A stretch of DNA of 64,000 nucleotides, taken from contig NZ_JADBEB010000001.1 of assembly GCF_014874095.1 (NCBI RefSeq), positions 7,688,001 through 7,752,000 of the forward strand. The letters are read 5' to 3'. The stretch comes from Plantactinospora soyae (GTDB taxonomy: Bacteria > Actinomycetota > Actinomycetes > Mycobacteriales > Micromonosporaceae). Within the stretch, counting starts at the first letter, position 1. The number at the start of each line of letters is the position of its first letter. The translations under genes were made by a program, and so were the position numbers. The notes under the pieces were generated by a model, which was given only the letters and a program-made list of their open reading frames with translations, ran no database searches and was not told where the DNA came from. Shown piece by piece: positions 1 to 64,000 of this stretch.

Positions 1-1
1 G

Positions 2-154
2 CTGCCCCGCGAGCCGTACCTGCTGGAGTCGAGCCTGCCCGGGGTCTTCGCGGCCGGCGACGTACGGGCCGACTCGGTCAAGCGGGTCGCCTCGGCCGTC
101 GGCGAGGGTGCGATGGTCGTCTCACTGGCCCACCAGTACCTGGCGGCGCAGTGA
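2..154 (+). CDS. C-terminal end of FAD-dependent (thioredoxin-reductase-like) oxidoreductase, partial
   Basis: The reading frame is open from the window edge to a TGA at 152-154. The visible 50 residues hold the FAD-binding C-terminal motif of the pyridine-nucleotide-disulfide oxidoreductase family (GVFAAGDVR, then a helix ending in AVGEGAMVVS). In thioredoxin reductases this GD segment contacts the FAD ribityl and pyrophosphate. The start and catalytic cysteines lie outside the window, so a true thioredoxin reductase cannot be distinguished from a cNMP-domain oxidoreductase. The next gene, a kinase with a cyclic-nucleotide-type domain, begins 61 bases downstream on the same strand, which suggests co-transcription. 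Confidence 0.8.
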   Translation: MPREPYLLESSLPGVFAAGDVRADSVKRVASAVGEGAMVVSLAHQYLAAQ

Positions 155-215
155 CCGGCCGGAGTACCAAGAATCTGCCGGGAACACCGCGACGAGTTCC
201 GGATCGGATGACGAG

Positions 216-1670
216 ATGACCGACGAGGGCGAACGGCTGACGACCGAGGATCTACGGACGCTGTTCCTGTTCGAGTCGCTGGACGACGACAAGCTGGCGT
301 ACGTCCACGAGCACGGGCGGGTCAAGCGGCTGCCGGCCGGCACCGGCGTCTTCGTCGAGGGCGAACCGGCGCAGTGCTTCTACGTCCTGCTCGACGGCAC
401 CGTGGCGCTGACCCGACTGGTGCACGGCGACCAGGTCGAGATCATCCGTACCAGCCATCGCGGCTCGTACGGCGGGGCGACCCAGCCGTACCTCAACGAG
501 GAGCGGGTGCAGACCTACCTGAACAGCATGCGGGCGGTCACCGACGTCACGCTCTTCTCCCTGCCCGCGGAGGTGATCAGCACCGCGATGCGGCGTTGGT
601 TCCCGATGGCGATGCACCTGCTGGACGGGCTGTTCCTCGGCATGCGTACCACGCAGACCGTGGTCGGCGAGCGGGAGCGTCTGCTGGCGCTCGGCTCGCT
701 GTCGGCCGGGTTGACCCACGAGTTGAACAATCCGGCGGCCGCCGCCGTACGGGCCACCTCGGTGCTGCGGGACCGGGTGGCCGGGATGCGGCACAAGCTC
801 GCGATGATCGCCGACGGCCGGCTCGACGGCGAGCGGCTGCATCGCCTGGTGGAACTCCAGGAGGCAGCCGTCAAGAAGGCCGCCTCGGCACCCATCCTCT
901 CGCCACTGGAGACCAGCGACGCCGAGGACGTCCTGACCGACTGGCTGGACGAGCACGACGTCACGGCCGGCTGGGACCTGGCGCCGACGCTGACCGCCGG
1001 TGGGATCGACGTACCGTGGCTGGAGCAGGTCACGGCGGCGGTCCGGCAGGACGACCTGGAGCCGGCGATCCGGTGGCTGACGTACACCGTCGAGACCGAA
1101 CTGCTGCTGGGCGAGGTCGACGACGCCCTCGGCCGGATCACCGGACTGGTCGGGGCGGCGAAGCAGTACTCCCAGATCGACCGGGCGCCGAACCAGACGG
1201 CCGACGTGCACGACCTGCTGGACGCCACGCTCGCGATGTTCAACTCCAAGATCAAGCCCGGGGTCCGGGTCGTCCGGGAGTACGACCGCAGCCTGCCGGC
1301 GATCCCGGTCTACGCCGCCGAACTCAACCAGGTGTGGACCAATCTGATCGACAACGCGCTCTACGCGATCGGGGAGACCGGTGTGCTGACCGTACGCACC
1401 GGGCGGAAGGACGATCGGATCGTGGTCGAGGTCACCGACACCGGACCCGGAATTCCGGCCGACGTCCGTTCGCGGATCTTCGAGCCGTTCTTCACGACGA
1501 AGCCGATCGGCGACGGCACCGGGCTCGGACTGGACATCTCGTACCGCATCGTGGTCAACAAGCATCACGGGGACATCCGGGTCGACTCCGAGCCGGGCCG
1601 TACCAGTTTCCGGGTCAGCCTGCCGATAGCCGGTCTCCGGGCCGAAACCCCGGACGGTACGCCGGGCTGA
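216..1670 (+). CDS. Sensor histidine kinase with N-terminal cyclic-nucleotide-binding-type domain
   Basis: A 484-residue soluble protein. Residues ~10-130 resemble a cNMP/CRP-like sensor fold (PAGTGVFVEGEPAQCFYVLL, then a GGATQPYLNEE stretch). The dimerization/phosphoacceptor box is at ~160-175 (LTHELNNPAAA, His168). The HATPase domain at ~375-475 has an N box around Asn380, DTGPGIP at 408-414 and TGLGLD at ~435. No membrane segments are seen, so it should sense an internal ligand or redox state together with the adjacent flavoprotein (inference). No response regulator is adjacent. ATG 216 was chosen because the upstream codons (from 108) lie inside the previous gene and are not domain-like. 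Confidence 0.88.
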   Translation: MTDEGERLTTEDLRTLFLFESLDDDKLAYVHEHGRVKRLPAGTGVFVEGEPAQCFYVLLDGTVALTRLVHGDQVEIIRTSHRGSYGGATQPYLNEERVQTYLNSMRAVTDVTLFSLPAEVISTAMRRWFPMAMHLLDGLFLGMRTTQTVVGERERLLALGSLSAGLTHELNNPAAAAVRATSVLRDRVAGMRHKLAMIADGRLDGERLHRLVELQEAAVKKAASAPILSPLETSDAEDVLTDWLDEHDVTAGWDLAPTLTAGGIDVPWLEQVTAAVRQDDLEPAIRWLTYTVETELLLGEVDDALGRITGLVGAAKQYSQIDRAPNQTADVHDLLDATLAMFNSKIKPGVRVVREYDRSLPAIPVYAAELNQVWTNLIDNALYAIGETGVLTVRTGRKDDRIVVEVTDTGPGIPADVRSRIFEPFFTTKPIGDGTGLGLDISYRIVVNKHHGDIRVDSEPGRTSFRVSLPIAGLRAETPDGTPG

Positions 1671-1724
1671 GCCGGCCTCGGTCGCCGCCGACGCCGAACG
1701 GCGGGTCCGCTCGTCGAGCGTGAG

Positions 1725-1818
1725 GTCAGCCGGTCCAGCGGAAGTCAGCCGGTCCAGCGGAAGTCAGCTGGTCGAGCGGAAGTCAGCTGGTCGAGCGGAA
1801 GTCAGCTGGTCGAGCGGA
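1725..1818. repeat. 19-bp tandem repeat x5 carrying the sigC stop codon
   Basis: Five consecutive 19-bp units begin at 1725, 1744, 1763, 1782 and 1801; each starts GTCAGC and ends near AGCGGAA (the last lacks the final A). Two units have C and three have T/G at the variable positions. The unit at 1801 contains the TGA stop (TCA on this strand, 1802-1804) of the minus-strand sigma factor gene, so four extra copies of its last codons plus stop lie in the gap between the two convergent genes. The unit length is not a multiple of three. Confidence 0.9.
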
Positions 1819-2389
1819 GCCGACGGCCGGTGCCGGTGCCGTCCGATCGCATGGCCGCGACAAGATCCTCGCGGGCACGGGCCACCCGGGACCGGATGGT
1901 GCCGACCGGGCAGTCGCAGACCTCGGCCGCCTCGGCGTAGCTCAGGCCGGCCACCTGGGTCGCGACGAACGCCTCCCGGCGATCGCGCGGCAGGTCCGCC
2001 AACAGCCGGGCGAGCTCGACTGCGCCCTCGAACCCGGTGCTCTCCCTGGCGAGTTCGGCGTCGGCGGCGAGTTGCCAGTCCGGCAACGACGCCACCCGGG
2101 GCCGCCGCATGGACATCCGGATGTGATCCGCGCAGGCCCGCCGGGCGATCGCCAGCAGCCAGGTCTTCGCGGCCGACCTGGCGGCGAAGCCGGGCAGGCC
2201 GCGCATCGCGCGCAGGTACGTCTCCTGGGTCAGATCCTCCGCCTCCCCGGCACCCACGAGGTGCGAGACGAACCGGTGCACATCGTGCTGGGTCGCCCGG
2301 ATGAAAGCCGCCGCTGCCGACCGGTCGCCGGCCTTGGCGGCCAGTGCCCAGAGGGTGATCTCGTCGTTCTCGACGCCGGGGGAAGGCAT
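1802..2389 (-). CDS. sigC: ECF RNA polymerase sigma factor, SigC family
   Basis: A 195-residue ECF sigma factor. Region 2 is at ~15-95 (FIRATQHDVHRFV, then EDLTQETYLRAMRGLPGFAA), followed by a conserved KTWLLAIARRACADHIR stretch. Region 4 is at ~125-185 (AGLSYAEAAEVCDCPVGTIRSR, a helix-turn-helix). These motifs closely resemble mycobacterial SigC. ATG 2389 was chosen because it gives the normal ECF N-terminus; the frame stays open upstream without similarity. The gene is divergent from a zf-HC2 membrane protein 117 bp away, the usual place for a cognate anti-sigma factor. Its 3' end lies in a five-copy tandem repeat that includes its stop codon. Confidence 0.9.
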   Translation of the reverse strand: MPSPGVENDEITLWALAAKAGDRSAAAAFIRATQHDVHRFVSHLVGAGEAEDLTQETYLRAMRGLPGFAARSAAKTWLLAIARRACADHIRMSMRRPRVASLPDWQLAADAELARESTGFEGAVELARLLADLPRDRREAFVATQVAGLSYAEAAEVCDCPVGTIRSRVARAREDLVAAMRSDGTGTGRRLRSTS

Positions 2390-2506
2390 GTCCCCCAAGC
2401 TACCTGGGCCGGCCGCCGGCACGAATACCCCCGGTGGGCATGTAAACGGCGAAACAACCGGTACCCCGCCGGGAACCAGGACCGGCCCGGGGCCGACTAT
2501 GTCAGT

Positions 2507-3265
2507 GTGGGCTGCGAACAATATCGAGAAGCCTTGTCGGCACGGTTGGACGGCGAGGACCAGCCGGGCGAGCGGGCCGGGGCAGATCGCCATCTCGCCG
2601 GCTGCGCGGAGTGCCGAATCTGGCTGGACCGCGCGACGGCACTCAACCGGCTGGCCCGGACCAGCGTCGTCCCGCCGCCCATGGCGGTCGACGAGGACCT
2701 CCTCGCGGCCGCGCCGGGCCCGGGCCGGGCACGCCTCGCCGGTACGCTCCGGATCGCGCTCGGCGTCGTCGGCGTCGCCCAGTTCCTCCTCGGCGCGGCA
2801 CAGATCGCCGGGATCGGTGATACCGGTCATCCGCACGGCCTCGATGTCGTCCTCGGCGGCGGCCCCAACCATCTGTGGCACGAGTCGGCCGCCTGGAACG
2901 TCGCACTCGGCGCCGGATTCACCTGGATCGCGATCCGCCGTACCCGGCCGGTGGGCCTGGTTCCGACGCTCACCGCGTTCGTCGCCGTACTCACCCTGCT
3001 CTCCACCAACGACGCGATAGCCGGACGGGTCGACCTCGGCCGGATCTTGAGTCACGGGCTGATCCTCGCCGGCTATCTCCTCATCCTCGGCCTGTCCCGA
3101 CCGACCTTCGAATCGGACGGGCCGCCCACCTGGCAGGAACGGCGGAGCGGATCGGCGTGGCGGGCCACCTTCGAGGAGGACGAGGTCCCCGCGCCGCCAC
3201 GGCTGCGGCTGGTCCGGAGTCGGCCGCGTACGGCGCAGGCCCGCAGCCACCGCCGGGCCGCCTGA
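2507..3265 (+). CDS. zf-HC2-type membrane protein, putative anti-sigma factor
   Basis: About 252 residues from GTG 2507. The N-terminus has the zinc-binding pattern of anti-sigma factors: CEQYREALSARLDGE, then H-x3-C-x2-C (HLAGCAEC). Several hydrophobic segments follow (IALGVVGVAQFLLGAAQIAG; VALGAGFTWIAI; VGLVPTLTAFVAVLTLL; LILAGYLLILGLS), then a basic cytoplasmic tail rich in Arg. Divergent placement beside sigC suggests it binds SigC and releases it on a signal, possibly a metal or redox one (inference). Imperfect copies of the terminal GCCGCCTGA segment recur at 3284 and 3303. Confidence 0.75.
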   Translation: MGCEQYREALSARLDGEDQPGERAGADRHLAGCAECRIWLDRATALNRLARTSVVPPPMAVDEDLLAAAPGPGRARLAGTLRIALGVVGVAQFLLGAAQIAGIGDTGHPHGLDVVLGGGPNHLWHESAAWNVALGAGFTWIAIRRTRPVGLVPTLTAFVAVLTLLSTNDAIAGRVDLGRILSHGLILAGYLLILGLSRPTFESDGPPTWQERRSGSAWRATFEEDEVPAPPRLRLVRSRPRTAQARSHRRAA

Positions 3266-3378
3266 CGACCAACAGGCCTCCTTGCCGCCTGACGCCTGAC
3301 GGGCCGCCTGATGCGCCCAACGGGCCGACCCGGAATCAGCGGACCCGCGTCCCCGGATCCGGAGGTCGGCGACGTGGA

Positions 3379-4134
3379 TCAACTCGTGGCGACGAGCCAG
3401 CCGGCGCTGGCGATGCCGATCGTCAGGACACCGAGCCGGAGTACCCGGTCGGACAGGCGCCGGGCCAGCCTGCCGCCGAGGTGCCCACCGGCAAGGCTGG
3501 TGCTCGCGAGCACCAGCACGGCCGCCCAGTGCACCGGACCGAAGACCGCGAACGCGACGGCGGCCAGCGTATTGATCAGCAGTGACAGCCAGCCCTTGAT
3601 CGCGTTGACCTCCTGCAAGGCCTGGTTGAGTACGGTGGCGAGCACCGCGAACAGCAGGACGCCGAGACCGGCACCGAAGTAGGCGCCGTACGCCCCGGCG
3701 ACGAGAATGCCGGCGTACGCCCAGAGCGGGCGGGCCCCCTCGGCACCGGTACGGGCCCGCAGCAGCCGGGACAGCTTCGGCTGTACGACGATCAGGACGC
3801 AGCCCCCGACCAGCAGGAACGGTACGGCCCGGGTGAACGCGTCGGGCGGCAGCAGAAGCAGCAGCGCCGCCCCCATCCCCGCCCCGACCAGCGCGATGAG
3901 CCCGCCGAGCACGGCGAGCCGGCGCTGACCCACCAACTCCCGCCGGTACGCCACCGCCGTGCCGAGGTAGCCGGGAAGCAGCCCGACCGTGTTCGTGACG
4001 TTGGCGGCCAGCGGTGGCAGGCCCAGCCACAGCAACGCGGGGAAGGAGAGCAGCGAACCGCCCCCGGCCACGGCGTTGATCGTGCCCGCGACGAATCCGG
4101 CGACCGCGATCACCACGATCTCGGCCGGTGTCAT
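3379..4134 (-). CDS. TauE/SafE family membrane exporter
   Basis: A 251-residue integral membrane protein of the sulfite exporter TauE/SafE (DUF81) family. The N-terminus has the typical pattern with FVAGTINAVAGGGSLLSFPAL, followed by the duplicated second half (YAGILVAGAYGAYFGAGLGVLL). About seven or eight hydrophobic helices can be traced. Members move anions such as sulfite, sulfoacetate or other organosulfur compounds across the cytoplasmic membrane; the substrate cannot be read here. ATG 4134 is followed directly by the family-typical N-terminus. A 21-bp tandem repeat lies 29 bp upstream and may affect expression. Confidence 0.85.
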   Translation of the reverse strand: MTPAEIVVIAVAGFVAGTINAVAGGGSLLSFPALLWLGLPPLAANVTNTVGLLPGYLGTAVAYRRELVGQRRLAVLGGLIALVGAGMGAALLLLLPPDAFTRAVPFLLVGGCVLIVVQPKLSRLLRARTGAEGARPLWAYAGILVAGAYGAYFGAGLGVLLFAVLATVLNQALQEVNAIKGWLSLLINTLAAVAFAVFGPVHWAAVLVLASTSLAGGHLGGRLARRLSDRVLRLGVLTIGIASAGWLVATS

Positions 4135-4162
4135 GCCGTCTCCCCGCTCCGCTCGCCGGCGT

Positions 4163-4240
4163 CATGACCCGGCAGAGCGGCGCCATGACCCGGCAGAGCG
4201 GCGTCATGACCCGGCAGAGCGGCGTCATGACCGGGCAGAC
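4163..4240. repeat. 21-bp tandem repeat, about 3.7 copies, upstream of tauE-like gene
   Basis: Units start at 4163, 4184, 4205 and 4226, each beginning CATGACC-GGCAGAGCGGCG-; the last is cut short. One copy has C for T at its last position and the last has one further change. The array begins 29 bp upstream of the minus-strand start codon of the TauE-like gene, so it falls in its 5' untranslated or promoter region. No promoter motif was recognised within the unit. Confidence 0.88.
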
Positions 4241-4319
4241 CGTACCGGCCGGTTTCCCTGGGCCGGGGCGGACCGGGGTGGCCCACGGGGCGCCACGCGG
4301 AGTCACGACCACCATTCAT

Positions 4320-5024
4320 CGGCGGTTGTCGCCTTTCTCGTCAAACTTCCTGCTGCAATCCCGGCGGTTGGTCGCGACGGGCGGAGGGGTCGGCCCGGGA
4401 CTGGTGGGGCAGCCGTCGGGCCGCCAACCGGACCCTGGCGGTCGCGACTTCCCGCCGCACGGCGAGTTCCCCCGCGCGTGCGCCTCCTTGATCAGTTTGA
4501 CCGGCCCGAAAATCGGAGTGGACGGTGCCCCACGTTGACCGAGTCGCACGGCACACCGCCCCCGAGAGCCGGGGACTGGAGCAGGTCTTCATGCTGCCGC
4601 CGCGCGTCGGCGCCAACCGGTGTGGCCGGGTACTGGGACCGGCTCGGGAACCTTGGCGAGGTCGCCCGAGACGGTGCGCGCGGCGATCCTCCGTACCGGC
4701 AGCGGCGTCACCGACCACCCGGACCGCTCGGGGCGCTCGGGGCGGTGACGGGGCGGGCCCGGCGCGGCAACGGCGGCTCCTGCGGACGGGGCGGATCCGC
4801 AATTGGATCGAGCCGGATCGGACGACCCCGGTGGCGGTCTCGACGCGCAGATCTGGCACGCCGACCTGCGACGGGGGCGCAGCAACGCATTCCGAGCTGG
4901 CGCGCGGCGGGCGGCGTACCCGGTATCAGGCTGCCGGACCGGGCCCGGTCTCGATCGTCGTCGCGGGCAGCGGCGTGGAGGTGGACACGGTCGGCGCCGT
5001 CAGTCCGACGGCCGCCGGAGGGCG
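4320..5024. other. Region without a convincing gene
   Basis: About 700 bp between the TauE-like gene and the DUF6582-like gene. Open frames exist on both strands, but their translations are arginine- and proline-rich, lack recognisable domains and show no consistent codon-position bias. Nothing resembling a tRNA, riboswitch or insertion sequence end was seen. It may be a decayed gene region or a long regulatory gap. Confidence 0.5.
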
Positions 5025-5321
5025 TCAGTGCGCCGGGTTCACCGTGTGCGGACGCTTGCCCAGCTGCCGCCAGTCGGACTCGGCGACCTGGATGTCGTAG
5101 TGCTTCGCCGCCGCGAGAATGTTCGCGAACGCCTGGTCGCGCTCGGCGTCGCTGACACCGTGGGTCTGGTCGAACCGGGCCAGGGCGTTTCGCACATGCG
5201 AGGCGTCGGTGAGCGGTTCCTTCCGCTTGTCCGGGAAGGCGAAGGCGCTGTCCGGCAACTCCCGGGACTGCTTACTGCTGATCGCGCCGTGCTGGTCGAT
5301 CGGCTTCCAGGTGGTCTTCAT
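5025..5321 (-). CDS. Small DUF6582-like protein
   Basis: A 98-residue soluble protein (begins MKTTWKPIDQHGAIS, ends near RPHTVNPAH). The pattern of a short Lys/Asp-rich N-terminus (SKQSRELPDSAFAFPDKRKEPL), 'DASHVRNALARFDQTHGVSDAERDQAF' spread over the middle, and a helical C-terminus matches small conserved proteins often annotated DUF6582; some are found in phage or mobile contexts. The function is unknown. It stands alone, with no operon partner, in a gene-poor stretch. ATG 5321 is the natural start. Confidence 0.7.
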   Translation of the reverse strand: MKTTWKPIDQHGAISSKQSRELPDSAFAFPDKRKEPLTDASHVRNALARFDQTHGVSDAERDQAFANILAAAKHYDIQVAESDWRQLGKRPHTVNPAH

Positions 5322-5588
5322 CCGGTTCCTCCTCGCTCGTCGCTCCCGAACCGGTTCCTCCGGACCGAAATTCCTCCTACCCCGTGCCGCCTCCTCCTAC
5401 CCGGTGTCGCCGGGGATAACCGGGCTGCCCGCCGTAGACGGCCAGCCCAACTCGGGAGCCGGCCAGCCCAACTCGGAAACCGGCCGGCCCGACCCCGCCC
5501 CGCGCGGCACCGCCACCCCGGTCGGAAGTTGGTCACCGTCGACGAACGGCATCCGGCGAAACTGCTGCACAACGATGCATTGACATTA

Positions 5589-5605
5589 TTAGTTAACTTT
5601 CCTAA
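5589..5605. promoter_or_regulatory. AT-rich inverted element upstream of chitinase gene
   Basis: Within the 470-bp gap 5322-5791 a sharply AT-rich island contains TTAGTTAACTTTCCTAA, with TTAG/CTAA ends in inverted orientation, 187 bp before the chitinase start and preceded by TTGACATTAT (5580-5589), which resembles a -35 region. Similar AT-rich palindromes occur upstream of secreted glycoside hydrolase genes in related actinomycetes (recalled, not searched). The rest of the gap holds a partial 21-bp duplication (about 5440-5485) and no gene. Confidence 0.45.
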
Positions 5606-5791
5606 TGTTTCAGCCACTCAGCCACATCGATCCCGACCCGCCCCGCCGGCAGAGGCGCCGGAACCTGCTCACCCCCGGCACCGCGCGCCTCGCCAGCACA
5701 CCCCCGGGTCCGCTCGCCCACGCCGATGGGCGGGCGATCGCACACGGGTCGGATCGATCCACTGAGGTGCCAGCGACAGAAGGGATCGTTG

Positions 5792-7216
5792 ATGTCATCC
5801 ACCATGAGCGCCGAGCAGGCCCACCCGCCGGGACGTCGCCGCGGCGTCCGCTCCATGCTGTCCGTCGGGGCGCTCGCGCTCGCCACCGCCGCGGCCGGGA
5901 CCACTCTCGCGATCGCCCCGGAATCCCCCGCCGAGGCCGTCGTGCTGCCCAACAACTTCAAGAGCGTCGGCTACATGCCGAGTTGGGCCGGCGACGTCAA
6001 CACCGTCCAGTACGGCAAGCTGACCCACATCAACTACGCCTTCGTCCTGCCGAACGCGAACGGCACGCTGCGGGCGGTGGAGAACCCGAGCAAGCTCTCG
6101 GCACTGGTGTCCCGGGCCCACGGCAGCAACGTCAAGGTGTCGATCGCGATCGGTGGCTGGAACGACGGCGACGACTCGGCATTCGAGGCGCTGGCCGGCA
6201 ACGCGTCGAGCCGGACCACGTTCGTGAACAGCGTGATCAGCTTCGTCAGCCAGTACAACCTGGACGGCGTCGACATGGACTGGGAGTACCCGGACCCGGG
6301 CACCTCGGCCAACAACTACACCGCGCTGATGCAGCAGTTGAGCGGCCAGTTGCGCAGTCGCGGCAAGCTGCTGACCGCAGCCGTCGTCTCCGAGGGCGGC
6401 ACCGTGAACGGCGTGCAGCCGGCGGTCTTCGGCTACGTCGACTGGCTCAACATCATGGCGTACGACGGCGGCAGCCCGCACGCCAACTACGACTGGTCGA
6501 TCAACAGCGTCAACATCTGGAAGTCCCGTGGCCTGCCGGCCAGCAAGGCCGTGCTGGGCGTACCGTTCTACAGCCGGCCCGGGTACTACACCTACTCCGC
6601 GCTGGTCGCGATGGACCCGGCGAACGCCAACCGGGACTGCACCACCGCCGGTGGGGCGCAACAGTGCTACAACGGCATCCCGACGGTGAAGCGTAAGACG
6701 CAGTGGGCCCTGGCCAACGCCGGCGGCATGATGAACTGGGAGCTGTCCCAGGACACCAACAACGCCACCTCGCTGGTCAGCGCCATCTACGACACGGTGA
6801 TGGGCGGCACCACGCCACCGCCGACCGGCGGCCGGACCGGGCAGATCACCGGTATCGGCGGCAAGTGCGTCGACGTGGCGTCGGCCTCCAGCGCCAACGG
6901 CGCGGCGGTCCAGCTCTTCGCCTGCAACGGCAGCAACGCCCAGCAGTGGACGGTCGGCGCCGACAGCACGCTCCGGGCCCTCGGCAAGTGCGCCGACATC
7001 ACCGCCGCTGCCACCACCAACGGCGCCAAGGTGCAGCTCTACGACTGCAACGGCACCGGAGCGCAGGTCTGGCAGGCGCAGAGCAACGGCACGTTGCGCA
7101 ACCCGACCTCGAACAAGTGCCTGGACGCCAGCAACAACAGTTCTGCCGACGGCACCCGGCTGCAGATCTGGGACTGCTTCGGCGGCGCCAACCAGGTCTG
7201 GCGGCTACCAGCCTGA
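5792..7216 (+). CDS. Secreted GH18 chitinase with C-terminal ricin-B/CBM13 domain
   Basis: A 474-residue exported enzyme. The Arg-rich n-region and hydrophobic core (SMLSVGALALATAAAGTTLA) form a signal peptide. The GH18 domain spans ~54-340: strand motif KVSIAIGGWN near 115-124, and catalytic DxxDxDxE (LDGVDMDWE) with Asp158, Asp161, Asp163 and acid Glu165, all intact. A short PPPTGG linker leads to a beta-trefoil lectin at ~350-474 with CVD/QW-type repeats (CVDVASASSANGAAVQLFAC). It should hydrolyse chitin or related glucosaminides outside the cell. AAGGGAT lies upstream of ATG 5792; ATG 5804 is possible. A strong hairpin follows the gene. Confidence 0.93.
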   Translation: MSSTMSAEQAHPPGRRRGVRSMLSVGALALATAAAGTTLAIAPESPAEAVVLPNNFKSVGYMPSWAGDVNTVQYGKLTHINYAFVLPNANGTLRAVENPSKLSALVSRAHGSNVKVSIAIGGWNDGDDSAFEALAGNASSRTTFVNSVISFVSQYNLDGVDMDWEYPDPGTSANNYTALMQQLSGQLRSRGKLLTAAVVSEGGTVNGVQPAVFGYVDWLNIMAYDGGSPHANYDWSINSVNIWKSRGLPASKAVLGVPFYSRPGYYTYSALVAMDPANANRDCTTAGGAQQCYNGIPTVKRKTQWALANAGGMMNWELSQDTNNATSLVSAIYDTVMGGTTPPPTGGRTGQITGIGGKCVDVASASSANGAAVQLFACNGSNAQQWTVGADSTLRALGKCADITAAATTNGAKVQLYDCNGTGAQVWQAQSNGTLRNPTSNKCLDASNNSSADGTRLQIWDCFGGANQVWRLPA

Positions 7217-7231
7217 TCCAGGCACCCGCAC

Positions 7232-7262
7232 CCGGCCCGGCCGCCACAAGCGGCCGGGCCGG
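7232..7262 (+). terminator. Hairpin terminator after chitinase gene
   Basis: A perfect 13-bp GC stem (CCGGCCCGGCCGC / GCGGCCGGGCCGG) with a CACAA loop begins 16 bases after the chitinase stop. There is no T-tract, as is common in actinomycetes. It also separates the convergent TetR gene. Confidence 0.75.
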
Positions 7263-7302
7263 ACTGCGTTCAACCCCTCCTGGGTACGACGAACACCTGC
7301 CT

Positions 7303-7938
7303 CTACGTCACGGATTCGACGTCCGGCAGCATCGCGGGGTCGGTGGCGGCGTCGTGCAGGCGCCTGCGGATGGCGGCCCTGCCCCGCTGGTACGCGGCGG
7401 GGTCGTCGTGTAGCAGCGAGACGGCGTTCGCGGTTTCCATGAACGCGATCAGCTCGAAGGCGAGTTGGTTGGCGTCGGTGTCGTCGACGAGTTCCCCGAG
7501 CTGGCGGGCGTCTTCGACGGTACGCGCCACCAGGCGGATCCAGTCCCGGCTGGCGGCGGCGACGGCGTCCCGTACCCGGCCCGGACGAGCGTCGAACTCG
7601 GCGGTGACCGTGAAGAAGAAGCATCCGCCGGGGAAGACCCGCCGCTGCGAGTAGCTCAGCCAGTTCTCGCACAGCCGCCACACCCGACCCAGGCCCGGCG
7701 GTACGGCCAACGCGGGCCGGACGACCTCGTCGAGGTAGATGCCCGCCGCTACTCGGATCGTGGCGAGTTGGAGCTCCTCCTTCGAGCCGAAGTAGCCGAA
7801 CAGTCCGCTCTTGCTCACGCCGAGGTCGGTGGCCAACCGTCCGATCGACAGTCCCTCCAGACCGTCCATGGAGGCGATGTCCGCCGCCCGGCGCAGGACC
7901 ACGTTCCGCGCCCGCTCATCTCGTGGTCGGCCCGCCAT
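7303..7938 (-). CDS. TetR/AcrR family transcriptional regulator
   Basis: A 211-residue repressor-type protein. The N-terminal helix-turn-helix is at ~10-55 (GLSIGRLATDLGVSKSGLFGYFGSKEELQ), followed by a helical ligand/dimer domain of the TetR_C type (FPGGCFFFTVTAEFDARPGRVRD). ATG 7938 gives the standard MAGRPRDER N-terminus; the frame stays open upstream to 8034 but would run through the operator. It is divergent from the gene at 8049, and two palindromes sharing the CGAACGTTCG core lie between them, so autoregulation and repression of that gene are likely. Confidence 0.9.
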   Translation of the reverse strand: MAGRPRDERARNVVLRRAADIASMDGLEGLSIGRLATDLGVSKSGLFGYFGSKEELQLATIRVAAGIYLDEVVRPALAVPPGLGRVWRLCENWLSYSQRRVFPGGCFFFTVTAEFDARPGRVRDAVAAASRDWIRLVARTVEDARQLGELVDDTDANQLAFELIAFMETANAVSLLHDDPAAYQRGRAAIRRRLHDAATDPAMLPDVESVT

Positions 7939-7955
7939 CCCGCTCCTTCCAGGTA

Positions 7956-8032
7956 CGAACGTTCGGACAATGGTATGCCTCGGGCGGGAAAATCGCGCCT
8001 GGTAGGGTAATTTACAGCACGAACGTTCGTGC
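7956..8032. promoter_or_regulatory. Paired TetR-type operators
   Basis: The core CGAACGTTCG occurs at 7956-7965 and, extended to the perfect 16-bp palindrome GCACGAACGTTCGTGC, at 8017-8032. The centres are 64 bp apart, one near each divergent start codon (7938 and 8049). The likely ligand-controlled binder is the neighbouring TetR protein (inference). Confidence 0.75.
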
Positions 8033-8048
8033 ATTGAAGGGCGGGATC

Positions 8049-8507
8049 ATGTTGAGAAGCGCGTGGGCGCCCGGACCAAGCACCGGCAGCGACGGCCCGA
8101 TGCTGGTCAGCGTCACGGACTTTCAGGCCGACAGGCTGCGCGACCTGCCCGGGATCTTTCGGGCCGGGCTCAGGCTGCGGCGAGCCTGGCCGCAGCTGGC
8201 CGGCGCGGTGGGGATGTGGCTCTGGGCCGAACCCTTGGAGCGTAGGTGCGGTTCGGTGTCGATCTGGCAGGACGAAGAAGCCCTACGCGGGTTCGTGGCG
8301 TGGCCAGAGCACGTCAGAATCATGCGGCGGTACCGGAGCCGGGGACAGATCCGAGCCACCAGCTGGTTGGCCGCCCGATCCGATCCTGCCGCCATCTGGG
8401 CCCAGGCCCGCCCGTACCTCTCCGGCAAGGAACTCTGGCGCACAGCGCAGGTGGGTGAGGCTTGTCGTCCCCCGGATGGGCATCATGGGACGAGCCTGCG
8501 CGAATAG
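8049..8507 (+). CDS. Conserved protein, monooxygenase-like (dimeric alpha/beta barrel type), TetR-controlled
   Basis: A 152-residue protein with no signal peptide. The middle (VGMWLWAEP..., GSVSIWQDEEALRGFV, WPEHVRIMRRYRSRG) resembles DUF3291/CrtA-like ferredoxin-fold proteins, in which a strand 'G-S-V-S-x-W' precedes a helix carrying conserved aromatic residues. The reaction cannot be assigned. The start codon is 17 bases from a palindromic operator, and the divergent TetR gene is the probable regulator. ATG 8049 follows GCGGGATC, a weak ribosome-binding site. The family assignment is tentative. Confidence 0.65.
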   Translation: MLRSAWAPGPSTGSDGPMLVSVTDFQADRLRDLPGIFRAGLRLRRAWPQLAGAVGMWLWAEPLERRCGSVSIWQDEEALRGFVAWPEHVRIMRRYRSRGQIRATSWLAARSDPAAIWAQARPYLSGKELWRTAQVGEACRPPDGHHGTSLRE

Positions 8508-8556
8508 GTAGGGCACCCGTCCGCCTGGATGGCGGTCTGTGTGACGACGGATCTGG

Positions 8557-8745
8557 TCAGCGAGCCGGCAGGCTCCGGACGAACGCGCGCCACGCCTTCG
8601 GATCGAACCCGAGGGCCGGGCCCTGTCGATCCTTGCTGTCCCGGACGCCGACCACGCCGGGCAGGTTGTCGGCGACCTCCACACAGTCGCCGCCGTTGTT
8701 GCCGCTCCGCGTGCTCTTGCGCCAGATGGCGCCGGTCAGGTCCAT
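8557..8745 (-). CDS. DUF397 domain protein
   Basis: A 62-residue protein with the DUF397 signature: W-x-K-S-T-R-S-x-N-N-G-G-D-C-V-E-V-A, then VRDSKDRQGPALGFD and W-x-x-F. DUF397 proteins are nearly always paired with an XRE-family regulator in actinomycetes and are thought to act with it, in development or as a toxin-antitoxin-like partner. Here its start overlaps the end of the XRE gene by 10 bases, indicating translational coupling. Confidence 0.92.
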   Translation of the reverse strand: MDLTGAIWRKSTRSGNNGGDCVEVADNLPGVVGVRDSKDRQGPALGFDPKAWRAFVRSLPAR

Positions 8746-9530
8746 GACGTCGCTACCTTCTTGATCAGTTCAAGCGATTGGTCCACCGGAAGCGCATAGC
8801 CTTTGATCCGCTCCCACCTACCGGCGAGGGTAGCAATCTCGTCGGCTCCGTCGACAATTCGCGCGGCGAGCTGGTTGTCCGCGTGGCCGACGCGCCGGTT
8901 GTCCGGCAGGTCCGCCAGGATGAACGGCCCGCCATATCCCGGGTACATCCCGACACCGGTCGGGACCACCTGAAGTTGGACGTTAGGCATCTGTGCGCAG
9001 GTCAGGATGCGTGCGAGTTGCTCGGACATCATCGACGCGGCCTCCTCCGCGCCCCTCTCGATCACCGCCTGATCGAGAACGGCAGTGATCAGCGGCGGGC
9101 GCTCCTTGGTGAGGATGGACTGTCGCTCAAGCCGGGCCGCGACAAGCTGGTCCACCTCGTCCGGTGTAAGCCGCTCCCCGGCCAGCGTCGCCCGCGCGTA
9201 CGTCTCGGTCTGCAAGAGTCCTGGCACGTACGCCGGCCCGAACCAGCGGAGCGCGATCGCACGCCGTTCGATCTCCAGCCAGTCGCGGAACCACACGGGC
9301 GCCGTTCCGTCCCTGACCAACTCTTCCCACATCTCGACGAGCAGCCCGCCCGCGCCGAGCTCGTCGTCGACCGCCCGAAGGTAGTCCGCCTTGATGGGCT
9401 TGGCCCCGGTCTCCACCGCGCTCACATACGTGTCGGAGAAATGGATCCGTTCGCCGAGAGCCGTCTGCGTCAGGCCGGCAGCCACTCGGCGTCGCTTCAT
9501 TTCGCGCAGCAGAAACTCCAAAGGTGACAT
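8736..9530 (-). CDS. XRE-family regulator with DUF5753 domain
   Basis: 264 residues. The N-terminal helix-turn-helix at ~5-65 (MKRRRVAAGLTQTALGERI, then FSDTYVSAVETG) is followed by the DUF5753 domain (WFRDWLEIERRA, WFGPAYVPGLLQTETYARA, VLDQAVIERG, LQVVPTGVGMYPG, ADNQLAARI), characteristic of actinomycete XRE/DUF397 pairs such as the WhiJ-like systems. ATG 9530 was chosen; GTG 9536 two codons upstream is equally possible. The long open frame further upstream is not similar to the family. The gene is coupled to the DUF397 gene. Confidence 0.92.
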   Translation of the reverse strand: MSPLEFLLREMKRRRVAAGLTQTALGERIHFSDTYVSAVETGAKPIKADYLRAVDDELGAGGLLVEMWEELVRDGTAPVWFRDWLEIERRAIALRWFGPAYVPGLLQTETYARATLAGERLTPDEVDQLVAARLERQSILTKERPPLITAVLDQAVIERGAEEAASMMSEQLARILTCAQMPNVQLQVVPTGVGMYPGYGGPFILADLPDNRRVGHADNQLAARIVDGADEIATLAGRWERIKGYALPVDQSLELIKKVATSWT

Positions 9531-9782
9531 TCCCACGATTCCCCCAGTTCCTCGGATCGGGCAGCACGATCCCCGGCGGTCCTCGGACTCCCCTGATGTG
9601 TCGTTCTCGCTACCGACCATAGGGCCTGTTCGTCCAGGGTGGAAGGTAGGCGCACCCGCTCGGAATCCGACAGGGACAAGGCTCGTTAATGGACGGGCGG
9701 GTGCTGTCGGCGGGGGCGACGCCAGGCTTATCGAACAGATCATGGCGTCGTCCCCGCTTCCATTTCGGCGACAGGAGACGAC

Positions 9783-10148
9783 ATGCGACGACCACGTCAG
9801 ACCAAGCCGTACCATCGGCGCTATTGGCGCTATCTGTGGCGGTACTGCCGATGCGGGTACCGCTGGCGCTGCCCGGACTCGGTCGAGCGGGTGCCGATGC
9901 CCTACGAACCCACGGTGCCGCCACTCGACCGCCCCGCCCATCAGAAGATCGTCCGCGCGGCGGCGCCGGTGCCGACGAGGCCGGAGGCCCTGGCCCCGTT
10001 GGTGCCGGTGATGCCGGATGCTCCGGTTCCGCCGGGGCGCATCCGGCCGACCAATCGGCGCACCGGCGCGTACTCCTCGGGCCGGAATGCGCTGCTGACG
10101 AGCGCGCCAGCAAACCGGGCGCGGCATGCCGAGCGCGGCCAGGGCTGA
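9783..10148 (+). CDS. Small basic protein with CxC / W-rich N-terminus
   Basis: A 121-residue protein. The N-terminus is Arg/Tyr/Trp-rich with a cysteine trio (HRRYWRYLWRYCRCGYRWRC), then a proline-rich tail without predicted structure. It appears to be a recurrent partner of the short 'CRACG-PWPC' gene that follows, usually upstream of or divergent from XRE regulators in Micromonosporaceae (recalled). The cysteines could bind zinc. Function unknown. The start is preceded by GACAGGAGACGAC, a good ribosome-binding site. Confidence 0.65.
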   Translation: MRRPRQTKPYHRRYWRYLWRYCRCGYRWRCPDSVERVPMPYEPTVPPLDRPAHQKIVRAAAPVPTRPEALAPLVPVMPDAPVPPGRIRPTNRRTGAYSSGRNALLTSAPANRARHAERGQG

Positions 10149-10238
10149 GCGCGCCGTGCCCGGGGTCGGCACCACGCCTTGCCGGCCGGCGGACACGGGC
10201 ACCGTGCTGCGGAAGTCGGCGTCGGATCTGGCCGCATC

Positions 10239-10490
10239 ATGACGCTCCGCCCCTTCGCGCGATTCCGAGCGCACACCCATACCCGTCCGCTTTTCCTCTG
10301 TCGCGCCTGCGGCGGCCCCTGGCCGTGTCAGCCCGCGCGCCTGGCACTGTTGGCCATCTATCGCGAGGACCCGGCCGGCCTACGGAACTGCCTGACCGGG
10401 CGACTGATGATCGCCTTAGCCGACCAGCCCGGGACCGACCCGACCGCTCTGAGAGCCCGCTTTCTCGGGTGGATACCACCGGATCCCTGA
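10239..10490 (+). CDS. Small CRACG-x-PWPC protein, possible zinc-ribbon-like
   Basis: An 83-residue protein containing LFLCRACGGPWPCQPARLALL, that is C-x2-C-x5-C, followed by helices ending in LRARFLGWIPPDP. Short proteins with this motif are widespread in actinomycetes near XRE/DUF397 genes and are sometimes mislabelled flavin reductase. The cysteines suggest metal binding; no function is established. ATG 10239 starts directly before the conserved part; the frame stays open upstream to 10179 with no similarity. A hairpin terminator follows. Confidence 0.75.
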   Translation: MTLRPFARFRAHTHTRPLFLCRACGGPWPCQPARLALLAIYREDPAGLRNCLTGRLMIALADQPGTDPTALRARFLGWIPPDP

Positions 10491-10508
10491 AAGCCCGGCA
10501 CATAAAAG

Positions 10509-10539
10509 CCCGCCCCGGTCTCACCCGGCCCGGGGCGGG
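10509..10539 (+). terminator. Hairpin terminator
   Basis: A 10-bp inverted repeat CCCGCCCCGG / CCGGGGCGGG with an 11-base loop begins 18 bases after the stop codon of the CRACG-PWPC gene. Confidence 0.7.
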
Positions 10540-10627
10540 TTGGGCCAGGTCGGTGAGCTGAGGCTCCACGTCAGCGACTGCATGCTGCCGCCGTACGCCG
10601 TTGCCGCTGGCGGCTATACACGAAGAG

Positions 10628-11029
10628 GTGCAGACCGTCGTTGTCCTCATGGCACTGTCGTTCGGGCGTACGTTCCTGGACCAGGAACTCCCGACCGGGG
10701 CGGTACACGTCGTCCCCGATCCAGACGTCAAACGGCACCGGGACCGGGAACTGGCCGGGCAGGTCGAGCGGATCCTCGCGACCGGTCGAGACGTGGTCGT
10801 CGACGCCCCTTCGCACGGCGGCCGACGCGCCGTCATGCTGGTCGCGGCGGACCGTGGCGCGCGGGTGGTCGGCTACTGGGCCCGGCCGCCGAAGGTCGGC
10901 ATGCCCGGGCTCCTCGAGCTGCAACCGGAGTACAGCCAGCTGACCCGGCGACCACGCCGGGCCGACGGGTTCGACCTGCTCTACGAGGTGGTGGACCCGG
11001 ACCGTGAGTACCACCTCAGGGAACTCTGA
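10628..11029 (+). pseudogene. Degenerate AAA/polynucleotide-kinase-like protein lacking the P-loop
   Basis: 133 codons from GTG 10628. The order VQTVVVL...TFLDQEL, GRDVVVDAPSHGGRR, ARVVGYW, and a C-terminal GFDLLYEVV matches small polynucleotide-kinase-like ATPases, whose usual layout is VVVLxGxxGSGKSTFxxxxF, xxGRDVVVDATN, RVVGYxF, GFDxLYEV. Here the Walker A segment is replaced by MALSFGRTFL, with no GxxGSGKS/T, and the stretch between RVVGYW and the C-terminus is too short. The frame is intact, so it may be a vestigial protein or a non-kinase derivative. The start codon is uncertain (TTG 10601 is also possible). Confidence 0.55.
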
Positions 11030-11131
11030 GGCGGTCCGACGACGGACCCGGTCACTTCTTGAGAATCGTGTACATCGCCGGAGTGTGGTTCGGCTTCGCC
11101 GCCGAAGACCCACTCGAGGTGCCCTTCCCGA

Positions 11132-11463
11132 GCGCCGAGGCTCTCGGCGGTGGACGACGGCAGCGTGGCGACGCCGAGCGCCTCGGCGTTGAAGGTGTCG
11201 CCTTGCAGGACGTACGAGCGGAGCACGACCTGCAGCGGCAGCTTCGAGCCGTCGTTGATGTACAGCATCGCGTTGAAGAAGTTGTTCCAGTACTGGACCG
11301 CGTAGAACATCCTGACCACCGCGATGACGGCCTTCGACAGCGGCAACACGATCCGCAGCAGGATGCGCGGATCACCCGCGCCGTCGAGGCGCGCCGCCTC
11401 GTGGAGCTCGTCCGGGATGCCCTGGAAGAAGGCCCGTACGACCGACTGGTTTACGCTCCAGCA
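11132..11463 (-). pseudogene. Fragment of a carbohydrate ABC transporter permease (MalG/LplC type)
   Basis: Reading leftward from 11463, an open stretch gives AFFQGIPDELHEAARLDGAG, the EAA loop that docks the ATPase in sugar ABC permeases, then RIVLPLSKAVIAVV, YAVQYWNNFFNAMLYI and LQVVLRSYVLQG. A stop (TAG) lies immediately upstream in frame, so the N-terminal two-thirds is missing. After VATLPSSTAESLG the family-like sequence ends and the frame runs into unrelated sequence. No partner permease, binding protein or ATPase is nearby. It is a remnant of a lost transporter. Confidence 0.75.
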
Positions 11464-11555
11464 CTATGACCGGTTCGGCGGGAGGTACCCCCCGCCGATC
11501 GCGCAGGCGGACATCGAGATCCCCATCAGCGGCACGTTCTGACCTCGCCGACCTG

Positions 11556-12128
11556 ATGCCCCACAGGCGCTCGCCGGGCCGGGTCCTGGTCGTCACGCTG
11601 CTCGTCGTAACGGCCGGGTGCCTGGCCTGGCGGGTCGCCGTCCTCGCGGGCCTGGAGGCCCACTTCGGCAGCGGCTTCGACGAGCAGCGCTTCAACCGGC
11701 TGCAGCAGGAGTACGACCGCCGCGAGGACGCCTTCGCCCAGGCCGACGCCCGGATGCGGAAGCTGATCGCGGAACACCCCCGCGCCGAACGCATCGACTG
11801 GAGCCGGTACCGGACCTGCGTCCGCGAGCCCGGCCGCCCCTCCGACACGTGCACGACGACGCCCCCGCGCGACCAGAAGGTGTACGACGCCCTCTGGGGC
11901 GTCAGCGTGATCCTCTACCAGCCCAAGGACGGGGGCCGCACGTTCTACCGCTTCTACCACGAGGACCCCCCGCGCTACACGATCATGCGCGCCCCCGAGG
12001 ACACCGCGGAGGAGGCCGAGGAGTACGCGGACGCCCACGGCTTCCGCTCCACCCGCCCCCTCGGGCCCGGCTGGACGGTCCTCGGCCCGATCGACGACAT
12101 CGGCCGCGAGGAGAAGCAGTTCCCGTAG
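11556..12128 (+). CDS. Hypothetical membrane-anchored protein
   Basis: 190 residues with a short basic N-terminus and one hydrophobic segment (VLVVTLLVVTAGCLAWRVAVLAG), then a polar, charged extracytoplasmic part with a helical Glu/Arg-rich region (FNRLQQEYDRREDAFAQADARM) and two cysteines (YRTCV, DTCTT). No family was recognised. Codon bias at the third position is strong (nearly all G/C), so it looks like a real gene. It begins close to the ABC permease remnant and has no obvious partner. ATG 11556 precedes the hydrophobic segment; an upstream ATG at 11466 would add a non-signal-like Arg/Ser stretch. Confidence 0.6.
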   Translation: MPHRRSPGRVLVVTLLVVTAGCLAWRVAVLAGLEAHFGSGFDEQRFNRLQQEYDRREDAFAQADARMRKLIAEHPRAERIDWSRYRTCVREPGRPSDTCTTTPPRDQKVYDALWGVSVILYQPKDGGRTFYRFYHEDPPRYTIMRAPEDTAEEAEEYADAHGFRSTRPLGPGWTVLGPIDDIGREEKQFP

Positions 12129-12275
12129 GAGGGCTCGCGGAACGCTTCGCCGATGCAGCAGGGAAGCAGCAGGCACGAGAGGAGACCCCCACCCACGCCA
12201 CACCCGCGACCTGCACGTTCAGGATGAACACACCTCGCTGGGCGTGCTCCGGACACACGCCGACGAGCCGACCGG

Positions 12276-13700
12276 TCAGCCGAGTCGGAAGTCGATGACC
12301 CGGATCGGGGACGGGGTGCTGCCGCTGGACGCCCGCTGGTACATGATCGACAGAATCGCGTCGCTCTCCACCCGGGTCCGGTCCACCACGATCTCGCCGA
12401 AGGCATTCAGGCCGGCGCCGTCGAAGCGTACGGTCCAGTCGGTGTAACCGCTGGCCTTGCTGGCGGTGACGATCCGGCCGTACGGCAGCACGACGTAGGC
12501 GTTGTCGGCGGCGTCGAGCACGAGTTGGGACCGGCCCATGGCGTTCAGCGCGACCGGGATCTCGACCTTTCGCCAGACTCCCGAGGAGTTGCGGAGCAGG
12601 TGGAAGGCCCTGCCGTTGGCGCGGCGCGCGGACGCGTACGAGGTGACGCAGGAGGTGAACCGGCCGGGCACGTAGCTGATGATCACGTGCGGGTTGCCCG
12701 CCGAGTCGACGTCCTGGCTCTCCTGGTTGATCAGGGCGTAGTTCGGCGGCAGCGGATCGATCACGAGTCCCGGGCTGGCGATCGAGACCAGGCTTCCCGA
12801 GCCGGTGCTGCCGACGACGGTCCCGGCGTTGTTGCGCCAGGTCCGGCCCTGGTCGTCGCTGTAGACGTATCCGGTGTCGTGGTTGGTGAGGCCGCCGCTG
12901 TTGCAGGTGACCGCCGAGTTGCCCTCCCGCCAGGTGAACGCGGCGTGCAGCCGACCACCCGGGCCGTAGGTGAGCCCGTGCAGGTACATGTTCCGGGTGG
13001 TGCTGGTGGCGCCGTTGGCGGCGTACGACCCGGTCGCCGACTGCCAGCGGCCGAGCCGGCGCCAGGTCGAGCCGTCGTACTCGGCGAGTTCGTTCGTGCC
13101 GTTGCCGGAACGGCCGGTGCGGTAGCTGAGCTGTAGCCGGTTACCGGGGGCGAGACGGAACTGCGGGTACGTCATGGCGCCCAGCCCGATGCCGTCGAGG
13201 CTGCGTTGCACCGCGCCGAACCGGCTGGCTACCCAGGTGCGCGAGCCCGGCGAGGAGGCGAGTCCGGCCTCGGACTTGAGGTAGTGGATGTCGGTGTCGT
13301 GGGTGTCCATCGCGATGTGCAGCCGGCCGTCCCCGGGAGAGATGCCCAGGGAGATGGAGTTGTGCGAGTCGTTCGTCGTCAACTGGTGCGACAGCCGGAG
13401 GGTCTGCCACGCTCCGGACGGGAGCTGGCGGCGGGCGATCACCGCGTGCCGGGTCGACGTGTACCAGGCGGCGTACTGGTATCCGGCGTGGCTGACCAGC
13501 CCGTCGGCGTAGGAGGCGTTGTTCACCAGGCCGTCGTACGAGACGAAGTAGAGCGCCGTGGCGTCGAGCTGGGTGTCGCCCAGCCGGGTGACCGGCGGAG
13601 CCGCCGCCAACGCCCGGCCCGGCGCGATCATTGTTCCGGCGACCACCGCGAGGGTGACGGACACGGCCAGCACGGCCCGGCGGGACGACGGGGCGGACAT
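12276..13700 (-). CDS. Secreted BNR-4 repeat protein (possible polysaccharide lyase-type propeller)
   Basis: 474 residues with a clear signal peptide (SSRRAVLAVSVTLAVVAGT, then ALAAAP). The rest matches BNR-4 proteins: YVSYDGLVNN-like start, HAVIARRQLPSGAWQ, NDSHNSISLGISPGDGRLHI, DTHDTDIHYLKS, GAMTYPQFRLAPGNRL, a set of strands predicting a seven-bladed propeller. Relatives include ulvan and other polysaccharide lyases, in which the conserved His/Tyr/Arg cluster is catalytic. The true substrate is unknown, but a secreted carbohydrate-acting role fits. It stands alone; its promoter probably lies in the AT-richer stretch 13740-13790. Confidence 0.85.
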   Translation of the reverse strand: MSAPSSRRAVLAVSVTLAVVAGTMIAPGRALAAAPPVTRLGDTQLDATALYFVSYDGLVNNASYADGLVSHAGYQYAAWYTSTRHAVIARRQLPSGAWQTLRLSHQLTTNDSHNSISLGISPGDGRLHIAMDTHDTDIHYLKSEAGLASSPGSRTWVASRFGAVQRSLDGIGLGAMTYPQFRLAPGNRLQLSYRTGRSGNGTNELAEYDGSTWRRLGRWQSATGSYAANGATSTTRNMYLHGLTYGPGGRLHAAFTWREGNSAVTCNSGGLTNHDTGYVYSDDQGRTWRNNAGTVVGSTGSGSLVSIASPGLVIDPLPPNYALINQESQDVDSAGNPHVIISYVPGRFTSCVTSYASARRANGRAFHLLRNSSGVWRKVEIPVALNAMGRSQLVLDAADNAYVVLPYGRIVTASKASGYTDWTVRFDGAGLNAFGEIVVDRTRVESDAILSIMYQRASSGSTPSPIRVIDFRLG

Positions 13701-13862
13701 GGGAACTCCCTCGCGCCGGGCGCCCAGACGAGGGCGGACGCCATCAAATGAATGGATTCAAAGTACATCCACATCTGTCAATCTGGAAGTCGTCGACGCT
13801 GCCCTGCCGTTCTCCGGGACCGTCCGTTCGGCGTGGCCCTGCTGATCCGGCCGGCCCTGGCG

Positions 13863-14666
13863 TCAGGCCGCCCCCGCACGCTGGTTCGCGACAAGGGTCA
13901 GCAGGGCGGCATGCGTCTGCTCGTCGGCGGCGATGACGAGACCGCCCGCACCGGTGTCCAGCGGCTGGCCGTCGATCCCGGTCACCACGCAGCCGGCTGC
14001 CTGGCAGAGCGCGATGCCCGCCGCGAAGTGGACGCTGTCGTGCTGGTGTCCGTCGGTGACGTAGGCGGCACGTCGGCCGGCAGCGACCCAGGCCACCGCC
14101 AGGGTGGTGGAGACGACGCGTGGACGGAACTGCTCCACGAACCCCTTGTCGGCAAGTAACCGGGCGGCCTGGAAGCCCGGTTCGTTGGGGAACGGCGGAT
14201 CGAGATTGACGTCCACCAGCCTCGACCCGGCCGACGGGACGAGCCGCTCGTCCACGCCCTCGCGCCGCACGTTCGAGCCGGCGCCGTCGGTCCAGAACAC
14301 CTCGTTGCTGAACGGGTCCGCCGAGGCCGCCACGACGACCTGCGTTCCGGTTCGCAGGGCCACGTTGACCGATACCAGCATGTTGCGTACGGCGTAGTTC
14401 AGCGTTCCGCACAACGGGTCGACCAACCACATGCGTCCGTTTCCGCCGGTCCCCGTGCGTCCGCTCTCCTCACCCACCACGACGTCGTCCGGCCGGGCGG
14501 CGCGCAGGACGTCGAGGATGGCCCGCTCCGCCTCGATGTCGGCCGTCGTGGCGAAGTCCCCGCCCGACTTGTCGAAGCGGGTCAGCGATGTCCCGTAGTG
14601 GGAGCGCACAATGGCAGCCCCTGCCTCTGCCGCCTCGATGACCAGATCCCGGTCGTTGATCGCCAT
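13863..14666 (-). CDS. Inositol-monophosphatase-like protein with altered metal-binding residues
   Basis: 267 residues with the IMPase/FBPase fold: TTADIEAER (~40-48), GEESG (~65-69), DPLCGTLNYA (83-92) and a C-terminal DSVHFAAGIALCQAAGC. In active IMPases the third motif reads DPLDGT or DPIDGT and the fourth WDxAAG. Here the second Asp is Cys86, and WD is replaced by VH (V212-H213). The GEE pair and the first Asp are retained. The same DPLCGT form is recalled from other actinomycete relatives, so this is probably a stable subfamily rather than decay. It may not be an ordinary Mg2+-dependent phosphatase. ATG 14666 gives the normal N-terminus. Confidence 0.85.
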   Translation of the reverse strand: MAINDRDLVIEAAEAGAAIVRSHYGTSLTRFDKSGGDFATTADIEAERAILDVLRAARPDDVVVGEESGRTGTGGNGRMWLVDPLCGTLNYAVRNMLVSVNVALRTGTQVVVAASADPFSNEVFWTDGAGSNVRREGVDERLVPSAGSRLVDVNLDPPFPNEPGFQAARLLADKGFVEQFRPRVVSTTLAVAWVAAGRRAAYVTDGHQHDSVHFAAGIALCQAAGCVVTGIDGQPLDTGAGGLVIAADEQTHAALLTLVANQRAGAA

Positions 14667-14724
14667 GAGACGTACGATATGCCGGGCGGCACCGGGCACG
14701 CACCGCCGGTGAACCCAACCGGCG

Positions 14725-15252
14725 TCAGTCGGGCGCCCCGGACACCGCCTTGATCAGGAAACGGCAGGGGTCTGCGACCTCGTGACGGACTCCGTGGTCG
14801 TCTATGTACTGGTAGCGGTCCAGGTAGCGGCAGTCGGCATCCCGGTATCCGAGCCGACGGTAGAGCGCCGCCGCCCGCGGAATGTGATCGTCGACGCCCA
14901 TTCCGAGCCAGTGCCGGCCGCGCCGTACCGCGAGCCGCTCGGCCACCCGGATGATCGCTGTTCCGATGCCCTGAGACCGTCGGGCGGGAACAACGGCCAA
15001 CCCGTTGATCTCCGGACAGTCGGGGAACCGGTCGCGGACCTCCGCCTCCTTGGCCCCCTGCCACAGGACCTCGCCCGAGCCGACCGGAACATCACCGGAG
15101 TAGGCGATCAGGAACGTGCTGAGACCCTCGCTCTGACGGCGGTAGCGGGCGTCGTGGTAGTGGTTCCGCCCGGTGGGGACGTGCCGCTCCAGTACGACGA
15201 CATCCCGCTGTGTGCATTGTCTGACGATCGTCTGCGGAGGTTCCTCGCCCAC
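14725..15252 (-). CDS. GNAT family N-acetyltransferase
   Basis: A 175-residue single-domain acetyltransferase. The acetyl-CoA binding motif A is clear: INGLAVVPARRSQGIGTAII (R/Q-x-x-G-x-G/A), followed by the alpha-4/beta-6 region with AAALYRRLGYRDAD. The acceptor substrate cannot be inferred. It lies 58 bp downstream of the IMPase-like gene's start on the same strand, so the two may be co-transcribed (acetyltransferase first). ATG 15252 begins just before a plausible first strand. Confidence 0.85.
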   Translation of the reverse strand: MGEEPPQTIVRQCTQRDVVVLERHVPTGRNHYHDARYRRQSEGLSTFLIAYSGDVPVGSGEVLWQGAKEAEVRDRFPDCPEINGLAVVPARRSQGIGTAIIRVAERLAVRRGRHWLGMGVDDHIPRAAALYRRLGYRDADCRYLDRYQYIDDHGVRHEVADPCRFLIKAVSGAPD

Positions 15253-15319
15253 GCCCGACCACGGTAGCGAAAGCCCGCTCCCCGCACCATCCGACCGTGG
15301 CCGGCGTTGTTCGTCGAGC

Positions 15320-15377
15320 GGGCTTCCGTCGCGTCACCTGGAGTCGAAGGGCTTCCGTCGCGTCACCTGGACTCGAT
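15320..15377. repeat. 29-bp tandem duplication at the 3' end of the hydrolase gene
   Basis: Two copies, 15320-15348 and 15349-15377, both start GGGCTTCCGTCGCGTCACCT and differ at two positions near their ends. The second holds the last codons and TGA stop (TCA, 15363-15365) of the minus-strand alpha/beta hydrolase; the first is an extra downstream copy with its own TCA at 15334-15336. Confidence 0.9.
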
Positions 15378-16274
15378 CTGGCCCAGGCGATCGGTGTCCT
15401 GCCCCAGTTCGGCGCTCGCCGTGGCCCAACTGGTGTCCGCGGGGTAGAGCGCGCTGCGCAGGAAGGCCCACGAGAGCCGTTGGACCAGGGCGATCCGCTC
15501 GGGGCTCTCGTCCGTCGTCTCCGTGACGGTGTACCCGGAGACTCCACCCAATGAGTGTTCCGCCCCGAACAGGGTGAGCAGGCTCTTGGTGCCGGGGCTC
15601 AGGAAATAGGCATCCGTGAACCAGTCCGGCCCTCGTACGGTCAGGGCGGACTGGTCCTTGTCCCCCGCGACCACCAGGGCCGGCGTGGTCATCTCCGCGA
15701 AGCCCGGGTTCATGAAGGAGAAGTGTTCGGCGGCGAACGGTGTCAGGTCGGCGCCGCCCGTGCCCGGCACGGCAAGCAGCACCCCGGCCTTGACCCGTGG
15801 GTCGGACATGTCCTCACCCACCAGGCCCTCGGCGTCGAGGACCCGCGCGCCCAGCAGCATGCTCGCGGTCTGGCCACCCCAGGAGTGCCCGGCCGTGGCG
15901 ATGCGGCTGCGGTCCAGCCGTCCGGCGAGGCCGGGAACAGCCGCTTCGATGAGGTCCAACTGGTCGAGGGTGCGGGTCAGATCCTGGACCCGGAAACGCC
16001 AGATCTCCGGATAGCGGGAGTCGTCAGGCGTGACGTTCAGCGTCCGCGAGTCGAGGTGGGTCGGCTGGATGACCACGAAGCCTCGGCCAGCCCAGAAGTC
16101 GACCAGCGGTGCGTAGCCGTCCAGCGACGAGCCGAAGCCGTGGGAGAAGACGAGAACGGGCAGATCGTCGCCGGTCGCCGGCGCGGAGACCCGTACCCGC
16201 AGGTCCTCGCCGCGGCCCGGCGCGGGCAGCAGCACCGGACGGACCGAGACGACGACTTCGTCGGGATGGTTCAT
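15363..16274 (-). CDS. Alpha/beta hydrolase (chlorophyllase / PAF-acetylhydrolase-like)
   Basis: 303 residues. Oxyanion segment VLVFSHGFGSSLDGYA (~40-55) and nucleophile elbow TAGHSWGGQTAS (~128-138) are visible, with a long insertion after the elbow (FAAEHFSFMNPGFAEMTTP). A catalytic Asp is likely in VVAGDKDQS and a His in GAEHSLGG. The cytosolic enzyme probably cleaves an ester or lipid. It is divergent from a TetR gene, with two near-identical operators between the start codons, so it is likely a repressor-controlled detoxification enzyme. Its 3' end has a stop-carrying duplication. Confidence 0.88.
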   Translation of the reverse strand: MNHPDEVVVSVRPVLLPAPGRGEDLRVRVSAPATGDDLPVLVFSHGFGSSLDGYAPLVDFWAGRGFVVIQPTHLDSRTLNVTPDDSRYPEIWRFRVQDLTRTLDQLDLIEAAVPGLAGRLDRSRIATAGHSWGGQTASMLLGARVLDAEGLVGEDMSDPRVKAGVLLAVPGTGGADLTPFAAEHFSFMNPGFAEMTTPALVVAGDKDQSALTVRGPDWFTDAYFLSPGTKSLLTLFGAEHSLGGVSGYTVTETTDESPERIALVQRLSWAFLRSALYPADTSWATASAELGQDTDRLGQIESR

Positions 16275-16355
16275 GGGTGTTTCTCCTTGGAGAGGTGGTC
16301 CGAGGTAGGGGGCGTGGCCTGGCCACGGAGCGCGCGCTCTGGCATCATGAACAAG

Positions 16356-16396
16356 CGGAGCAGCGTTCCGTTAAGAACATACGGAACCGTGTTCCG
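16356..16396. promoter_or_regulatory. Paired inverted-repeat operators between hydrolase and TetR genes
   Basis: CGGAGC-AGC-GTTCCG at 16356-16370 and the perfect CGGAAC-CGT-GTTCCG at 16382-16396; the centres are 26 bp apart. They lie in the 155-bp gap between divergent starts at 16274 and 16430, as expected for a cooperative TetR dimer pair. Confidence 0.75.
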
Positions 16397-16429
16397 CTTA
16401 GCAAGGTGAGTGACGGAGGTAACAACGCA

Positions 16430-17026
16430 GTGGCTGACCTCGGCAGCGGATCAGAACCGTCAGCCCCCCGGAAGCGGGCCGACGCCCGGCGCAACGAAGA
16501 GACGCTGCTGGAGGCGGCCGCGGCGACCTTCATCGCCGCCGGCGTCGACGCGCCCGTGCGCGACATCGCGGCCAAAGCTGGCGTCGGCGTCGGCACGATC
16601 TACCGCCACTTCCCCACCCGGGCCGACCTCATCGTCGCCGTCTACCGACACCAGGTCGAGGCATGCGTCGAGGCCGGCCCCGCCCTGCTGGCGAGCAGCA
16701 ACTCACCACACGCCGCCCTGGCCCGGTGGATCGATCTCTTCGTCGACTTCCTGGTCACCAAGCACGGCCTCGCCGAGGCGTTGCAGTCCGACGACGCCAC
16801 CTTCGTGACCCTGCACGCCTACTTCCTCGACCGCCTTCTGCCGGTCTGCGCCGAACTCCTCGACGCCGCCGTCGCGGCCGGCGAGGTCCGCCCCGACGTC
16901 GAGGCCTTCGAACTGATGCTCGCCGTCGGCAACCTCTGCATCGGCGCCAACAAGGATCCCCGGTACGACGTCCGTCGCGTGGTCGCACTCCTCCTCGCCG
17001 GACTACGCCTCATCCCACACCACTGA
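16430..17026 (+). CDS. TetR/AcrR family transcriptional regulator
   Basis: 198 residues from GTG 16430, chosen because GGAGGT lies 9 bases upstream. The DNA-binding helix-turn-helix (DAPVRDIAAKAGVGVGTIYR, then HFPTRADL) is followed by the SbtR/TetR_C-like helical domain (VRPDVEAFELMLAVGNLCIG). An upstream GTG at 16406 is in frame but has no good ribosome-binding site. It is divergent from the alpha/beta hydrolase and most likely represses it and itself through the two palindromes between them. Confidence 0.9.
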   Translation: MADLGSGSEPSAPRKRADARRNEETLLEAAAATFIAAGVDAPVRDIAAKAGVGVGTIYRHFPTRADLIVAVYRHQVEACVEAGPALLASSNSPHAALARWIDLFVDFLVTKHGLAEALQSDDATFVTLHAYFLDRLLPVCAELLDAAVAAGEVRPDVEAFELMLAVGNLCIGANKDPRYDVRRVVALLLAGLRLIPHH

Positions 17027-17138
17027 CCGCAGCCCCGGAACCGCCGCAGTCGGATCTGAATCGCAGCCGGTACGGAGACCCTTACCACCCACCATCTCCG
17101 AGCCGGAATGGAACGCGTCGGTTTCAGGTAATGGGAGA

Positions 17139-17624
17139 TCAGCTCCCCTTTCCCGCTCGTCGGTGCGCGTCGCTTCCCTCGCGGTAGAAGACGTAGCCCC
17201 CGTGGTGCAGTACGTCTCCGTCGAACGTCCCGTCGGCGCTGAACCCGGTGTCGTCGACGTACTCGATGCGAGTTCCGATGACCCGGTAGGAACCCGTGTA
17301 GGCGCTCTGTCGCTCTCCCCGGGCCTCGTCGTAGCGGCCGTTCGCGAGCAGCTCCTGCCGGATGTGCCCGTCGGCCGTCACCCACATTCCGACGTACGGG
17401 TGCGGCGAGGCGTCTCCGGCTCCGGTCGGCGGCGTACCCGTTGGCGGTGTGGGCGGCGTCGCCGTCGCGGATGGCGGCGGCGTCGCCGTCGCGGATGGCG
17501 GCGGCTCCTGCCCGGCGTCGTCGGGAGCCGCGGGTCTGCCGGGGTCGGGTCCCACGGCGCACGCGGCAAGGCCTCCGGCGAGGAGCACGGCGACGCTGAC
17601 CACCGTTCCGAGGCGGGCCGTCAC
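17139..17624 (-). CDS. Atu4866-family lipoprotein
   Basis: 161 residues from GTG 17624. A lipoprotein signal (VVSVAVLLAGGLAAC, Cys22 in an L-A-A-C lipobox) leads to a Pro/Thr/Ala-rich spacer with an 8-residue near-repeat (PPPSATAT twice, ~41-56). The Atu4866 beta-barrel-like domain follows at ~76-150 (YVGMWVTADGHIRQELLANG, SAYTGSYRVIGTRIEYVDDT, GFSADGTF, DVLHHGGYVFYR). The domain function is unsettled. The GTG start overlaps the stop of the XRE regulator by three bases (GTGA), so the two are translationally coupled; in other bacteria Atu4866 proteins likewise adjoin XRE regulators (recalled). Secreted lipid-anchored location is inferred. Confidence 0.85.
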   Translation of the reverse strand: MTARLGTVVSVAVLLAGGLAACAVGPDPGRPAAPDDAGQEPPPSATATPPPSATATPPTPPTGTPPTGAGDASPHPYVGMWVTADGHIRQELLANGRYDEARGERQSAYTGSYRVIGTRIEYVDDTGFSADGTFDGDVLHHGGYVFYREGSDAHRRAGKGS

Positions 17625-18472
17625 GAGACGGTCCCGCGCGAGTCGTCCCGGTGTCCGGGGCGGGTCGCCGCCAGCGAGCCGAGCAGCCGCAGCGCGTCCG
17701 CGGTCGGAGTGCCCTCCTGGGCGTGGTAGACGATCAGCTGCTGCCCCGGGGCGGAGCGGACGTCGAAGGTCTGCATGCGGAGGGTGAGCTCGCCGACCTC
17801 GGGATGCAGCAGGACCTTCGACGCATGGGACTTGCCCCGCGCGTCGCGTCGGCGCCACAGGTCGGCGAACTCGCGGCTGGTCCCGGCCGTCCGCAGCACT
17901 TCCTGGATCCGCGGATCGAGCGGCCGGGCGCCCTCGAGAAAACGGAATCCGGCGACCGCGTTGGCCGCGGCCGTTTCCCAGTCGGCGTGGAACGCGCGGA
18001 CCGACGGGTCGAGGAACATCGCGAGCAGCAGGTTCGCGCCGGGTTCGAGGTGGTTGAAAACCGCACGGCCCAACGTGTTCGCGGCCAGGACGTCGTAGGC
18101 CCGGCCCAGGATCAGGGCCGGAGTGCGGTCCCACAGTTCGGCCATCGCCAGCAGTTGGGCGTCGGCCTGCTCGATGCCGCCCTCGCGGCGCGGAAGCGGA
18201 GTCATTCCCGCGAGCCGGTACAGGTGCAGCCGACCGTCGTCGTCCAGCAGTAGTGCCTCGCTCAGGGCCTCCAGGACCTGCGGCGACGGCCGCCGCTCAC
18301 GGCCCTGCTCCAGCCGCAGGTAGTAGTCGACGCTGATCCGGGCCAGCATCGCGACCTCCTCGCGGCGCAGACCGGGTACGCGTCGCCGCCCGTCCTCGGA
18401 CAGCCCGACGTCGAGCGGCGTCAGCTGTGCCCGCCGGCCCCGTAGGTAGTCGCCCAGCATTGAAGTCGCCAT
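17621..18472 (-). CDS. XRE-family regulator with MmyB-like C-terminal domain
   Basis: 283 residues from ATG 18472 (MATS); ATG 18460 is the alternative. Helix-turn-helix at ~5-65 (LRREEVAMLARISVDYYLRL, then EQG). The C-terminal MmyB-like ligand-binding domain shows the family landmarks: TPALILGRAYDVLAAN, NLLLAMFLDPSVRAFHADWE, LHPEVGELTLRMQTFDVRSA, PGQQLIVYHAQEGTPTADAL. Members bind small, often lipid-like or redox-active molecules and control adjacent oxidoreductases. It is coupled to the Atu4866 lipoprotein and divergent from the SnoaL-like gene at 18605. Confidence 0.92.
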   Translation of the reverse strand: MATSMLGDYLRGRRAQLTPLDVGLSEDGRRRVPGLRREEVAMLARISVDYYLRLEQGRERRPSPQVLEALSEALLLDDDGRLHLYRLAGMTPLPRREGGIEQADAQLLAMAELWDRTPALILGRAYDVLAANTLGRAVFNHLEPGANLLLAMFLDPSVRAFHADWETAAANAVAGFRFLEGARPLDPRIQEVLRTAGTSREFADLWRRRDARGKSHASKVLLHPEVGELTLRMQTFDVRSAPGQQLIVYHAQEGTPTADALRLLGSLAATRPGHRDDSRGTVS

Positions 18473-18604
18473 ATCGGTCAGGTTAGGTGCCCGGTACGCC
18501 GGTAGCCTGGTCCCACTGCTCCCAGGTCCGTTTGAATTCGCACTCGGATTCGTCGCGGAAGACGCCTTGACCTCAAGCATGGTTGACGTCCTACATTGAT
18601 CTTT

Positions 18605-19063
18605 ATGAACGCGACATACCTCGATGAGGCCACCCGTGAGGCCGAGATCGAAGCGATCAAGCGGGTGGTGGCCACGGTCGAACACGCACAGAACAATGAG
18701 CTCCCCGACGAGTTCCTCAGCCTGTTCCGGGACGATGCGATCTGGACGACGGGTGGCGGCAAACGGCTCTTCGGCCTCGAGGCGATCTCGACCTTCACCC
18801 ACCAGGTGCTTCCCGGCGGAATGCAGGACTCGACGGTCACCTTTGAGCTGGAACACGTCCTGTTCATCCGCTCCGACGTCGCGGCCGTCAAGCTGCGTCA
18901 GGTGTACCACACGCCCGACGGGCCGGACGTGGGCTCTCCGCTATGGATCATGGCGAAGGAAGACGGGCAATGGCGCCTGACCGCCAGCCAGAACATCGGC
19001 GTACCCGACGACGAGTTGTCCCCAACGACGACGAGCCGACCCATTTTCGGCCCCGGCAGATAA
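18605..19063 (+). CDS. NTF2/SgcJ-EcaC-like protein
   Basis: A 152-residue protein of the NTF2-like fold in its SgcJ/EcaC-type form. The conserved pattern runs IEAIKRVVATVEHAQNN, FLSLFRDDAIWTTGGGKRLF, ISTFTHQVLPGGM, VAAVKLRQVYHTPDG, WIMAKEDGQWRLTASQN. The fold binds small hydrophobic ligands or serves as an oxidoreductase or isomerase; no specific substrate is evident. ATG 18605 is preceded by no clear ribosome-binding site, so it could be translated from a leaderless or very short leader. The divergent XRE regulator 133 bp away is the probable controller. Confidence 0.8.
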   Translation: MNATYLDEATREAEIEAIKRVVATVEHAQNNELPDEFLSLFRDDAIWTTGGGKRLFGLEAISTFTHQVLPGGMQDSTVTFELEHVLFIRSDVAAVKLRQVYHTPDGPDVGSPLWIMAKEDGQWRLTASQNIGVPDDELSPTTTSRPIFGPGR

Positions 19064-19093
19064 AACTGGACGTCGTAGCCGGATCGGCCGGGG

Positions 19094-19429
19094 TCAGGGG
19101 CGGCGGGCCGAGGTCTGCTCCCGGACCACGAACCGGATCGACTTCGCCTCGGTCATGCAGGCCCGCATCGGCCCGACCAGCTCGCGGTGCTCGGGGCTGC
19201 GCTCCCAGGCCTCGAAGTGTCCCAGCGAGACCCACTCGCTGGTGATCAGCCACTGTTCCGGATCGGTCGGGGAGGCACACACCTGATCGACCAGGTGTCC
19301 GTCGACGCCCTCGGCGACCTGGTAGCGAATCCGTTCGTACGCCTGAAGAAACGCGTCGGCGCGCTCGCGCGGCACCCGGATCAGGAACACCACCCGCGCC
19401 TTGGCCGTCTCGGTCAGGTTCTCTGCCAT
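19094..19429 (-). CDS. Antibiotic-biosynthesis-monooxygenase-type protein, last gene of PKS operon
   Basis: 111 residues of the ABM (ferredoxin-like, dimeric alpha/beta barrel) family: ARVVFLIRVPRERADAFLQA, ERIRYQVAEGVDGH, EQWLITSEWVSLGHFEAWE, VREQTSARRP. In type II polyketide clusters such proteins oxidise or cyclise the poly-beta-keto product without a cofactor. Its start overlaps the end of the CLF gene by 16 bases, so it belongs to the polyketide operon. The exact reaction is inferred only. Confidence 0.82.
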   Translation of the reverse strand: MAENLTETAKARVVFLIRVPRERADAFLQAYERIRYQVAEGVDGHLVDQVCASPTDPEQWLITSEWVSLGHFEAWERSPEHRELVGPMRACMTEAKSIRFVVREQTSARRP

Positions 19430-20706
19430 CTGGACACCTCCACCGGGCCGCGCCGCAGCGCCACGGCACTGTTGAAACCATCGAATCCGCGTGCGCACAC
19501 CAGCGCGGTGTCCACCCGCCGGGGCCTGGACTCCCGGACGAAGTTCAACTCGCAGCCGGGCGCCGGGCGATCCGGGCCGGCGGTCGGTGGCAGCATGCCG
19601 TGCCGCATCGCCAACAGCGCGGTGGCGACGTCCAGCGCCGCTCCGCCCTGGTGGGCCCGACCCGTCAACGGCTTCTGCGTGGTGACCGGTGGCTGCCGCT
19701 GCCCGAACACCGTACGCAGCACGTCCGCCTCGCTCCGGTCGTACCGGGGCACGCCGAGCGCGTCCGGAAAGACGACGTCCACCTCGGCAGGATCGATGTC
19801 GGCCCGGGTCAGGGCGAGCCGGATCGCCCGCCCGTACTGGGTCCCGTCGACATCGGCACCGCCGCCCACGTCGCCGCCGTGCGAGGCGGCACCGCGCTGC
19901 TCGGTGTGTCGGGCGTCGTGGGTGGCGCCCCAACCGGCCACCTCGGCGTAGATGGTGTCCGCGCCCCTGGCCACGGCGTGGTCCAGATCCTCGACCACGA
20001 AGATCGCACCGCCCTCGCCGGGGACGTACCCGCTGGCCGCCACGTCGAACGGCCGGTACGCCCGATCCGGTTCGGGACAGACGCTGAGCAGCCCACCACG
20101 GAGCTGACAGGTCAGCGCGTACGGGCTCAGTGGACACTCCGTACCGCCCGCGAGCACCACCGGCGTACCCCGTCGGATCAGCCGGGCGGCGTGTGCCAGG
20201 CTGTCCAGCCCACCGGCGGTCTCCGCGGCGAGCACTCCGCACGGGCCCTTGAACTGGTGCCGGATGGAGAGCTGGCCGACGCTCGCCGCGTAGAACCAGG
20301 CGATCGACTGGTACGCCCCCACCGTGCGGGTGGTCCCCCGCCAGAGTCGCTGGAGTTCACGCTGACCGAACAGGTTGCCGCCGGAGGAACTGGCCAGGGT
20401 GACGGCGTACCCGTAGGGATCGTCGGCCACCTCCGGCAGGCCGGCGTCGGCGAGCGCGAGCCGGGTGGCGGCGAACCCGAGGTGGGTCCACCGGTCGGTC
20501 TGCACCACCTGGCGGTTGTCGGCGTGGTGCAGCGCGTCGAAGTCGGCCACCTCCCCCGCCAGTTGGACGGGGTAGCGGTCCGGATCGAACAGCGTGATCC
20601 GCCCGATCCGGTTCTGCCCGGCGAGTACGCACTTCCAGTGCGCGTCCGCGCCGATTCCGCTCGGCGCGACAACGCCGATCCCGGTGATCACGACCCGGCC
20701 GGTCAT
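19414..20706 (-). CDS. Type II PKS chain length factor (KS-beta)
   Basis: 430 residues homologous to ketosynthases but without the active-site Cys, as in CLF/KS-beta. The domain has the usual thiolase-fold landmarks ([106 protein letters not shown]). At the Cys position it reads A-A-E-T-A-G-G (Thr163), whereas most CLFs read E-Q-A-G-G with the conserved Gln. CLF dimerises with KS-alpha and sets chain length. The start ATG overlaps the KS-alpha stop (ATGA). Confidence 0.92.
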
Positions 20707-21974
20707 CGCGGCGACCCGCCGAACCGGCGCAAGACCATCGCCGACTGGAACCCGCCGAAGCCGCTGCCCACCGAGAGCGCCACCCGCACCGGCACCTCCC
20801 GGGCCACGTTCGGGATGTAGTCCAGGTCGCACTCCTCGTCCCGGTTGGCCCAGTTCGCCGTCGGCGGCACCACCCCGAACTCGATGGCCAGCGCACAGGC
20901 CGCCATCTCGATCGCGCCGATCGCGCCGAGCGAATGCCCGACCATCGACTTGATCGAACTGATCGGAACCTGGTACGCCGCGCTGCCCAGCGCCCGCTTG
21001 AAGGCCGCCGTCTCGTGCCGGTCGTTCTGCCGGGTGCCCGAACCGTGTGCGCTGATGTACGACACGTCCGCCGGATCGCACCGGGCCTGCGCCATCGCAT
21101 CGTCGATCGCCAGGGCCATCTCGACGCCGTCGGGACGCAGGCCGGTCATGTGGTAGCCGTTGCTCCGGTTGGCGTACCCGGCGGCCTCGCAGTAGACCCG
21201 GGCGCCGCGCCGCCGCGCGTGTTCGGCCTCCTCCAGGACGAGCACGGCGGCGCCCTCGGCGAGCACGAACCCGTGCCGGTCCCGGTCGAACGGCCGGGAG
21301 GCGTGCCCCGGGTCGTCGTTGTCCGGGGTGGTCGCCTTGATCGCGTCGAACGAGGCGACCGTGACCGGTGAGATCGGGCTGTCCGAGGCGCCGGCGAGCA
21401 TCACGTCGGCCTCGCCGTCCTCGATCAACTGCTGGCCGTAGCCGATCGCGTCGATCCCGGACGTACAACCGGTGGAAATCACCTGGGCCGGGCCGTACAG
21501 CCCGTGTCGGCAGGCGACGTCGGCGGCGAGGCTGCTCGGCATCAGTGCCTGGTAGAGATACGGTCCGGCCCGGTCCGGGTCGACCAGCCAGTCCGTGCCG
21601 GAGTCGCTGACTGCCACGTACTCCCGCTCCAGCAGCATGGTGCCGCCGACCGCGGAGCCGAGCGCCACCCCGGCGCGCTCCCGCATCGAGTCGGACAGCT
21701 CCAGGCCGCTGTCCGCCAGCGCCTCGATCGAGGCGGCCAGGGCAAACTGGACGTACCGGTCGGAGCGCTGTTGTTCCGCGTCGCTGAGGCCCGCGCGGAC
21801 CGGGTCGAAGTCGCACTCCGCCGCGATCTGCGAGCGGAACGGCGACGGGTCGAAGAAACTGATCCGCCGGGTAGCCGTCCGGCCGGCGGTGATGGTGTCC
21901 CAGAAGCTTCGCCGGGTGACCCCGCCCGGCGCGACCACTCCGATTCCGGTCACCACGGTCCGCCGCCCGGTCAC
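20703..21974 (-). CDS. Type II PKS ketosynthase alpha (KS-alpha)
   Basis: 423 residues, a full-length beta-ketoacyl synthase. Catalytic Cys170 in [14 protein letters not shown], His310 in [11 protein letters not shown] and His347 in [13 protein letters not shown] are all present. The N-terminal [14 protein letters not shown] and the mid [20 protein letters not shown] motifs are typical of aromatic polyketide synthases. It condenses malonyl-ACP extender units to make the poly-beta-keto chain, together with the adjacent CLF. It is coupled by four-base ATGA overlaps to the cupin gene (21971/21974) and the CLF gene. The organisation resembles whiE-type spore pigment clusters. Confidence 0.96.
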
Positions 21975-22426
21975 GGCGCGGCCTCGGTCCGGCCGCCGAG
22001 GACCCCGGCCTCCGGCCGGCCGCCGAAGGTCGCCGCCTCCGCCGCCGACTCGGTGTCGACGTGCCCGAGTTCCGGCCGAGGCGCGAGCGGGCCGAGCTGG
22101 AAGACCACCTCTGCGGGCTCGTCCGCCACGTTGCGCAGCCGGTGCCGGACATTCACCGGTACGTAGAGCGCCTCTCCGGTACGTACCGGCACCGGCTCGC
22201 CGTCGAGGTCGACGATCAGTTCGCCACGGGCGACGTACAGGAACTCCTCGCTGTAGGGGTGGTAGTGCTCGGCGATGCGCTCACCCGGGGCGAGGTTCGC
22301 CACGCCCATGAAGCCGGAGGTGCTGCCGACGGTACGCGGCCCGAGCAGCACCCGGATCTCGCCGCCACGGCGACGGTCCGGCGCGATGTCCCGGGCGGCC
22401 GTCAGCCGGCGGTCGTGCTCACTCAT
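21971..22426 (-). CDS. Cupin domain protein, type II polyketide-associated
   Basis: 151 residues with a double-stranded beta-helix cupin core: [20 protein letters not shown] (H-x-H motif), then [17 protein letters not shown] and a second conserved strand [19 protein letters not shown]. The C-terminal ~40 residues are low-complexity Gly/Ala/Glu. Related small cupins occur in spore-pigment and other type II clusters and may act in cyclisation or as chaperone-like factors. Its ends overlap both neighbours (8 bp with the ACP-aromatase, 4 bp with KS-alpha), consistent with strict co-expression. Confidence 0.85.
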
Positions 22427-23372
22427 CGCCGACCCCGACCGTCGCGGCAGCCGTGCCGACCGGTCCGTTGGCCGGTGATCCGGCGGACGTGCCGGCCGCC
22501 GGCTCCTGCGGGGTGGTGGAGGCGAGTTCGGCGGCGATCCGCTCGATCTTGTCCCGGATGATGTCCAGTTGCACCCGGCTGTTGGCGTTGATCCGCTCCG
22601 TCATCTGGGCGGTGGTCACCGGGGCGGTCGGGCGCATCTCGAAGTCCTGGGTCCAGGTCATCCGGGTACCACCCGGCACCTCGTCGTACCGCCAGTGGAT
22701 CCGCATGTACTCGAAGGGCCCGGTCTCGACCCGGTGGGCGTGCACCTCGCGGCGCACCGGATCGGCGGTGCGCTCGCTGATCCAGCTCCAGATCACGCCG
22801 TTCTCGTCCGGGTACATGGTCAGCCGGAACTGGACGGTGTTCCCATGTTGCTCGAGAATCTGCACCGACTGGTACTCGGTGAACAGGCCGGTCCAGGTCC
22901 CGACGTCGTTGGTCCGGTCCCAGACCAGTTTCGGCGGAGCCGCGATCACCACACTGTTCTCGGTGTGACCGGGCCGGCCGTCGGCACCGGCGGGGCGTCC
23001 GTCCTGGGTCCCGGCCGCTGTAGCGCCCGCGTCGGCCGACGCGGCCGCCGGGGTGGACTGCCGCGCGACGAGGTCGGAGATCTCCGCGATGCTGAGCGCT
23101 CCCGACTCCTCGGGAAGCTGTACCCGGTAGCGGTCCGCGACCACCGCCTGTAGCTCCAGCAGCGCCAACGAGTCCATCCCGAGTTCCTCCAGCGAGGCCG
23201 TCGGCGCCGCGGTCGCCGCCTCGGCGTCCAGGCCGCAGTGCCGGACCAGGATCGCGATGATCTCCGCCGCGGTCGCCGACGACGGCGCGCTGGGCTCCGC
23301 CACGCTCCGGACCGGCTCCCCTCCGGTGCGGGACGGTCCGGCCAACGCCGGGTCCTCGTGTCTCACGGTCAT
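22419..23372 (-). CDS. ACP-polyketide aromatase/cyclase fusion
   Basis: 317 residues joining two proteins that are usually separate. Residues ~30-108 form an acyl carrier protein: [20 protein letters not shown], then the phosphopantetheine site [10 protein letters not shown] with Ser68. A ~25-residue Ala/Gly/Pro linker leads to a SRPBCC (START-like) polyketide cyclase/dehydratase domain at ~137-290: [68 protein letters not shown] ribosome-binding site precedes ATG 23372. The fusion is likely to tether the growing polyketide to the enzyme that aromatises its first ring (inference). Confidence 0.93.
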
Positions 23373-24778
23373 CTGGTCCTCCTCGAAAGATGCGCCGAAC
23401 TGGCCGGAACGGGGTCCTTCGGCGAATCGGGTACGCCGAGCAGCCGGTCGACCAGTCCGGTCGAGTACCGCCCCTTGCGGAATCCCGCGTCGTCGAGGAC
23501 CCGTCGGATGAACGGGATGGTGGTGTGTACGCCGGGACCGTCGACCTCGAACTCGTGCAGCGCCCGTTCCATCCGGCTGAGCGCCAGGTCCCGGTCCGGC
23601 GCCCAGACCACGACCTTGGCGAGCAGCGAGTCGTAGTACGGGCCGACCAGGTAGCCCGGATATCCGTGGGTGTCGGTCCGGGTGCCCGGTCCACTCGGCG
23701 GTGTGAACCTGGTCAGCCGGCCGGGGGTGGGTAGGAAGTTGCGGTCCGGATCCTCGGTGTTGACCCGGCACTCGATCGCGACACCGTGGAGTCGTACGTC
23801 CTGCTGGCGCAGCCGCAGCGGTACGCCCCCGGCGATGTGCAACTGCTCGTGCACCAGGTCGACCCCTGTGATCATCTCCGTCACCGGGTGCTCGACCTGG
23901 ATGCGACAGTTGATCTCGATGAACTGGAAGCGCTCCGCCTCGTCGACCAGGAACTCGAAGGTCCCGGCCCCGGTGTAACCCGCCCGCAGCGCGCCGCGCA
24001 GGGCGGTCTCGGCGAGCGCGTCGAGGGTCGCGCCCGACAATGCCGGCGCCGGTCCCTCCTCGACGAGTTTCTGGTGCCGCCGCTGCACCGAACAGTCCCG
24101 GGTGCCGAGGTGCACCCCGTTGCCGTACCCGTCGCAGAGCACCTGGACCTCGACGTGCCGGGCCGGGCTGAGAAAGCGCTCGACGTAGACCCGGTCGTCG
24201 CCGAACGCGGCCTGCGCGACGACCCGGGTCCGGTCGTACGCCGAGGCGAGGTCGTCGGCGGAGCGGACCACCGACATGCCCCGGCCGCCGCCACCGGCCG
24301 CACACTTGATGATCACCGGGTAGCCGATCTCCTCGGCCACCGCCCTGGCCGCAGCGACCGTGTCGAGGGTTCCCAGGCTGCCCGGCGGAAGCGGAAGCCC
24401 GGCCTCGCCCATCAACGCCCGCGCCCTCGACTTGTCGCCCAGCGCCACCATCACCTCCGGCCGGGGACCGATGAAGACCAGCCCGTTGTCGGCGCAGATC
24501 TCGGCGAAGTCGGCGTCCTCGGACAGGAAGCCGTAGCCCGGGTGTACGGCCTGGGCCCCGGTCTTGCGGGCCGCCTCGATGATGGCGGCGGCGTTCAGGT
24601 AGCTCTGCCGCGCGTCCGGTGGCCCGATGCAGACCGCCTCGTCGGCCAGGCGTACGACGGCGGAGTCGCGGTCCGCGACCGAGTACACCGCGACGGACCG
24701 TACGCCCAGTTCGCGGCAGGCCCGGGCGACCCGGAGCGCTATCTCGCCACGATTGGCGATCAGGATCTTCTCGAACAC
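23369..24778 (-). CDS. accC: Biotin carboxylase subunit AccC of a dedicated acetyl-CoA carboxylase
   Basis: 469 residues, the full length of AccC. The carbamoyl-phosphate-synthase-like N-domain (FEKILIANRGEIALRVARAC), the ATP-grasp domain with a glycine-rich loop (KCAAGGGGRGM, K158-M168) and the biotin-carboxylase C-domain (FQFIEINCRIQVEHPVTEMI; LHGVAIECRVNTED) are intact. It makes carboxybiotin on BCCP. It starts 19 bp after the BCCP gene and overlaps the ACP-aromatase by four bases, so it belongs to the polyketide operon rather than to primary lipid metabolism. Confidence 0.95.
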   Translation of the reverse strand: MFEKILIANRGEIALRVARACRELGVRSVAVYSVADRDSAVVRLADEAVCIGPPDARQSYLNAAAIIEAARKTGAQAVHPGYGFLSEDADFAEICADNGLVFIGPRPEVMVALGDKSRARALMGEAGLPLPPGSLGTLDTVAAARAVAEEIGYPVIIKCAAGGGGRGMSVVRSADDLASAYDRTRVVAQAAFGDDRVYVERFLSPARHVEVQVLCDGYGNGVHLGTRDCSVQRRHQKLVEEGPAPALSGATLDALAETALRGALRAGYTGAGTFEFLVDEAERFQFIEINCRIQVEHPVTEMITGVDLVHEQLHIAGGVPLRLRQQDVRLHGVAIECRVNTEDPDRNFLPTPGRLTRFTPPSGPGTRTDTHGYPGYLVGPYYDSLLAKVVVWAPDRDLALSRMERALHEFEVDGPGVHTTIPFIRRVLDDAGFRKGRYSTGLVDRLLGVPDSPKDPVPASSAHLSRRTR

Positions 24779-24797
24779 GTCGGCACCGTCCTTGCGC

Positions 24798-25499
24798 TCA
24801 CGCGGGTACCAGAGCGATCAGCGGTTGTCCGAACTCGACCGGCTCGCCGTCGTGCACGAGTACCTCGACGACCCGGCCGACCTGGTCGGCGACCACCTCG
24901 TTCATCAGCTTCATCGCCTCGACGATGCAGACCACCTGACCGGGCTCCACCTTGTCGCCGACCTCGACGAACGGTGCGCCACCGGGCTCGGCCGCCTGGT
25001 AGTAGGTACCGACCATCGGAGCGAGGACGGTTCGGCGACCATCGGTGCCGATGGCCGCCCCGGTGACCGCCGGTACGGCGAACGGAGCGGCGTTGGGCGC
25101 GCTGCCGCCCGGCGTTCCGGCACCGGTCCCGGGACCGCTGTTTGCCTCACCGCCGTGCCATTCGATCTCCAGCAGGGCGTCGCCGCTGCGCAGGCGGATC
25201 CGGCGCAACGGCCCGGCGGTCCGCGCCACCAGCCGGCCCGCCTGCCGGCACAACTCGGCGAGTTCCGCCGATCCACCGACCGGCTCCGACTTCCCGGTCG
25301 GCTCCACGAAGCCACCAGCCGACTCCGACTCCGGCTCCGGCTCCGGCTCCGGCTCCACCGATCCACCGACCGGCTCCGGCTCCGGCTCCCGGGTCAGCTC
25401 CACCGATCCACCGACCGACCCCGGCTCCCGGGTCAGCTCCATCGACCTACCGACCGGCACCGCCAACTTCGACTCTCCGATCGCCGCTGCCCTGGTCAT
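24798..25499 (-). CDS. accB: Biotin carboxyl carrier protein with a long acidic/proline-rich N-terminal extension
   Basis: 233 residues. Residues ~155-233 are the biotinyl domain: LAPMVGTYYQAAEPGG, then VCIVEAMKLMNEVVAD with the biotinylated Lys197. The N-terminal ~75 residues consist of imperfect repeats such as GGSVE and PEPEPEPE, probably a flexible tether. The coding start overlaps the AccDA stop by four bases. It carries the activated CO2 between AccC and AccDA. Confidence 0.93.
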   Translation of the reverse strand: MTRAAAIGESKLAVPVGRSMELTREPGSVGGSVELTREPEPEPVGGSVEPEPEPEPESESAGGFVEPTGKSEPVGGSAELAELCRQAGRLVARTAGPLRRIRLRSGDALLEIEWHGGEANSGPGTGAGTPGGSAPNAAPFAVPAVTGAAIGTDGRRTVLAPMVGTYYQAAEPGGAPFVEVGDKVEPGQVVCIVEAMKLMNEVVADQVGRVVEVLVHDGEPVEFGQPLIALVPA

Positions 25500-27337
25500 C
25501 GGGGCTCCGTTCCGGCCGGGACGACGCTGGCCGCCGCTCCGTACCGGCGGAAGCGCTGGCGCCGCCGCCGGATCAGCTCCTCGGTGGGCACATCGAGCAG
25601 CGGTGTCAGGTTGTCCACCAGGGCTCGGCGGAGCAGCGCCGCCGCCCCGGTCGGGTCCCGGTGTGCACCGTCGGCGGGCTCGGCGACGATCGCGTCGGCG
25701 ACACCGAGCCGGAGCAGGTCCGGCGCGGTGAGCCGGAGCGCGTCGGCGGCCCGGGGCACGGCCGCTCGGTCCTGCCAGAGGATCGCGGCGCAGCCCTCCG
25801 GGCTGATCACCGAGTAGACGGCGTTCCGCAGCATCAGTACCCGGTCGGCCACGGCCAGCGCGAGTGCGCCCCCGCTGCCGCCCTCACCGATGATCACTGC
25901 GACGACCGGAGTACGCAGACCGGTCATCGCCAGGATGCTCTGGGCGATGGCGCCGGCCTGGCCCTGCTGCTCGGCCTCGACTCCCGGGTACGCACCCGGT
26001 GTGTCGATCAGGGTGATCACCGGCAGTCCCAGCCCGGCGGCCAACCGCATGACCCGCAGCGCCTTGCGGTAACCGGCCGGGCTGGCCATGCCGAAGTTGC
26101 GGGCCCGCAGTTCGCGTGGATGGTGCCCCTTCTGGTGTCCGATCACGCCCACGTACCGGTCGCCGAGCCGGGCCAGGCCCGCGACTATCGCCGCGCAGTC
26201 GACACCCAGCCGGTCGCCGTGCAGTTCGACGAAGCCGTCGAAGGCGGTGGCCAGATAGTCCAGCGTGGTCGGCCGCCCGGCGTGCCGGGCCGAACGGACG
26301 ATCCGCCAGGCGTCGGGTCGGCTGTCCGGGTCGGGGACGTCGATCCGGCTCTGCCGGCGGAGGCGCTCACCACCCGTTCCGGCCGGCAGCTCGGCTTCGG
26401 CCCCGGCCGGACGCCCGCCCGGGCCGGCGACGCCGCCAGCCGGGCGGGCGGTGCCGGCACCGGTCGGGCGGTGCCCCAGTTCTCCACCCGTGACCTCCGG
26501 GCGCTGTGTGGCGGCGAGCAGCCAGCCCAGCCGGGCCCGCAGGACGCTCCGCTCCAGCACCATGTCGACCTGGCCGTGCCGGAGCAGGAAGCCGGTGGTC
26601 TGGAAGTCTTCCGGCAGTGTCTGCCGGATCGTCTGGCGGATCACCCGGGGGCCGGCGAACCCGAGCCGGGACCCGTTCTCCGCCAGCACGATGTCCGTGC
26701 AGGTCGCGAACGACGCTGCCACACCGCCGTAGGTGGGATCGGTGATCAGACTGACGGTGAGCAGCCCGGCCTCGCGCAGCGCGGCGATCGCCTGGCTGAT
26801 CGTGGCCATCTGCATCAGCGCCAGTACACCCTCCTGCATCCGCGCTCCGCCGGACGCGGTGACCAGGAGCAGCGGAAGCCGGCCGGTCAGGGCACACTCC
26901 GCGGCCCGGGTGATCAGCTCACCGGTGGCCGATCCGAGGCTGCCGCCGAGAAACCGGAAGTCCATGACGGCGAGTACGAGCCGATGGCCGCCGATGCTCG
27001 CCGTGCCGCAGAGCACCGCCTCGGCCAGTCCGGTCTCCGCACGCGCGGCGGCCAGCCGCTGCGGGTACGGCATCGAGTCGACGAATCCGATCGGGTCGAC
27101 CTGCACCGCCACCTCGGGCAGTTGGTCGAACGTCCCCCGGTCGACGAGTTGACGGATCCGCTCCGGCGCCTCCAGTCGACGGTGGTCGCCACATTCGGGG
27201 CACACGTCGAGGTTGCGCCGCAGGCGTTTCCGGTACAGCAGTGCGCGGCAGGACCGGCAGCGGGTCCAGGGCTGCTGGTCGAGATCGGCGAAGACACTCC
27301 GGCGGATGGCGGCCCCGCTCGCCGTTCGCCCGGTCAT
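25496..27337 (-). CDS. accDA: Fused acetyl-CoA carboxyltransferase, AccD-AccA
   Basis: 613 residues in which the beta subunit (AccD, ~1-285) and alpha subunit (AccA, ~325-600) are one polypeptide. The beta part has the zinc ribbon Cys27/Cys30/Cys46/Cys49 and crotonase-fold signatures (SLGSATGELITRAAECALTG, TASGGARMQEG); the alpha part has LHGDRLG, VIGHQKGHHPRE, IDTPGAYPGVEAEQQGQAGA and IGEGGSGGALALAVAD. A Pro/Gly-rich linker joins them. It should produce malonyl-CoA for the polyketide pathway. Both ends overlap the neighbours by four bases. Confidence 0.93.
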   Translation of the reverse strand: MTGRTASGAAIRRSVFADLDQQPWTRCRSCRALLYRKRLRRNLDVCPECGDHRRLEAPERIRQLVDRGTFDQLPEVAVQVDPIGFVDSMPYPQRLAAARAETGLAEAVLCGTASIGGHRLVLAVMDFRFLGGSLGSATGELITRAAECALTGRLPLLLVTASGGARMQEGVLALMQMATISQAIAALREAGLLTVSLITDPTYGGVAASFATCTDIVLAENGSRLGFAGPRVIRQTIRQTLPEDFQTTGFLLRHGQVDMVLERSVLRARLGWLLAATQRPEVTGGELGHRPTGAGTARPAGGVAGPGGRPAGAEAELPAGTGGERLRRQSRIDVPDPDSRPDAWRIVRSARHAGRPTTLDYLATAFDGFVELHGDRLGVDCAAIVAGLARLGDRYVGVIGHQKGHHPRELRARNFGMASPAGYRKALRVMRLAAGLGLPVITLIDTPGAYPGVEAEQQGQAGAIAQSILAMTGLRTPVVAVIIGEGGSGGALALAVADRVLMLRNAVYSVISPEGCAAILWQDRAAVPRAADALRLTAPDLLRLGVADAIVAEPADGAHRDPTGAAALLRRALVDNLTPLLDVPTEELIRRRRQRFRRYGAAASVVPAGTEPR

Positions 27338-27678
27338 CGCCGGCCCTGCGCGGAGTCGGCCGACGCGTCCCAGCGGTAGAAGCAGCGTGCCATGGCGTCC
27401 GCCGGCACCCGCCAGGTCGCCAGGTACGGCGAGATGTGCGGGGCCAGGCGCTCGCTCACCCGGACGAACTCCGGATGCCGGCGCGCACCTTCGACGGCGG
27501 CCCCACCGGGACTGTCGGTCTCGACAAGGTGGACATAGAGATCGTGCAACCGGTAGAGCGAGCGGTGCCGCACGCCCACCAGCCGGGGTAGTTCGGTCCG
27601 GTCCGACTCGGCGAAGATCTGTGCCACCTGCTGCTCCGCGGCCGGAACAACCTTCGCGACGATCAGCGAGCGATCCAT
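27334..27678 (-). CDS. TcmI-type polyketide cyclase (first copy)
   Basis: A 114-residue dimeric alpha/beta-barrel cyclase of the TcmI family: MDRSLIVAKVVPAAEQQVAQ, FAESDRTELPRLVGVRHRSL, YVHLVE, AMARCFYRWD. Such enzymes cyclise or aromatise poly-beta-keto intermediates in type II pathways. It is the first gene of the operon, and a candidate SARP box lies 137 bp upstream. It is clearly paralogous to the cyclase at 29372 (both keep VGVRHRSLYxL or TGVRHRSLYQL and AMARCFYxWD). Confidence 0.93.
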   Translation of the reverse strand: MDRSLIVAKVVPAAEQQVAQIFAESDRTELPRLVGVRHRSLYRLHDLYVHLVETDSPGGAAVEGARRHPEFVRVSERLAPHISPYLATWRVPADAMARCFYRWDASADSAQGRR

Positions 27679-27814
27679 GGGGTGGCCTCCCTGGGCGATT
27701 CCCGCGCTCCGCGTTCGGTGACACTGGGTTCCGGGCCGCGAACGGGTCTGCTCCCCCGACCACTCCCCCGACCGTCACCTAGTCCAATGACTGGTGACCA
27801 CCCTGCCGAGGCGG

Positions 27815-27832
27815 TGTCAACGGATTGTCACC
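27815..27832 (-). promoter_or_regulatory. Candidate SARP-binding direct repeat upstream of PKS operon
   Basis: On the minus strand the heptamers GGTGACA and GTTGACA are separated by four bases (11-bp period), the layout of SARP binding sites. They lie 137 bp upstream of the first cyclase gene. The matched site upstream of the plus-strand operon (29233-29250) has the same arrangement. The rest of the 510-bp gap 27679-28188 holds no gene; an inverted repeat at 28025-28057 is listed separately. Confidence 0.55.
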
Positions 27833-28024
27833 CGATCACGTACCACCGGAACCCGGTTCGGTGACGCTCCGGTGACGGTGATCGGGCAGAATGCGCGATC
27901 CGGACAGCGCCCCGTACCCCCGAGCGCTCCGTCGCGAACCCGAGCAGAGCCACTTATACCCAGCTCAGGGCAGGTGTGACCTGACCGGACGGGTACGTCG
28001 GAATGTCGACCAGCCGATTGACCC

Positions 28025-28057
28025 AGCGTGACGGTGATTGATAACCTTCGTCACGCT
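28025..28057. promoter_or_regulatory. Inverted repeat in SARP/PKS divergent promoter region
   Basis: Perfect 9-bp arms AGCGTGACG (28025-28033) and CGTCACGCT (28049-28057) flank a 15-base AT-richer spacer. It lies 132 bp before the SARP start and could be an operator or a transcript hairpin. TGAC/TGAT motifs recur at 10-bp intervals around it. Confidence 0.4.
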
Positions 28058-28188
28058 TTGCGGCGTCAGCCGCCGGCTGACGGAGGCGGCGTCCAGAGCA
28101 CCGTCGGCGTACCGGAGTGCTGGACGGGGCCACCATCGGTGGCAGGGCGGACTTCGGGACACGGGTTCCGGGTGCAGGAGGGTGGGCC

Positions 28189-29049
28189 GTGACCTCGAAG
28201 GAGAGCGAGCCGCACGACGGGGTACGCCGGCCGCCGGCCCAACCGCCCGCTCAGACGATCCAACTGCTGCTCCTGGACGGGTTCAACCTGCTGCACGACG
28301 GGGCACCAATCGTCGTACCGCGTGGACTGCAACGGATCATCGCGCTGATCGGCCTGCGTCCGGGTGCGACCCGGGCCCACCTGGCCGGTCTGCTGTGGCC
28401 GGACACCGCGGAGGAACGGGCGATGTCGTCCCTGCGTACGGCGCTGTGGCGACTGCGGCAGGAGGGCAGCTGTCCGGTACTGACCGCCGGCGACACCGTC
28501 CGGCTCGACCCGGTGGTGATGCTGGACATCGACGACCTCGTTCGGGCCGCCGAGCGGGTCCGGGACGGTGCGGACCCCCGCTGGGCCGCGAAGATCCTCA
28601 CCGCCGGCCGACACGACCTGCTACCCGGCTGGTACGACGAATGGGTCCTGCCCGAACGCGAGCGGCTGCGCCAGTTGCGGCTGCACATGCTGGAGGAGAT
28701 CGCCCGTGGCCACCTGCGGGCCGGGCAGCACGGCGAGGCGCTGCAGGCGGCCCTCGAGGCGGTACGGGCCGAGCCGCTCCGGGAGACACCGCACCGGCTG
28801 ATCGTCGAGACCCACCTCGCCGAGGGCAACGCCTACGAGGCGCTGCAGGCGTTCTACGTCTATCGTGACCTGCTGCTGCGGGAGCTCCAACTGGAGCCGT
28901 CCGAGGCGATGTGCGGCCTGCTCAGTGATCTTCTCGCCCCGATACCCAGGCCGACGATCACGCACGCGCCACGCCCGAAGCCCCAGTCCTCGCGCCCCGG
29001 GCCGTACGCCGGGCGGTCGGCCCTGCCGGCGATGCCGGGACCGCGCTGA
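28189..29049 (+). CDS. SARP-family pathway-specific activator
   Basis: 286 residues from GTG 28189, with GGAGGG 8 bases upstream. An OmpR-like winged-helix DNA-binding domain (~20-100; LLDGFNLLHDGAPIVVPRGL, then HLAGLLWPDTAEERAMSSLR) precedes the bacterial transcriptional activator domain (LLPGWYDEWVLPERERLRQL, ALQAALEAVRAEPLRETPHR, LQAFYVYRDLLLRELQLEPS). A proline-rich tail of ~40 residues has no similarity to the family. No C-terminal NB-ARC/TPR part is present, so it is the short class. It is the expected regulator of the polyketide operons on both sides. Confidence 0.92.
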   Translation: MTSKESEPHDGVRRPPAQPPAQTIQLLLLDGFNLLHDGAPIVVPRGLQRIIALIGLRPGATRAHLAGLLWPDTAEERAMSSLRTALWRLRQEGSCPVLTAGDTVRLDPVVMLDIDDLVRAAERVRDGADPRWAAKILTAGRHDLLPGWYDEWVLPERERLRQLRLHMLEEIARGHLRAGQHGEALQAALEAVRAEPLRETPHRLIVETHLAEGNAYEALQAFYVYRDLLLRELQLEPSEAMCGLLSDLLAPIPRPTITHAPRPKPQSSRPGPYAGRSALPAMPGPR

Positions 29050-29232
29050 TCACCACGGAACGAGACCGGCCCGCTCCTGGGGCCCGATCCGTCCGACCTG
29101 CGTGATCCGTCTCCGTCGGCCGAGGGCAGCCCTGTCGATCCGTCGGCGTGCTTCCGTGCGGGCGACGGACCCCATCGTGGCGCCACCGGCGTCACCGGGG
29201 CGTCAACCGGGGCGGCGGACGCATGCGTACCG

Positions 29233-29250
29233 GTTGACATCCCCTTGACG
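29233..29250 (+). promoter_or_regulatory. Candidate SARP-binding direct repeat upstream of cyclase/monooxygenase operon
   Basis: GTTGACA (29233-29239) and CTTGACG (29244-29250) have an 11-bp period, matching the site on the other operon. A weak -10-like CATGGT begins ten bases downstream. The 320-bp gap 29050-29371 contains no other clear feature. Confidence 0.55.
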
Positions 29251-29371
29251 TCGCGGGCGGCATGGTGACCGGGCCCGGGACGTGCGGTCGCACCGCCGGC
29301 CGAGCCGGCCGGGACCTGTCCGGTCGCCTGGGCCAACCGGGCCGACCCGTACCAGCCAGTGGGGAGACGAC

Positions 29372-29716
29372 ATGAATCGTGTGCTGATCGTGGGCAGGAT
29401 CGTTCCGGGGACCGAGGAGGCGATCGCGAAGATCTTCACCGAGTCCGACGAGACGGACCTGCACACCGTCACGGGGGTACGACACCGCTCGCTCTACCAG
29501 CTGGGCGACCTGTGCCTGCATCTGATGGAGACGGAGGAGTTCTCGCCGGCCCGGATGGAGCAGGCGAACCGGCATCCGCTCTTCGCCAGCGTCACCGAAC
29601 GGCTCTCGGCGTACATCTCGCCGTACTCGCCGAACTGGCAGTCCCCCCGCGACGCCATGGCCCGGTGCTTCTATCAGTGGGACGGTCCCGGATCGGCGAC
29701 CGGCACCCCACGTTGA
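29372..29716 (+). CDS. TcmI-type polyketide cyclase (second copy)
   Basis: 114 residues, the same size and family as the product at 27334. Landmarks: MNRVLIVGRIVPGTEEAIAK, SDETDLHTVTGVRHRSLYQL, CLHLMETEEFSPARME, YISPYSPNWQSPRDAMARCF. Paired TcmI-like genes could close different rings or act at successive steps; which one acts when cannot be read. The ribosome-binding site GGGGAGACGAC precedes ATG 29372. It is followed after 17 bp by the FAD monooxygenase, probably in one transcript with it. Confidence 0.93.
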   Translation: MNRVLIVGRIVPGTEEAIAKIFTESDETDLHTVTGVRHRSLYQLGDLCLHLMETEEFSPARMEQANRHPLFASVTERLSAYISPYSPNWQSPRDAMARCFYQWDGPGSATGTPR

Positions 29717-29733
29717 CAGCGGAAGAGGGTCCG

Positions 29734-31083
29734 ATGCCCGGCAGACCGTTACACGTGATCGTCATCGGGGCCGGCACCGGCGGCATGTGCCTGGCGCACG
29801 GCCTGCGACGCGCCGGCATCAGCGTCGCGGTCTACGAGCGGTACCGGACCCGCAGCGACGGGCTGCTCGGCTACCGGGTCGGGATCAACCCGACCGGTTG
29901 CCGGGCCCTGCGGGAGTGCCTGCCGCCGGAGTTGTTCACCACCTTCCTCGCAACCTGCGCCCGGGCGCCCCGGTTCTTCAACGTGCTGACCGGGCAACTG
30001 CACCGGACGGCGTCCTTCGCGCTGCGCCCCGATGCGGACCCGACGAGCATCGACCAGTCGGTCTCCCGGATGACCCTGCGCCAGATCCTGCTCACCGACA
30101 TGGACGACGTGGTCCACTTCGGTAAGACCTTCACCTCTTACGAGCAGCACGACGACGGCACCGTCACCGCCCACTTCGGCGACGGCACCTCGGCGACCGG
30201 CGACCTGCTCGTCGCGGCCGACGGCACCCACTCGGCGGTACGCCGGCAGTATCTGCCGCACGCCGAGGTCAAGGACGCCGGAAGCATCAACATCGCCAGC
30301 AAGATTCCGCTCACCGAGTACACCCGGAGCCTGCTCTCCGACGAGATCCGGGGCGGAATCTCGCTGATCTTCGGTGCCGGGGGGCTGATGGGCGTCCTGC
30401 ACGTGATGGAGTTCAAGTGGGACCAGCGCGGCTCGGTCAAGCCTGGCGTCGGGGTGACCGACGCGAGCCTGATCGGAAGCTGGCCGGGGCTGCTCTACGA
30501 CAACACGCGGGACTGCATCAACCTGATCATCTGGAGCGCAGCGGACCGGTTTCCCGAGGACGTGATGGAGCTGCGGGGTGAGCGGCTCGCCAAGGTCGCG
30601 CTCGACCTGACCCGGAACTGGCACCCCACGCTGCGCGAGCTGCTCCGGCACAGCGATCCGGGCAGCGTCATCCCGATCAAGGTCGCCACCTCCGTACCGG
30701 TGGAGCCGTGGAAGAGCAGCAACATCACGCTGCTGGGCGACGCGATCCACACCATGACCCCCGGGCGGGGGGTCGGGGCCAACACCGCACTGCGGGACGC
30801 GGCACTGCTCCGCCGGCACCTGGTCGCGGCGGTGGCCGACGCCGGCCCCCTGGTCACGGCGGTCGCGGACTACGAGACCGAGATGATCCGGTATGGCTTC
30901 GCCCGGGTCGCCGACTCGCTGCGTACCAACGGCACCAACGGGGACGATCCGATCTACAAGCCGATCATCGGCCGGTTCGCGATGCTGGCCGCCCGGGGCT
31001 ACTTCAGTGTGACCAGCAGGCTGCCTCCGCTGCGCCGGAAGTTCGTCGACGAGCTCTACAACTACCGGGGCGCGGAGAGCTGA
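29734..31083 (+). CDS. FAD-dependent aromatic polyketide monooxygenase
   Basis: 449 residues of the UbiH/PHBH-like flavoprotein hydroxylase family. FAD motif VIVIGAGTGGMCLAHGLRRA (Rossmann GxGxxG), DLLVAADGTHSAVR (DG motif) and NITLLGDAIHTMTPGRGVGA (GD motif) are present. It should hydroxylate a polyphenolic ring of the polyketide product using NAD(P)H and O2. Similar enzymes lie at the equivalent position in spore-pigment and other type II clusters. GGAAGAGGG precedes ATG 29734. Confidence 0.93.
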   Translation: MPGRPLHVIVIGAGTGGMCLAHGLRRAGISVAVYERYRTRSDGLLGYRVGINPTGCRALRECLPPELFTTFLATCARAPRFFNVLTGQLHRTASFALRPDADPTSIDQSVSRMTLRQILLTDMDDVVHFGKTFTSYEQHDDGTVTAHFGDGTSATGDLLVAADGTHSAVRRQYLPHAEVKDAGSINIASKIPLTEYTRSLLSDEIRGGISLIFGAGGLMGVLHVMEFKWDQRGSVKPGVGVTDASLIGSWPGLLYDNTRDCINLIIWSAADRFPEDVMELRGERLAKVALDLTRNWHPTLRELLRHSDPGSVIPIKVATSVPVEPWKSSNITLLGDAIHTMTPGRGVGANTALRDAALLRRHLVAAVADAGPLVTAVADYETEMIRYGFARVADSLRTNGTNGDDPIYKPIIGRFAMLAARGYFSVTSRLPPLRRKFVDELYNYRGAES

Positions 31084-31123
31084 GGTACCGCCGCGAGGGC
31101 CGCACCGGGCGACCGGAAGCGGG

Positions 31124-32011
31124 TCACCGCGCCGGCGCGCCTCGGGTCGGGACGGCGAGTTCCTCGATCACGCCGGTCAGGCCCTCGGTGCCGTGGCCCC
31201 GGTCGATGCGTCGCCGCACCGCCTCGTGCAGGTGGACGAGCTGCGTGTGGTGCAGACCGGCCGCCGACCGCAGTCGCGACAACTGCTCCAGTACCGGGGC
31301 GTGCTCGACCAGGCTGGCGGGGCCCCGGGGATAGCGGCGTTCGCGGACCTCGCGGGCCGTTTCGGCGGTCGCCCGCGAGACATGACTCAACTGCCGGCCG
31401 GCGAACGTGGCGAAGGCGTCCAGCGCGGTGTTGTCGGCGCCGCCCACCAGCGCCAACGCGTTCAGGTAGGCCAACTCGGCCTCGTACCAGAGGCCGAGCA
31501 GCGCCAGGTCGTACCGGCAGGCCTGACCCGCGTCCGGCCCGAGATGGTGGGTCGTGCCGAGCTGTTCCAGGGTCCGGCGATGGGCGACGAACGCCCGCTC
31601 GGAACCACTGTAGAGAAGGGTGGCCTCCGGGCCGCCGAGTTGCTCGGGGCCGGCCTGGACGACACCGTCGAGGTAGTCGGCCCCGACCCGCCGCGCCCAG
31701 TCGGCCACCTGCTCCGCCCGGTCCGGCGCCCCGGTGGTCAGGTTGACCACCACCCGGCCCGGTACGGCGTCCGCGACGGTGCCCAGCACCGCCTGCACCG
31801 CGTCGTAGTCGGTCAGGCTGAGCAGGACCAACTCGCCGGCGGCCACGGCGTCGGCGGGCGTGCCGGCCAGGACCGCTCCCTCTGCCACCAGGTCCCGGGC
31901 CTTGTCGGGGGTACGGTTCCAGACCGTCACCGGATGGCCCCGGACGAGCAGGACGTGGGCCAGTGCGCTGCCCATGGCGCCCAGACCGAGCACGCTGACG
32001 GAAGTGTCCAT
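31124..32011 (-). CDS. NAD(P)-dependent imine-reductase-like dehydrogenase
   Basis: 295 residues. N-terminal Rossmann fold VSVLGLGAMGSALAHVLLVR with TVWNRTP, then GELVLLSLTDYDAVQAVL and VVNLTTGAPDRAEQ. The C-terminal helical dimerisation domain (YLDGVVQAGPEQLGGPEATL, LGLWYEAELAYLNALALVG) is of the imine-reductase type rather than the canonical hydroxyacid dehydrogenase, since the catalytic Lys is not seen in the usual place. The gene converges on the polyketide monooxygenase and is divergent from a TetR gene 65 bp away. Whether it belongs to the polyketide pathway is uncertain. Confidence 0.82.
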   Translation of the reverse strand: MDTSVSVLGLGAMGSALAHVLLVRGHPVTVWNRTPDKARDLVAEGAVLAGTPADAVAAGELVLLSLTDYDAVQAVLGTVADAVPGRVVVNLTTGAPDRAEQVADWARRVGADYLDGVVQAGPEQLGGPEATLLYSGSERAFVAHRRTLEQLGTTHHLGPDAGQACRYDLALLGLWYEAELAYLNALALVGGADNTALDAFATFAGRQLSHVSRATAETAREVRERRYPRGPASLVEHAPVLEQLSRLRSAAGLHHTQLVHLHEAVRRRIDRGHGTEGLTGVIEELAVPTRGAPAR

Positions 32012-32076
32012 CGTCGACTCCGCTCTACCCAGTATCGTTCCGGACCGACTCGTAACGTATCAGGTAGGCTTCCATC

Positions 32077-32736
32077 GTGGAAGCCGGACAGTCTCCCCCG
32101 CCGCCGCGTGGCGGCCGGCCACGCGATCCGCAGATCGACCAGGCGGTGCTGGACGCCACGTCGGCCCTGCTCGACGAGGTCGGCTACGTCCATTTGACGT
32201 TCGAGGAGGTCGCCCGCCGGGCCGGCACCACCAAACCGGCGATCTACCGCCGCTGGCCGGGCCGTCCTCGGCTGGTACTCGCGGCACTGGCGGTACGGCT
32301 GGGCGCCGTACGTACCGCCGACACCGGCTGCACGCTCTGCGACCTGCACGAGGGCATCACCCTCTTCGTCGCGCTCTTCGACCGCATCCGGCCGGAGGTG
32401 CTGGGACCGTTGCTCGCCGACTGCGCACCGGAGCCGGCACTACGCCAGACGTTCATGACCACCCTGTTCGAGCCGCCCCGGGTCGCCGTGGCCCGGATGA
32501 TCGACCGTGCGACCGCGCGCGGGGATCTGCGTACCGATCTCGACCGCGATCTCGTCCTGGACATGCTCGGATCGCTGGTGCACTACCGCGCCCTGTTCGG
32601 CCACGCGGCGACCGGCGACGCCGACGTCGGCAGGGCGGTCGAGGCGCTGCTGCGCGGCGTCGCCACCGACTATCCGGCGCTGGTCGAGCAGAGCCGCCGG
32701 ATGACCGCGACCGCCCAGTCCCACGGCGGGCACTGA
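32077..32736 (+). CDS. TetR/AcrR family regulator
   Basis: 219 residues from GTG 32077. The helix-turn-helix at ~25-70 reads YVHLTFEEVARRAGTTKPAI, then YRRWPGRPRLV. The C-terminal domain has the TetR_C_16-like pattern with DLRTDLDRDLVLDMLGSLVH. Only 65 bp separate it from the divergent imine-reductase-like gene, so it probably represses that gene; no strong palindrome was recognised in the gap, but TTACGAG/GTAACG halves occur at about 32050. Confidence 0.88.
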   Translation: MEAGQSPPPPRGGRPRDPQIDQAVLDATSALLDEVGYVHLTFEEVARRAGTTKPAIYRRWPGRPRLVLAALAVRLGAVRTADTGCTLCDLHEGITLFVALFDRIRPEVLGPLLADCAPEPALRQTFMTTLFEPPRVAVARMIDRATARGDLRTDLDRDLVLDMLGSLVHYRALFGHAATGDADVGRAVEALLRGVATDYPALVEQSRRMTATAQSHGGH

Positions 32737-32749
32737 CGGCCGGGCCCCG

Positions 32750-33787
32750 TCAGGCCAGGGTGGGCGTACTGTCCCGGACGACCACCTCGCCGCGGACCCG
32801 CCGCAGTCGGGGTCGCTCGGCCCGGGGCTGCATCACGAGTTCGAGCGCCGCCGCCCCGACCTCCTCCAGCGGCAGCCGGACGGTGGTGAGCGACGGCGTC
32901 ACGTCCCGGAGCGTGACGATGTCGTCGAAGCCGGCCACCGCCATGCCGCCGGGCAGCGGTACGCCGTGGTCGCGCAACGCCGAGATCGCGCCGACCGCCA
33001 TTACGTCGTTGACGGCGAACACACAGGTGGCGTCGAGATCCCGGGCGAGAAGGTCGCCCATCGTGGCGTAACCGCCGTCCCGGGTGAAGTCGCCGTGCAC
33101 CACGTGCCCCTTCGGCAGGGTGATCCCGGCGGCGGTCAGCCCGGCCTGGAATCCGGCGAGCCGGTCCCGGGCGGTGAGCAGCGCCCGAGGTCCGGCGAGT
33201 ACGGCGAACCGCCGGTGCCCCAACTCGACGAGTCTGCGCGCGAGCATCCGGGCGCCCTCGCGGTTCTCCATCAGCACCGTGTCCAGTGGCAGGACGTTCT
33301 GGCTCACCAGCGCGACCCGGGCACCGGTCTCCTCGATGATCCGCAGTTCGGCCCCGAGCCGGTCCCGCAGCGTACGGTCGGCGAACCGGCTGCCGGCCAG
33401 GATGACGGCCCGGGGACGCTGACTGCGCAGGGTGGCCAGGTAGTCGAGTTCGCGTTCGGCCCGCCCCGTCGTGCTGTACATCATCACGATGCTGCGGTGC
33501 TGCTCGGCTGCGCGCATCACACCGGCGGCGATGGACGAGAAGAACGGGTCGGCGATGTCGTGCACCAACAGCCCCACCACGTTGGTGTGGCCCCGGGCCA
33601 TCGCCTGGGCCTGGGCGTTGGTGGAGTAGTTCAACGCGGCGGCGGCGGCGAGCACCCGGTCCGTCAGATCCGCCCGGACCTGCCGGGTGCCGCTGCCGTT
33701 GAGCACCCGGGAGGCGGTCGCCACCGACACACCGGCCTCGTGGGCGACATCCATCAGCGTGATCGTTCCGGATGAGCGCTTGGTCAT
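32750..33787 (-). CDS. LacI family transcriptional regulator
   Basis: 345 residues. The LacI headpiece (ITLMDVAHEAGVSVATASRV, LNGSG) at ~8-58 is followed by the periplasmic-binding-protein-like core (VVGLLVHDIADPFFSSIAAG, RAVILAGSRF, GFQAGLTAAGITL, FAVNDVMAVGAISALRDHGV, MAVAGFDDIVTLRDVTPSLT). It binds a sugar or sugar derivative. ATG 33787 is the family-like start; the longer open frame upstream continues with unrelated sequence. The nearby carbohydrate operon starting at 36273 has LacI-like operator repeats and is the best candidate target. Confidence 0.93.
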   Translation of the reverse strand: MTKRSSGTITLMDVAHEAGVSVATASRVLNGSGTRQVRADLTDRVLAAAAALNYSTNAQAQAMARGHTNVVGLLVHDIADPFFSSIAAGVMRAAEQHRSIVMMYSTTGRAERELDYLATLRSQRPRAVILAGSRFADRTLRDRLGAELRIIEETGARVALVSQNVLPLDTVLMENREGARMLARRLVELGHRRFAVLAGPRALLTARDRLAGFQAGLTAAGITLPKGHVVHGDFTRDGGYATMGDLLARDLDATCVFAVNDVMAVGAISALRDHGVPLPGGMAVAGFDDIVTLRDVTPSLTTVRLPLEEVGAAALELVMQPRAERPRLRRVRGEVVVRDSTPTLA

Positions 33788-33999
33788 GTTGGCGGCCCCC
33801 ACGAGCTGATTCGGTGGCGACGTACGAGCAGGCCGCACGCCTGGCATCCGCACCTTAATGCCCACCAGTCGGCCTGTGGTGCTCGGCGAGCCGATCCGGC
33901 GGGGCGGGACCGGGGCGGAATCCGGATCGACGTCGGCGTGCGAGTCGTGCCGAGGGCGACGGTTGCCCGGCGGGCCGGCAGACCGTACAGTCGCATTAT

Positions 34000-34015
34000 T
34001 GTATCGATCGACACA
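34000..34015. promoter_or_regulatory. Imperfect palindromic operator upstream of SDR gene
   Basis: The 16-bp sequence TGTATCGATCGACACA matches its own reverse complement at 14 positions. It lies four bases before the SDR start codon, where a bound repressor would block the operon. The TetR protein encoded by the last gene of this operon is the likely binder (inference). Confidence 0.5.
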
Positions 34016-34018
34016 GAA

Positions 34019-34771
34019 ATGGGGTACGCCGTGGGACCACTCGCCGGCAAGGTCGCGTTGGTGACGGGAGGGAGCCGTGGCATCGGTGCCGCGATCGCCC
34101 GCCAACTGGCAGGAGACGGTGCCGACGTGGCGCTGACGTACCTGCGTGCGGAGCATCGGGCCGCGCAGGTGGTGCGGGAGATCGCCGCGCTGGGCCGGCG
34201 TGGCCTGGCCATCGCCGCCGACAGCGCCGACCCGGAGGCCGTGACCTCGGCGGTCGACCGTACCGCGGCGGAACTCGGCGGGCTCGACATCCTGGTCAAC
34301 AACGCGGGGACGTTCCAGTACGGGCCGATCGAGGAGACCACGGTGCAGGACCTCGACCACACGCTCGGGGTACACGTGCGCGGGGTCTACCTGACGATCA
34401 GGGCGGCGGTGCCGCACATGGGCGAGGGCGGACGGGTCATCAGCATCGGCAGCTGCTTCGTCGAGCGGGTTCCGTACCCCGGGGTCAGCCTCTACGCGAT
34501 GAGCAAGAGCGCCCTCGTCGGCCTGACCCGTGGCCTCGCCCGCGACCTCGGCGGCCGGGGCATCACGGTGAACGTCGTACATCCGGGGTCCACCGACACC
34601 GAGATGAACCCGGCCGACGGCGAGACCGCCGAGACCGAACGCGGCTTCATCGCCCTCGGCCGGTACGCCGAGCCCGCCGAGATCGCCGCGACGGTGAGCC
34701 ACCTCGCCGGGCCCGGCGGTCGGTACATCACCGGAACGTCGATCAGTGTGGACGGCGGTTTCGCGGCGTGA
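34019..34771 (+). CDS. Short-chain dehydrogenase/reductase
   Basis: 250 residues with canonical SDR features: TGGSRGIG cofactor motif (~16-23), NNAG after ILV (~93), Ser around 143-148 in ISIGSCFVERV, the YxxxK catalytic pair in YAMSKSALVG, and the C-terminal ITGTSISVDGGFAA. It is probably a NAD(P)H-dependent ketone/alcohol oxidoreductase; no substrate can be named. ATG 34019 was chosen over GTG 34031. A candidate operator lies immediately before it, and the gdx and TetR genes follow on the same strand. Confidence 0.92.
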   Translation: MGYAVGPLAGKVALVTGGSRGIGAAIARQLAGDGADVALTYLRAEHRAAQVVREIAALGRRGLAIAADSADPEAVTSAVDRTAAELGGLDILVNNAGTFQYGPIEETTVQDLDHTLGVHVRGVYLTIRAAVPHMGEGGRVISIGSCFVERVPYPGVSLYAMSKSALVGLTRGLARDLGGRGITVNVVHPGSTDTEMNPADGETAETERGFIALGRYAEPAEIAATVSHLAGPGGRYITGTSISVDGGFAA

Positions 34772-34895
34772 GCGGGCACAGCGCGCGGATCGGCGCTTCC
34801 GGCCGCCACCGGCACCACTCCGACCGTGCGGCGGGCACCCGCCTGGCGGGCGGCGGCCAGCGACAGCGAGCCGGTTCCGGGGACAGCGGGACATC

Positions 34896-35213
34896 GTGGC
34901 CTGGCTCCTGCTGATCATCGCTGGCCTGCTCGAGATCGTCTGGGCGCTGGCGCTCAAGCAGGCCGAGGGGTTCACCCGGCTCTGGCCGAGCCTGCTCGCC
35001 GGCGGGACGGCGCTGCTGAGCTTCGGGCTGCTCTCGCTGGCGTTGCGGGACCTGCCGGTCGGAACGGCGTACGCGGTCTGGGTGGGTGTCGGGGCGGTCG
35101 GGGTCACCATCGCCGGTATCGTCGCCCTCGGCGAGAGCCTCTCCCCGCAGCGTCTGCTGTTCGTCGCCCTGATCGCGGTCGGCATCATCGGGTTGAAGGC
35201 CTTCGAGACCTGA
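34896..35213 (+). CDS. gdx: SMR-family exporter, Gdx/SugE type (guanidinium exporter)
   Basis: A 105-residue four-helix small multidrug resistance protein. The conserved membrane-embedded Glu lies in the family motif IIAGLLEIVWALALKQAEGF, and GTAYAVWVGVGAVGVTIAGI with a WVG signature matches the SugE/Gdx subgroup, which exports guanidinium in exchange for protons. GTG 34896 was chosen as it gives VAWLLLII, the usual N-terminus. No guanidine riboswitch pattern was found in the 124 bp upstream. It shares an operon with an SDR and a TetR gene. Confidence 0.88.
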   Translation: MAWLLLIIAGLLEIVWALALKQAEGFTRLWPSLLAGGTALLSFGLLSLALRDLPVGTAYAVWVGVGAVGVTIAGIVALGESLSPQRLLFVALIAVGIIGLKAFET

Positions 35214-35248
35214 CCAGGTGGGGTGCGGTGGGTGGAAGGCGGTGGCCG

Positions 35249-35869
35249 TTGACCAGGCGAGGGCGTCCCCGGACGTTCGACCGCGCGGTCGCGCTGGAGC
35301 GGGCCATGGAGGTCTTCTGGCAGCGCGGGTACGAGGGCGCCTCGATGACGGACCTCACCGCCGCGATGGGCATCGGCTCGCCCAGCCTGTACGCCGCGTT
35401 CGGCAGCAAGGAGGCACTGTTCCGGGAGGCGGTGGCCCTGTACGACGAGGTCGACGGGCGGATCCCCCGGCAACTGCTCCGGGACGCGCCGACCGCGCGG
35501 GCCGGCCTCGACGCGCTGCTGCGCCACTACGCGCAGGCGTACGTGGATCCGGCCCGGCCGACCGGCTGCATGGTGGCACTCGCCGCCACCACGATCAGCG
35601 CCGAGAACGACCAGGTCCGGGCCTTCCTCGCCGAGTGCCGCCAGGCCGACGTCGCCAACCTGGAGCGGCGGCTCGACCGGGGTGTCTCGGAGGGCGACGT
35701 GCCGAGCGGCACCGATACCGGCACGGTGGCCGAGTTCTTCTACGCCGTGTCGCTCGGGATGGCGCTGCGGGCCCGCGACGGCGCATCGGGGCAGACGCTG
35801 CGGCGCATCGCCGAGGCCACGCTCGCCGCCTGGGACGCGGTGCTGGAGTCGGCGACCCCGGCCGACTGA
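35249..35869 (+). CDS. TetR/AcrR family regulator
   Basis: 206 residues from TTG 35249; GTG 35228 is an in-frame alternative. The start of the family is evident in RRGRPRTFDRAVALERAMEV followed by FWQRGYEGASMTDLTAAMGI and YAAFGSKEALFRE. The C-terminal domain resembles the AcrR/TetR_C_11 group with a long helix AFLAECRQADVANLERRLDR. It follows the gdx gene by 35 bp and is likely co-transcribed, so it may auto-regulate the SDR-gdx-tetR operon through the palindrome at 34000. Confidence 0.88.
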   Translation: MTRRGRPRTFDRAVALERAMEVFWQRGYEGASMTDLTAAMGIGSPSLYAAFGSKEALFREAVALYDEVDGRIPRQLLRDAPTARAGLDALLRHYAQAYVDPARPTGCMVALAATTISAENDQVRAFLAECRQADVANLERRLDRGVSEGDVPSGTDTGTVAEFFYAVSLGMALRARDGASGQTLRRIAEATLAAWDAVLESATPAD

Positions 35870-35978
35870 GTCCGGCGCGGCGGCTGCCGCGATCCGGGGA
35901 CCACCGGATCGGCCGGCTGCCGTCGACTCGGCCGCCGGAACCGTGACGGACCCCGTGCGCACCGTGCTGACCTGCACC

Positions 35979-36046
35979 GAAAGTGTTTCAGCGGTTGCCG
36001 GATCTTGACGTCGCCGAGGGAAAGCGGTTAGCTCGGAAAGCGGTTA
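35979..36046. promoter_or_regulatory. LacI-type operator cluster upstream of the sugar operon
   Basis: GAAA-GTG-TTTC (35979-35989) is an inverted repeat of LacI-operator type. Two identical direct copies of GGAAAGCGGTTA lie at 36019-36030 and 36035-36046, 16 bp apart. They are about 230-290 bp upstream of the first gene of the carbohydrate operon. The 400-bp gap 35870-36272 has no gene. Confidence 0.6.
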
Positions 36047-36272
36047 CCGTCCTCCTCCGTCAACCCGATCAGTCCACTGGAGACAGTCAGCCCACTGCCC
36101 TGACGATCCGTCGGGTCGGCCCCCAGCGTCGTCCGGCCGACTTCGGGACAATGGTGGCCTCACCCACGACCGGCGCCGCGTCCAGTTCCGGAGGTGTACT
36201 CGCCGCACCCGCCTTCCCCCCGGCCGAGAGCCCTCGCACCCGTCCATCCCCGTGAAAGGCACGATCGCTGTC

Positions 36273-37199
36273 ATGACCTCCGTAAACAGCACGGCCGGCA
36301 AGCTCGGCGTCACCCACGAGCACGGACGTCAGATCGTCGTCAGCGCCGCCGGAGTGGACATCGCCACCTACGTGTACGACCCGCCGGTGCCGGACTACGA
36401 GTCGCCCAAGCCGTACCTGCACCCGCTGCGGACGTTGAGCGGGGCACTCGTCTCGGCGTACCGGCCCAACGACCACCGGTGGCACAAGGGCATCCAGATG
36501 ACGATCTCCCACCTGTCGGGGCAGAACTTCTGGGGCGGGCACTCGTACGTACGCGACCAGGGCTACACCCCGCTGGACAACATCGGCCGGATGCGGCACG
36601 ACTGTTTCGATCTGGTCGAGGTCACCGACACCGAGCTGACCCTGCGGGAGTCACTGACCTGGATCACCTCGACCGACGAGCACTGGGTCGCGGAGCGCCG
36701 GGAGCTGCGGATCCACGGCATAGACGCCGACCGGGGCAGCTGGATGCTCGACTTCGACACCGAGCTGCGCAACATCCGCGGCGCGGAACTGCGCTTCGGC
36801 AGTCCGACGACACACGGTCGCCCGAACGCCGGGTACACCGGTTTCTTCTGGCGGGGGCCACGCGGCTGGACCGGCGGTCAGATCATCACCGCCGACGGCG
36901 GCGGCGGGCCGGAGAGCATGGGTCGGGAATCGCCGTGGCTGGCGTACACCGGGGAGCACGACGAGGTCGACGGCGGCGGCACGGTGCTGGTCTTCGCCGG
37001 CAGCACCAGCGCCCCGGTGCCGATCAAGTGGTTCGTCCGCAACGACCCGTTCCCCGCGGTGAACCCGTCGCCGGCCTTCGACGAGGAGGTGGTGCTCGCG
37101 CCCGAGGAGACCTTCCGGCTCGCCCACCGGGTCGTCTTCGCCGACCGTGTCTGGGACCGCGCGGAGATCGAGTCGTTCGCCGCGGAGCACCCGCGGTGA
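36273..37199 (+). CDS. DUF6807 (PmoA-type) family protein, first copy
   Basis: 308 residues of the DUF6807 family: YVYDPPVPDYESPKPYLHPL, TLSGALVSAYRPNDHRWHKG, then LRFGSPTTHGRPNAGYTGFF and AFDEEVVLAPEETFRLAHRV. The family has a galactose-mutarotase-like beta-sandwich and is found near oligosaccharide or glycoside utilisation genes; no reaction is confirmed. The HxxWHKG histidines and the Tyr/Trp set look conserved with the second copy at 39070. ATG 36273 was chosen over GTG 36252. Its stop overlaps the start of the next gene by three bases (GTGA). Confidence 0.82.
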   Translation: MTSVNSTAGKLGVTHEHGRQIVVSAAGVDIATYVYDPPVPDYESPKPYLHPLRTLSGALVSAYRPNDHRWHKGIQMTISHLSGQNFWGGHSYVRDQGYTPLDNIGRMRHDCFDLVEVTDTELTLRESLTWITSTDEHWVAERRELRIHGIDADRGSWMLDFDTELRNIRGAELRFGSPTTHGRPNAGYTGFFWRGPRGWTGGQIITADGGGGPESMGRESPWLAYTGEHDEVDGGGTVLVFAGSTSAPVPIKWFVRNDPFPAVNPSPAFDEEVVLAPEETFRLAHRVVFADRVWDRAEIESFAAEHPR

Positions 37200-37966
37200 C
37201 CGGCGGCGGCGCGGCGGCCACCGGCCCGGACGGAATGCCGCCCTTCCCCGGCGCGGTCGGGATCAGCGGGCTCCAGGTCTACCCCTGGCAGACCGACGAC
37301 GGCCTGCACGGCGGCTCGCCCCACGTCCACCTCTGCTGCGCGGAGTGCTACGTCGTGGTCGCCGGCCGGGGCCGGCTCCAGACGCTGACGCCGCAGGGCT
37401 TCGACGAGTCGACGCTGACCCAGGGCGACGTGGTCTGGTTCACCCCTGGCACCATCCACCGCGCCGTGAACGACGACGGCGCACTCCAGGTCGTCGTGGT
37501 GATGCAGAACAGCGGGCTGCCGGAGGCCGGCGACGCCGTACTCACCGTGCCGCCGGCACACCTGGTGGACCTGCCGACGTACCGGCGCGCGGTCGCGCTG
37601 ACCGGGCCGGACGGCTCCGGACCGCCGTCCGCCGAGCGGGCCCGGGCCCGCCGCGACCTCGCGATCGAGGGATTCACCGAACTCCGTCGCAGGTTCCAGG
37701 CCGGGGACACCGCCGCGCTCGACGAGTTCTACGCGGCGGCCACCGCCCTGGCGGGTCCGCAACTGGACGCCTGGCAGGCCCGCTGGGAGGAGGGGCCGGT
37801 GGCCGTCAGCCGGCAGACCGGGCAGCAGATCGACGCCCTCCGGCGTGGCGACCACCGCCACCTGGCCGCCGCCGCCGTCTCCCGGATACCCCGACCGGAC
37901 CAGACGACCCTGGGCATGTGCGGCTTCCTCACCGCGTACGACCCCTCCCGTGCCGAACGCGGATAG
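37196..37966 (+). CDS. Cupin domain protein of the sugar operon
   Basis: 256 residues from GTG 37196. The N-terminal cupin holds SPHVHLCCAECYVVVAGRGR, with H-x-H and E/C metal-ligand-like residues, and the second beta-strand motif with VVWFTPGTIHRAVN. The C-terminal ~110 residues are helical, with a Gln/Arg-rich region. The protein could be a sugar-binding or isomerase-like metalloprotein. It overlaps the first DUF6807 gene and precedes the Gfo/Idh dehydrogenase by 30 bp. Confidence 0.78.
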   Translation: MTGGGAAATGPDGMPPFPGAVGISGLQVYPWQTDDGLHGGSPHVHLCCAECYVVVAGRGRLQTLTPQGFDESTLTQGDVVWFTPGTIHRAVNDDGALQVVVVMQNSGLPEAGDAVLTVPPAHLVDLPTYRRAVALTGPDGSGPPSAERARARRDLAIEGFTELRRRFQAGDTAALDEFYAAATALAGPQLDAWQARWEEGPVAVSRQTGQQIDALRRGDHRHLAAAAVSRIPRPDQTTLGMCGFLTAYDPSRAERG

Positions 37967-37996
37967 CCCCGTCCGGCAACCGTCGAAGGAGCCCCT

Positions 37997-39076
37997 GTGG
38001 AACCCATCCGTGCCGCGATCGTCGGAACCGGAAACGTCGCCCGACTCCACGCCGAGTCCCTGCGCGAGCTGGGCGAGGACGTACGCCTGGTCGGTGCCGT
38101 CGACGTCGACGGCGACCGGCTGACGACGTTCTGCGACCGGCACGACGTACCGGCCCGGCACCGGGACCTGGCCAGCCTGCTGGAGAAGGACCGGCCCGAC
38201 CTGGTGCACATCTGCACCCCGCCCGGCACCCATTACGACCTGGCGCTGGCCTGCCTGGAAGCCGGCAGCAACGTGCTGGTCGAGAAGCCGCCGACGCTGA
38301 GCCTGGCCGAACTCGACAACCTGATCGAGGCCGAGCGTAGGCACGGGGCGGCGCTGGCCACCGTCTTCCAGCACCGGTTCGGCACCGGCGCGCTACGGCT
38401 GCGCGCGATGCTCGACTCCGGGGTGCTGGGTCGACCACTGGTGGCGATCTGTCACACCACCTGGTTCCGGAACCAGGCCTACTTCGACGTCGAGTGGCGG
38501 GGCCGCTGGGACACCGAGGGTGGCGGGCCGACCATGGGACACGGCATCCACCAGATGGACCTGCTCTGCGCGATCCTCGGCGACTGGACCGAGGTCTCCG
38601 CGCTCGCCCGGCAGCAGGCCCGGCGGATGGAGACCGAGGACCTGAGCATGGCCCACGTCAGCTTCGCCAACGGTGCGGTGGCCAGCGTCGTGAACAGCTT
38701 GCTCTCGATCCGCGAGGAGAGCTACCTGCGCTTCGACTTCGAGCGGGCCACGGTCGAACTGACCCACCTGTACGGCTACGGCGACGACGACTGGCGGATC
38801 ACCCCCGCGCCGGAGTACGCCGACGAGGTGATGGCGGCCTGGCAGGCCGGTTCCTCCGGGGTACCCAGCGCGCACCGCGCACAGTTCGCCGAGGTGCTGC
38901 GCAGCCTCCGGATGGGCACTCCGGCACCGGTGACCTCCGCGGAGAGCCGGCGCACGATGGCACTCGTCGCCGGGGTCTACGCCTCGGCGTTCACCCGCGC
39001 CCCCGTCCGGCCGGCCGAACTCTCCACCGACTCACCGTTCTACCGGAAGATGGAAGGCAACGGACCCCGATGGTGA
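37997..39076 (+). CDS. Gfo/Idh/MocA family sugar oxidoreductase
   Basis: 359 residues from GTG 37997. N-terminal Rossmann fold (IRAAIVGTGNVARLHAESLR), VHICTPPGTHYDLALACLEA and the catalytic EKP-type motif LVEKPPTLSLAELDN are clear. The C-domain has the usual Lys/Asp/His region (GGPTMGHGIHQMDLLCAILG). It is probably a NAD(P)-dependent dehydrogenase for a sugar or cyclitol in this operon. It overlaps the second DUF6807 gene by 7 bp. Confidence 0.9.
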   Translation: MEPIRAAIVGTGNVARLHAESLRELGEDVRLVGAVDVDGDRLTTFCDRHDVPARHRDLASLLEKDRPDLVHICTPPGTHYDLALACLEAGSNVLVEKPPTLSLAELDNLIEAERRHGAALATVFQHRFGTGALRLRAMLDSGVLGRPLVAICHTTWFRNQAYFDVEWRGRWDTEGGGPTMGHGIHQMDLLCAILGDWTEVSALARQQARRMETEDLSMAHVSFANGAVASVVNSLLSIREESYLRFDFERATVELTHLYGYGDDDWRITPAPEYADEVMAAWQAGSSGVPSAHRAQFAEVLRSLRMGTPAPVTSAESRRTMALVAGVYASAFTRAPVRPAELSTDSPFYRKMEGNGPRW

Positions 39077-40125
39077 ACATCCCAGTCCCGGCTGTCGCCG
39101 TACCGGCGCCGGCCCCCGCCCCCGCCGCACTGCCCACCGGGGCGGGTTCCGGGGTGACGGCGACGCGGCCCAGCGGCGGGCTGACCGTCAGCCACGACGT
39201 CGGTCGTTCGGTACGGGTCGGCTGGCACGGGGCGGAACTCTTCGAGTACGTCTACACGCCGCAGGAACCCCGCGCCGAGTCCCCCCGCCCCTACCTCCAT
39301 CCGATCCGGACCCTCGCCGGGAACGTGGTCAGCCTGTACCGCCCGCACAACCACCTGTGGCACAAGGGACTGTGCTTCGGGATCTCCAACTTCGGGCCGT
39401 ACAACTTCTGGGGCGGATCGACGTACGTCCGGGGTCACGGCTACCGGTCGCTCGACAACATCGGGCTCGTCGCGCACGTCGACTTTCCGGCGCTGCACCG
39501 CGACACCGACGCCGTACGCCTGGTCGAACGGCTCCGCTGGGTTGGTCCGGACGGCGATCCGGTGGTCTCCGAGCGGCGTCGGCTGGCCGTGTCCGTGTGG
39601 GCGAACCTGAGCGCCTGGCGACTCCAGTTCGAGACCGTGCTCCGCAACGACACCGACCAGGTGATCACGGTCGGCAGCCCGACCACCCAGGGGCGGGAGA
39701 ACGCCGGGTACGGCGGACTGTTCTGGCACGGCCCACGATCGTTCATCGGCGGACAGGTGGTGACCCCGGACGGCCCCGGCGCCGACGAGCTGATGGGTTG
39801 GCGCGGCCCGTGGATGGGCTTCGTCGGCCGGCACGACGGCCTGGGACCGCCCGCCGCACTCGCCTCCACCCTGGTCTTCCGGGACGACCAGGCGTTCCTC
39901 GGCGTTCCGACCCGCTGGTTCGTCCGCACCGAGCCGTACGCCTGCCTCGGCCCAGCCCCGTTCTTCGACCGGGAGTACGCCTTCGCGCCCGGTACCGAAC
40001 TACGGCTGCGCTACGACGTCGTCATCGCCGACGGCGAGCGGGACGTGGCCGGATGTGCCCGGCTGGCCGACCGGGCCGGGCTGACCGACCTGTTGACCGG
40101 CGAACCCCTCGACCAACGAAGCTGA
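39070..40125 (+). CDS. DUF6807 (PmoA-type) family protein, second copy
   Basis: 351 residues. The N-terminus has an Ala/Pro-rich run (PVPAVAVPAPAPAPAALPTG) absent from the first copy. The core aligns well with it: YVYTPQEPRAESPRPYLHPI, SLYRPHNHLWHKG, TQGRENAGYGGLFWHGPRSF, FFDREYAFAPGTELRLRYDV. Two such proteins in one operon suggest a heteromeric complex or two related substrates. Confidence 0.85.
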   Translation: MVNIPVPAVAVPAPAPAPAALPTGAGSGVTATRPSGGLTVSHDVGRSVRVGWHGAELFEYVYTPQEPRAESPRPYLHPIRTLAGNVVSLYRPHNHLWHKGLCFGISNFGPYNFWGGSTYVRGHGYRSLDNIGLVAHVDFPALHRDTDAVRLVERLRWVGPDGDPVVSERRRLAVSVWANLSAWRLQFETVLRNDTDQVITVGSPTTQGRENAGYGGLFWHGPRSFIGGQVVTPDGPGADELMGWRGPWMGFVGRHDGLGPPAALASTLVFRDDQAFLGVPTRWFVRTEPYACLGPAPFFDREYAFAPGTELRLRYDVVIADGERDVAGCARLADRAGLTDLLTGEPLDQRS

Positions 40126-40133
40126 GGAGAACA

Positions 40134-41090
40134 GTGGCGGACAACCAGACCTCCCACCGCGTCGACGGCGAGCAGGGCTGGTCGTTGGCGGCGGCCATGC
40201 TGCCGTTCCCGGCCGAACTCCGACCCGGCGTACCGGTACAGGACGCCCCGGCACAGGTGTGGCGGGACATCCTGGCCGAGGTGGCGGCCGAGGGTTTCAC
40301 CGAGGTCGACCTGACCGACTCGTGGGTCCGGGCCGGCGACCTCTCCCCGGCCCGGCTGACCGAACTGGGTGCGGCGGTCCGGGCGGCCGGGCTGCGGGCC
40401 GAGGCGATCTCGGTGATCCGGCGCAGCGTCATCGACCCGGTGGCGGGGGCGGAGAACCTCGACTACAGCCACCGGTCGGTCGACGCTGCGGCGGCACTCG
40501 GCTGCTCCGTGCTCAGCGTCGGCCTGCACCGTCCGCTCACCGCGCGGCAGCGCGAGGTGCTCTGGTTCTGGACCGTGGACGGGCCGCGCGACGCGGACGA
40601 TCCGGAGACCCGCCTGTTGGCCGCCTCCCGGCTACGCGAGCTGGGCCGGCACGCGGCCGAGGTCGGCGTCGCGCTCTCCCTGGAGATGTACGAGGACACG
40701 CTGCTCGGTACCGCCGACTCCGCCGTCCGGCTGGTCGAGGAGATCGGGCATCCGAACGTCGGACTCAATCCCGACCTCGGCAACCTGGTCCGGCTGCACC
40801 GGCCGATCGAGCCGATCGAGGTGATGCTCGACAAGTGCCTGCCGCTGACGAACTACTGGCACGTCAAGAACTACCACCGGTTCGAGGACGGTACGACCGG
40901 AGCGGTGCTCAGCACACCGACCTCGATGGAGCTGGGCGTCATCAACTACCGCCAGGCGGTCCGCTCCGCCGTCGCGTACGGCTTCACCGGGGCGTTCTGC
41001 CTGGAGCAGTACGGTGGGGACGGGCTCGGCGTGATGTCCACGAACCGCCGCTACCTCACGTCGATCCTGCCCCCGAAGGAGGCACGGTGA
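40134..41090 (+). CDS. TIM-barrel sugar (phosphate) isomerase/epimerase
   Basis: 318 residues from GTG 40134, with GAGGAG 6 bases upstream. Xylose-isomerase-like/AP-endonuclease-2 barrel: EGFTEVDLTDSWVRAGDLSP, then ALSLEMYEDTLLGTADSAVR, NVGLNPDLGNLVRL, YWHVKNYHRF and GAFCLEQYGGD, where E, D, H and E side chains typically bind the metal. It is expected to isomerise or epimerise an aldose/ketose intermediate of this pathway. Confidence 0.87.
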   Translation: MADNQTSHRVDGEQGWSLAAAMLPFPAELRPGVPVQDAPAQVWRDILAEVAAEGFTEVDLTDSWVRAGDLSPARLTELGAAVRAAGLRAEAISVIRRSVIDPVAGAENLDYSHRSVDAAAALGCSVLSVGLHRPLTARQREVLWFWTVDGPRDADDPETRLLAASRLRELGRHAAEVGVALSLEMYEDTLLGTADSAVRLVEEIGHPNVGLNPDLGNLVRLHRPIEPIEVMLDKCLPLTNYWHVKNYHRFEDGTTGAVLSTPTSMELGVINYRQAVRSAVAYGFTGAFCLEQYGGDGLGVMSTNRRYLTSILPPKEAR

Positions 41091-41124
41091 CCCGGCCCGG
41101 ACCACTGCACACAGAGGACAGTCG

Positions 41125-42087
41125 ATGAGCGCCCCGCCGTCGCCCGACGACCCGACTTCGCCGACGGTGGCCGTACTCGGACTGGGCGCGATGGGGCTGC
41201 CGATGGCACTCCGGCTCGGCACCGAACTGCCGGTACGGGCCTTCGACATCGCCGCCGAGCGCCGTGAACTCGCCGCCCTGGGCGGTGCGGTCGGGTCGGG
41301 AAGCCCGGCACTGGCCTGCCGGACGGCCGACGTGGCGGTGCTCGCCGTACGGGACGAGGCCCAGCTCCGGACGGCACTGTTCGGCGACGACGGCGCGATC
41401 CACACCCTGCGGGCGGGTGCCGTGGTGGTGCTGACCAGCACGGTCGGCCCCGAGGCGGCGCGCACGGTCGCGGCGGCGCTGGCCGAACGGGAGATCGACC
41501 TGATCGACGCACCGGTCAGCGGTGGACCGGTCCGGGCCGGCACCGGCGACCTACTGATCATGGTCGGCGCCACGGACCGGGCGCTCGCACGGGGGCGCCG
41601 GGTGCTCGACCTGCTCGCCTCCACCGTCCACGTCGTCGGCCCGCGCCCCGGTGACGGTCAGACCATGAAGACGGTGAACCAACTGCTCTGCGGCATCCAC
41701 ACCGCCGCCGCGGCCGAGGCGTTGGCACTGGCCCGCGCGCTCGGCCTCGATCTCGACACCGTGGTCGAGGTGCTCGGCTCGGGCGCGGCGGCCTCGTTCA
41801 TGCTCGCGGATCGAGGCCCACGGATGGCCCGGGCGTACACTGGCGAGGTCGAGTTGCGGTCCCGGTTGGACGTGATCAGCAAGGACATGCACATCGTGGG
41901 CCGGGTCGCCTCGGCGGCGGGGGTGCCGACACCGGTCGCGGCCGCCGCCACCCAGCTCTACACCCTGGCGATGCGCCAGGGCATGGCGGCCGAGGACGAT
42001 TCGACGCTCGTCACGCTGCTGGCGCCGGAAGCCGGGACAGCCGGGTCGGTACGGCCCGACGAGCCGACCGGAGGAGCTGGCCGATGA
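41125..42087 (+). CDS. Beta-hydroxyacid dehydrogenase family (HIBADH/LtnD-like)
   Basis: 320 residues. N-terminal VAVLGLGAMGLPMALRLG and the substrate-binding DAPVSGGPVRAGTGDLLIMV motifs, and the catalytic Lys region GQTMKTVNQLLCGIHTAAAA, are typical. Related enzymes reduce 2-hydroxy-3-oxopropionate or oxidise L-threonate. Beside a DhaK-type kinase and an RpiB-like isomerase it could generate or consume a tetronate-type acid, as in LtnD-containing clusters. It overlaps the kinase gene by four bases (ATGA). Confidence 0.88.
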   Translation: MSAPPSPDDPTSPTVAVLGLGAMGLPMALRLGTELPVRAFDIAAERRELAALGGAVGSGSPALACRTADVAVLAVRDEAQLRTALFGDDGAIHTLRAGAVVVLTSTVGPEAARTVAAALAEREIDLIDAPVSGGPVRAGTGDLLIMVGATDRALARGRRVLDLLASTVHVVGPRPGDGQTMKTVNQLLCGIHTAAAAEALALARALGLDLDTVVEVLGSGAAASFMLADRGPRMARAYTGEVELRSRLDVISKDMHIVGRVASAAGVPTPVAAAATQLYTLAMRQGMAAEDDSTLVTLLAPEAGTAGSVRPDEPTGGAGR

Positions 42088-43940
42088 CCCGACTGTACGA
42101 CGATCCCGCCTCGTTCACCGAGGACATGCTCGCCGGCTTCCTCGACCTGCACCGTCGCTACGTCCGAGGCGTTGACGGCGGAGTGGTCCGGGCCGGGGCG
42201 ACCCGCACCGGAAAGGTCGCGGTGGTGGTCGGCGGCGGATCCGGGCACTATCCGGCGTTCTGTGGTGTGGTCGGTCCCGGCTTCGCCGACGGCGCGGTGG
42301 TGGGCAATATCTTCACCTCCCCCTCGGCGCAGCAGGCGTACGAGGTGGCCCGGGCCGCCGACAACGGCGGCGGGGTGCTGTTCCTCTTCGGCAACTACGC
42401 CGGGGACGTGATGAACTTCGGGCTGGCCCAGCAGCGGCTGCGGGCCGAGGGGATCGACACCCGGACGGTGCTGGTCACCGACGACATCGCCAGCGCCGTT
42501 CCGGCGGAGGCGGACAAGCGCCGTGGCATCGCCGGTGACTTCGTGGTGTTCAAGACCGCCGCCGCGGCGGCCGAGGCCGGTTACCCGTTGGCCGAGGTCG
42601 AGCGGGTGGCTCGGGCCACCAACGAGCGGACCCGGTCGCTCGGCGTCGCGTTCGCCGGCTGCACCCTGCCGGGTCAGGATCATCCGCTGTTCACCGTGCC
42701 GGCCGGCACCATGGGACTCGGGCTGGGCATCCATGGCGAGCCCGGGGTCTCCTCCGACGACCTGCCCAGCGCCGCGGAACTCGCCCGGGTGCTGGTCGGG
42801 GGCGTACTCGCCGAACGGCCGGAGGGCGCCGGACCCCGGGTCGCCGTCATCCTCAACGGTCTCGGCGCCACGAAGTACGAGGAACTCTTCGTCGTCTGGA
42901 AGACGGTCGCCGAGGAACTTGCCCGGGCCGGGCTGGAGGTGGTCGATCCCGAGGTGGGCGAACTGGTCACCAGCCTCGACATGGCCGGCTGCTCGCTGAC
43001 GCTCTGCTGGCTGGACGACGAGCTGGCGGACCTCTGGTGCGCGCCGGCCGACACTCCGGCGTACCGGAAGAACCCGCACCGGGTCGCGGACGTCGCCGAC
43101 GGGATCGATCGGGCCGTGCCGGGCGCCACCGACGGCGGGCAGGTCTCCGACTCCGCGAACCGCGATCGGAACTCCGGCGCCGCGAACGGCGGGCAGGATT
43201 CCGACTCCGGAACCGGCGTACCGAAAACGGTCCGGAGCAGTCCGGACTCGCGGGAGTACGGTCGGGCGGTCGCCGAGGTGCTGGCGGAGGTCGCCGAGGC
43301 GATCGCGGCCGCCGAGGATGAACTCGGTCGGCTCGACGCGGTGGCCGGGGACGGTGACCACGGGCGCGGCATGCTGCGCGGGGTGCGGGCCGCCGTCGAC
43401 GCCGCGCGGGCGAGCGTCGACAGTGGTCACGGCGTCGCGTCGGTGCTCGGCGCGGCCGGAGACGCCTGGGCGGGCCGGGCCGGTGGCACGTCGGGAGTGT
43501 TGTGGGGCGCCGCCCTCCGCTCGGCCGGCGGACAGCTGGGCGACGAACGGAGCCCGCTCGGTACGACCGACGTCCGGGCCGCGGTCTGGGCCGCGATCGA
43601 AACCGTGCAGGGACTCGGCGGTGCCGAGCCTGGCGACAAGACGCTGCTCGACGCGCTGGTGCCGTTCCACGACGCCCTCGACAGCGCGGCCGGGTCGGGC
43701 ACCCCGGTCGGGGCGGCGTGGCAACAGGCGGCCCGGGTGGCGCAACAGGCGGCGGACGACACCGCCGGGCTGCGGCCCAGGATCGGCCGGGCCCGTCCGC
43801 TGGCCGACCGGAGCGTCGGCACCCCGGACCCCGGCGCCGTGTCGCTGGCGCTCTGCCTCCGCACCGTCGCGACGGCATTCGCGCGGCACGCCCACAACGC
43901 CCCGGAAGTCTCCCTCGTGGACGAGGGGTCGGACCGGTGA
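42084..43940 (+). CDS. DhaK-DhaL fused dihydroxyacetone/ketotetrose kinase
   Basis: 618 residues. DhaK part (~1-350): [20 protein letters not shown] and, near residue 215-225, GLGIHGEPG, whose His covalently binds the ketone substrate. A Ser/Asp-rich linker (~350-385) leads to DhaL (~385-600) with GDGDHGRGM nucleotide-binding motif and GGTSGVLWG. This ATP-dependent fused class includes dihydroxyacetone, erythrulose and apulose kinases. With the RpiB-like isomerase next door, ketotetrose phosphorylation (as in DerK-type pathways) is a plausible role. Confidence 0.9.
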
Positions 43941-44437
43941 CCGGCGACCGGCTGCGCATCGTCGTCGGCTGCGACGACGCGGGGCTGCACTACAAGGAGA
44001 TCCTGCGAGCCGATCTGGAGGCGGACGACCGGGTCGCCTCGGTCGAGGACGTCGGCGTGGGCCGGGGCGACGCGACGGCGTACCCGCACGTGGCGGTGGC
44101 CGCCGCCCGGCTGGTCGCGCAGGGCCGGGCGGACCGGGCACTGCTGATCTGCGGTACCGGCCTCGGGATGGCGATCGCGGCCAACAAGGTGCCGGGAGTC
44201 CGAGCGGTCACCGCGCACGACGGCTTCTCGGTGGAACGCGCCGTGCTCAGCAACGACGCCCAGGTGCTGGCGATGGGGCAGCGGGTGATCGGGCTGGAGC
44301 TGGCCCGTCGCCTGGCCCGGGAGTGGCTGGGTTACCGCTTCGACGCCTCGTCGGCGTCCGCCGCCAAGGTCGCCGCGATCACCTCGTACGAGACGGTGGT
44401 CCCGACCGACGACGGCACCGGGACCGGCTGCGACTGA
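43937..44437 (+). CDS. RpiB/LacAB-family sugar-phosphate isomerase
   Basis: 166 residues from GTG 43937, overlapping the kinase stop. RpiB signatures: [49 protein letters not shown] (catalytic Cys), [31 protein letters not shown]. In clusters with DhaK-type kinases, such proteins act as D- or L-erythrulose phosphate isomerases (DerI/LerI) rather than ribose-5-phosphate isomerases. It terminates the operon. Confidence 0.9.
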
Positions 44438-44454
44438 CCGTACCCGTCGCAGTC

Positions 44455-44716
44455 GTGGCGTCCGGGTTGGTGCCGGACGCCTCGGTCAGGAGGCTGATCG
44501 TGGCGGCCTCGGCGTGCACCTCGATGCTCTGCGGGGCCGGTGGTCCGGCCAGCGGACTGCGCGAGTCACCGCGCCGGTCGTACGTCAGCACCGTGTACCG
44601 GTCGGCGAGCTGCCGGGCCAGGCCGGCGTACCTTCCGCGTCGTACAGTGCGCCGCAGATCAGCAGCAGGATCGGACCCCGGCCACGTACCTCGTAGTGCA
44701 GCCGCGCTCCGGGCAC
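44455..44716 (-). pseudogene. Frameshifted N-terminal remnant of an alpha/beta hydrolase
   Basis: Reading leftward from GTG 44716: VPGARLHYEVRGRGPILLLI, then CGALYDAEG in one frame, then YAGLARQLADRYTVLTYDRR, GDSRSPLAGP, PAPQSIEVHA in another. Together they reproduce the N-terminal part of a common actinomycete hydrolase family, in which GxGPxLLLIxGG and TYDRRGxSRS are adjacent. The reading frame changes near 44630, an in-frame stop lies directly upstream, and the nucleophile elbow GxSxG onward is absent. It sits between the RpiB gene and the DHFR-like gene. Confidence 0.8.
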
Positions 44717-44754
44717 CTACAGCAGTTGTGTCCGGGCCTCCGCGTCGCCGGCCG

Positions 44755-45366
44755 TCATCGCTTCACCCGGTATCCGAGGTGGGCGACCCGCTCGCCGGTC
44801 GCCATGGTGATCCCCGGAGCCCCGGCGAGGTCGTCGAAGAGTCGGATCCCGCCACCGAGCAGGACCGGAGCCAGGTCGATGTCGAACTCGTCGACCAGGC
44901 CCGCCGCGAGATACTGGCGGATGAGGTTCGCGCCGCCCGAGATCCTGACGTCCTTGTCCCCGGCCGCCGCCCTGGCCTGGGCGAGAGCGCTTCCGATGCC
45001 GTCGGTGACGAAGGTGAAGGTGGTTCCGCCCTTTCTGATCCAGGGCTCCCTTGAGTGGTTGGTGACCACGAAGACCGGCCCCCGGAACGGCGCGTCCTCC
45101 GGCCAGGCGACCTCTCCCTCGTCGAACATCCGCCGCCCCATCACGTTGGCCCCGATCCGCTCGAACGTCCGCCGGACCCGGTCGTCGTCGGGTCCGGTCT
45201 CGCCAGCGCCACCGGCGAGGTGCAGCCGCTCCTTGAAGGTCGCCGTCCGGAAGACCCAGTCGTGGATTCGGGCGGCGCCGTCCCCCATCGGATTGTCCGG
45301 CCGGGCGTTCGGCCCGGCGATGTAACCGTCGAGCGACATACCTACCGTGAAGAACACCTTTGTCAT
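44755..45366 (-). CDS. Dihydrofolate-reductase-family protein
   Basis: 203 residues of the RibD_C/DHFR-like (YwjB/YyaP) group: KVFFTVGMSLDGYIAGPNAR, ANVMGRRMFDEGEVAW, FVVTNHSREPW, VRISGGANLIRQYLAAGLVD, FDIDLAPVLLGGGIRLFDDL. Probably a NADPH-dependent reductase of unknown substrate, cytosolic. ATG 45366 gives MTKVFF. A remnant hydrolase lies downstream; hydrolases of that type and this reductase are often neighbours. Confidence 0.9.
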   Translation of the reverse strand: MTKVFFTVGMSLDGYIAGPNARPDNPMGDGAARIHDWVFRTATFKERLHLAGGAGETGPDDDRVRRTFERIGANVMGRRMFDEGEVAWPEDAPFRGPVFVVTNHSREPWIRKGGTTFTFVTDGIGSALAQARAAAGDKDVRISGGANLIRQYLAAGLVDEFDIDLAPVLLGGGIRLFDDLAGAPGITMATGERVAHLGYRVKR

Positions 45367-45555
45367 CGTTCTCTCCTGCCTGTTCCGATGCTTCCACCAG
45401 CCAGACGGAGCCGTCGGCCGCCGCTCTACATCCAACGAGCGTCCGGCGGAGAATTTCTCGGTGGATCGGCCGAGCCGAGCCTTCGACTCCGACGATCAAG
45501 GCCGGACGGCACCACCGGCGGCGGCCGAGCACGATGGCCCGGCGCCGGGCCCGCC

Positions 45556-46602
45556 CTAACCGACCGGGTGTCGCGGCACGACGTCGGACGAGGCCGGGTC
45601 GACGTCGGGCGAAGCCGACACGATGTCGGACGAAGCCGACACGACGTCAGACGAAGCCGGGTCGAGCTCGGCGAGCACCTGCTCGACCTCGGCGCTGGAC
45701 GGCATCGCGGCGGAGCAGGCGAGCCGGGACGCCACGATCGCGCCGGCCGCGTTGGCGAAGCGTACGACCCGGGCCAGCGGCCAGCCGGCGAGCAGCCCGT
45801 GACAGAGCGCGCCGCCGAAGGCGTCCCCGGCGCCGAGGCCGTTCACCACCTCAATCTCCACCGGCGGCACCTCGACCAGTTCGTCGGCGGTCCGGGCGAG
45901 CACCCCGTCCGGTCCCCGCTTCACCACGGCCAGTCGTACGCCCCGGGCCAGCAGCGCCTCGGCTGCGGCGTGCGGTTCACGTTCCCCCACGGCGGTGGCG
46001 CACTCGTCGAGATTGCCGACCGCGACGGTGGCGTACCGCAGCGCCGAGTCGTACGCGGCCTTGGCGTCCTGGCGGGAGGGCCAGAACGCCGCCCGGTAGT
46101 CGAGGTCGAAGACGGTGTTCTCGGCGCGTCCCCGGACCCCCAGCGCGGCGAAGTGCGCGTCCCGGCTCGGCAGCTCACACAGTCCGGTGCCGGTGAACCA
46201 GAAGACCCCGGCGGCGCGGATGGCGGCCAGGTCCAGTTCCTCTGGATGGATCTCCAGGTCCGGTGCCTTCGGATAGCGGTAGAAGTAGATCGGAAAGTCG
46301 TCCGGCGGGAAGATCTCACAGAAGGTGATCGGGGTGGGCAGGCCGGGAACCGCCGTTACCCACCGGTCGTCCACGCCGAAGTCGCCGAGCGCCCGGTGCA
46401 CGTACTCGCCGAACGGGTCGGCTCCGGTCCGGGTGATCAGGGCGACCCGTCGACCGTGTCGGGCCGCCGCCACGGCGACGTTGGTGGCGCTGCCGCCCAG
46501 GAACTTGCCGAACGTCTCCACCTCGGGCAGGCGGGTGCGGGTCTGGAGTGGATAGACGTCGACACCCACCCGACCCATGGTGATCACCTCGAACGGGGTC
46601 AC
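45556..46602 (-). CDS. IolC-like carbohydrate kinase (PfkB family) with a heptapeptide-repeat tail
   Basis: 348 residues from GTG 46602. PfkB/ribokinase family: N-terminal ITMGRVGVDVYPLQTRTRLP, then FGKFLGGSATNVAVAAARHG, and the ATP-binding/catalytic GLGAGDAFGGALCHGLL with the Asp base. The sequence is closest in style to 5-dehydro-2-deoxygluconokinase (IolC), but no other inositol catabolism gene is in the window, so the substrate is uncertain. The last ~35 residues consist of four 7-residue near-repeats (DPASSDV, VSASSDI, VSASPDV, DPASSDV). Confidence 0.85.
   Translation of the reverse strand: MTPFEVITMGRVGVDVYPLQTRTRLPEVETFGKFLGGSATNVAVAAARHGRRVALITRTGADPFGEYVHRALGDFGVDDRWVTAVPGLPTPITFCEIFPPDDFPIYFYRYPKAPDLEIHPEELDLAAIRAAGVFWFTGTGLCELPSRDAHFAALGVRGRAENTVFDLDYRAAFWPSRQDAKAAYDSALRYATVAVGNLDECATAVGEREPHAAAEALLARGVRLAVVKRGPDGVLARTADELVEVPPVEIEVVNGLGAGDAFGGALCHGLLAGWPLARVVRFANAAGAIVASRLACSAAMPSSAEVEQVLAELDPASSDVVSASSDIVSASPDVDPASSDVVPRHPVG
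45580..45663. repeat. 21-bp tandem repeat x4 in the 3' end of the IolC-like gene
   Basis: Four units start at 45580, 45601, 45622 and 45643. They begin GACGTC or GATGTC and end GGGTC or GACAC. At 21 bp the frame is preserved, adding a Ser/Asp/Val-rich tail to the protein. Confidence 0.9.
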
Positions 46603-46618
46603 CGAATCATGTAACCCC

Positions 46619-46656
46619 GGTGCGTCCCGACCGGTCAAGATTGGACGGGACGCACC
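46619..46656 (-). terminator. GC-rich hairpin between PQQ-propeller gene and IolC-like gene
   Basis: 11-bp arms GGTGCGTCCCG (46619-46629) and CGGGACGCACC (46646-46656) flank a 16-base loop. It lies ~165 bp downstream of the propeller stop and 17 bp upstream of the IolC-like start on the same strand, so it may be either a terminator or part of the IolC leader. Confidence 0.5.
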
Positions 46657-46821
46657 AGGGTCACGAATCAGCGGTGCATCAGTGCGAAGACTCCCCCGCC
46701 GAGGTACCCGCACTGGTACCTGACCTGCCGGACCACAGCGGAGGTGAGTTCCGCCCGCCTCCCGGCGGCCAACTCGTCGTCAGGACTGGCGTCGAGGCAG
46801 CGCCGGAACCGCAGGCGAGGG

Positions 46822-47844
46822 TTATCCATCCCACTGGGTGTCCCAGTTGCCGGCGGTCAGCGAGCCCTTGCCGACCACCAGCAGGGTGTCCGCCGCCAGA
46901 TCGCGTAACCCGCCGACCTGCTGGTCGACGTGCACCCGGTCGACCACGGCACCGGTGGCGTCGACCAGCGACAGCGTGCCCGGCCGCACGGCGGCGAGAA
47001 CGTACCCCGCTCCCGTTGGGACCACCCCGTCGGCGGTCGCGCGTCCGAGGTCGACCCGCCAACGCGGCTGGCCGGTCGCCGCGTCGAGCGCGACGACGCC
47101 GCCACCGACCTCCCGGACCCACACCGTCGGACCGCACGGGTACGGCGACGTGACGACCAACGCCCGGTCATGCCGGAAGAACTCGCCCGCCTCATCCGCA
47201 CCGGGGCGGATCTGCCACACCGTCCGCTCCCCGCACCGGATCAGGAACCGGTCCTCGCCGACCGCGGCGAACGCCGGCCCACTGTCGACGGCGCAGATCG
47301 GCTCAGGCACCGCCCAGCGGGTGATCTCGGCACCGTCCCGTACGTCGAGTAGCCGCACCGAGTTGTCGTCGTGCCCTCCGGTCAGTACCTGCGGCCCATC
47401 GCCCACCCTGGCCGGCAGCACCGTGCGTACCCGATCCGGGCTCTTCCAGCGCGGCGTGCCGTCCCACCGGTCGAAGGCCCGCAGAGCGGTGTAGCCGCGC
47501 CAGCCGCCCACCAGGACGACGTCTCCGACCACCACCACCTGGGCGGTCCACCGGGGCAGTGCGGCACTCCACCGCACCTCGCCGCTGTGCAGGTCGAGAC
47601 AGCGCAGTTCGTCGCGGTCCTGGCTGATGACCCAGCACTGGGTGCCGTCGACCACTACGTCCCGGGGCCAGGTGCCGATCGGTACTTCCCACCGCGCGAC
47701 GCCGTCGGTCGGGTCCAGGTCGACCAGCCGGGTGTGGCGCTCGTGCACCAGCAGGTGCCCCGGCACGATCGCGAGGGCGCTCGCCGACCCCCGCTGGTGC
47801 AGCGGCCGACGCCACAGCGTCCGGAAACCCCGACCCGGCGTCAC
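46822..47844 (-). CDS. PQQ-type beta-propeller protein
   Basis: 340 residues from GTG 47844. Repeated strands of the PQQ/BamB-like propeller are visible: HTRLVDLDPTDGVARWEVPI, LRCLDLHSGEVRWSAALP, LRAFDRWDGTPRWK, VVALDAATGQPRWRVDLG. No signal peptide or membrane anchor is seen, so a cytosolic role (scaffold or ligand sensing) is likely. The start codon sits in a 29-bp duplication, so the true start is less certain. Confidence 0.75.
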   Translation of the reverse strand: MTPGRGFRTLWRRPLHQRGSASALAIVPGHLLVHERHTRLVDLDPTDGVARWEVPIGTWPRDVVVDGTQCWVISQDRDELRCLDLHSGEVRWSAALPRWTAQVVVVGDVVLVGGWRGYTALRAFDRWDGTPRWKSPDRVRTVLPARVGDGPQVLTGGHDDNSVRLLDVRDGAEITRWAVPEPICAVDSGPAFAAVGEDRFLIRCGERTVWQIRPGADEAGEFFRHDRALVVTSPYPCGPTVWVREVGGGVVALDAATGQPRWRVDLGRATADGVVPTGAGYVLAAVRPGTLSLVDATGAVVDRVHVDQQVGGLRDLAADTLLVVGKGSLTAGNWDTQWDG

Positions 47845-47870
47845 AGTGTCCGGAAACCCTGCCCCGACGT
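47813..47870. repeat. 29-bp tandem duplication at the 5' end of the propeller gene
   Basis: Copies 47813-47841 and 47842-47870 both begin CACAG-GTCCGGAAACCC. The second includes the GTG start codon (47844) of the minus-strand propeller gene. At 29 bp the duplication shifts the frame, so only one copy can be translated in frame with the propeller. Confidence 0.85.
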
Positions 47871-47883
47871 CACCGGGCCGAAC

Positions 47884-48318
47884 TCACTTGGCGAAGATCT
47901 GCGACTCGTCACGGAATGCCTTGAACTCCAGGGCGTTGCCGGCCGGGTCGCGGAAGAACATCGTCCACTGCTCCCCCGGCTCCCCGGCGAACCGGAGGTA
48001 CGGCTCGATCACGAACTCCGCACCGCCGGCCCGGATCCGATCGGCCAGGGCGTGGAAGTCGTCGATGGGAAGGATGAGCCCGAAGTGCGGCACCGGTACG
48101 TCGTGCCCGTCGACCGGATTGCGCCCCGCGTCCGCCTGCCGAGCCGCCGGTACGACATGGGTCACCAACTGGTGGCCGTAGAAGTTCCAGTCCACCCAGA
48201 CGTCCGCCGACCGGCCCTCGGCGAGCCCGAGCACGCCGCCGTAGAAGGCCCGGGCCCGCTCCAGGTCGTCGACCGGGATCGCAAGGTGGAACCCGGGACG
48301 GTTGGTCACGGTCATCAT
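47884..48318 (-). CDS. VOC family (glyoxalase/extradiol dioxygenase-like) protein
   Basis: 144 residues with the vicinal oxygen chelate pattern: [76 protein letters not shown]. Conserved H/E positions suitable for a divalent metal are present. A strong AAAGGAG ribosome-binding site precedes ATG 48318. It may be a lyase, isomerase or resistance protein; the substrate is unknown. Confidence 0.88.
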
Positions 48319-48390
48319 GTGCTCCTTTCGCCGGCACGTCCGCCCGGACGCGCCACCATCCAAGCATGATCTTGTCCGAGCAGAGCGGTG

Positions 48391-48442
48391 AGGAAGGGCC
48401 CCCGCCTATCGTTTTCTGTATAAGAAGGGCCCCTTCCTTGCA
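48391..48442. repeat. Dispersed palindromic element, copy 1
   Basis: About 52 bp: a left arm (AGGAAGGGCCCCCGCC), a spacer TATCGTTTTCTGTATAAG, and a right arm AAGGGCCCCTTCCTT. Each arm is itself nearly palindromic. It matches copy 2 at 56055-56107 closely in the spacer and right arm. Bases from its right part are the last codons of pxpC, so it supplies a new C-terminus and TAG stop for that gene. Confidence 0.88.
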
Positions 48443-49308
48443 CCCTCGACGATCTGGAAGCGGATCGGGGTGCCGGGGGCGGCCTGGGCGGCCAGGGGTA
48501 GGTCGTCGGGGTGCAGCACGCCGATCACGGGGTAGCCGCCCACGGTCGGATGGTCGGCCAGGAAGATGACCGGGGTGCCGGCGGCGGGCACCTGGACGGC
48601 GCCGAGCACCACCCCCTCGCTGCGCAGTTCCCCGCCGATCCGCCGGGGCAGCGCGGGCCCCTCCAGGCGCATCCCCACCCGGTTGCTCAGCATGGACACC
48701 CGGTATCCGGCGCCGGTGAGGATCCCCGGCGCGTCGTCGGTGAACCAGTCGGCGCGCGGACCCAGCGTGACCCGCAGGGTCGTCTCCTCGGTCAGCGTCC
48801 CGGTCGGGGCGACGTCGACCGGGGCGGGCGGGCCGGCGACCTCACCGAGCGGCAGCCGGTCGCCGACCGCGAGCGGGGACGGCCCGAGTCCCGAGAGCAG
48901 GTCGGTCGACCGGCTGCCGAGTACCGCCGCGACCGCGATCCCGCCGGAGAAGGCGACGTAGCTGCGGAGACCGCGCTTCGCGGTGGCCACGTCGACCCGC
49001 GCGCCCGCCGGCACCGACACCGGTGCCGACCAGCCCACCGGCCGGCCGTTGACGGTCACCGGCGCCCACGCCCCGGTGACCGCGACGGTGGCGGCCTGGC
49101 CGACCCGGAGCGAGACACCGGTGATCGTCGTCTCGATCGTCGCCGCGTCGGCGGGGTTGCCGACCAGCCGGTTCGCCAGCAGGTGCGCCGGCCGGTCGAG
49201 CGCTCCCGACCGGGGTACGCCGAGGTGGGCATGGCCGGGTCGGCCGAGGTCCTGCACGGTGCTGAGCGCGCCGGACCGGACCACCTCGACGAACCGTCCG
49301 GTACTCAT
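48406..49308 (-). CDS. pxpC: 5-oxoprolinase subunit C (PxpC)
   Basis: 300 residues of the KipA/PxpC (AHS2) family: FVEVVRSGALSTVQDLGRPG, LGVPRSGALDRPAHLLANRL, SAPVSVPAGARVDVATAKRG, RSYVAFSGGIAVAAVLGS, PVIFLADHPTVGGYPVIGVL. With PxpA and PxpB it hydrolyses 5-oxo-L-proline to glutamate at the expense of ATP. The last 11 residues (ARKGPFLYRKR) and the stop are encoded by the dispersed palindromic element, not by family sequence. Its start overlaps the PxpB stop by four bases. Confidence 0.93.
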   Translation of the reverse strand: MSTGRFVEVVRSGALSTVQDLGRPGHAHLGVPRSGALDRPAHLLANRLVGNPADAATIETTITGVSLRVGQAATVAVTGAWAPVTVNGRPVGWSAPVSVPAGARVDVATAKRGLRSYVAFSGGIAVAAVLGSRSTDLLSGLGPSPLAVGDRLPLGEVAGPPAPVDVAPTGTLTEETTLRVTLGPRADWFTDDAPGILTGAGYRVSMLSNRVGMRLEGPALPRRIGGELRSEGVVLGAVQVPAAGTPVIFLADHPTVGGYPVIGVLHPDDLPLAAQAAPGTPIRFQIVEGARKGPFLYRKR

Positions 49309-49952
49309 CGGCCGACGTCCCGGAACCGGACCCGGGTACCGGGGGTGAGCAGGGCGACCGGGTCCCGGTCCGGATCGAAGAGCACCAGGTCGGTCCGGCC
49401 GAGCAGCTGCCAGCCGCCCGGCGAGTCCCGTGGGTAGATCCCGGCGTAGCCGCCGGCGAGCGCGACCGACCCGGCCGGCACCCGGGTCCGGGGCACCGCC
49501 CGCCGGGGCAGGTGGTAGCGCTCGGGCAGTCCGGTGAGGTAACCGAAGCCGGGCGCGAAGCCGCAGAAGGCGACCCGGTACTCGGGAGCGCTGTGGATCC
49601 GCCCGACCTCCTCCTCGGGTACCTGCCAGGCCCGGGCGACCTCGGCGAGGTCGGCACCGTCGTACCGGACCGGCACCTCGACCAGCGGGCCGTCCGGCGG
49701 GCGGACCGACGTCGGCCGCCAGGCGGTGAGCTGCGCCGCCAGGCCCGCCGGATCGTCGAGCCCGTCGACCAGCACGGTGAGTTCCCCGGGTACGACGTCC
49801 TCGACGCCGGGCAGTTCCCCACGTTCCCGCCGCCGGTCGAGCTCGGCGACCAGCGCGTGGGTGTGCGCCGGCTCCGGCAGCTCGACCAGCAACGCGCGCA
49901 GGCCCACCGGGATGATCCGCACCGCCGCCCGCCCCTCGTCGACGCGGCTCAC
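49305..49952 (-). CDS. pxpB: 5-oxoprolinase subunit B (PxpB)
   Basis: 215 residues of the KipI/PxpB (AHS1) family: VPVRYDGADLAEVARAWQVP, YRVAFCGFAPGFGYLTGLPE, RTRVPAGSVALAGGYAGIYP, DSPGGWQLLGRTDLVLF. It forms the ATP-dependent 5-oxoprolinase with PxpA and PxpC. The start overlaps the LivF stop by four bases, so it is part of the transporter operon. Confidence 0.93.
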   Translation of the reverse strand: MSRVDEGRAAVRIIPVGLRALLVELPEPAHTHALVAELDRRRERGELPGVEDVVPGELTVLVDGLDDPAGLAAQLTAWRPTSVRPPDGPLVEVPVRYDGADLAEVARAWQVPEEEVGRIHSAPEYRVAFCGFAPGFGYLTGLPERYHLPRRAVPRTRVPAGSVALAGGYAGIYPRDSPGGWQLLGRTDLVLFDPDRDPVALLTPGTRVRFRDVGR

Positions 49953-50650
49953 AGCCCGAGGTACGAGCGCCGTACCTCGTCGGACTCGGCGAGTTCGTCG
50001 GCCGGGCCGGACATCACCACCTCGCCGGTCTGGAGCACGTACGCCCGGTCGGCCAGTTCCAGCGCCGCCCGCAGGTTCTGCTCGACCAGCAGCATGGTGG
50101 TACCGGCACGACGGATCTCGGCGAGCACCTCGAAGATCATCTTGGTGAACTTCGGCGAGATGCCGAGCGACGGTTCGTCGAGCATCAGCAGCTTCGGCCG
50201 ACTCATCAGTGCCCGGCCCAGCGCCACCATCTGCTGTTCGCCCCCGGAGAGCGTGCCGGCGCGCTGCCCGGACCGCTCGGCCAGGATCGGGAAGAGTTCG
50301 TACACCCGGGACAGGTCGGCCTCCCGCTCCGGCGTGCTGCGGTGGTACCCGCCGAGCAGCAGGTTCTGCAGCACGGTCTGGTGCCCGAACAGCCGCCGCC
50401 CCTCCGGCACCAGTACCGCACCCAGCCGGGCGATCCGGTACGCCGGCAACCTGCTGATGTCGGAGTCGAGGAAGGTCACCGTGCCGCGTACCGGTCGGTG
50501 CAGTCCGGAGACGGCCGCGAGCAGCGTGCTCTTGCCGGCCCCGTTCGCGCCGACCAGCGCCACCAGCTCGCCGGGTTCGACCCGCAGGTCGACGCCGCGC
50601 AGCGCGACGACCCCGGCGTAGTCCACATGGAGATCGCTCACGGTCAGCAT
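49949..50650 (-). CDS. Liv-type ABC transporter ATP-binding protein (LivF)
   Basis: 233 residues. Walker A GANGAGKSTLLAAVSG, ABC signature LSGGEQQMVALGRALMSR, Walker B KLLMLDEPSLGISPKF and the LivF-like C-terminus. It energises import together with LivG. The gene abuts LivG (50650/50651). The associated pxpABC genes suggest the substrate is 5-oxoproline or pyroglutamyl compounds rather than branched-chain amino acids (inference). Confidence 0.93.
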   Translation of the reverse strand: MLTVSDLHVDYAGVVALRGVDLRVEPGELVALVGANGAGKSTLLAAVSGLHRPVRGTVTFLDSDISRLPAYRIARLGAVLVPEGRRLFGHQTVLQNLLLGGYHRSTPEREADLSRVYELFPILAERSGQRAGTLSGGEQQMVALGRALMSRPKLLMLDEPSLGISPKFTKMIFEVLAEIRRAGTTMLLVEQNLRAALELADRAYVLQTGEVVMSGPADELAESDEVRRSYLGL

Positions 50651-51373
50651 CTACAGGGCCTTTCCGAGGTACGCCTCGACCACGGTCGGATCGTGCGCGA
50701 CCTGCTCCGGCGCGCCCTCACTGATCTTCTCCCCGTAGTGCAGCACTACCAGCCGATCGCAGAGCGGCATGATGACCTCCATTACGTGTTCCACCATCAG
50801 GATGGTGACGCCGCCACGGTTGATGGTGCGGACGATCTCCACCGCCTCGCGCGCCTCGGTGGGTGTCAGTCCGGAGAGGACCTCGTCGAGCAGCAGCAGC
50901 TTCGGTTCGGTGGCGAGCGCCCGCCCCATCTCCAACCGCTTCTTCCAGGCCGCGGTGAGCGACGCGGCCGGCGAGTCCAGCACGGGCACCAGGCCGGCCA
51001 GTTCGGCGACCTCCCGGGCCCGCCGCCGGGCGTCCCGCAACCGGGGATGTCGGACGAAGGATGCCGTGGTCAGGTTGTCCAGCACGGTCATCGAGCCGAA
51101 GACCCGCATCAGCTGGAAGGTACGGCCGACCCCGGCCCGGGCCGCCGCGTGCGGCGGCCAGCCGGTGACGTCCCGGCCGTCGAAGTACAACCGGCCGGCG
51201 GTGGGGCGCTGGGCGCCGGCCACCATCGAGAAGAGCGTGCTCTTGCCGGCGCCGTTGGGTCCGATCAGGCCCATGATGGCGCCCTGCTCGACCTCGAAAC
51301 TGACGTCGCGGTTGGCCCACAGCCCGCCGAACCGGCAGGACAGGTTGTCGACCTTCAACAGGCTGCTCGTCAT
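50651..51373 (-). CDS. Liv-type ABC transporter ATP-binding protein (LivG)
   Basis: 240 residues. Walker A GPNGAGKSTLFSMVAG, signature-like region SLTAAWKKRLEMGRALATEP, Walker B LLLLDEVLSGLTPTEAREAV and a C-terminal LivG-type extension. The ABC signature is SLTAAWKKR rather than the usual SYGQQRR, a LivG variation. It forms the ATPase pair with LivF in the HAAT-type importer encoded by this operon. Confidence 0.92.
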   Translation of the reverse strand: MTSSLLKVDNLSCRFGGLWANRDVSFEVEQGAIMGLIGPNGAGKSTLFSMVAGAQRPTAGRLYFDGRDVTGWPPHAAARAGVGRTFQLMRVFGSMTVLDNLTTASFVRHPRLRDARRRAREVAELAGLVPVLDSPAASLTAAWKKRLEMGRALATEPKLLLLDEVLSGLTPTEAREAVEIVRTINRGGVTILMVEHVMEVIMPLCDRLVVLHYGEKISEGAPEQVAHDPTVVEAYLGKAL

Positions 51374-51437
51374 GCCGGTCCTCCGGTGCGCTCCGTACCG
51401 GCCTGAGGCACACGCCCGGGCCCGCCGATCCGCTCGC

Positions 51438-52523
51438 TCATGCCTTCACCTCAGCAGACTCGGCCGGGCCAGGGTCGGTTTCCGCCCGGGACGTCCGGCC
51501 CAGGCGTCGGGCGATCGGCCCCCACAACCGTTGCAGAATGGCCAGCAGGCCGCCCGGCTCGGTGATCGACACCAGGACGATCAGCGCGCCGTAGAGCAGC
51601 AGGTCGACCGAGCGCCCACTTCCGGAGAACTCCTGCCGGGTGACGTCCTGGACGAAGACCAGCACCCAGGCGCCGAGCAGCGGCCCCCAGAACCGGCCGA
51701 CCCCGCCGAGCACGGCCATCAGGGTGAACGACACCGAGAGGTCCAGGCCGAGTCCCGAGGGCGGGTCGACGAAGAGGACGTACATCACGTAGAAGCCACC
51801 GGCCAGCGCGGTGATCGCCCCGGACAGGGCCGCGGCCGCCAGCTTGTACCGGTGTACGTCGATCCCGACCGCCGCCGCGGCGGCCTGGTCGTCGCGGATG
51901 GCGCGTACGTAGTTTCCGGCCCGGCCGCGCAGGAACAGCCAGACCGCGAGCGCGGCCAGGCAGAAGAAGGCGAGCGCCACGTAGTAGTACGGCCGCTTGT
52001 CCAGCAGCGAGAACTGGAGGTTGGCCAGGGACGGCTCGACCACCGGCAACTCCCAGCCGTTCGCCTGTCCGAGGCCGGGCAGGTTGGTGACCAGGATGAA
52101 GACGATCTCGGCAACGGCGATGGTGGCGATCGAGTAGTAGTGGTGCCGCAGCCGGAAGCACGGCCAGCCGACGGCGGCGGCGAACAACGCGGCCAGCGGC
52201 AGCGAGAGTGCGATCGCCAGCCAGGGCGACCAGCCGTCGCGGACCAGCAGCGCGGTGGTGTAGGCGCCGGTGCCGAAGTACAGCGCGTGACCGAAGGAGA
52301 CCTGACCGGCGTACCCGCCGAGCAGGTTCCAGCCGGTGGCCGCGATGCCGAAGGTCAACGCCAGGATGCCGATGTTGTGCGCCGCCGAGTCGGCGAAGAC
52401 CAGCGGGTACGCGGCCAGCGCCGCCACGATCACCACGGCGGTGGTCCAGGACGGCAGCCGCCGTACCGGAAGTGCGCGGAGCCGGGCCGGCGACGGCTGG
52501 CACTGTACGGTCGGCGCGCTCAT
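51438..52523 (-). CDS. Liv-type ABC transporter permease (LivM)
   Basis: 361 residues from ATG 52523. Ten or so hydrophobic segments, with the family motifs TGWNLLGGYAGQVSFGHALY (N-terminal) and AIRDDQAAAAAVGIDVHRYK, which includes the coupling region. The other permease of the pair, LivH, is encoded on the far side of the insertion element, about 1.35 kb away. Confidence 0.93.
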   Translation of the reverse strand: MSAPTVQCQPSPARLRALPVRRLPSWTTAVVIVAALAAYPLVFADSAAHNIGILALTFGIAATGWNLLGGYAGQVSFGHALYFGTGAYTTALLVRDGWSPWLAIALSLPLAALFAAAVGWPCFRLRHHYYSIATIAVAEIVFILVTNLPGLGQANGWELPVVEPSLANLQFSLLDKRPYYYVALAFFCLAALAVWLFLRGRAGNYVRAIRDDQAAAAAVGIDVHRYKLAAAALSGAITALAGGFYVMYVLFVDPPSGLGLDLSVSFTLMAVLGGVGRFWGPLLGAWVLVFVQDVTRQEFSGSGRSVDLLLYGALIVLVSITEPGGLLAILQRLWGPIARRLGRTSRAETDPGPAESAEVKA

Positions 52524-52544
52524 CGTCCTACCTCTCGTGATTGG

Positions 52545-53875
52545 CTCATCAAGATCCGCCCGAGGAACCCCTGGCCTCAGCCACGGGCAGGAAAGGGCGG
52601 TCAGGCGTGGTGGTGGTTTTCGGCATGTCGTCGTCTCCGTGTGAGCGGAACTGTCGGATGTGGCTGGGATGCTTTCGGATGTGGACGAGACGGTGCGGTA
52701 CACCTACCGGTTGCGCCCCGGCGCGACCGCGGGAGCCGCGCTGCTCCACGAGTGGGGGCGGGGTCGCTGGTTTGTGGAACGAGGCCGTCCACCAGCAGCG
52801 GTCCTGTCGCAAGCCGACCTTCGGCAAGCTGTCGAAGCTGCTGACCGAGGCACGGGCCCGCTCGTCGTGGCTGCGCGACGGGTCCCAGGTCGCCCAGCAG
52901 CAGACGCTGCGCACCTACGCTCTCGCCTTCCAGCACTCTTTCCGGGTGAAGGGACGGGGCCGGCCGAGACCAAAGCGGCGTAAGGACACCTTGCCCAGCC
53001 TTGAATACACCACACGCGGCTTCTCGATCCGCGACCACCGACTGCGGCTGCCCGGCGGCGTCAGCATTCCGGTCGTCTGGTCCCGTGAGCTGCCGTCCGA
53101 TCCGACCAGCGTCCGGGTCTACCAGGACTGCCTCGGGTACTGGCACGCCTCCTTCGTCGTTCGCCGCGACACCACACCCGCGCCCGAGGCCAACGGGACG
53201 ATCGGTGTCGACTGGGGTGTCACGACGACCGCGACCACGACAGATGCCGTCTACGATCTGCCGTACCTCGGCCATCGGAAACGGTGTGCCGCCGAACTGG
53301 CCAAGGCGCAGCGTCGGATGGCCCGGCGACGGCGGGTGAAGGGCGCCCGGCCGTCGAACGGCTACCTGCGGGCCGAACGCCAGACGGCGAGAATAGCGAA
53401 GAAGGCAGCTCGACAGAACATCCACGATGCCCGGGTCTGGGTGAAAAGGGTCGTCGACAACCACGCCCTGATCGCTGTGGAGGACTTCCAACCGAAGTTC
53501 CTGGCCAAATCCCGGATGGCGCGCAAGGCTGCTGATGCGGCGATCGGGATAGCGAAGCGGGAACTGGTCGAGCGTGGTTTGCGGGCGGGCCGGAAGGTGG
53601 TGCTGGTGCCGCCCGCCTACACCACTATGACCTGCTCGCAGTGCGGTACGAGAGCCAAGAACCGCCTCGGGCTGGGTGTCAGAGTCTTTCGGTGCGACAC
53701 CTGCGGGTACACCGCCTGTCGGGACCGGAACGCCGCGAGGACGATCCTCGCCACGGCAGAGCGTAACCGTGCTGGTGCCGACGACGTGAGACATGCGATC
53801 ACCTCCTTCCGGGACGGTGCTCGGGTGCGGTCCGAGCCAGAAATCCCCCGGCTTCCAGCCGTGGGGAAGCGTTAA
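52545..53875 (+). mobile_element. IS605/IS1341-type element carrying tnpB, inserted between livH and livM
   Basis: About 1.3 kb. A short hairpin near the left end (CCCCTGGC...GCCACGGG, 52568-52587) and one near the right end (CCCCCGGC...GCCGTGGGG, 53845-53866), followed by GTTAAC, resemble the subterminal palindromes of IS200/IS605 elements. No tnpA is present, so it would need a transposase in trans. It is on the strand opposite to the liv operon it interrupts; the precise left edge is uncertain. The livH stop codon (TAA) falls in the right-end GTTAAC. Confidence 0.85.
52660..53875 (+). pseudogene. tnpB: TnpB (RNA-guided nuclease family) gene with a frameshift
   Basis: The N-terminal reading (DETVRYTYRLRPGATAGAAL, then EWGRGRW) is open from GTG 52660; at the run of T's at 52771-52773 the homologous reading shifts by one base into GLWNEAVHQQRSCRKPTFGK and continues to 53875. 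The second frame encodes the whole rest of TnpB: RuvC residues GVDWG, VEDFQ and the final Asp in CRDRNAAR, and the zinc ribbon CSQC...CDTC. One T too many would explain it. The C-terminal part also includes the right-end sequences that form the omega-RNA region in related elements. Confidence 0.87.
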
Positions 53876-54732
53876 CGAGTCCCCAGCAGCCCCTGCGGTC
53901 GTACCAGGACGACCACCAGATACAGCGCCAGCGCCGCCGCGAGGGTGTAGCTCGGGGCGTACAGCCCGACCACTCCCTGGACGACTCCGACCAGCAGCCC
54001 GGCCAGGGCAGCCCCGGTGATGCTGCCGAACCCGCCGAACGCGACCACCACGAAGGCCATCAGGACGAAGCTCACCCCGGCGGTCGGCGACGCGGAGTAC
54101 GAGTTCATCAGCAGCGCCCCGGCGACCCCGGTGGCCAGTCCGGCGATCACCCAGCACAGGGCGTACATCTTGCGGGGGTCGATCCCCATCAGTGACGCCG
54201 CCGCCGGGTCCTCCCCAGCGGCGCGTACGGCGCCACCGAGGCGGGTCCGGTTCATGAAGTACGCCACCGCACCGGTGGCCAGCAGCGCGCCGACCGCCAT
54301 GATGACCTGTGGTCCGCCGATCACCACCGGACCGATCTCCCAACGCAGGCCGGCGGCCCAGGGCCGGGGAACGGTCCGGGTGTTCGGCGTCCAGAGGAAC
54401 TGGGCCAGGCCGCGCAGGAAGACCTGGAGTCCGAAGGTGACGATCACCTGTGCCAGCGGTGACTTGCCGAGCACCCGACCGACCGCACCGATGTACATCA
54501 GCAGGCCGGTCAGCGCGATCGACACCCCGGCGAGCGGGATCGACCACAGCGGGTCGAGGCCCAGCACCGACCAGGCGAAGAACGAGGTGTACATGCCGAG
54601 CATGACCATCTCGCCGTGGGCGAAGTTGATCACGTCCATGACGCCGTAGATGAGCGTCAGTCCGACCGCCACCAGCGCGAAGACCGCGCCGATCAGCAGT
54701 CCGTTGACGACCGACTGGAGGAGGTCACTCAT
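53872..54732 (-). CDS. Liv-type ABC transporter permease (LivH)
   Basis: 286 residues, hydrophobic throughout. LivH motifs: GLLIGAVFALVAVGLTLIYG, MDVINFAHGEMVMLGMYTSF, AAGEDPAAASLMGIDPRKMY (coupling helix). The C-terminus ends in RPQGLLGTR, normal for the family, so the insertion element lies just after it. Thirty-three bases separate it from the upstream LivK gene. Confidence 0.93.
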   Translation of the reverse strand: MSDLLQSVVNGLLIGAVFALVAVGLTLIYGVMDVINFAHGEMVMLGMYTSFFAWSVLGLDPLWSIPLAGVSIALTGLLMYIGAVGRVLGKSPLAQVIVTFGLQVFLRGLAQFLWTPNTRTVPRPWAAGLRWEIGPVVIGGPQVIMAVGALLATGAVAYFMNRTRLGGAVRAAGEDPAAASLMGIDPRKMYALCWVIAGLATGVAGALLMNSYSASPTAGVSFVLMAFVVVAFGGFGSITGAALAGLLVGVVQGVVGLYAPSYTLAAALALYLVVVLVRPQGLLGTR

Positions 54733-54765
54733 GCCGCCTCCTCGGCGCCCAGCCGCTGCGCCCGC

Positions 54766-56031
54766 TCACTGCTGTGCCTTGTTCATCGGCCAGATCGGCT
54801 GCACCGAGGAGAGCTCGGCCGGGAAGACGACCCGGTACTTCCCCTCGATCATCTGCTCGACGACTCCGGCGGCGCCGGTGTTCTGGCCCTTGTCGTCGAA
54901 CTTGATCCCGGTCCACGGCATGATCGTCTTGTCGCCGGGGATGTCCAGCGCGCGCAGCGCGTCCCGGATCGCGGCCGGTTCGGTCGACTTCGCGGTGTCG
55001 ATCGCCTGGGCCAGGGCCAGCACGGCGGTGAAGGCCCGCGCCGAGTTCTCGGTCATCGGGGCGCCGTACCGCTGCTGGAACAGATCCGCCACGGTCTTCG
55101 CCGCCGGCCGCTTCGCGGCGATCTCGCTGGACCAGGCCGCCCGACTCGACGCGCCGTTGGCCAGCGGACCGAGCCCGGTGGCGAACGCCGGGTCGGCGAA
55201 CCCACTGCCGTAGGCGAGCAGCGCCGGCGGATAGTAGTCGAGCTGGTCGAGCGTCTTCATCAGCTTGATCGCGGCGTCGGTGTAGGCGAGCACGAACAGT
55301 ACGTCCGGGTTCTTGCTCCGGACCTGCGCCACCTGGGAGCCCAGGTCGGCCGCGGTCGGGTCGAACGCCACGTTGACCGTGACCGGAAGACCGACCTCGG
55401 CGGCGACCTTCCCGGTCACCCCGGCGCCGTCGTTGCCGAACTGGTCGTTGCTGTGGAAGATGCCGACGGTACGGATCTGGTCGCCGCCGGCCTGCCGGGC
55501 CTTGAGGTAGTCGAACATCGACCGGGCGAACGTCTCGTCGGTCGGTCCGGTCCGGAAGAACCACTTCAGGCCCCGCTCGCCGAGCGCCACCGACGACGAG
55601 GCCTCGTTCACGAACGGAACGCCGAGCCGCTCGGCCCGCTGGCTCGCGGTCAGGGTCACGCCCGACTGGTACGAGCCGATCACCGCGGCGACCTTCTCGG
55701 TGGTGACCAGCCGGTCCACCTCGCCGGCACCGATCTCGGGCTTGCCCTGGGTGTCACCGGTGATCAGCTTCACCGGCGCTCCGCCCAGCCCCGGCAGTCC
55801 GGTGCCCGGTCCCAGCGGCAGGTCCAGTCCGGGATGGTCGTTGTTGACGACGTCCACGGCCAACTCGGCGCCGTGCAGTACGTCCGTTCCCTGGGTGGCG
55901 TTCGGACCGCTGAGCGGCCACAGCCCGGCGAGCTTGACCTCGTCGGTGGAACCGGCGTCGTCCCCGCCCCCACAACCGGCGAGCCCGGCGACGAGAACAA
56001 GGGCGACCGTGATGCTGGCAATCTTGCGCAT
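54766..56031 (-). CDS. Liv-type ABC transporter substrate-binding lipoprotein (LivK)
   Basis: 421 residues with a lipoprotein signal (SITVALVLVAGLAGCGGGDD, Cys20). The type I periplasmic-binding-protein fold of the branched-chain amino acid/amide family follows: LAGLWPLSGPNATQGTDVLH, GAELAVDVVNND, NPDVLFVLAYTDAAIKLMKT. By context it should bind pyroglutamate or pyroglutamyl peptides (inference). It is preceded by copy 2 of the palindromic element. Confidence 0.93.
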   Translation of the reverse strand: MRKIASITVALVLVAGLAGCGGGDDAGSTDEVKLAGLWPLSGPNATQGTDVLHGAELAVDVVNNDHPGLDLPLGPGTGLPGLGGAPVKLITGDTQGKPEIGAGEVDRLVTTEKVAAVIGSYQSGVTLTASQRAERLGVPFVNEASSSVALGERGLKWFFRTGPTDETFARSMFDYLKARQAGGDQIRTVGIFHSNDQFGNDGAGVTGKVAAEVGLPVTVNVAFDPTAADLGSQVAQVRSKNPDVLFVLAYTDAAIKLMKTLDQLDYYPPALLAYGSGFADPAFATGLGPLANGASSRAAWSSEIAAKRPAAKTVADLFQQRYGAPMTENSARAFTAVLALAQAIDTAKSTEPAAIRDALRALDIPGDKTIMPWTGIKFDDKGQNTGAAGVVEQMIEGKYRVVFPAELSSVQPIWPMNKAQQ

Positions 56032-56054
56032 GGTCAGGCCTTTCTGCTCGGAGG

Positions 56055-56107
56055 TGCAAGGAAGGGCCCCTTCCTATCGTTTTCTGTAGAAGAAGGGGCC
56101 CTTCCTA
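56055..56107. repeat. Dispersed palindromic element, copy 2
   Basis: 53 bp of arm, spacer and arm: AGGAAGGGCCCCTTCC, TATCGTTTTCTGTAGAAG, AAGGGGCCCTTCCT. It is in the same orientation as copy 1 (48391-48442) and lies in the 112-bp gap between the peptidase-like gene and livK. Similar elements are recalled from Micromonosporaceae genomes. Confidence 0.88.
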
Positions 56108-56142
56108 ACGCGTGGCCCGCCCGAGGGGGCTGGGCGGACTGG

Positions 56143-57495
56143 TCAGGAGACGGCGGCGCCGGCTGCCTTCACCAGGGCGACGGTCTGCTCGATGGTCTGC
56201 GCGCGGTCGGCGGCGAAGGGGCCGTCGATGATCGCGAGCGGATCCTGCGGGTACACGAGCGAGGAGATGTGCAGGTGCCCACCGGGTACGTCGGTCGCGC
56301 CGAGCGCGATCCGCAGCCGGTTCGAGCGGTACATGCTCTCGTTGGACAGATAGTTGCCGCCACCGCCCGCCTGCGCCTGTGCGCCCGGCGACGGGCCGTT
56401 GCCGTGGCAGGAGACCTTGGTCGGGTCGGGCCGGGTGTTGCCGGTCCACTCGCAGATCTGCGGGTTGAGCGCGGTCGGCCACGGCGTCGTACCGGCGTCG
56501 ATCATCTGCTGGAACGGCAGGGTGGTCTCGATGAACTCGGGGTTGGTCGACGGCTGCGGCCAGTCCGTCACCGGCGGCACGAGTTCGGGGGTGCCCTCGT
56601 TGTTGTTGTCCGGGCTGCCGCCGCGCCAGGCGCCGGCCCACTGCTCGATCGCCATCCGGGCCCGGCCGCCCTGGCTGATCGTCATGATCAGGTCGGCGCG
56701 TTCCCTGCTGTTCCGGGCCAGGTGCGGTCCGAAGGCGTCCTCGACGTAGCCGAGGTCGAAGCCGCTCCAGGTCACCGGCAGCGAGAACGCCTGGATCTGG
56801 ACGGTACGGTCACCGACCCGGTACTCCTGACCGTCGAGTTGCATCGCCGAGGCGCCGGACGGGTTGGAGCGCCGGATCTCCCCGTTCAGCTGGTACGGGT
56901 CGAAGCCGCTGACCAGCACCCGGGTCACCTGCCGGCTGGACGAGAAGTCGGTCGAGGAGATGCCCCGGGAGGCGTACTCGAAGGTCTTCAGCAACGAGGC
57001 GCGGGCGGCGGCGGTGACCGCGAACCGCGGGGTCCACTGCCGCAGGTCGCGGGTGCCGGTCAGGCGCGACCAGTAGAGCGGCCGGTCGTCGTACCGTTCG
57101 ATGCTGCCCATCCAGCGCTTGCCCTGGGCCCGCTCGACGGCGGTGCGCCACAGTTCGGCGCCCCGGGACTGGAGCAGCTTGTCGGCCTCCTTGACCGACC
57201 GGACCCCGCACAGGTCCGCGCTGAGCCGCGTGACGAAGGAGGTGAAGCCACCGACCTCGACCAGTCGGCTCGGAACCTGTACGCCGCCCGGCAGCGCGGG
57301 CGTGTCGATCCGGGTCTCCTCGTACGTCGTGGGAAGGGTCCGGTCGTAGCACTGCGTGCTCGCCGGGGTCTGCCCGGTCGGGCTCGTCGGCTGGGCACCG
57401 GCACCGCCGGGCAGCAGCAGTACCAGGGAGGCACCGATGGCGGTGGCGGCGAGCAACCTGGCTCGGCCACGTACACTCTCAGTCAACTTCTGCAC
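56143..57495 (-). CDS. Secreted pyroglutamyl-peptidase-like protein
   Basis: 450 residues from GTG 57495, chosen because it yields a normal signal peptide (KLTESVRGRARLLAATAIGA, then SLVLLLPGGAGA). The mature protein resembles the pyrrolidone carboxyl peptidase (C15) family in VLVSGFDPYQLNGEIRRSNP, SGASAMQLDG, and a C-terminal GATDVPGGHLHISSLVYPQD. A secreted or periplasmic-face enzyme releasing N-terminal pyroglutamate would supply the importer and the PxpABC enzyme. The catalytic Cys of canonical C15 enzymes could not be placed with confidence. ATG 57555 would add a basic 20-residue leader. Confidence 0.75.
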   Translation of the reverse strand: MQKLTESVRGRARLLAATAIGASLVLLLPGGAGAQPTSPTGQTPASTQCYDRTLPTTYEETRIDTPALPGGVQVPSRLVEVGGFTSFVTRLSADLCGVRSVKEADKLLQSRGAELWRTAVERAQGKRWMGSIERYDDRPLYWSRLTGTRDLRQWTPRFAVTAAARASLLKTFEYASRGISSTDFSSSRQVTRVLVSGFDPYQLNGEIRRSNPSGASAMQLDGQEYRVGDRTVQIQAFSLPVTWSGFDLGYVEDAFGPHLARNSRERADLIMTISQGGRARMAIEQWAGAWRGGSPDNNNEGTPELVPPVTDWPQPSTNPEFIETTLPFQQMIDAGTTPWPTALNPQICEWTGNTRPDPTKVSCHGNGPSPGAQAQAGGGGNYLSNESMYRSNRLRIALGATDVPGGHLHISSLVYPQDPLAIIDGPFAADRAQTIEQTVALVKAAGAAVS

Positions 57496-57699
57496 ATGCA
57501 AGGTGATCTTCGACCTTCCTCGATAGCTGCGCCGGTTCCGACCGTCCAGGCCCAACCAGGTGGATGGAGCCGGCGCTTCACTGGGGGTTGGTGCTGCCCG
57601 CCCGCGGCATCGGGCGGCGGCGGTGAAGGTGTGGGAGCCGGTGACCGTCGGCCGGATGCGTCGCCGCTCCGGTCGGCGGGAACCGATCCGGGGTGACCC

Positions 57700-58461
57700 C
57701 TAACTGAAGGTGCTGAGCTGGACGCCCGCGTCCTGCAACGCGGTGCGCACCTGACGGGCCAGTTCCACGGCACCGGGTGTGTCTCCGTGTACGCAGAGCG
57801 ACCGGGCCCGGACCGCGACCGTGCCACCGTCGACGGCGGTCACCTGACCGGTCGTCGCCATCTTGACGCAGCGTTTCGCCACCATCGTCGGATCCGTGAC
57901 CAGTGCCCCCGGGCTGCCGCGTTTCGCCAGGCTGCCGTCGGACTGGTAACCACGGTCGGCGAAGGCTTCCCGCACCGTTTTGAGGCCCACCTCGTCGGCC
58001 TGCCGCAGCAGTTGCGAGCCGGGCAGGCCGAGCATCGGCAGGCTCGGGTCGTACGCGGAGACGGCGGCCACGACCGCACCGGCCTGCGCCGGGTCGGTCA
58101 CGGTCCGGTTGTAGAGCGCGCCGTGCGGCTTGACGTAGCGGACCCGACCGCCCTCGCTCCGGGCGATCCCGTCGAGTGCGGCCAGTTGGTAGAGCACGTC
58201 GTCGGCGAGCCGGTCGGGCTCGATGTCCATCGCCCGGCGACCGAAGCCGGCCAGGTCCCGGTAGCCCACGTGGGCGCCGATCGACACGTCCCGGCTGATC
58301 GCCTCGGCGCAGACCCGTCGCATGATCGTCGGATCTCCGCCGTGGAACCCGCAGGCGACGTTGGCGCTGGTCACGATCGAGAGCAGGGCCATGTCGTCGC
58401 CCAACTGCCAGACCCCGAAGCCCTCGCCGAGGTCACTGTTCAGATCGAGGATGACCGACAT
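57700..58461 (-). CDS. pxpA: 5-oxoprolinase subunit A (PxpA, LamB/YcsF family)
   Basis: 253 residues. LamB/YcsF motifs: SVILDLNSDLGEGFGVWQLG, SANVACGFHGGDPTIMRRVC, SIGAHVGYRDLAGFGRRAMD, VRYVKPHGALYNRTVTDP, SLCVHGDTPGAVELARQVRT. It is the catalytic lactam-opening subunit of the ATP-dependent 5-oxoprolinase. An AGGAGGCGC ribosome-binding site precedes ATG 58461. It leads the minus-strand island and is divergent from the GntR gene; the gap to the peptidase-like gene is 204 bp. Confidence 0.95.
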   Translation of the reverse strand: MSVILDLNSDLGEGFGVWQLGDDMALLSIVTSANVACGFHGGDPTIMRRVCAEAISRDVSIGAHVGYRDLAGFGRRAMDIEPDRLADDVLYQLAALDGIARSEGGRVRYVKPHGALYNRTVTDPAQAGAVVAAVSAYDPSLPMLGLPGSQLLRQADEVGLKTVREAFADRGYQSDGSLAKRGSPGALVTDPTMVAKRCVKMATTGQVTAVDGGTVAVRARSLCVHGDTPGAVELARQVRTALQDAGVQLSTFS

Positions 58462-58515
58462 TGCGCCTCCTGGGGGAAGAGTGCGACCGTGCGCCGTGAG
58501 TTCAGGTTTGCAGAC

Positions 58516-58524
58516 TGTTGAACA
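58516..58524. promoter_or_regulatory. Candidate GntR/FCD operator
   Basis: TGTTGAACA, a short odd-length palindrome (TGTT-G-AACA), lies midway in the 135-bp gap between pxpA and the GntR gene. A related half-site ATGTTGAC occurs at about 58540. This is typical of FadR/FCD-type targets but is short. Confidence 0.4.
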
Positions 58525-58596
58525 ATCCGTCAATGGTCATGTTGACTTGTAACCTCGTCGCAGCATGGACCTTCTCTCGATTGTGGGCCCGAAGGA

Positions 58597-59322
58597 ATGA
58601 AGGACAATGATCGCGTGACGTGGCTGGCGAAGCTGCAAGATGACCGTGCGTTGATCAGCCGGGCGAGTACGGCGCAACGGGTGGCGGAGATCCTGCGCGC
58701 GCGGATCACCGAGGGCGCCCTGCTGCCGGGCACCCGACTCTCCGAGGAGATGATCGGTGCCGCGCTCGGGGTCTCCCGCAACACGCTGCGGGAGTCGTTC
58801 CGGCTGCTGATGCACGAGCGGCTCGTCGTACACGAACTGAACCGGGGGGTCTTCGTCCGGGTGCTCGACGTCGAGGACGTGATCGACATCTACCGGGTAC
58901 GTCGGGTGCTGGAGTGCGCCGCCGTGGCCAACGCCCGGAACAGCCTCCCCGACGCGCTGGAGGCGATCGAGGCGGCCCTGCTCGAGGGTGAGCAGGCCGC
59001 GGCGGAACAGCGGTGGTTCGATGTCGGCACCGCCAACATGCAGTTCCACCAGGCCATCGCCGGCCTTGCCGCCAGCCCCCGGGTCGAGGAGATCATGCGG
59101 CAGACCCTGGCCGAGATCCGCCTCGCCTTCCACGTGATGGCCGCGCCGCAGACCTTCCACCAGCCCTACCTCGAACGGCACCGGGAGCTGCTGGGGCTGA
59201 TCCGGGCCGGTGACGTCGAACGGGCCACGGCGGTACTCGACGACTACCTGCGAACCGCGGAACGGCAACTCGTCGACGCGTACGCCGAGCGGATGGTGGA
59301 CAGCGCGCCGGCACCCCGGTAG
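58597..59322 (+). CDS. GntR/FCD family regulator of the pyroglutamate island
   Basis: 241 residues from ATG 58597 (GTG 58615 is an alternative). Winged helix at ~20-85 (AQRVAEILRARITEGALLPG, TRLSEEMIGAALGVSRNTLR), then the all-helical FCD domain with metal-binding His residues (MQFHQAIAGLAA, FHQPYLERHRELLGLI). Such regulators sense small organic acids. Divergent from pxpA, it should control the uptake and degradation island, probably in response to 5-oxoproline or glutamate (inference). Confidence 0.92.
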   Translation: MKDNDRVTWLAKLQDDRALISRASTAQRVAEILRARITEGALLPGTRLSEEMIGAALGVSRNTLRESFRLLMHERLVVHELNRGVFVRVLDVEDVIDIYRVRRVLECAAVANARNSLPDALEAIEAALLEGEQAAAEQRWFDVGTANMQFHQAIAGLAASPRVEEIMRQTLAEIRLAFHVMAAPQTFHQPYLERHRELLGLIRAGDVERATAVLDDYLRTAERQLVDAYAERMVDSAPAPR

Positions 59323-59405
59323 CCGGCCGACGGCCGGTCAGACCGTGTGCAGCGCGTACACCCCGGTAGCCGGCCGACGGCCGGTCAGACCGTGTGCAGC
59401 GCGTA
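59312..59405. repeat. 47-bp exact tandem duplication at the end of the GntR and propeller genes
   Basis: Copies 59312-59358 and 59359-59405 appear identical. The second contains the last codons and stop (TCA, 59385-59387) of the minus-strand propeller gene; the first is a downstream copy and also covers the final codons and TAG of the plus-strand GntR gene. Confidence 0.9.
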
Positions 59406-60587
59406 CACCCCGGCGTCCGTTCCGGCGCCCGCGGGCCCGGCCAACGCCGACCACGCGGTGCCGTTCCATCCGGCCACCTGGTTCACCACCACGCCACCGG
59501 CCCGGCCGAAGAAGCCTCCGGCGACCAGCCGGCCGTTGTGGACGGCCAGGGACACGACGATGTCCTCGGTGCCGGCACCCGACGGCCCGGCCAGCGCCGA
59601 CCAGGCACTGCCGCTCCACCGTGCCACGTAGTTCGCCGGCACCCCACCCGCCTCGGTGAAGGTGCCGCCGACGACCAGCGACCCGCCGTAGACGGTCAAC
59701 GCCCGGCCCTCCGCGTCCAGCCCCGCGCCGAGCGTCGACCAACCGCTGCCGTCCCACTCGGCGACGTAGTTGGCGGCGGTCCCGCCGGCCTGGGTGAACC
59801 CACCCGTGGCCAGCAGCGAGCCGTCGAAGACGGTCAGCGCCAGGACGTCGCCGTTGAACCCGGTGCCCAGGGTCGACCAGGCGCTGCCGGTCCAGCGCGC
59901 GATCCCGTTGGCGGCGGCCCCGCCGGCCTGGCTGAACCCGCCCCCGACGATCAACGCGCCGCCGTAGACGGCCAGGTCCCAGACCGAGGCGACGTTCACC
60001 CCGGTGCCCGCCGGCCCGGTCAGCGGTGACCACTCGCTGCCGTCCCAGCGCGCGATGTGGTTGACGGTCACGCCGCCGGCCCGGAGGAACTGCCCGCCCA
60101 CGATCAGGTCGCCGTCGAACACCGCCAACGCGTCGACGAAGTCGAGGGGGGTCGTCATCACGCCGGTACCGGACGAGCCGGTCAACGGGAGCCAGGCGGC
60201 GCCGTCCCACCGGGCGATGCCGTTCACCCGTACCCCACCGGCGGTCAGGAAGTTACCGCCGGCGATCAGGTCTCCGTCGTACACCGTGAGCGCGGTGACC
60301 GAGCCGTCCGGTCCGGCGCTCGACGAAGCACCCAGCCTCGACCACGCCGAACCGTTCCAGGTCGCCAGCCGGTCGACCGCGACCCCGCCGGCCTCGGTGA
60401 AGGTCCCGCCCGCGTAGAGGCCGGGGGCGGCGGCGGCCCGGGCCCCGCTCTCGCCTCCGGCCAGCACCTCGGCGCCCGGCCGCCCTCCGGACACCGGCGT
60501 CTGCGGTGCGAGGCTCCACCCGGTCAGCACCGCCAACACGAACACGGCGGCACGGCGACGCAGGGTGGACCTCCCAGGACCGAACAT
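59385..60587 (-). CDS. Secreted repeat beta-propeller protein
   Basis: 400 residues from ATG 60587, with GGAGG about 10 bases upstream (GTG 60593 is also possible). Signal peptide RRRAAVFVLAVLTGWSLAPQ. The rest is about seven near-identical repeats of ~45-50 residues with the pattern LxVYDGDLIAGGxFxxAGGV-x-VNxIARWDGSxWSPLxG. It is expected to be a propeller that binds a ligand on the cell surface or outside; no enzyme motif is seen. Recombination between repeats could change blade number. Confidence 0.85.
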   Translation of the reverse strand: MFGPGRSTLRRRAAVFVLAVLTGWSLAPQTPVSGGRPGAEVLAGGESGARAAAAPGLYAGGTFTEAGGVAVDRLATWNGSAWSRLGASSSAGPDGSVTALTVYDGDLIAGGNFLTAGGVRVNGIARWDGAAWLPLTGSSGTGVMTTPLDFVDALAVFDGDLIVGGQFLRAGGVTVNHIARWDGSEWSPLTGPAGTGVNVASVWDLAVYGGALIVGGGFSQAGGAAANGIARWTGSAWSTLGTGFNGDVLALTVFDGSLLATGGFTQAGGTAANYVAEWDGSGWSTLGAGLDAEGRALTVYGGSLVVGGTFTEAGGVPANYVARWSGSAWSALAGPSGAGTEDIVVSLAVHNGRLVAGGFFGRAGGVVVNQVAGWNGTAWSALAGPAGAGTDAGVYALHTV

Positions 60588-60832
60588 GGTCACGTTCCCT
60601 CCGCCAGGTCCGCCCATCCCGGTCGGATCCTGCCAGGAAACATATATCACCATCTATGTAACGGCAACGCGGCCGGCCCCGGCGACCGGCACCGGGGCCG
60701 AGAGCTGGGCGGACACCCACCCTGACCAGGTTTTCCGCAGATCCACGCCGGGAACGGGAAGCGGTCGAGGGACGAGGCTCCTGGGCCGGGGACGAGACCG
60801 GGACCTGAGCATCGGCCGGGCACCCGGCCGCC

Positions 60833-60925
60833 GGTGGCGCTCGGCGGATTCAGCCCGCACGCACGGTGGCGTCCGGCGGGTTCAGCCGGCACGCACGGTG
60901 GCGTCCGGCGGGTTCAGCCGGCACG
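60833..60925. repeat. 32-bp tandem repeat x3 at the 3' end of the metallophosphoesterase gene
   Basis: Units start at 60833, 60865 and 60897 (GGTGGCG-TCGGCGG-TTCAGC). The third unit contains the last codons and TGA stop (TCA, 60914-60916) of the minus-strand phosphoesterase gene; the other two are extra copies downstream. The first unit has several differences. Confidence 0.88.
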
Positions 60926-62095
60926 GAGGGTCAGTACGGTGATCTCGCTCGGCGCGAAGATCCGCAGCGGCGGGCCCCAGAAGCCGGTACCCCGGCTCGT
61001 GTACAACTGGGTCCGGTCACCGTGCCGGGTGAGGCCGTGCACCGTGGGCTGGTCGAGGCGTACCAGGAAGTTGAAGGGCCAGATCTGACCACCGTGGGTG
61101 TGGCCGGAGATCTGCAGGTCGATGCCGTGCGCGACCGCCGCGCCGATCTGCTTCGGCTGGTGGGCGAGCAACAGCACCGGGAGGTCGGGGTCGGCGCCGG
61201 ACAGCGCGGCGACGTGGTCGGCGTGGTGACCGGGGCGTCCCGAGGCTCCGGCGGTCGCGTCGTCGACGCCGGCCACGACGAGCCGGGCGCCGTCGCGCTC
61301 CACGACGACGTGCCGGTTGTGCAGCGGCTCCCAGCCCAGCTGACGCATGTGGTCGAGCCAGCCCTGGGCCTCGCCGAAGTACTCGTGGTTGCCGGTCACG
61401 TAGGTCCGGGCGAGCCGGGCCCGGACCTCACCCAGTGGTGCGGCCTGGTCCCGTCGCTGCGCGACCGTCCCGTCGGCGATGTCGCCGGTGTGGCAGACGA
61501 TGTCGGGATCGAGTTCGTTGACGGCCGCGACGACCCGGGCCGACCAGCCGGCCCGGTCGATCGGACCGTAGTGGGTGTCGGTGAGCAGGACGACCCGGAC
61601 GCCGTCCAGGCCCGCGCCGAGCCGACGGACCCGCACGTCCACCCGCCTGACCCGGGGCACCCGCATCGCCTCCACGTACCCCCAGAGCAGCAGCCCGACG
61701 GCGACGACGGCGACGGCCACGGCGGTGATCCGGGACCGGACCGGGTCGCCGACGCCGCCGACCGCCAGCCCGATCCGCAGCAGGTTGCCGAGAAGCGACC
61801 AGACGAAGAGCACCCAGACCACTCCGAGCAGGGTGTCGCCGGTCCGGGCCGCCCAGTCCTGGTGCCGGGCGCCGTGTCCGAGGTACATCAGCGCGGGGAA
61901 CGCCACGAGGGCCGCGACGAAGATGATCGTGCCGGTGGCGGTCACGGGGGTCGGCCAGTGCGCGCCCGCGACGATCAGCGTCCACCACGGCACCCCGAAC
62001 AGCAGCGCCGAGATCCCGGTGATCGTCAGGGTGAACAGGATCGGCCGTAGAGATCGCCTCGCCGGTGCCGCCCGCACCGCTCCGGTGGCTGACAC
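60914..62095 (-). CDS. Membrane-bound metallophosphoesterase
   Basis: 393 residues from GTG 62095. Four hydrophobic helices (~20-150) precede a calcineurin-like domain with the complete metal motifs: VLLTDTHYGPI (DxH), DIVCHTGDIADG (GDxxD-like), VTGNHEYFGEA (GNHE), QISGHTHGGQI (GHxH). The domain resembles the YkuE/YaeI group, whose members may hydrolyse lipid or nucleotide phosphates at the membrane. Its end carries a three-copy stop-containing repeat. Confidence 0.93.
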   Translation of the reverse strand: MSATGAVRAAPARRSLRPILFTLTITGISALLFGVPWWTLIVAGAHWPTPVTATGTIIFVAALVAFPALMYLGHGARHQDWAARTGDTLLGVVWVLFVWSLLGNLLRIGLAVGGVGDPVRSRITAVAVAVVAVGLLLWGYVEAMRVPRVRRVDVRVRRLGAGLDGVRVVLLTDTHYGPIDRAGWSARVVAAVNELDPDIVCHTGDIADGTVAQRRDQAAPLGEVRARLARTYVTGNHEYFGEAQGWLDHMRQLGWEPLHNRHVVVERDGARLVVAGVDDATAGASGRPGHHADHVAALSGADPDLPVLLLAHQPKQIGAAVAHGIDLQISGHTHGGQIWPFNFLVRLDQPTVHGLTRHGDRTQLYTSRGTGFWGPPLRIFAPSEITVLTLRAG

Positions 62096-62458
62096 AGCTT
62101 CGACTCCTCAGCTTGTCGCGGGAATTTCTCGGCTTCGGTCACCGACATCGCGAGTCCACGTCCGGCCCGTACGGGCACGCCGTCGGTCCGGTTCGTGCAG
62201 CATGACAGGCCGGGTACGCGATCGACCACGTTGCTGAGCACGGCCACAGGATCGACGGCCGCCGCTGAGAACGCCGCTGGTCGGACGGGGTGTCCCGGCG
62301 CACACGGCCGGCCTGGCGCCCGGACCCCGACCTAGAATTGGGCCGCACGATCGCCGCAGGCTCGGCGAACCCGCCCGGCGGCGCAGGCCCAGGAACTGGT
62401 CATCCCGGCAGCGGGCTGCCATGCGGCGGGTGGGTACGGAGCCGAGGGAGGACATTCG
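62096..62458. other. Intergenic region without recognised feature
   Basis: 363 bp between the divergent phosphoesterase and DUF1992 genes. Short open frames here have no similarity or codon-position signal. A GC-rich stretch precedes the DUF1992 gene, whose AGGGAGGA ribosome-binding site is at about 62444-62451. No hairpin or RNA gene was seen. Confidence 0.55.
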
Positions 62459-62842
62459 ATGCCGAGTCGGTACGAATCCCCAGTCGAGCGCCAGATCCGG
62501 GAGGCGCAGGAGCGGGGCGAGTTCGACAACCTGCCGGGCGCCGGCCGGCCTCTACCCGGGTACGGCGGCACGGACGACGAGAACTGGTGGATCAGAGACT
62601 GGGTACGCCGGGAGAACCTCACCGGACTCGCACCGACCTCGCTGAAGATCCGCAAGGAGGTCGAGGACCTGCTGGGGCGACTGGCGAGGGAGTCGTCCGA
62701 ACAGTCCGTACGCGCCGTCGTCACCGAACTCAACCAGCGGATCCGGCAGGCCCGTCTGGGACTGGTCGACGGGCCGCCGGTGGTCCTGCGTACCTTCGAC
62801 GTGGACGAGGTCGTCGAGACCTGGCGACGGCGAAGGCATTAG
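62459..62842 (+). CDS. DUF1992 (DnaJ homologue subfamily C member 28-like) protein
   Basis: 127 residues with the DUF1992 pattern: SPVERQIREAQERGEFDNLP, GAGRPLPGY, NWWIRDWVRRENLTGLAPTS, LKIRKEVEDLLGRL, VDGPPVVLRTFDVDEVVETW. Members are widespread in bacteria; the function is not settled, though some are tied to chaperone or membrane-trafficking proteins. It is a single-gene transcript. Confidence 0.9.
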   Translation: MPSRYESPVERQIREAQERGEFDNLPGAGRPLPGYGGTDDENWWIRDWVRRENLTGLAPTSLKIRKEVEDLLGRLARESSEQSVRAVVTELNQRIRQARLGLVDGPPVVLRTFDVDEVVETWRRRRH

Positions 62843-62870
62843 AGCCTTCCCTAGAGTTGTTCACTAGCGA

Positions 62871-62884
62871 ACGTCTCTAGACGT
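62871..62884. promoter_or_regulatory. Inverted repeat before TetR gene (62896)
   Basis: ACGTCT-CT-AGACGT is a perfect 6-bp inverted repeat with a 2-base spacer, 12 bases upstream of the GTG start. It probably serves as an operator of the downstream TetR protein. Confidence 0.6.
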
Positions 62885-62895
62885 ACGTTATAGCC

Positions 62896-63528
62896 GTGAC
62901 GGATCTCAAGCGAGCGAACAAGCGGACCCAGAAGGCCGCGGAGACCCGGCGACGCATCCTGGAGGCCGCTCGCGATCTCTTCCTCGATCAGGGATACGGC
63001 GCGACGAACCTTCAGGAGGTCGCGGCCGCCGCAGGTGTCGCGGTGCAGACCATCTACTTCGTCTTCGGCAACAAGCGGACGCTGCTGAAGGAGCTCGTCG
63101 ATGTGACCATCGCCGGGGACGACGAGCCGGTCGCGACGATGAACCGACCCTGGTTCCGGGACGCCCTGGCGACCGACACCGCCGCCGCCCACCTGGCCGC
63201 ACACGTCCGAGGAACCCGGGAGATCCTGGAACGGGTCGCCCGAATCACCAAGATGGTCGGCACGGCCGCTACCACGGACATCGAGGTCGCACAACTCTGG
63301 CCACCTGGCCGGGATCCCCGGTTCCAGGTGCAAACGGCCGCCGCGAAGGCCATGGTCGTCAAGCCGGGTGCACGGCCCGGAGTCTCGGCGGAACAGGCTG
63401 CGGATCTCCTGTACGCCCTCCTGAGCCCCGAGCTCTACCTGCTCTTCGTGCAGGAGCGCGGCTGGTCATCCGAGCAGTGGGAACAGTGGACCTACGACAC
63501 CCTGCTCCCCCAGCTCTGCTCCCCCTAG
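62896..63528 (+). CDS. TetR/AcrR family regulator
   Basis: 210 residues from GTG 62896. Helix-turn-helix (AARDLFLDQGYGATNLQEVA, AAAGVAVQTIYFVFGNKRTL) and a TetR_C-type helical domain ending QERGWSSEQWEQWTYDTLLP. Palindromes lie upstream, including ACGTCT-CT-AGACGT. The divergent or adjacent targets are unclear; the SnoaL-like gene downstream has two different operators and may be regulated by another factor. Confidence 0.9.
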   Translation: MTDLKRANKRTQKAAETRRRILEAARDLFLDQGYGATNLQEVAAAAGVAVQTIYFVFGNKRTLLKELVDVTIAGDDEPVATMNRPWFRDALATDTAAAHLAAHVRGTREILERVARITKMVGTAATTDIEVAQLWPPGRDPRFQVQTAAAKAMVVKPGARPGVSAEQAADLLYALLSPELYLLFVQERGWSSEQWEQWTYDTLLPQLCSP

Positions 63529-63566
63529 GACCCGGCTCGCCCATACCGGTCGCGATGCTGGACAAG

Positions 63567-63610
63567 ATGAGTCGCCACTCACTATCTTTTTTTCATGAGT
63601 CAGCACTCAT
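63567..63610. promoter_or_regulatory. Two TetR-type operators before the SnoaL-like gene
   Basis: ATGAGT-CGCC-ACTCAC at 63567-63582 and ATGAGT-CAGC-ACTCAT at 63595-63610, 28 bp between equivalent positions. They flank an AT-rich T-tract (63586-63594), and the second ends 18 bases before the ATG at 63629, so binding would block transcription or initiation. Confidence 0.7.
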
Positions 63611-63628
63611 TTTAAGGAGCGAACCGCC

Positions 63629-64000
63629 ATGGAGATCACTCCGCGCGACCTGTTCCACCGGATGCGGCGACAGTGGCTCGACCATCCCGCCGCACTGACC
63701 GGCGAGGACCTGGCCGACGACGTGGTCGTGGAACTTCCGTTCGCCCGGCCGGGCCAGCCGAGCAGGTTCGGAAGCAGGCAGCAGTTCCTGGAATTCGCCA
63801 ACCCGCAGCGGGCCATGCTGCCGGTTCGATTCGACGACTGCCGCACCGTCGCCATCCACGACACCACGGACCCGCACACCATCGTCGTCGAGTACGAGCT
63901 GACCGGCACGTCCACGAAGACCCATCGGCAGTCCACGGCCGCCTTCGTCGGCGTACTGACCGTTCGCGACGGGAAGATCGCCCTCTGGCGCGAGTACCAG
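63629..64000 (+). CDS. SnoaL-like/NTF2-fold protein, truncated by window end
   Basis: The first 124 residues are in the window (start ATG 63629, AAGGAGCG ribosome-binding site). Sequence: LFHRMRRQWLDHPAALTGED, DVVVELPFARPGQPSRFGSR, VAIHDTTDPHTIVVEYELTG, TAAFVGVLTVRDGKIALWRE, the layout of SnoaL/NTF2-like proteins that act as small-molecule isomerases or cyclases. The C-terminus lies beyond the window. Its promoter carries the paired palindromes described above. Confidence 0.85.
   Translation, partial: MEITPRDLFHRMRRQWLDHPAALTGEDLADDVVVELPFARPGQPSRFGSRQQFLEFANPQRAMLPVRFDDCRTVAIHDTTDPHTIVVEYELTGTSTKTHRQSTAAFVGVLTVRDGKIALWREYQ

Follow-up and report, generated by a model that had tools for sequence, protein, structure and literature searches.

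A carrier protein fused to a WhiE-type aromatase/cyclase in type II polyketide clusters of the Micromonosporaceae

The window, by which we mean the whole stretch of 64,000 nucleotides of Plantactinospora soyae DNA that was analysed, contains a group of aromatic-polyketide genes in which a carrier protein (ACP) and an aromatase/cyclase (ARO/CYC) are encoded as one polypeptide. Genes were called from GC content by codon position together with ribosome-binding sites (RBS), and were named with Pfam.

19094 to 19429, minus strand: antibiotic biosynthesis monooxygenase-type protein (ABM; PF03992, Pfam)
19414 to 20706, minus strand: chain length factor (CLF), usual Gln motif replaced
20703 to 21974, minus strand: ketosynthase alpha (KS), GCTSG active-site motif with Cys170
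21971 to 22426, minus strand: cupin (PF07883, Pfam)
22419 to 23372, minus strand: ACP-ARO/CYC fusion, 317 amino acids, with the ACP at about 34-106, a linker at about 107-132, a WhiE-type ARO/CYC at about 133-286 and a variable tail at 287-317
23369 to 24778, minus strand: biotin carboxylase (BC; Pfam)
24798 to 25499, minus strand: biotin carboxyl carrier protein (BCCP; PF00364, Pfam)
25496 to 27337, minus strand: carboxyltransferase of acetyl-CoA carboxylase, with beta and alpha encoded by a single ORF (AccD-AccA; Zn ribbon, Carboxyl_trans, ACCA)
27334 to 27678, minus strand: TcmI-like polyketide cyclase (PF04673), with which the presumed operon starts
28189 to 29049, plus strand: regulator with a BTAD domain, SARP-like, divergent (Pfam)
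29381 to 29716, plus strand: second TcmI-like cyclase (PF04673, Pfam)
29734 to 31083, plus strand: FAD monooxygenase/hydroxylase (PF01494, Pfam)

The minus-strand genes from 27678 down to 19094 overlap or are separated by gaps within about 20 nt, and because of this spacing they presumably form a single operon running from the TcmI-like cyclase to the ABM gene. The fusion gene, which sits between the biotin carboxylase gene and the cupin-KS-CLF group, reads open over 317 codons between its ATG and its stop. It has an RBS-like GAGGAGG just 5' of the ATG at 23372, and it shares 4 nt with the upstream biotin carboxylase gene and 8 nt with the downstream cupin gene. An earlier note on this DNA had the coordinates of the gene right but did not state its strand, which is minus; the plus strand of 22419-23372 is interrupted by stops.

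Pfam, the open reading frame and an AlphaFold model all bear out that note's description of an ACP and a START-like ARO/CYC in one polypeptide beside KS and CLF. Pfam matches are to PP-binding (PF00550) at residues 37-89 (26.5 bits, cut-off 20.8), to Polyketide_cyc (PF03364) at 143-256 (56.3 bits, cut-off 23.4) and to PF10604 at 136-277 (47.4 bits, cut-off 27.4); in an NCBIfam scan all ACP matches fell below the cut-offs and there was no cyclase match. The residue that had been named as the phosphopantetheine site, Ser68, is indeed the serine of LGMDSL, which has the (D/E)SL signature of type II polyketide synthase (PKS) ACPs, and it is predicted to be phosphopantetheinylated. The linker, likewise described correctly, is 65% Ala, Gly or Pro over residues 107-132. 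In the AlphaFold model 210 of the 317 residues have a pLDDT of at least 90, and they make up two confident domains, the ACP helices (35-106) and the START-like domain (135-286). Linker residues 110-124 are below 50, the ends are also of low confidence, and the pTM of 0.58 makes the placement of the domains relative to each other unsure.

The cyclase half is 57% identical to Streptomyces coelicolor WhiE ORFVI (E 9.6e-57 to 3tvr) and 47% identical to TcmN (PDB 2RER). The first-ranked Foldseek match of the model is 3tl1 (rmsd 1.3, TMt 0.92), and the domain has the helix-grip fold. Arg201 aligns with WhiE residue 69, the pocket arginine that corresponds to TcmN R69, and is invariant across a hand-picked set of 36 aligned fusions; a review (PMC12664062) describes the pocket arginine of TcmN-type ARO/CYCs as important. 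For the 50 matches listed of 1675 in a Foldseek search of the PDB (E up to 10), alignments to the 317-residue model were at most 167 columns long, which means that no listed match spans both domains. The WhiE and TcmN monodomain ARO/CYCs are free-standing single domains, and here an ACP lies in the same ORF; the protein is therefore a fused variant and not a member of the monodomain class.

Each domain of the fusion is ordinary, and other cyclase fusions are known, namely TcmN, with a methyltransferase, and BexL and StfQ. WhiE ORFVI (3TL1, 3TVR) is like the fused cyclase in fold and in its retained arginine, but it is a separate protein, and in the named Streptomyces loci the WhiE-type cyclase gene follows a separate ACP gene. 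TcmN belongs to the same family; unlike the fusion, it is by its entry name a cyclase-methyltransferase, and it is not known to carry an ACP at its N terminus. The didomain ARO/CYCs BexL and StfQ are likewise single chains in which a cyclase is fused to another domain, but both of their domains are of the helix-grip cyclase type (PMC12664062), and neither is a carrier protein.

A cupin, KS, CLF, ACP, ARO/CYC and TcmI-like cyclase, which constitute a whiE-like gene set, occur together in the window, although the canonical whiE order KS-CLF-ACP-ARO is replaced by BC-ACP.ARO-cupin-KS-CLF. Named Streptomyces loci share the cupin, KS, CLF, TcmI-like cyclase and ABM genes with the window, and one of them (L106) has the order ABM-cupin-KS-CLF-ACP-ARO-TcmI. 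The window cluster differs from WhiE and these Streptomyces loci in its one-chain ACP-ARO, in an order that runs carboxylase genes-ACP.ARO-cupin-KS-CLF, and in the added carboxylase set. Judging by these genes, the product is probably a whiE-like aromatic polyketide of the C24, spore-pigment type. AccD and AccA share a single ORF at 76 of the 80 loci tested, and the carboxylase genes lie inside the pigment-like operon. The active-site position of CLFs is usually Gln. Of 87 fused-cluster CLFs, 86 have Thr, Ser or Ala there, the CLF of locus L130 alone keeping Gln, and the four named Streptomyces loci have Glu.

The earlier note had suggested looking for other such fusions near KS and CLF genes, and they proved to be numerous. 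Scoring a fusion when an ACP match and an ARO match share one stop-free frame, we obtained 234 loci, with some genomes counted twice, of which 155 are fused (128 distinct stretches), 74 are split and 5 have no detectable ACP. The whole protein as query gave matches in 166 of the 300 genomes of a family sample; 113 of these were classified, 4 of them with no ACP found, and the best loci from this search were fused in 30 of 30 cases. P. alkalitolerans has the same fusion over residues 1-317, at 82% identity. Named loci from Micromonospora, Salinispora, Plantactinospora, Verrucosispora and one unclassified member of the Micromonosporaceae account for the fusions in 76 of 80 cases, and the other four, all Streptomyces, are all split; this named set was retrieved with combined ACP and ARO patterns, and such a search is biased towards fusions. 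Genomes of genus g4 that matched over the ARO half, taken by rank, were fused in 40 of 40 cases. Another set, which came mostly from genera whose matches covered the ARO only and included some g4 genomes, had 6 fused loci among 20.

ARO-only searches are free of the bias of the combined pattern, and were directed either to the phylum as a whole or to genera beyond the main fused genera. One of them had 1 fused locus among 27 (22 split, 4 with no ACP found). Genus g50, which we call Streptomyces-like because its loci group with the named Streptomyces in the ARO tree, had 0 fused among 26 (30 of its 135 matching genomes gave loci, 26 of them new). Across the phylum 2 of 11 loci were fused, one of them the window, with 8 split and 1 without an ACP; the ARO was found in only 11 of 396 genomes of that sample, the window's included, so the sample says little about other families. 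The fusion marks a clade of spore-pigment-like systems and is frequent in part of the Micromonosporaceae.

Trees were quick IQ-TREE runs with SH-aLRT as the only branch support, on thinned sets of rows: 130 of 234 for ARO, 47 of the 107 loci with both KS and CLF for KS, and 61 for ACP+ARO, where 5 rows without an ACP were left out. The 26 main-clade fused rows of the KS tree form one clade (SH-aLRT 97), whose sister is the split cluster L122 (99). L122 is one of seven split clusters of the same order, carboxylase-ACP-ARO-cupin-KS-CLF (L111-L114, L116, L121 and L122), and the six others come next, weakly (76). The ARO tree places 59 fused rows in the main clade (93) with L122 as sister (88), and the ACP+ARO tree recovers the same arrangement (88 and 84). 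Among the loci examined, the main fused clade contained no split member.

Three fused loci lie outside this clade: L130 (genome G189), L128 (G005) and L157/L235 (contig G251:C80). The first two have the order cupin-KS-CLF-ACP.ARO. The cluster of the third includes carboxylase genes of its own as well as genes for a methyltransferase and a SnoaL-like cyclase and two halogenase-like genes, and its KS and CLF are further along the same contig (L248), well away from the fusion. This cluster on G251:C80 (L235, L248) probably makes a halogenated aromatic polyketide.

Fitting the fused and split states requires four changes on the ARO tree, four on the ACP+ARO tree and two on the KS tree; well-supported branches alone force one, two and two, respectively. 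A single origin of all ACP-ARO fusions was rejected by AU tests. Holding all fused rows as one clade gave p = 4.9e-5 for ACP+ARO, with L128, L130 and L157 included, and p = 4.7e-28 for KS, a test that bears on L130, the sole outside fusion in that set, because L128 (no whole CLF) and L157/L235 (KS on the separate stretch L248) are absent from the KS tree. Adding one outside row to the main clade was rejected in every case (L130, p 0.006; L157, p 0.008; L128, p 0.021). The all-fused set was defined from gene structure ahead of any tree, and the single-row tests were chosen after the ARO tree had been seen. Caution is needed with L128 as a separate fusion because it comes from a 69% complete draft, has its CLF in two frames and has the p value of 0.021; it is the weakest case of a separate origin, and alone it stays doubtful as a real fusion. 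These trees suggest that ACP and ARO were joined in three lineages at least, and probably in four. The unusual clade proposed in the earlier note does appear as a fused clade, but the fusion is not a one-genome curiosity and seems to have arisen more than once.

The junctions of split loci hint at how this could happen. The ACP stop is TGA in 72 of 74 split loci, and the nearest ARO start is 1 nt past the stop in 44 of the 74 and overlaps it as ATGA in 16. The L122 junction is TGA-G-ATG-CCC-GGG-CAC, so that its ARO begins M-P-G-H, and 134 of 152 main-clade fused loci have PGHTEN at the junction point with the Met gone. This pattern reads as a loss of stop and start between two already abutting genes, and since the genes abut, the fusion is mutationally easy. 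Within the 14 codons before the ARO, an in-frame ATG is present in 1 of 155 fusions (L157), and an in-frame GTG or TTG in 100 of 155, so some internal initiation is possible and may give some free ARO. Linker length ranges from 3 to 54 residues among fusions by one measure, and linker sequence is not conserved. A Salinispora fusion with a very short linker (L050) was modelled with a mean pLDDT of 91.6 and without a low-confidence stretch at the joint. The wide range of lengths argues against a precise shared geometry and suggests a loose one.

Abutting split homologues also mean that one indel could fake a fusion, by an error of sequencing or assembly that joins two genes, and the incomplete draft and broken CLF of L128 are what such an error might look like. 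We give this explanation, which the earlier note had itself raised, a negligible probability, since the same fusion recurs in the 76 named loci, its linkers have diverged, and 154 of 155 fusions have no in-frame ATG within the 14 codons before the ARO. For the window the artefact is ruled out by its one-contig genome and by the independent genomes that share the fusion.

The same junctions are what would be expected if fusion were a neutral ratchet, in which a small indel joins abutting genes and the product, working just as the separate proteins did, is inherited without gain. Most split loci have TGA-N-ATG or ATGA junctions, linkers are conserved in neither length nor sequence, and the seven same-order split clusters persist. 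As a control, neighbouring gene pairs with less than 250 nt between matches were compared in 110 loci; the resulting counts are of loci, mostly from one clade, and not of events. ACP and ARO are in one ORF in 89 of 110 loci, compared with none for KS-CLF (0/108), cupin-KS (0/109), BCCP-BC (0/82), AccAD-BCCP (0/74), TcmI-AccAD (0/66) and CLF-ABM (0/61), two for ARO-cupin (2/93) and one for BC-ACP (1/73). One gene junction has thus been fused several times while neighbouring junctions mostly have not. This disparity, with KS-CLF and cupin-KS never joined, and the lack of a split member in the main clade argue against the neutral explanation, which we consider rather unlikely, even though ARO-cupin has been fused once in another genus and ARO junctions may be just permissive.

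That other fusion is found in genus g19 (L112, L116, L131, L132, L133, L135), where the C terminus of the ARO/CYC is joined to the cupin and the ACP is separate. At L066:8555-10672(+), in Micromonospora sp. KC213, BC, ACP and ARO share one 706-codon frame, possibly a triple fusion or a sequencing slip.

We moderately favour a didomain carrier-cyclase that makes a covalent hand-off of the ACP-bound chain to the first-ring cyclase of a whiE-like pathway. KS-CLF would build a poly-beta-ketone on the fused ACP from malonyl-CoA that the operon's own carboxylase could supply. By analogy with WhiE and TcmN, the tethered ARO/CYC would then take the ACP-bound chain and close the first ring, C9-C14, before spontaneous folding, and the rings might be completed by the FAD hydroxylase and the ABM protein together with the TcmI-like cyclases. 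A chance encounter of ACP and ARO would be replaced by an intramolecular hand-off, and their ratio would be fixed at 1:1; the channelling or fixed stoichiometry proposed in the earlier note is therefore plausible. The hand-off may occur within one molecule or between two. The existence of seven same-order split clusters indicates that such a pathway can do without the fusion.

The fused ACP is most likely the elongation carrier because no other carrier was detected in the window, whose 64 kb were searched with an ACP profile made from the families described here. Nor was a second ACP detected in three loci that span nearly all of contig G251:C80, where there was one match only. Alternatively, KS-CLF might use a fatty-acid ACP or a downstream ACP, and the fused ACP might receive or hold the finished chain. 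A second ACP match followed by a KS match does lie downstream of CLF/ABM in 38 of 89 fused loci, and in the two inspected (L050 and L065) the ACP match is weak and lies beyond the ABM gene by 3 to 4 kb. Such an ACP is absent from the window cluster and from the Plantactinospora locus L032, however, and the cluster ACP found next to KS-CLF-ARO in split relatives is of the same family as the fused one, so we regard a non-elongating role as quite improbable. The second ACP of Micromonospora was dropped as a general feature owing to its absence from the window and L032. At L065:17530-20665(+) an AMP-binding enzyme lies beyond the second ACP, and Pfam did not recognize the ACP-like ORF tested; these downstream genes may belong to the cluster or to a neighbour of it.

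The 2025 review PMC12664062 states that extension to the full chain depends on the WhiE ARO/CYC, and a tether that keeps a cyclase with every carrier fits this need. The same review describes type II systems as sets of proteins with one or two domains each and no covalent link between them, and treats poor ACP-ARO/CYC interaction or compatibility, and the passing of the chain between the two, as a recognized weak point that limits type II PKS engineering (PMC12664062). A type II PKS is present in all Salinispora arenicola strains studied and is thought to be the source of black spore pigment, according to PMC12838356; we infer that this PKS is the same locus as our Salinispora loci.

As a tentative broader proposal, to which we give somewhat less credence than to the hand-off itself, type II PKSs of the Micromonosporaceae may have moved repeatedly and independently part-way to a type I layout, since a whiE-like cyclase would have to sit at the synthase during chain building; the didomain would then solve the problem of ACP-ARO/CYC compatibility. 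Fungal non-reducing type I PKSs have a product-template domain that folds the first ring, and an ACP, in one polypeptide. Their product-template domain differs from the fusion in cyclase fold and domain order, and to our knowledge these fungal enzymes are not relatives of the ACP-ARO/CYC fusion, in which, unlike the fungal case, KS-CLF stays separate. The product template of fungal PKSs is named in PMC12664062.

The earlier note had allowed that such fusions might be common and already described. They are common in part of the Micromonosporaceae, but we found no description of an ACP-ARO/CYC fusion among the open-access papers that our searches listed, including the accessible text of PMC10132072, PMC7949117, PMC12664062, PMC3462128, PMC4383371, PMC13213394 and PMC3848822; subscription papers were mostly outside this search. 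The ACP-ARO/CYC didomain is a candidate part for synthetic pathways. Recurrent fusions with flexible linkers, together with the same-order split clusters, provide matched pairs for the effect of tethering on chain length, ring pattern and yield. A fused and a split cluster occur together, as a natural matched pair in one host, in each of two genomes: G001 (L237 fused, L122 split) and G114 (L238 fused, L123 split).
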